Below, one piece after another: positions 1-20,759 of a stretch of DNA of 20,759 nucleotides. The notes under the pieces are model-generated. The model saw only the letters and a list, made by a program, of their open reading frames with translations, was not told the DNA's origin and did no database searches. Origin of the DNA: a virus; the IMG/VR virus record IMGVR_UViG_3300027852_000195, positions 1 to 20,759 of that record, one strand, 5' to 3'. The position numbers and the translations under genes are program-made. How positions within the stretch are numbered: position 1 is the stretch's first letter; every line of letters begins with the position of its first letter.

Positions 1-378
1 CAGCTAGTCGATAGCCATGCAGAGACTTGTGCAAAACGCGAGTGGGGCGACAAGCTAAAGCATTACGACAGGGCGCAGCTAGAAAAAGGCATGGAGTATA
101 TTAAAAACCTGATCGTCGATGACGATGAAGGCTGGAAGTTTATGAATATCGGTCGGTGTGTTGGCGCGATACTCGAAGCAAACAGGTCTACAGCAGCGCA
201 CAAGGCTCTACCAGCCCCAGAGGGCAAGAGAATGGATAAAGCCGAGGCATTGAGCCTATTCGCAGCTATGCGAGCTAACACAGGCTTAGAGCTAGCCGAA
301 CCAAAGCTCATAGACACAACATCGGTAGAGTCAGAGCTAGAGGTTATGCCGGTAATAAGGAGAGATAGCGATGTATAG
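1..378 (+). CDS. Replication protein P-like (helicase loader), 5'-truncated
   Basis: The frame is open from the first base of the window, so the start lies upstream; 125 residues are visible up to TAG at 376-378. The visible part has the pattern of the C-terminal half of lambda P-type replication proteins: a Trp-containing helix (REWGDKLKHYD), a helix that counts off residues before an EGW motif, then a Pro-rich linker and a final helix (RMDKAEALSLFAAMRANTGL) resembling the lambda P tail 'LNRAQALAKIAEIKAKFGL'. Proteins of this group deliver the host DnaB helicase to the phage origin. Its position just before a nin-like block fits. The fragment is short and the match is by remembered pattern, so it could be another helical replication accessory protein. 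It overlaps the next gene by 8 nt. Confidence 0.45.
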   Translation, partial: QLVDSHAETCAKREWGDKLKHYDRAQLEKGMEYIKNLIVDDDEGWKFMNIGRCVGAILEANRSTAAHKALPAPEGKRMDKAEALSLFAAMRANTGLELAEPKLIDTTSVESELEVMPVIRRDSDV

Positions 379-619
379 CGAGATTCGGAATAAGGAGGTC
401 AAAACTAGAAAGGGCCATTCGTGTGAATGGTGTGATGAAAGGATAAACAAAGGATCTTTGGCTCGCTATAGAGCTTACATCTGGGATGGCGATTTGAAAT
501 CGGGCTGGATGCATTTAGAGTGCTGGTCGGCTCAAGAGCGCGAGGATAGCAAGCTAATTATTAATGGCTGGATGCCTGGCGACTATAAGCGCGGCACGAC
601 GATCTATGCCGGTAATTGA
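371..619 (+). CDS. Small zinc-binding protein (CxxC...HxxC)
   Basis: This 82-residue protein starts at ATG 371, which sits 8 nt inside the preceding gene and has a strong Shine-Dalgarno sequence (AAGGAGAG) about 6 nt upstream. A CEWC pair near residue 18 and HLEC near residue 48 form one plausible zinc ribbon or treble-clef site. The N-terminus is basic and the rest is rich in Trp and Tyr (YIWDGD, GWMHLE, NGWMPGDY). Small Cys4/Cys3His proteins of this type are common in phage early regions, but I do not recognise a named family and give no function. DNA or protein binding is only a guess from the fold. Confidence 0.75.
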   Translation: MYSEIRNKEVKTRKGHSCEWCDERINKGSLARYRAYIWDGDLKSGWMHLECWSAQEREDSKLIINGWMPGDYKRGTTIYAGN

Positions 620-631
620 GAGGGGTGGAGA

Positions 632-799
632 ATGATTTATGTTGTTATAGTCGAGTGCAATAATCCAGTTAACGCCAGGTTGTTGACACACCCAAACGGG
701 ACAACAGAGAACTACAGAGCAAAATACGACGCTGATGAGGTTGTAAAAGAAATCAACGACAGAGAAGGTAGCGTATTTGCCAGAGTCGTAGCTTTATAG
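632..799 (+). CDS. Small hypothetical protein (55 aa)
   Basis: ATG 632 follows a GAGGGGTGGAG ribosome binding site and reads 55 codons to TAG 797-799. The protein begins MIYVVIVECN, a beta strand, followed by a short helix containing DADEVVKEIND and a final strand (VFARVVAL). This is a compact alpha/beta layout. Similar strand-helix-strand peptides are frequent in phage early operons and have no assigned role. The gene lies 12 nt after its upstream neighbour and 11 nt before the next, so it is certainly within one transcription unit. Confidence 0.6.
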   Translation: MIYVVIVECNNPVNARLLTHPNGTTENYRAKYDADEVVKEINDREGSVFARVVAL

Positions 800-810
800 C
801 GGGGAATAAA

Positions 811-909
811 ATGGAAAACACATACAAGGAAATAAAGCACTGCGCGGTATTCCTATCGTGCATATTCGGGCCTTGGGTTTTGATTGACTTAATTAGGGGG
901 TGGGTGTAA
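811..909 (+). CDS. Tiny single-span membrane peptide (32 aa)
   Basis: ATG 811 to TAA 907-909 gives 32 residues. After a short polar start (MENTYKEIKH), residues 11-27 are a hydrophobic stretch (AVFLSCIFGPWVLIDLI), then RGWV. A single membrane span is likely. The stop codon abuts the next ATG at 910, and an AGCGGGGAA stretch upstream can act as ribosome binding site. No family is recognised. Its length makes it uncertain, but the tight packing between two other genes favours it being translated. Confidence 0.45.
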   Translation: MENTYKEIKHCAVFLSCIFGPWVLIDLIRGWV

Positions 910-1119
910 ATGATAAGGCGGCACTATTTTTTTAGCGGGTATGTGTCAGGTTCTAAACCTGACGAGGCTATAGCGGTATTCGATGGCGTTCTTAATATAA
1001 AAAGCCTGTTTCAGAACCCAGGTAAAGCGTGGGAAGAGGTCAGGCGTCAGTTGGCTGAGGCTAAGGGGCTTCCTCTTCAAAGCGAAAGAATCAACATCAA
1101 AACGCTAGCCAGGTTGTAG
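910..1119 (+). CDS. Hypothetical protein (69 aa)
   Basis: The gene starts directly after the preceding TAA; the TAGGGGGTGGG tract at the end of the upstream gene supplies the ribosome binding site. The protein begins with a Tyr/Phe-rich strand (RRHYFFSGYVSG), has a central helix (PGKAWEEVRRQLAEAKGL) and ends INIKTLARL. This resembles the small phage proteins that begin with an aromatic beta strand and end in an 'I.I..L..L' strand, but no function is known to me. Nothing suggests truncation. Confidence 0.65.
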   Translation: MIRRHYFFSGYVSGSKPDEAIAVFDGVLNIKSLFQNPGKAWEEVRRQLAEAKGLPLQSERINIKTLARL

Positions 1120-1147
1120 CACAGCACATAACTATACGGAGTGAAAG

Positions 1148-1276
1148 ATGATTGAAGTTCTTGTGTTTCTTTATGTGTTTTTTTTACTTATTGCGTCGTT
1201 AGTTTTTCTGTTTTGGTATGCGACCGTAAAATTTTCCCGGTTTATGGATCGAAATAAAAGGACTGGCGATGACTAA
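1148..1276 (+). CDS. Small single-span membrane protein (42 aa)
   Basis: ATG 1148 is preceded by CGGAGTGAA and the frame runs to TAA 1274-1276. Residues 2-26 are almost wholly hydrophobic (VLVFLYVFFLLIASLVFLFW), followed by a basic, polar tail (KFSRFMDRNKRTGDD), so an N-out, C-in single-pass topology is likely by the positive-inside rule. The last 8 nt overlap the start of the next gene, the same junction type seen at 371 and 2015. Function unknown; such peptides often modulate the host membrane or superinfection, which is inference only. Confidence 0.55.
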   Translation: MIEVLVFLYVFFLLIASLVFLFWYATVKFSRFMDRNKRTGDD

Positions 1277-1751
1277 CCCAACGCACATAACAACAGAAAC
1301 CTTGCCCGGAATTATCGACAGTGTTAAAGCCGCTTGCGATGCAGATAAAGAATATCAGGTTTCAATAACGCTATTCGATAACTCGCTGAAGGCCCGCCAG
1401 AGGGCGCTTGCACAATGCTGGTACAAAGACATAGCAGAGGGGAGGGGGTTGTCGCCAGCAGCTGCTGAGGCGTTTTGCAAGTACCATTACGGGCTGCGCA
1501 TAAAGTGCGAGAACGATCCAGATCTAAATAAAATTGTTAGGAGTATGCTCGACGGAAAGACTTATGAGGCAAAGCTAAAAATTATCGAGGTATACGATGA
1601 TTGGTTCCCAGTCCTTAGGAGCAATGGAGGTATGGGTGTTGAGCAGCAAGGGCGGTACCTCTTTGAAATACAGCGAGGCATGGGGGCGGAAGGTATATTC
1701 CTAACAACACCAAAAGAACGATCACTATTGAGTTACCCGGAGGCAGTATGA
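1269..1751 (+). CDS. NinB-like recombination protein (tentative)
   Basis: 160 residues starting at ATG 1269 inside the end of the previous gene. The core pattern, a beta strand followed by SLKARQRALAQCWYKDIAEG and then a helix with FCKYHYGL, recalls the 'N-R-S-L-x-Q-N-x-x-x-W' region of phage NinB and related single-strand-binding recombination proteins. The position also fits: lambda orders replication gene P, ninB, small genes and then ninG, and the same order is seen here. However the family's Asn after Gln is replaced and the C-terminal half is unlike lambda NinB, so this is a positional and weak-motif call. It ends in an ATGA overlap with the next gene. Confidence 0.4.
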   Translation: MTNPTHITTETLPGIIDSVKAACDADKEYQVSITLFDNSLKARQRALAQCWYKDIAEGRGLSPAAAEAFCKYHYGLRIKCENDPDLNKIVRSMLDGKTYEAKLKIIEVYDDWFPVLRSNGGMGVEQQGRYLFEIQRGMGAEGIFLTTPKERSLLSYPEAV

Positions 1752-1975
1752 GCGATTTCGAGAAATGCGTTAAGCGAGAGTGTTTAAGCGGAAGGTTTTC
1801 AATAGGCTGTATCTATGGACTTTGGGCTGTGTCTGGTGCGGATAAGAGACAAGTTGAGTCAGAGGCCATGCACTATTGGCAGCAATACAACTCTGATGGT
1901 GAGTATTATCAGATTTTAGGCGGAGAAAGCCCTGGAGATAAATTATTCAAATTAATTAATAGCGAGGTAGGATAA
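1748..1975 (+). CDS. Hypothetical protein (75 aa)
   Basis: ATG 1748 forms an ATGA overlap with the stop of the upstream gene, and a GGAGG sequence 5 nt before the start supports it. The protein is polar and helical, with the central segments GLWAVSGADKRQVESEAMHYW and YYQILGGESPGDKLFKL in order; two Cys lie near the N-terminus but not in a metal-site spacing. It resembles small nin-region proteins of unknown function in having a conserved-looking Trp/Tyr core. No function assigned. Confidence 0.7.
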   Translation: MSDFEKCVKRECLSGRFSIGCIYGLWAVSGADKRQVESEAMHYWQQYNSDGEYYQILGGESPGDKLFKLINSEVG

Positions 1976-2022
1976 TGGTTAAGAAAACAAAATCAATAGC
2001 AAAGCTGGTAGACGATGCCTAA
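1975..2022 (+). CDS. 15-codon ORF, possible relic of an HNH/NinG-like N-terminus
   Basis: ATG 1975 (TAATG with the upstream stop) has a good ribosome binding site, GAGG at 1964-1967, and reads MVKKTKSIAKLVDDA before TAA 2020-2022. That short sequence closely recalls the N-terminus I remember for a phage Cys-rich, NinG/HNH-like family that begins 'KTKSIAKLVDEA' and then continues for about 150 residues. Here it stops after 15 residues and overlaps the ninG start by 8 nt. It may be a remnant left when one recombination gene was replaced by another, or a leader that couples translation into ninG. The family recollection could not be checked. Confidence 0.4.
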   Translation: MVKKTKSIAKLVDDA

Positions 2023-2626
2023 GCGCAAGTGCACAGGATGCCGTGACCGCTTCGACGCTGAGACAATGCAAAAGCTACCGGCTGGATGGTTCCACAACTT
2101 CGATTGCGCTATTGATTATGCCAACAAGCGCACAGCCAGGGCGGCTAAGACTGCAGCCAATAAGGTCAAGAAGGAAAAGCGCGAGCAGCACAAGGCGGAT
2201 AAGGAGCGGATTAAAAAACGGACAGGTAAAAATGGGCATTACGACAACTTAAAAACAGACCTCCATAAATACATAAAGCACGTTTTACGCAAGGGAGAGC
2301 CGTGCTATACATGTGATAAACCTCAATCATCAGGCGACTCAGGTGGGGCGTTCCATGTTGGGCATTTTATACCGGCAAAAACTGTTGACCCTCGCCGATT
2401 TATGGTCGATTGGCTACGGATTCAATGCTATTCATGCAATGTTGCAAATAGTGGCATGCGGGCAGAGTACAGAGAGAGATTAATCAATGAGGTGGGGCGT
2501 GATGCAGTTCTATGGTTCGAGGCCGATGTAAATCACCCAAGCCTAAAAGAGCAATACCCAAGCGTGCAAGATATTAAAAGCGAGGCGGCAAGGTATAGGG
2601 CGCTAACTAGAGCGATGCTAGTGTAA
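2015..2626 (+). CDS. ninG: NinG/Rap recombination nuclease
   Basis: 203 residues, the usual length for lambda NinG (Rap), a structure-specific endonuclease that cuts branched recombination intermediates. N-terminal CTGC (residues 6-9) and C31 form a first zinc site, followed by a long Lys/Arg/Ala-rich helix (about 35-70) typical of NinG. The C-terminal nuclease region has CYTC (97-100), FHVGHFIPA (113-121) and IQCYSCNVANSG (136-147), matching the lambda order CISC, DAGHYR, KQCVVCNQHKSG. The closing part, EYRERLINEVG, equals lambda PYRVELISRIG. ATG 2015 overlaps a 15-codon ORF and has only a weak ribosome binding site, so translation is probably coupled. I am confident of the family; activity is inferred. 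Confidence 0.9.
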   Translation: MPKRKCTGCRDRFDAETMQKLPAGWFHNFDCAIDYANKRTARAAKTAANKVKKEKREQHKADKERIKKRTGKNGHYDNLKTDLHKYIKHVLRKGEPCYTCDKPQSSGDSGGAFHVGHFIPAKTVDPRRFMVDWLRIQCYSCNVANSGMRAEYRERLINEVGRDAVLWFEADVNHPSLKEQYPSVQDIKSEAARYRALTRAMLV

Positions 2627-2644
2627 ATAAATATAAATTAGCGC

Positions 2645-2673
2645 TTGCCTGTGCCCTCATGTGTGTGCATAAT
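2645..2673 (+). promoter_or_regulatory. Putative sigma70 promoter
   Basis: In the 70-nt gap after ninG, TTGCCT (2645-2650) and CATAAT (2668-2673) are separated by exactly 17 nt; the -10 is preceded by TGTG, a partial extended -10. The gap is AT-rich downstream (AATAAATAAAAACAA) and the next ATG is at 2697 after AGGA. It would drive the block of small genes to dut. Four of six -35 bases and five of six -10 bases match consensus. Confidence 0.5.
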
Positions 2674-2696
2674 AAATAAAAACAACGGGTAGGACG

Positions 2697-2864
2697 ATGA
2701 AGACTAACGCAGATTACCAAAAGGATAGATACGACCGTGAGGCCGATATGGGGCGAACACCTATGCGCCGGTTCGTGACGCCAGAAGAACGCGAGCATAT
2801 TGACGAATGCCTAGCCAAGTACCGCAAAAAGCAGGAAAGGCTAGCAAGGAGGGCAGGTAAATGA
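2697..2864 (+). CDS. Small basic protein (55 aa)
   Basis: ATG 2697 follows GGTAGGA and reads 55 residues to TGA 2862-2864, overlapping the next gene as ATGA. The protein is strongly charged: an N-terminal segment KDRYDREADMGRTPMRRF leads to TPEEREHIDECLAKYRKKQERL, a single amphipathic helix, then a basic tail. A short strand followed by a helix with 'TPEE' would suit a ribbon-helix-helix or small DNA-binding protein, but the sequence is too short to decide. First gene after a probable promoter. Confidence 0.6.
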   Translation: MKTNADYQKDRYDREADMGRTPMRRFVTPEEREHIDECLAKYRKKQERLARRAGK

Positions 2865-3067
2865 AGTCGTGCAAAACATGCAAGCACTGGGACCGTGATA
2901 CCGCAAAGGATAAAGCCGGTAGGATAAGGTCTAATTTGGTAGCGCCTTGTTTATATCCTATGCCTAGACTACCAACATCGTTTAATCTTGGTATCACACA
3001 AAAACAACTGAGGTGGATGGCCGCTGGCTATGGCGAGAAGTGCGAAACACATGAGAGTATAAAATGA
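2861..3067 (+). CDS. Small Cys-rich protein (CxxCxxW)
   Basis: 68 residues with an N-terminal CKTCKHWDRD motif (C4, C7, H9), a CLYP segment near residue 30 and CETH near the C-terminus (residues 61-64), together enough ligands for one zinc site. Small proteins starting 'KSCKTCKHW' recur in phage early regions and have no known function. The start at 2861 is fixed by the ATGA junction and AAGGAGGGCAGG immediately upstream. It ends in an ATGA overlap with the following gene. Confidence 0.7.
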   Translation: MKSCKTCKHWDRDTAKDKAGRIRSNLVAPCLYPMPRLPTSFNLGITQKQLRWMAAGYGEKCETHESIK

Positions 3068-3423
3068 CTGACATAACAGGAACATGGGCCACCATACCCG
3101 ACTGCCCTAAGTACGAGATGCTTTATGATTGTTCAAAAGGCTACGCATGCCGAAAAAAGAAAGAGCCAATGGGTTATCGTAACGGTATTAAATCACGTGG
3201 CTTCACAGGTGGTCGGATATTACAGGCTGGTCCTGATGGGATGGTCGCACTAAAGAACCATCCAAACATGATGGCAGAGAGATACCCTCCGGTGGAGCTG
3301 CATGACCACACATTCAAAGGCACGCGCCTAATCAAGCCATCGGAGCGCAAAGAGATCAGAATTCGTGAGGCGGCTGAGAGAAGGGCGGCAAATCAACTAA
3401 ACAGGGATATGACAAGTGAGTGA
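3064..3423 (+). CDS. Hypothetical protein (119 aa)
   Basis: ATG 3064 overlaps the preceding stop; ATGAGAGTAT precedes it. The N-terminal half carries a pattern reminiscent of NUMOD4-type openings, TWATIPDCPKYEMLYDCSKG, i.e. 'W..I.......Y..S..G', which in homing endonucleases precedes the HNH core, but no HNH core follows. The C-terminal 35 residues are a charged helix (RKEIRIREAAERRAANQLNR). It might be a DNA-binding module without nuclease. This is a weak resemblance; treat as unknown. It overlaps the next gene by 8 nt. Confidence 0.65.
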   Translation: MTDITGTWATIPDCPKYEMLYDCSKGYACRKKKEPMGYRNGIKSRGFTGGRILQAGPDGMVALKNHPNMMAERYPPVELHDHTFKGTRLIKPSERKEIRIREAAERRAANQLNRDMTSE

Positions 3424-3667
3424 AATTAAATACAAAGTTTATGTTAAAGATGAGAGTGTTGCAGAGTCAATTTATAAGGATTTTGTAACTTTGGTGATGG
3501 TGTTGTTTTGCGTTTATATCAGTCAAGATAGCAAGTTCTGGACATTTGTTGCAGGCATTATGTTTATAACATTCATGTTTGCGAAAATAAGCGCAATAAT
3601 GAATAAGGCTAGCGGTTTTAAAAGTAAGCAAGACCTGCAAAATTGGGTGGATAGTTTAGATGAGTGA
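3416..3667 (+). CDS. Small two-span membrane protein (83 aa)
   Basis: The GTG start at 3416 lies within the last 8 nt of the preceding gene; no ATG upstream is in frame. Residues about 21-36 (DFVTLVMVLFCVYISQ) and 42-61 (FWTFVAGIMFITFMFAKISA) are hydrophobic, so two membrane spans with both ends on the cytoplasmic side are likely. The C-terminus (KSKQDLQNWVDSLDE) is a charged helix. No family recognised. Ends in an 8-nt overlap with dut. Confidence 0.6.
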   Translation: MSEIKYKVYVKDESVAESIYKDFVTLVMVLFCVYISQDSKFWTFVAGIMFITFMFAKISAIMNKASGFKSKQDLQNWVDSLDE

Positions 3668-4088
3668 GGCAATGAAAATCAGGCTATTGTCTGACACTGC
3701 AACAGTACCAAGCAGGGCCACAAAGGGTAGTGCTGGTTACGATCTTAGCTGTGACAAAGGTTTTATATTGCAACCCAACGAACGACGGTTAATCGGCACT
3801 GGTTTGGCTATCACTCTGCCTGTTGGATCATGGGGAGAGGTGATGTCGAGATCAGGGCTGGCGTCAAAGTACGGCATTGACGTGAAGGCCGGGACGATAG
3901 ACCAAGATTACATCGGGGAGCTGATGGTGCTACTGGTTAACAACGGCAATAGACCTCTGCGGTGTGAAGCTGGTGACAGGATTGCACAGCTAGTCGTTCA
4001 AAAATACATGAAGCCAAACATCATGGTAGTACCGTCGCTGGACAAAACAGACCGAGGCGATGGTGGTTTTGGGCATAGTGGAAGATAA
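3660..4088 (+). CDS. dut: dUTPase (dUTP diphosphatase)
   Basis: 142 residues, the trimeric dUTPase length. All five motifs are present in order: AGYDL (25-29), SRSGLA (63-68), AGTIDQDYIGE (77-87) with the catalytic Asp at 81, GDRIAQLVV (105-113), and the glycine-rich flexible tail DRGDGGFGHSGR (131-142). The enzyme hydrolyses dUTP to dUMP and pyrophosphate, which limits uracil in phage DNA and supplies dTMP precursor. The tail reads RGDGGFGHSG in place of the usual RGSGGFGSTG, a mild change that keeps the Phe and glycines. The stop codon TAA lies inside an ATAACGCC element of the attC type, so dut abuts the first cassette-like site. Confidence 0.95.
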   Translation: MSEAMKIRLLSDTATVPSRATKGSAGYDLSCDKGFILQPNERRLIGTGLAITLPVGSWGEVMSRSGLASKYGIDVKAGTIDQDYIGELMVLLVNNGNRPLRCEAGDRIAQLVVQKYMKPNIMVVPSLDKTDRGDGGFGHSGR

Positions 4089-4115
4089 CGCCAAGTTAAA
4101 CCGCCTTGTTATACG
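4083..4115 (+). repeat. Collapsed attC-like site (A)
   Basis: The dut stop codon sits in GATAACGCC (4084-4092), followed by AAGTTAAACCGC and then CTTGTTATAC (4106-4115). ATAAC (4085-4089) and GTTAT (4108-4112) are inverted repeats. The 5' part equals the 5' arm of the sites at 4342 and 4741 (ATAACGCC plus a TTAAA/TAACC box) and the 3' part equals their 3' end (CTTGTTAT). The middle is missing: about 33 bp instead of 55-80. I read it as an attC that has lost its centre or a fusion of two half sites. Confidence 0.45.
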
Positions 4116-4134
4116 CCGATACGGAGCGATAAAA

Positions 4135-4347
4135 GTGCATACATTCAAAATAGATTTAAGGTCGCTAAAGATGGAAACTCGTCAGGTAAGGGATGGCAAT
4201 GCGATGCACCTTGAGGGGCGAACCAATATTATAAACCGTGACGAATCTATCGAAGAGGGGGAATGGCAGAGAACAATCACCATACCAAACTACGGCGACT
4301 GCTTTGACAAGAAGCCTACGCTTTGGAAGAGAATTTTTGGCGCATAA
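4135..4347 (+). CDS. Hypothetical cassette-type protein (70 aa)
   Basis: The frame opens as far back as ATG 4060, but that start would overlap dut by 29 nt and cover site A. GTG 4135 is preceded by CGGAG (4122-4126) at 8-nt spacing, so I prefer it; GTG 4078 and ATG 4171 are alternatives. The 70-residue protein starts with strands (HTFKIDLRSLKMETRQVRD), has a Glu-rich turn (DESIEEGEW) followed by QRTITIPNYGD, and ends PTLWKRIFGA, a short amphipathic helix. No family recognised. The stop TAA lies inside the next attC-like site (GCATAACGCC), as is typical of integron cassette genes. Confidence 0.6.
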   Translation: MHTFKIDLRSLKMETRQVRDGNAMHLEGRTNIINRDESIEEGEWQRTITIPNYGDCFDKKPTLWKRIFGA

Positions 4348-4403
4348 CGCCTTAGTTAAACAGGCCGGTGCTTTTCCGGCTCTTTTTGAATGACTTGTTA
4401 TAA
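4342..4403 (+). repeat. attC-like recombination site (B)
   Basis: GCATAAC (4342-4348, containing the stop codon) and GTTATAA (4397-4403) form the outer R''/R' pair. The inner arms are TTAGTTAAACAGGCCGG and CCGGCTCTTTTTGAATGA, which pair through GCCGG/CCGGC and the AAA/TTT region with a few mismatches and one unpaired base on the 3' arm. The 62-bp length, the unpaired spacer GCC next to the outer box and the extrahelical base are attC hallmarks. The central loop is TGCTTTT. Confidence 0.7.
4364..4387 (+). terminator. Possible Rho-independent terminator inside attC-like site B
   Basis: GCCGG (4364-4368), a 7-nt loop, CCGGC (4376-4380), then TCTTTTT (4381-4387). The stem is only 5 bp plus a G-T wobble, but the T-run is good, so at least partial termination after the 4135 gene is plausible. 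The same bases form the inner stem of the attC-like site. Confidence 0.5.
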
Positions 4404-4428
4404 CGATTTTTAACCGAGGATATACAAA

Positions 4429-4740
4429 ATGATTGAGACACTTTTAGCACTAATAGCAGTAGTAGTATTATCAATATGGGGCGCAAACCAATGCTGGTCA
4501 TTATTTAGTGATTTAGTTTGCCCGATGTTCGCCTTACTTGGATTTATTGGTTTGCTAGTCTACGCTGCTATGGCGTTTAGCTATTTAGGGGCAGAATACA
4601 AGGCCAACATAATAAACGCCGAATACGGAACAAACTATACGCAAGAAGAAGTTTTTTATGCCAGCTCGGTGATTGAAGTGGTTCGTGAGCTTGACAGGAA
4701 GCGCCTTGAAGTGAATGGCGATTTAATAACTGGCAGGTAG
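4429..4740 (+). CDS. Membrane protein of a mobile accessory family (103 aa)
   Basis: ATG 4429 follows CCGAGGA at 6-7 nt, and the protein is 103 residues. Residues 3-19 and about 28-53 (PMFALLGFIGLLVYAAMAFSY in its centre) are hydrophobic and predict two membrane spans. The cytoplasmic tail YGTNYTQEEVFYASSVIEVV then ELDRKRLEVNGDL is a motif I recall from small proteins scattered over plasmids, phages and integron-like loci, always without known function. Lies between attC-like sites B and C, so it is a whole cassette gene; TAG 4738-4740 ends 1-2 nt before the next site. Confidence 0.7.
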   Translation: MIETLLALIAVVVLSIWGANQCWSLFSDLVCPMFALLGFIGLLVYAAMAFSYLGAEYKANIINAEYGTNYTQEEVFYASSVIEVVRELDRKRLEVNGDLITGR

Positions 4741-4822
4741 TTATAACGCCATAGCTAACCAGTGAGGAACGAAATGATCAAAGCGAATGAAGAGACGGGC
4801 CAAGTTGAACGACTTGTTATGT
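4741..4822 (+). repeat. attC-like recombination site (C), long loop
   Basis: The 5' arm is TTATAACGCCATAGCTAACCAG (4741-4762 region) and the 3' arm GGCCAAGTTGAACGACTTGTTATG (4798-4821 region). Hand pairing gives GCTAACCAG with the complement of CAAGTTGAAC, leaving one unpaired base, and outer ATAAC with GTTAT. The arms share the same boxes as site B (TAACGCC, GACTTGTTAT). The intervening 35 nt form a long loop that contains the start region of the next gene. Weaker than B and F because the inner arms hold several mismatches and wobbles. Confidence 0.5.
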
Positions 4823-5004
4823 GGCTTAAAGAACAAGGAAAAATCCAAATTTTAACCATGATAGGCTTCTTACCCTTGGTCGTATTCTTAGACTTAGGAT
4901 TAGATATAATGATTATCAGGGATTTTGGCTGGATTAGAGGAGTAGGATTTATAGCCTCGGTTGTTTTTTATGCCGAGTTTTGCAAGAAATACCGCGACAC
5001 ATAA
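4774..5004 (+). CDS. Small membrane protein, cassette-type (76 aa)
   Basis: ATG 4774 is preceded by GTGAGG at 6-nt spacing, which decides the start; GTG 4762 and ATG 4819 are in-frame alternatives. ATG 4819 would lie in GTTATG of site C and would keep the whole gene inside one cassette. After a polar N-terminus (IKANEETGQVERLVMWLKEQ) come two hydrophobic segments, ILTMIGFLPLVVFLDLGLD and IRGVGFIASVVFYAEF, joined by a charged turn, so two membrane spans are likely. The C-terminus is CKKYRDT. The stop TAA (5002-5004) lies in the ACATAAC box of site D. No family recognised. Confidence 0.6.
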   Translation: MIKANEETGQVERLVMWLKEQGKIQILTMIGFLPLVVFLDLGLDIMIIRDFGWIRGVGFIASVVFYAEFCKKYRDT

Positions 5005-5051
5005 CAGAGAGATCGACGGCGCACCGCGTCCGCTGTATCGAGGTGTTATGC
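4999..5051 (+). repeat. attC-like recombination site (D), second family
   Basis: ACATAAC (4999-5005, holding the stop codon) and GTTATGC (5045-5051) are the outer boxes. The inner arms AGAGATCGACGG and CCGCTGTATCGAGG pair through GAT/ATC and CGG/CCG around an unpaired base. The sequence differs from sites A-C and F but is nearly the same as the site at 7673: both contain TAACAGAGAGATCG, CGTCCGCTG and ATCGAGGTGTTAT and differ mainly in the loop. Confidence 0.6.
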
Positions 5052-5084
5052 AGAATGCAAGCGCAATTAAATAACGGAGATAAC

Positions 5085-11499: not shown

Positions 11500-11502
11500 G
11501 CA

Positions 11503-11775
11503 ATGGCTAGAGCACCTAAAGCAGCAAATCCACAGCAAGCCTCTAAAGTAACTAAGGCAGCCATTATTGTAAAAAGCTCTCGTCCACCGAAAGCTAAAGA
11601 TCACCCTGTGTTCAACACAGCACATCCCTCTGACTACGGTCGTGCTCGTGCAGCCTTAGCAAGAATAAACCGGCATGGCGTAAGACTAACCCCGGCTGAG
11701 ATAAGGGCGGTTATAGGTGAAAGTGCTGGAGACTTATACAAGCACGAAGCAACTCGAAGGATTCTAGCTCTATGA
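11503..11775 (+). CDS. Small basic protein (90 aa)
   Basis: ATG 11503 lies 3 nt after the appendage gene, after GAGGG. The N-terminal third is Lys/Ala/Pro-rich (ARAPKAANPQQASKVTKAA), probably disordered; the rest has DYGRARAALARINRHGVRL and TPAEIRAVIGE, two helices. It could be a small structural or regulatory protein, possibly DNA-binding from its charge. No family recognised. Ends in an ATGA overlap. Confidence 0.6.
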   Translation: MARAPKAANPQQASKVTKAAIIVKSSRPPKAKDHPVFNTAHPSDYGRARAALARINRHGVRLTPAEIRAVIGESAGDLYKHEATRRILAL

Positions 11776-12245
11776 AATACTCAATAGTTGCGGAGACACC
11801 AGAAGAGCTAGACGTTACCGCAGTTGATGAGAATGGCGATTTTGTAATTGGTGACGATGCAATACAGACGCTTAATGACATAGGCGCAATATGGCCAGCC
11901 TCCCCTGCTATCAGTAGTCTTATTGTAGGGGGAAGAAAGATAGTTTACCTGTTGGTATTTATTGGCAGCACAGACCCAAAGTTTTCCCTAGATGCTGTTA
12001 TTGAGCTAAACGGTTTAGACTGGCAAATATTGATGGGTCAGACATTCGATAAGCAGTTAGTCGGTGAAGGCGAAGAAGCCACTTACGAAGCGCTAAAGAT
12101 CATGGAGCCGGACGAGGCTAGACTGTTCGAGTTCATCCCTGACCGCTTCCTTGATGAAGCACAAACAATCATAGATCCAAATAAGCACGTTAACTGGGTA
12201 TCACTTTATTCAGGCAACACTAAATGGCGGGCAGCCGAGGTATAA
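11772..12245 (+). CDS. Hypothetical protein (157 aa)
   Basis: ATG 11772 overlaps the preceding stop; a weak AGGATTCTAGC precedes it. The protein is acidic and mixed alpha/beta, opening KYSIVAETPEELDVTAVDEN and with strands around IVGGRKIVYLLVFIGS and a later acidic region (VGEGEEATYEALKI). It is not recognised. Because it follows the appendage gene, it may be an appendage chaperone or companion subunit; that is position-based inference only. Confidence 0.6.
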   Translation: MKYSIVAETPEELDVTAVDENGDFVIGDDAIQTLNDIGAIWPASPAISSLIVGGRKIVYLLVFIGSTDPKFSLDAVIELNGLDWQILMGQTFDKQLVGEGEEATYEALKIMEPDEARLFEFIPDRFLDEAQTIIDPNKHVNWVSLYSGNTKWRAAEV

Positions 12246-12248
12246 ATC

Positions 12249-12518
12249 ATGACGCAAGCAATAAGCGCAACAACAAGCGCCGATACATCATTAGAGTTTA
12301 GAGTTACAGGCCGGTTCGGCGTAACCGTGGCAGCGTCAAGCCTTGGCGCTAGTGAAGAGATCGCCGTTGAAATTGAAGTAGGCGGAAGCTATGAGGCTAC
12401 TGAAGTGGTGTTGACTGCAGATATACCAGCATTGGTGGTTGTTGGTATCGGGAAGTACCGCATTAACAAACCGGTGACAGCAGGTGCTGTGGCCGTAGAG
12501 GTTCACGACACAGCGTAA
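12249..12518 (+). CDS. Small beta-rich hypothetical protein (89 aa)
   Basis: ATG 12249 begins 3 nt after the previous stop. The 89 residues are dominated by alternating hydrophobic strands (SLEFRVTGRFGVTVAAS, EEIAVEIEVGGSY, IPALVVVGIGKYRIN, VEVHD), suggesting a small beta sandwich with no cysteine. This could be a decoration, fibre-cap or appendage subunit, but there is no sequence family I can name. It is the last gene before the terminase block. Confidence 0.6.
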   Translation: MTQAISATTSADTSLEFRVTGRFGVTVAASSLGASEEIAVEIEVGGSYEATEVVLTADIPALVVVGIGKYRINKPVTAGAVAVEVHDTA

Positions 12519-12543
12519 ATAAATAAATAAGGCCGGGGGCTTT

Positions 12544-13122
12544 ATGGAAGGTTTAAATACAAGACAGCAAGAGTTCGTTAATCAACTGCCGCTTTGTGAT
12601 TTCAATGGAGCAAAGGCGGCAGAGAGGTCAGGTTATAGCGCGAAAACAGCAGCGGCTGCCGCCTCTCGGTTGTTAAGAAATGTTAATATCCAGAAAGCAC
12701 TTTCTGAATCCGCTAAAGCACGAAGCGAGCGCACGAAAATTGATGCTGATTGGGTACTGACCCGGCTAGCTAAAGAAGCAGATGCTGACATGGCAGACAT
12801 ATACTCAGATGACGGCGGGTTAAAGCCTGTTAGTCAGTGGCCAAAGATATGGCGGCAAGGGTTAGTTACAGGGATTGATAGTCATCAAGAGTATGATTAT
12901 GTCGATGGCGAGAAGATCCCTGCCGGGGTTGTGCAAAAGATCAGAATATCAGATCGAGTTAAGCGGCTGGAGTTGATAGGCAAGCATGTCAAAGTACAGG
13001 CGTTTGCTGATAAGGTTGTTGGCGGTGTAGATGTGAATCATATTATGCCGGTGCCTAGCGCATCAAGCGTCGAAGACTGGGAGCAAGAGGCGAAAGCTTT
13101 TAACGAGTCGAGTGAAGATTGA
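12544..13122 (+). CDS. Terminase small subunit
   Basis: 192 residues. The N-terminus (LNTRQQEFVNQLPLCDFNGA, then AAERSGYSAKTAAAAASRLL) is the typical helix-turn-helix opening of the terminase small subunit family, 'L..kQ..Fv..y....na..A...aGYs..ta...a..Ll'. A central region (about 60-150) provides the oligomerisation part, and a Ser/Glu-rich end carries the contact to the large subunit. It recognises the packaging site and stimulates the motor. ATG 12544 is preceded by GGGGGC 4-5 nt upstream. Ends in a TTGA overlap with the large subunit. Confidence 0.9.
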   Translation: MEGLNTRQQEFVNQLPLCDFNGAKAAERSGYSAKTAAAAASRLLRNVNIQKALSESAKARSERTKIDADWVLTRLAKEADADMADIYSDDGGLKPVSQWPKIWRQGLVTGIDSHQEYDYVDGEKIPAGVVQKIRISDRVKRLELIGKHVKVQAFADKVVGGVDVNHIMPVPSASSVEDWEQEAKAFNESSED

Positions 13123-14666
13123 CGCGCAAGATTGCATGGAAGCCGCTACCAGGATCGCAGTGCCTTGCGTTGAGCTGCCCTTGCGATGAAATACTTTACG
13201 AAGGCACTAGAGGCCCAGGCAAGACAGCGGCGCACCTTGCGAGGTTCAGGGCGCGTGTGGGGCTTGGATATGGTTCATTTTGGCGGGGGATTATCTTTGA
13301 TCTCGAATATAAAGACCTTGCTGACCTTATTGTCCAGTCGAAGCGTCTGTTTTATGCGTTTAATGATGGGGCGAAGTTTCTAAGTTCAGCGCAAGAGTTA
13401 AAGTGGGTCTGGCCAACTGGTGAAGAGCTGTTATTCAGGCATGGCAAGTCAGAAGATGATTACTGGGGGTATCATGGGCAAGAGTTCCCGAGCATTGGGT
13501 TTAACGAGCTAACAAAGCAAAAAGATGACGGGCTTTATTCCGCTATGTTTTCTTGTATGAGATCATCGTTTAGACCTGAAGACTACCCGTTGCCCGATGG
13601 GTCTCTATTGCCCCATATCCCTCTTGAAATGTTTAGCACTACTAACCCGTTTGGAATTGGTCATTCATGGGTAAAGAAAAGGTTTATCACTCCAGCGCCG
13701 CGCAACACAGTCCAGCGGCACAAACAAACTGTATTTAACCCGCAAACAGAGCTTGAAGAAGAGATCACACTTACAAGGGTGGCTATTCATGGTTCGTGGC
13801 GAGAAAACCCGTATCTAGACCCGAAATATATCGCCACGCTGATGGCGATAAAAGACCAAAACAAGCGAAAAGCGTGGGTTGATGGGTCGTGGGATGTAAC
13901 GTCTGGAGGAAGGTTTGATCATCTATGGGACGAGTCGATGCATACAGTTAGCCCGTTTAAAATACCGCCATCATGGCGCGTGGATAGGTCGCACGATTGG
14001 GGGGAATCGAAGCCGTTTTCTAATTTATGGTGGGCGGAGTCAGATGGCACGCCGGTAGAGGTTGACGGTGAGCAGGTAAAGTACCCGGCTAGAACGCTGT
14101 TCCTGATTGGCGAGTGGTATGGGTGCCCTGTTGATGAGCTAAACACAGGTTTAAAAATGTCATCGACTGACGTGGCGAAAGGCGTGAAGTGGGTAGATGA
14201 GAGGATGGTAGGGTCTGCACTGGTAGCGCCTGATAGCATTGGTCGTGGCGAAGCGAATATCACGCCTAATTTGTGTGCTAAAATACTACCTGGGCCTGCT
14301 GATTCGTCGATATATAATACCGGCGATAACGAGCTATCCATTGGTGAGAAGATGGAAAAGCAAGGGGTGCGATGGAAGCACTCAAACAAAAAGCCAGGGT
14401 CTAGGATTAATGGAGCGGCGTTGTTTTGCGATATGCTCGAAGCGTCGTTAAAGGTTGGCGAGTCTGGGTTGCCAGAAGATCCGGCGTTTTATGTGTTTAA
14501 TAATTGCCGGGGCTGGATTGGAAGAGTTCCTATTCTGTCGAGAGATACAAAAAACCTCGACGATGTAGACACAGCGGCAGAAGACCATGACTGGGATGCA
14601 ACACGCTACAGGGTGCTTGATAATGAGCGGCCAGCGATGAGACTCAACTTAAAAGTGATTAGCTAA
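13119..14666 (+). CDS. Terminase large subunit
   Basis: 515 residues from TTG 13119, which forms a 4-nt TTGA overlap with the small-subunit stop; no ATG is available before the Walker A motif. The ATPase part has GTRGPGKT (29-36, Walker A), SIGFNE (125-130, Walker B plus catalytic Glu) and STTNP (173-177, coupling motif). The second half carries DRSHDWGE (about 290) and later Asp residues that fit the RNase H-like nuclease. The enzyme cuts concatemers and drives DNA into the procapsid, docking on the portal encoded next. Walker B has Asn in place of the usual Asp before Glu. Confidence 0.95.
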   Translation: MTRKIAWKPLPGSQCLALSCPCDEILYEGTRGPGKTAAHLARFRARVGLGYGSFWRGIIFDLEYKDLADLIVQSKRLFYAFNDGAKFLSSAQELKWVWPTGEELLFRHGKSEDDYWGYHGQEFPSIGFNELTKQKDDGLYSAMFSCMRSSFRPEDYPLPDGSLLPHIPLEMFSTTNPFGIGHSWVKKRFITPAPRNTVQRHKQTVFNPQTELEEEITLTRVAIHGSWRENPYLDPKYIATLMAIKDQNKRKAWVDGSWDVTSGGRFDHLWDESMHTVSPFKIPPSWRVDRSHDWGESKPFSNLWWAESDGTPVEVDGEQVKYPARTLFLIGEWYGCPVDELNTGLKMSSTDVAKGVKWVDERMVGSALVAPDSIGRGEANITPNLCAKILPGPADSSIYNTGDNELSIGEKMEKQGVRWKHSNKKPGSRINGAALFCDMLEASLKVGESGLPEDPAFYVFNNCRGWIGRVPILSRDTKNLDDVDTAAEDHDWDATRYRVLDNERPAMRLNLKVIS

Positions 14667-16096
14667 TGGCAGACGTTTCTTTTACACACCCGGAATACAA
14701 GGCGGCACAGTACAGGTGGGCTGTTGTCGATGATGCGTGCAGTGGCCAAGAGAAAATTAAGAGTGAGGGAGAAAAGTACCTCCCTAAGCTCAATGACGTA
14801 GAAGACAGTGCAGAGTCGAATAAACGCTATGAGCGATACAAGGCTAGGGCGGTATTCTACAATATCACAGGGCGTACTAAAGATGTTTTAACAAGCGCGG
14901 CTTTTAAGGTTGCCCCAGCGTCCAATTATCCTGCTTCAGTGGACTACATAACTCATAATATCGACGGGTCTGGTGTGAGCTTAGATCAACAGGCTCACAG
15001 TGTTTGTGCTAGCGTACTTAAATCGGGCCGTCATGGGCTGCTCGTTGATTACCCAGTAACAGAAGCGCCGGCAAGTAGAGCTAAGATTGATTCAGGCTTA
15101 ATCCAATCGACAGTTGTTAGCATTGATAAAGACCAGATTATCAACTGGAGCACTGCCAAAGTCGGTGCAAAGATTGTGCTGGTAATGGTTGTTATTGCTG
15201 AAAGGGTTGTCGAGACTTCCGGCGATGGGTTTGGTAAAACATATGTCGATCAATGCCGTGTTCTAAGGCTCACCGATGGTCGGTACACGCAAGAATTATG
15301 GCGCAAGAATGGAGAGGGCGTGTGGTTTGTTCACGCGGAAGCATTTGAGATAAAAGATAGTGGTGGCGGCTCTTGGGGTGAAATTCCTTTTGTATTTGTT
15401 GGGTCGGTTAATAATGACAGCCAAATAGACCCGTCGCCGTTATATGACATGGCTGAGATCAACATCGCACATTATCGTAACTCGGCAGACTATGAAGACG
15501 GTGTTTTTTATGCGGGGCAGGCACAACCGTGGATGGCCGGATTAGATGAAGAGTGGCGCGATTGGATGCAAGACCAGGGTGTTTATATTGGTTCGCGCGC
15601 ACCTATCCTGTTGCCGGAGGGTGGGCAATACGGCATAGCTCAGGCTAGCCCGAACACGCAAGCAAAAGAGGCTATGGATCAGAAAGAAAGCCAAATGGTT
15701 GCCCTTGGTGCTCGGCTAATACAACCAGGGTCGGCTGTTAAGACGGCAACAGAGGCGCAAGGCGAGCAAGAAAGCAACCACTCTGTATTGTCATTGGTAT
15801 CTGTAAACGTATCAGACGCCTACACCAAAGCAATAAATTGGATGCTGCGTTTTATGGGCGGAGGTGGGGAGGCTTATTATGCGATGAATACAGATTTTAA
15901 CCGCTCAGAGCTTAGCGCTGATGTGATGACAGGGCTGTCAACTATTTTTAACACAGGCCAGCTTCCGAAGTCTGATATGTGGCGAGCAATGCGCCGCACT
16001 AATTTGATCGAGCCGCAAAAGACTGACGAAGAGATAAAAGACGAACTGGAAGGGCAAATGGTGGGGGCAGATGGCGCAATCACTCCAGCTGATTGA
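14666..16096 (+). CDS. Portal protein (DUF4055 family)
   Basis: 476 residues; TAATG overlap with the terminase gene. The N-terminal region matches the DUF4055 pattern: EKYLPKLND, RYERYKARAVFYNITGRT, VDYITHNIDGSGVSL and LKSGRHGLLVDYP, ordered as in this portal family. A long middle alpha/beta wing and the C-terminal helices (ANTQAKEAMDQKESQMVALG) fit the portal stem/crown. It forms the ring through which DNA enters and exits and to which the connector proteins bind. The start is clear. It overlaps the next gene by 26 nt. Confidence 0.9.
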   Translation: MADVSFTHPEYKAAQYRWAVVDDACSGQEKIKSEGEKYLPKLNDVEDSAESNKRYERYKARAVFYNITGRTKDVLTSAAFKVAPASNYPASVDYITHNIDGSGVSLDQQAHSVCASVLKSGRHGLLVDYPVTEAPASRAKIDSGLIQSTVVSIDKDQIINWSTAKVGAKIVLVMVVIAERVVETSGDGFGKTYVDQCRVLRLTDGRYTQELWRKNGEGVWFVHAEAFEIKDSGGGSWGEIPFVFVGSVNNDSQIDPSPLYDMAEINIAHYRNSADYEDGVFYAGQAQPWMAGLDEEWRDWMQDQGVYIGSRAPILLPEGGQYGIAQASPNTQAKEAMDQKESQMVALGARLIQPGSAVKTATEAQGEQESNHSVLSLVSVNVSDAYTKAINWMLRFMGGGGEAYYAMNTDFNRSELSADVMTGLSTIFNTGQLPKSDMWRAMRRTNLIEPQKTDEEIKDELEGQMVGADGAITPAD

Positions 16097-17138
16097 GCAG
16101 TCAATTCGCCATCAAGTGATGCTTGAGCGAGTGAAATCAAAAGAGGCTAATCAGTATGCTAGCTTTTTGTTGGACATGGATCGCTCAATTAGACTGAGGC
16201 TATCTGCTGACGATTTAACAGAGTTCTCGCGTGTCAGGCTTGAGCGGCTGATTGCATCTATAGAGTCAGACATGTCTTTGATATACGACAACTACTGGAA
16301 TGATCTTAGCGGCAGCCTAGCTGAGATTGGTGAATATGAGGCGGCCTTTGAGTCGAAGTCATTGAACCAAGTTCTTGAAAGTTTTGAGACTGTCGCGCCT
16401 GGCGTAGAGCAGGTCAGGGCGGCAGTATTCACAAGGCCGCTATCGGTAAGCGGCCATGACGGCGGCAAGCTTTTGGAATCGTTTTACAGGGATTGGACAA
16501 CCACAGAGAAGAATAGAGTTACCGGCGCGGTGAGAAAAGGGTATTTTGAAGGCAAGACAAATTCCCAAATGATAAAAGATATCAGAGGCACAAAGGCTAA
16601 CAACTATCGTGATGGGCTGCTTGCAATAAACAAACGCAATGCTGATGCCGTGGTGAGGACGTCAGTTCAGCACACGGCGTCTATGGCTCAACAGGCAACA
16701 TGGGAAGCAAACAGTAATGTGGTGATTGGTGTTCGCTGGATTTCCACGCTAGATGCCAGGACTACGCAGGTCTGCAGGTCACTTGACCAAACGGTCTACC
16801 CGTTAAAATCAGGCCCACGACCGCCGATACACATCGGGTGCAGGTCGCGCACTGTCGCAGAGCTAGATGGGCGCTTTAAGTTTCTTGAGAAAGGCGCTAC
16901 AAGGTCGAGCATGAGCGGCCCTGTTGGCGCTAGCCAAAGCTATTACTCATGGCTTAAAAGCCAGCCAGCATCATTTCAGGACGCGGCTATAGGCAAATCT
17001 AGGGGCAAGCTGTTAAGGAGTGGTGGTTTATCGTCAAAACGCTTTGCAGAATTGAATATAGGCAGGAATTTTGCGCCATTAACACTGGCGGACATGAAGA
17101 AGCTCGAACCGCTCGCATTTTCGCGAGCTAACTTATGA
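16071..17138 (+). CDS. MuF-like minor head protein
   Basis: 355 residues from ATG 16071 (GGGGGC upstream), overlapping the portal end by 26 nt. The central part has NADAVVRTSVQHTASMAQQA and then STLDARTTQVCRSLDQTVY followed by PPIHIGCRS, the signature of the phage Mu F/SPP1 gp7 head-morphogenesis domain ('Y.W.s..D..tc..C..l.G......p...HP.CRC'). Such proteins associate with the portal and are carried in the capsid. The C-terminus is a variable extension (about 280-355). No sign of a toxin or enzyme domain fused to it. Confidence 0.9.
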   Translation: MAQSLQLIEQSIRHQVMLERVKSKEANQYASFLLDMDRSIRLRLSADDLTEFSRVRLERLIASIESDMSLIYDNYWNDLSGSLAEIGEYEAAFESKSLNQVLESFETVAPGVEQVRAAVFTRPLSVSGHDGGKLLESFYRDWTTTEKNRVTGAVRKGYFEGKTNSQMIKDIRGTKANNYRDGLLAINKRNADAVVRTSVQHTASMAQQATWEANSNVVIGVRWISTLDARTTQVCRSLDQTVYPLKSGPRPPIHIGCRSRTVAELDGRFKFLEKGATRSSMSGPVGASQSYYSWLKSQPASFQDAAIGKSRGKLLRSGGLSSKRFAELNIGRNFAPLTLADMKKLEPLAFSRANL

Positions 17139-17151
17139 TACGGGGTATCAA

Positions 17152-17859
17152 ATGCTAAATTACAAAATAGATTCACTAGAAGGACTTGATGAGAATATTG
17201 CCGGACTTTACGAGAAGAGTGGTGATAAATTCATTCTCGGCGTAAAGGGCATGGATAACGGCGACGACTTGGCCGGGCTAAAGCGCCAGGTGGAAACGCT
17301 AATGAGCGAAAAGAAAGACACCGAACGCAAAGCAAAGGATGCGCAAGAGGCCGCTGACGATGCTATCCGCGAGGCGGCAAAGAAAAATGGCGACACTGAG
17401 GCGCTGGAGGCATCATACAAGGAAAAGCTAGCCAGTATTGAGTCTGGTTACAAGGACGAGATCACCGCCCTTAACAGCGCTGTGGGCGTGATGACTATTG
17501 ATAATGTAGCTGGTACAATTGCCGGAGAGATCGCGGTGCAAGGCTCGTCTGATATACTGATGCCGCACCTTAAGGCTCGGCTAGCAACAGAGAAGCGTGA
17601 CGGCAAATACACGACGGTTGTTCTAGGTAAAGATGGCGGGCCTAGCGTGCAGACAATTGACGATCTCAAAAACGAATTTCTAAACAACTCGGCATTTTCG
17701 CCGGTTGTAATTGGAAGTAAAGCGTCCGGCGGTGGGGCCAATGGACAGAACAGCGCAGGCGGGGCTTCTGTGCAAACAATTAAGCGCGGTCAATTTGATG
17801 ATATGAGTCACGCTGAAAGGCGGACATTCTTCAAAGAAGGCGGCAAAGTAGAAAATTAA
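17152..17859 (+). CDS. Capsid scaffold protein
   Basis: 235 residues; ATG 17152 has CGGGG upstream. The sequence opens LNYKIDSLEGLDENIAGLYE, then a long charged coiled coil (about 37-105: LKRQVETLMSEKKDTERKAK and onward), a folded middle (LMPHLKARLATEKRDGKYT) and a Gly/Ser-rich linker before a basic C-terminal end, MSHAERRTFFKEG. Position directly upstream of the coat gene, coiled-coil content and the coat-binding basic tail are the pattern of phage scaffolding proteins, which guide coat assembly and then leave the procapsid. Confidence 0.85.
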   Translation: MLNYKIDSLEGLDENIAGLYEKSGDKFILGVKGMDNGDDLAGLKRQVETLMSEKKDTERKAKDAQEAADDAIREAAKKNGDTEALEASYKEKLASIESGYKDEITALNSAVGVMTIDNVAGTIAGEIAVQGSSDILMPHLKARLATEKRDGKYTTVVLGKDGGPSVQTIDDLKNEFLNNSAFSPVVIGSKASGGGANGQNSAGGASVQTIKRGQFDDMSHAERRTFFKEGGKVEN

Positions 17860-17871
17860 AGGTAATAAATT

Positions 17872-19020
17872 ATGGCTAATGTACTAACAGACCTCGCCGC
17901 GGATATTTATAAAGCGGCTGACACAGTAGGGCGCGAGTTAACCGGCGCTGTATCCTCCGTTATCGTAAATGGCGATGGATCTGAGCGTGCGGCACTGAAT
18001 GACACAGTACGCTCTCACTTCACTCGACAACCTTCAGGGTCATCTCCTATTGCTGAGAGCATGACAGTGCCAGAGGGCGACGATCAGACTATTGACACAA
18101 AGACCGTATCCATCACAAAAGCCCAAGCTATTCAGGTGCCTTGGACTGGTGAAGACATGCGCCACGTGAGTAATGGCGCCGGGTTTGAGACTATTTACGG
18201 CGATCAGATTGCGCAGGCTATGCGCACCCTGGCCAACGAAATTGAATTCGATATGCTGACGGAGTTATACCAAAACGCATCACGCGCATACGGTACGGCT
18301 GGCACCACGCCTTTCGGCACAAACTTCGACGAAGTGGCAAACATTCGGCAGATTCTTGTTGATAATGGCTGCCCTGTTGACCAGTTGACTATGGTTATGA
18401 ACACCACGGCCGGTACAAGCCTTCGCAACCTAGCCCAACTCCAAAAGGCTAACGAGGCAGGCAGCGCTTCATTGCTTCGACAGGGTGTATTGCTTGACCT
18501 TCAGGGTATTGCCCTTAAAGAGTCGGCCGGCGTTCGAAGCCACACCAAAGGCACAGGCACAGGCTACTTGGTAAACAATGGCGCTGGTATCTTGGCTGGC
18601 GGGACTGCTATCGCAAGTGACACTGGCTCCGGCACTGTATTAGCTGGCGATGTTGTTACGTTTGCCGCAGATTCAGCCAATAAATACGTTGTTAACACTG
18701 CGTTAAGCGGCGGGTCGTTTGCTATTGGTGATAATGGCGCACAAGTCGCTATCGCTGATAACAACGCCATCACAGTTGGTGACAGCTATGCGGCTAACGT
18801 TGCCTTCCGTCGCACGGCTGCCGAGCTTGTTATTCGACCCCCTGCCGTGCCTAATGGCGGCGACTTGGCTGATGACGCCATGATCGTGCAAGACCCGTGG
18901 TCTGGGCTGACGTTTGAGATTCGTGTTTATAACGGCTATCGAAAGCGCATGTTTGAAGTCGCTGCAGCATGGGGTGTTAAGGCGTGGAAGCCTGAGCACA
19001 TCGCGGTACTGTTGGGCTAA
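17872..19020 (+). CDS. Major capsid protein, P22 coat-like
   Basis: 382 residues. It opens MANVLTDLAADIYKAADTVG, the usual start for P22 gp5-type coat proteins, has the KAQAIQVPWTGEDMRH and LANEIEFDMLTELYQNASRA segments in the E-loop/P-domain, and near the end FEIRVYNGYRKRMFEVAAAWG and KPEHIAVLLG like P22 'ALWYGVNATRPEAIGV'. Residues about 225-310 (GTGYLVNNGAGILAGGTA on, GDVVTFAADSANKYVVNTAL) form a Gly-rich strand region that should be the telokin-like insertion domain. It builds the HK97-fold icosahedral shell. Start well set by position 13 nt after the scaffold gene. Confidence 0.9.
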   Translation: MANVLTDLAADIYKAADTVGRELTGAVSSVIVNGDGSERAALNDTVRSHFTRQPSGSSPIAESMTVPEGDDQTIDTKTVSITKAQAIQVPWTGEDMRHVSNGAGFETIYGDQIAQAMRTLANEIEFDMLTELYQNASRAYGTAGTTPFGTNFDEVANIRQILVDNGCPVDQLTMVMNTTAGTSLRNLAQLQKANEAGSASLLRQGVLLDLQGIALKESAGVRSHTKGTGTGYLVNNGAGILAGGTAIASDTGSGTVLAGDVVTFAADSANKYVVNTALSGGSFAIGDNGAQVAIADNNAITVGDSYAANVAFRRTAAELVIRPPAVPNGGDLADDAMIVQDPWSGLTFEIRVYNGYRKRMFEVAAAWGVKAWKPEHIAVLLG

Positions 19021-19030
19021 ACCTATACGG

Positions 19031-19052
19031 CGTGCCTTCGGGCACGTCTTTT
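19031..19052 (+). terminator. Rho-independent terminator after coat gene
   Basis: CGTGCC (19031-19036), TTCG tetraloop (19037-19040), GGCACG (19041-19046), then TCTTTT (19047-19052). The 6-bp GC-rich stem with the stable TTCG loop and T-run is a strong terminator. It would dampen transcription after the coat gene and lower downstream connector expression. Confidence 0.85.
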
Positions 19053-19065
19053 AGCGGGTGTTGTT

Positions 19066-19206
19066 ATGGCTACTAAACCAAAGTTAGTAAAGATGGAAAA
19101 GCAGGAAGGCGATGATATTAATTACGCTGACGTGCATGAAGATGAAGTTACTAATTACTCAAGCGGCGGCTGGGTTAAATGCAAGACTAAAAAGACCGCA
19201 AAATGA
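19066..19206 (+). CDS. Small hypothetical protein (46 aa)
   Basis: ATG 19066 to TGA 19204-19206 reads 46 residues (MATKPKLVKMEKQEGDDINY, then a short ADVHEDEVTNYSSGG segment and a basic CKTKKTAK end). The protein is highly charged with an acidic middle and a basic tail; no domain recognised. Short genes at this position (between coat and connector) are common and may encode head-tail joining aids. ATGA overlap with the next gene supports translation. Confidence 0.6.
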   Translation: MATKPKLVKMEKQEGDDINYADVHEDEVTNYSSGGWVKCKTKKTAK

Positions 19207-19703
19207 CGATCATTGTCGAAGATGGGTCTCAGGTCGCGGGGTCGAATAGTTATACATCGCTAGCCGATGCACGAAGTTATGCGCTTGCCAGGGGTGTTGT
19301 CTTGTCGGCTATTGATGCTGACCTTGAGGCTCAAGTTTTATTTGCAATGGATTACCTTGAGTCGTTTTCATTGCGGTTTAAGGGTTGCCGGTATAGCCGC
19401 GATCAGTCGCTTTCATGGCCCCGCATGGGGGTTGTTATCGATGGTTGGCCTTGGTCGGGCATCGAGATACCACGACAAGTTATAACCGCACAACTGGCGT
19501 TAATCGTCGAGATACATCAAGGCGAAGACCCTTATAATCCGTCAAGCGCGGCATTGCCTGTGGTTAGGGAAAAAGTGGAAGGGGCTGTTGAAGTGGAATA
19601 CGCGAACCCAGCAACAGCATTTAAGGTTGGTAAAACCCAGCAATCAAGCACCTTGATTCGCATGTTGTTAAAGAATAGCGGATTGTTCGCGATAAGGTCT
19701 TAG
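19203..19703 (+). CDS. Head-tail connector, DnaT-like family
   Basis: 166 residues. Sequence has the pattern of the DnaT-like phage connector family: SNSYTSLADARSYALARGV, then QVLFAMDYLESFSLRFKG, a SWPRMGV segment, and IPRQVITAQLALIVEIHQG. These proteins sit just after the coat gene and act as adaptor in the head-tail interface (comparable to HK97 gp6/SPP1 gp15); the DNA-binding label in databases is historical. The gene overlaps the previous stop as ATGA and ends 1 nt before the next start. Confidence 0.8.
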   Translation: MTIIVEDGSQVAGSNSYTSLADARSYALARGVVLSAIDADLEAQVLFAMDYLESFSLRFKGCRYSRDQSLSWPRMGVVIDGWPWSGIEIPRQVITAQLALIVEIHQGEDPYNPSSAALPVVREKVEGAVEVEYANPATAFKVGKTQQSSTLIRMLLKNSGLFAIRS

Positions 19704-19704
19704 C

Positions 19705-20058
19705 ATGGGCTTCTATGACGGTATGGCAGAAACAGCGGCCAAGCTTATAGAGAAGTTTGGCGCTGACGTTGTATTTCAAAGCACAAGCGCCGGCACGTTC
19801 GACCCGGTGATAGGCGAAACGGTTGGCGCTATCACCACTGAAACAACGACGAAAGGCATACAAAAAAGATACAAATCATCGCAGATAGATGAGACTCGGA
19901 TAAAGACCGGAGACAAGCTGTTCGTGATTGATAATAGCTACAAGCCTGACATGAGCGACACGGTAAAGGTTGGCACGCAGTACTGGAATATTATTGACAT
20001 TGAAGAGGTGACCCCAGCAGGTGTCCCGCTGGTTTGTTTCGTACAGGTGCGCAAGTGA
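19705..20058 (+). CDS. Head-tail adaptor / head closure protein
   Basis: 117 residues. Opens MGFYDGMAETAAKLIEKFGA, continues with strands (VVFQSTSAGTFDPVIG, GIQKRYKSSQI) and a beta core ending KVGTQYWNIIDIEEVTPAGV, VCFVQVRK. This follows the 'P.....V...G..W.I.......PAG....Y.v.lR' form of phage head-closure/stopper proteins (SPP1 gp16-like), which seal the portal and receive the tail. Start at ATG 19705 directly after the upstream stop. Ends in a GTGA overlap. Confidence 0.75.
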   Translation: MGFYDGMAETAAKLIEKFGADVVFQSTSAGTFDPVIGETVGAITTETTTKGIQKRYKSSQIDETRIKTGDKLFVIDNSYKPDMSDTVKVGTQYWNIIDIEEVTPAGVPLVCFVQVRK

Positions 20059-20456
20059 GCTTTGAAAGCGACCTTAAAGACTTCGAGCTAAAATTTGACA
20101 GCGCGAGCAATGATTTTGTGCAAGGGGTTGAGATCTCGCTGTTTCGTTCTGTGATTATGGACACGCCCGCAGATACCGGTAGGCTGGCAGGTAATTGGCA
20201 GACAACTACAGCAAACCCGGCGGTAGGCGAGCTTGATACGCTAGACCCGACAGGTGGGGCTACTGTTGATAAAATGACTAGCTTTGTATCCGCGTTAAAA
20301 GGCGGCCGCGTAACCTTTCTCACTAATAATCTACCCTATGCCCAGCGCATCGAATACGGCCACTCAAGAATCAAAGCACCAGAAGGCATGGTCAGAAAGA
20401 ACGTGGCACGCTTCAAAAGCATTGTTAAAGATATGGCCGTGGAGCATAAGGTATGA
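20055..20456 (+). CDS. HK97 gp10-like tail-completion/neck protein
   Basis: The frame opens earlier (20034), but GTG 20055 in a GTGA overlap with the stop of the previous gene is the more likely start, giving 133 residues. The protein has the layout of the HK97 gp10/neck protein family: a helix (SFESDLKDFELKFDS), RSVIMDTPADTGRLAGNW, a strand with VTFLTNNLPYAQRIEYGHSR and a final helix MVRKNVARFKSIV. The 'TP.DTG.L..s...' and 'Y...ie.G' elements are the family marks. It acts at the head-tail neck. Confidence 0.85.
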   Translation: MSFESDLKDFELKFDSASNDFVQGVEISLFRSVIMDTPADTGRLAGNWQTTTANPAVGELDTLDPTGGATVDKMTSFVSALKGGRVTFLTNNLPYAQRIEYGHSRIKAPEGMVRKNVARFKSIVKDMAVEHKV

Positions 20457-20759
20457 GCCACAAGATCGACTCATCGCTAGTGCAGGCCTTTATAGATGGT
20501 GCTTTTGGGCTTGAAGTAGCACATGAAAACAAGGCTCATGACCCTGTGCCTGGAGCGCCGTGGTGCCAGTTGTTTATTTTGCCCAACCAACCAAAAGTTA
20601 ATACAATGGGTAGCGGGGGAGAAGACTTAATTACCGGGTTTATGCAGATTAATCTAAACTACCCGGTAGGCGATGGCGATGGCGAAGCAAAACAAAAAGC
20701 AACAGAGATTAGAGATTATTTTTACGCTGGCAGGGTTTTCACCTATGCCGGCGAAGACG
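20453..20759 (+). CDS. Tail terminator-like protein, 3'-truncated by window end
   Basis: ATG 20453 (ATGA overlap) reads at least 102 residues without a stop to the window end. The sequence follows the DUF4128/tail-terminator pattern: an N-terminal helix (SHKIDSSLVQAFIDGAFGLE), PGAPWCQLFILPNQP, GSGGEDLITGFMQINLNYPVG, and then KATEIRDYFYAG followed by RVFTYAG. The protein caps the tail tube and joins it to the neck. Position after the neck gene supports this. Confidence 0.75.
   Translation, partial: MSHKIDSSLVQAFIDGAFGLEVAHENKAHDPVPGAPWCQLFILPNQPKVNTMGSGGEDLITGFMQINLNYPVGDGDGEAKQKATEIRDYFYAGRVFTYAGED

Follow-up and report, generated by a model that had tools for sequence, protein, structure and literature searches.

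The window analysed here, which is the entire 20,759-base virus record, contains two integrase-less integron-type cassette arrays (CALINs) in which each attC site runs opposite to the gene of its cassette. Its source is a P22-like tailed phage, in whose record we found genes for a P22-type coat protein, NinG, a DUF4055 (portal-like) protein and the large terminase. Reversed gene-to-attC polarity is present in most of the phage arrays that we found. It is apparently undescribed before, as no report of it in phage arrays was found in the open-access literature.

Two cassette arrays and their attC sites

Are the repeats between the small genes of this phage attC sites? The earlier note had described imperfect palindromes that start with ATAAC, in or right at a stop codon, end with GTTAT and alternate with three small genes. 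This is confirmed: three plus-strand ORFs (4135-4347, 4429-4740 and 4774-5004) are interspersed with such palindromes, and the TAA of ATAAC ends the first and third of them. We scored attC sites with two models. The first, a PWM and pairing model, was trained on 80 integrons retrieved via their integrase, with attC learned from the strand that the arrays must occupy; at a score of at least 18, its hits in these integrase-linked loci number 325 on the array strand against 3 on the other. The second is a covariance model (CM) derived from 47 bona fide attC sites, in which the pairs covary strongly and for which E values refer to a 130-kb search. Four window sites score 20-37 with the first model, whereas 100 dinucleotide-shuffled versions of the window reach 8.4 at most. 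Those at 4342-4403 (PWM 37.1; CM 23.4 bits, E 0.0065) and 4741-4822 (PWM 35.9; CM 23.2 bits, E 0.0074) are the strongest, the latter having a long variable stem that contains the start of the next ORF. The site at 4083-4114 (PWM 20.3; CM 19.6 bits, E 0.055) is a 32-nt remnant from which the inner arm and variable stem are missing, of the short kind that the PWM scan admits with a shorter length limit, and the fourth site lies in the second array at 7407-7465 (PWM 24.6; CM 17.5 bits, E 0.19). By the CM alone, the last two are weak. A covariance search, which the earlier note had suggested, matches at three of its palindromes, and its reading of them as attC is upheld by both models for 4083-4114, 4342-4403 and 4741-4822 but not for the palindrome at 4999-5051. 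The two or more clustered attC sites that make a CALIN are present at 4342-4403 and 4741-4822, with 4083-4114 and 7407-7465 in addition. Folding of the bottom strand, likewise suggested before, gave a divided result: the plus strand pairs R and L for 4342-4403 and 7407-7465 but not for 4741-4822 and 4083-4114. With a truncated attC at 4083-4114 and a poor fold of 4741-4822, array 1 may be inactive in parts; in all, two of the four window sites, weak or truncated, may be so.

Array 1 begins at the dUTPase gene dut (3660-4088, plus strand; Pfam PF00692, E 5e-34), the stop codon of which (TAA, 4086-4088) forms the left border, with the cut AA/C falling between 4088 and 4089. Three cassettes follow. 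The first (4089-4347) carries a gene for 70 aa (4135-4347, plus strand) whose stop TAA is inside the next R' box; the second (4348-4746) carries a gene for 103 aa with a hydrophobic N-terminal half (4429-4740, plus strand); and the third (4747-5004) carries a gene for a hydrophobic protein of 76 aa (4774-5004, plus strand) whose stop TAA falls in the ATAAC of a 50-nt hairpin (4999-5051). None of these three genes has a Pfam or PHROG family match. The start of the third ORF, with a good Shine-Dalgarno-like GAGGAA, falls within the variable stem of the attC that belongs to it (4741-4822), and a further in-frame ATG is found at the GTTATG end of that site. The array had been placed between dut and ssb, which is correct on the dut side only, since a gene without assigned function (5085-5627) intervenes before ssb (5627-6043). 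After ssb lie two neighbouring endonuclease-like genes, at 6107-6529, the DNA of which matches HNH/homing endonuclease genes in many phages, and at 6472-6948, which is HNH_3; this pair is missing from the related contig L006 between dut and the lysis gene. When the array was used as a query against phage and plasmid DNA records, near and distant, the sole match was the HNH-type gene at 6107.

Array 2 (7407-7721), which is absent from the earlier note, consists of one cassette (7413-7678) with a gene for 66 aa (7478-7678, plus strand) whose stop TAA is in the TTAAC of a second copy of the 50-nt hairpin. Directly upstream of it, about 190 noncoding bases (window 7222-7409; 9618-9811 in the related contig L003) are 89% identical between the two phages, a conservation that exceeds that of many surrounding genes. 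A structured RNA at this position is not supported, the fold being no better than shuffles (z -0.98). An Rfam scan gave no match.

All four scored attC sites have minus polarity (the best plus-strand score is 0.9 by PWM), all cassette genes of the window have plus orientation, and the cassettes are not filled by any ORF of the minus strand. With attC and genes in opposite directions, this is not a normal cassette array. The proposal of a CALIN-like array in a phage early region is supported by its attC sites, by the swapping of cassettes at the R' cut and by the lack of an integron integrase (IntI), with the corrections that the polarity is reversed and that one of the listed palindromes is a copy of another repeat. 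That no integrase is present was borne out by a TIGR02249 search of the window record, which may be a fragment; intI, the mark of a complete integron, was not found in it. Likewise, none of the 46 virus records searched with the integron integrase profile gave a match above the cut-off, so that if the sites are used, the integrase must act in trans. We note that the virus record of L127 (L215, L218) contains tyrosine recombinases weakly related to this profile (best E 2e-13, below the cut-off), one of which adjoins its cassette array.

The 50-nt hairpin is attC-like and has four copies, two in the window (4999-5051 and 7674-7721) and two in L006 (447-499 and 2319-2368), the copy at 4999-5051 being 91.8% identical to L006 447-499 and 83% identical to window 7674-7721. 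It is not a typical attC, with 4999-5051 scoring 0.9 by PWM and 10.7/9.1 bits by CM. Both window copies are at the right end of their array, where they overlap the stop codon of its final cassette gene; with attC sites of minus polarity, this right end is where attI would lie, and we regard the hairpin at 4999-5051 as a candidate entry site. Its own polarity is ambiguous: an additional base in one of the arms points to minus, the spacers to plus. A pattern search of IMG/VR for the hairpin gave no match.

Cassette turnover between related phages

The earlier note had proposed comparing related phages for gain or loss of cassettes at GTT, and had held that gene content never changing at this boundary would speak against an integron-like array. 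This objection does not hold: cassettes do turn over between relatives, and the window ceases to match L006, and likewise L003, at the R' cut (G/TT; AA/C on the plus strand). The dUTPase of L006 is 94% identical, and the 84% DNA identity of the dut region ends at window 4091; from the same base, at the dut stop codon, L006 continues with a wholly different set of cassettes separated by attC, and it has another array upstream. At the position of array 1, L003 is without attC and has a 67-aa gene directly after the same ATAAC, with homology returning at window 5057. At array 2 the window and L003 are 89% identical up to ATAA/C, then carry unrelated cassettes, and match again from window 7745. 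Among other phages, an edge lies at most 8 nt from an R' cut in 21 of 28 phage-phage homology blocks that are situated in arrays or close to them, where 2.1 blocks are expected at random and the maximum in 2000 random placements is 7. A 287-bp cassette stretch is 99% identical between two viral contigs. In L003 6819-7226, a protein resembling MazG on visual inspection occupies the position of dut (window 3660-4088), with the 3'-end DNA of dut and the last residues ARGDGGFGH retained, as if a swap had taken place around a short shared end.

Gene-to-attC polarity in viral and chromosomal arrays

How general is the reversed polarity? The viral set comprises contigs found by two attC patterns together with relatives of the window, giving 46 contigs with such arrays; they are IMG/VR contigs, mostly fragments of uncultured viruses, and the search patterns are biased toward attC of marine Gammaproteobacteria. 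One pattern also hit many contigs through a common 44-nt match, which either reaches 16.7 or gets no score, and single-site contigs were therefore left out. In the 46 viral contigs, 86 cassette genes run opposite to their attC and 7 run in the same direction, with gene direction ambiguous in 66 of 159 cassettes. In the 80 IntI-linked chromosomal loci the relation is inverted: 202 genes run in the same direction and 14 opposite, with 35 ambiguous and 15 cassettes without an ORF. The Fisher value for this difference (2e-52) is only indicative, because cassettes within one array are not independent. Counted by the majority in each array, 36 viral contigs are opposite, 3 same and 7 tied, and 40 chromosomal loci are same, 1 opposite and 2 tied. 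The reversal is also seen in contigs found only with the chromosomal-derived pattern (63 opposite, 6 same) and in terminase-bearing viral contigs (46 opposite, 5 same), and an independent control of 30 chromosomal loci found by the covariance model, rather than via the integrase, shows the normal direction (42 same, 1 opposite). Reversed cassettes make up about 6% in bacterial integrons.

As regards the genes themselves, 47 of 83 opposite cassettes use the TAA of the R' box as their stop codon. In the homologous pairs L183/L186 and L181/L202, mismatches fall preferentially at third positions of codons in the opposite-strand ORF, the remaining pairs having too few changes or no clear codon-position preference. 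Among named phages, the annotated genes of H101 oppose all four of its attC sites (scores 40-54) and the published annotation of MW202573 likewise opposes attC; Tetrasphaera phage TJE1 has canonical polarity, and P12002L has a single weak attC hit. The clearest exception is the viral, terminase-bearing contig L177, where five attC sites (5887-9169) have normal bacterial polarity and four of four cassettes run in the same direction. Cassette genes of L006 and of another relative, L004, with any match belong to HTH_3, DUF7448 and several PHROG families. Comparison of 268 phage cassette ORFs with the 80 chromosomal loci gave no match, as would be expected if phages had a pool of their own, although the sample is small.

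We considered the orientation of the flanking genes as a cause of the reversal. These genes are antisense to attC in 27 viral contigs including the window, in the same direction in 9 and mixed in 9. Flank orientation proved insufficient, since several contigs are reversed with attC running along the flanking genes (L126, L152, L162, L183, L191 and L194), and for the same reason co-transcription alone does not explain the reversal.

A proposed mechanism, its alternatives and known systems

What might move these cassettes? We propose, and consider reasonably probable, that they are adapted to phages and that a host integrase, acting in trans, moves them, the recombinogenic strand of attC being the sense strand. 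An integron integrase from the infected host would recombine the folded attC bottom strand, which in these arrays is the sense strand of the phage genes, and hence the non-template strand in transcription; it would also be the lagging-strand template if replication runs with transcription. Being non-template and possibly lagging-strand template, the active strand would fold and recombine readily, and we infer that such strand exposure, in transcription and perhaps replication, would account for the reversed polarity. Phages would thereby have a pool of inverse cassettes to themselves, with expression driven by phage promoters and exchange of one cassette at a time. That a distinct pool of this kind is maintained and widely shared among tailed phages, many of which infect marine bacteria, with cassettes swapped singly by host integrases, is a generalization to which we give slightly better than an even chance. 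In an inverted Vibrio cholerae integron, where the bottom strands were moved to the lagging-strand template, excision rose sharply (PMC11023631).

Other explanations must be weighed against this one. Canonical cassettes, with genes running along their attC, would have stop codons overlapping ATAAC as seen here, yet the four minus-strand sites, the plus-strand genes and the lack of minus-strand ORFs filling the cassettes refute this reading for the scored sites, and we give it almost no credence. The reversal might instead be a by-product of selection, in which an array is seeded by an attC antisense to an operon, ordinary host cassettes enter, and the reversed minority, being co-transcribed with the phage operon, is kept; there would then be neither a separate phage pool nor an effect of strand exposure. 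The predominance of antisense flanking genes and the existence of reversed cassettes at about 6% in bacterial integrons are in keeping with this explanation. It is hard to reconcile with the contigs that keep the reversal with attC along the flanking genes, with the lack of matches between phage and chromosomal cassettes, and with the expectation that random seeding should make operon-direction arrays of ordinary cassettes common; we judge it unlikely.

Phage mosaicism at short repeats is common, and the sites could be relics or look-alikes, that is, short repeats that lie between small phage genes and serve as breakpoints of homologous or single-strand-annealing recombination, without any integron integrase. 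Such an origin would suit the records, none of which has an integron integrase above the cut-off and several sites of which are degenerate, and L004 has a putative annealing protein, named ERF-like from its sequence, near its array. However, the sites fit in detail the attC consensus and the pairing that true integrons show, the breaks are confined to the R' cut and not scattered over the hairpin, and the attC sites of H101 (PH101) recombine with IntI1, with the bottom strand preferred, according to Qi et al. (2023; PMC9892861). We consider an origin as relics quite improbable.

The accessory genes of phages have a rapid turnover, and it has long been asked how individual genes are exchanged at fixed positions; a site-specific cassette system powered by host integrases would be a concrete and testable answer. 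If general, the reversed polarity would provide a simple sequence rule that parts phage from bacterial cassettes and by which databases could be sorted, and it would point to strand exposure, in transcription or replication, as governing recombination. Chromosomal integrons are reported, in titles cited in PMC12444791, as stores of anti-phage genes; phage arrays with the same kind of site would be their counterpart in that exchange.

The earlier note had described such arrays as known mostly from chromosomes and plasmids. Phage arrays are not a novelty, however: CALINs in phages were reported by Qi et al. (PMC9892861) for Pseudoalteromonas phage H101/PH101, MW202573, TJE1 and P12002L and, like those of the window, are attC clusters with small genes and no integrase. 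That paper calls the H101 and TJE1 arrays typical and, in its available text, makes no mention of reversed polarity; by our model, H101 and MW202573 share the opposition of genes and attC seen in the window, and TJE1, unlike the window, is canonical. The sedentary chromosomal integrons of marine Gammaproteobacteria (L015-L094) resemble the window in attC consensus, pairing and extrahelical base, and in having one small gene per cassette with a stop codon overlapping the R box; unlike the window, they have intI and attI, and their genes run along attC (202:14). Bacterial integrons are known to contain lone reversed cassettes; an example is symE in Xanthomonas, where the gene, as in the window, opposes the Pc/attC direction (PMC12444791). 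Finally, the atypical integrons of Treponema also show an anomaly of orientation, but in their case intI is the element whose direction is changed with respect to the array (PMC3607928), whereas in the window the gene is turned within the cassette. Reversal is thus an isolated exception in bacterial integrons and a rule of whole arrays in the window and in most phage arrays.
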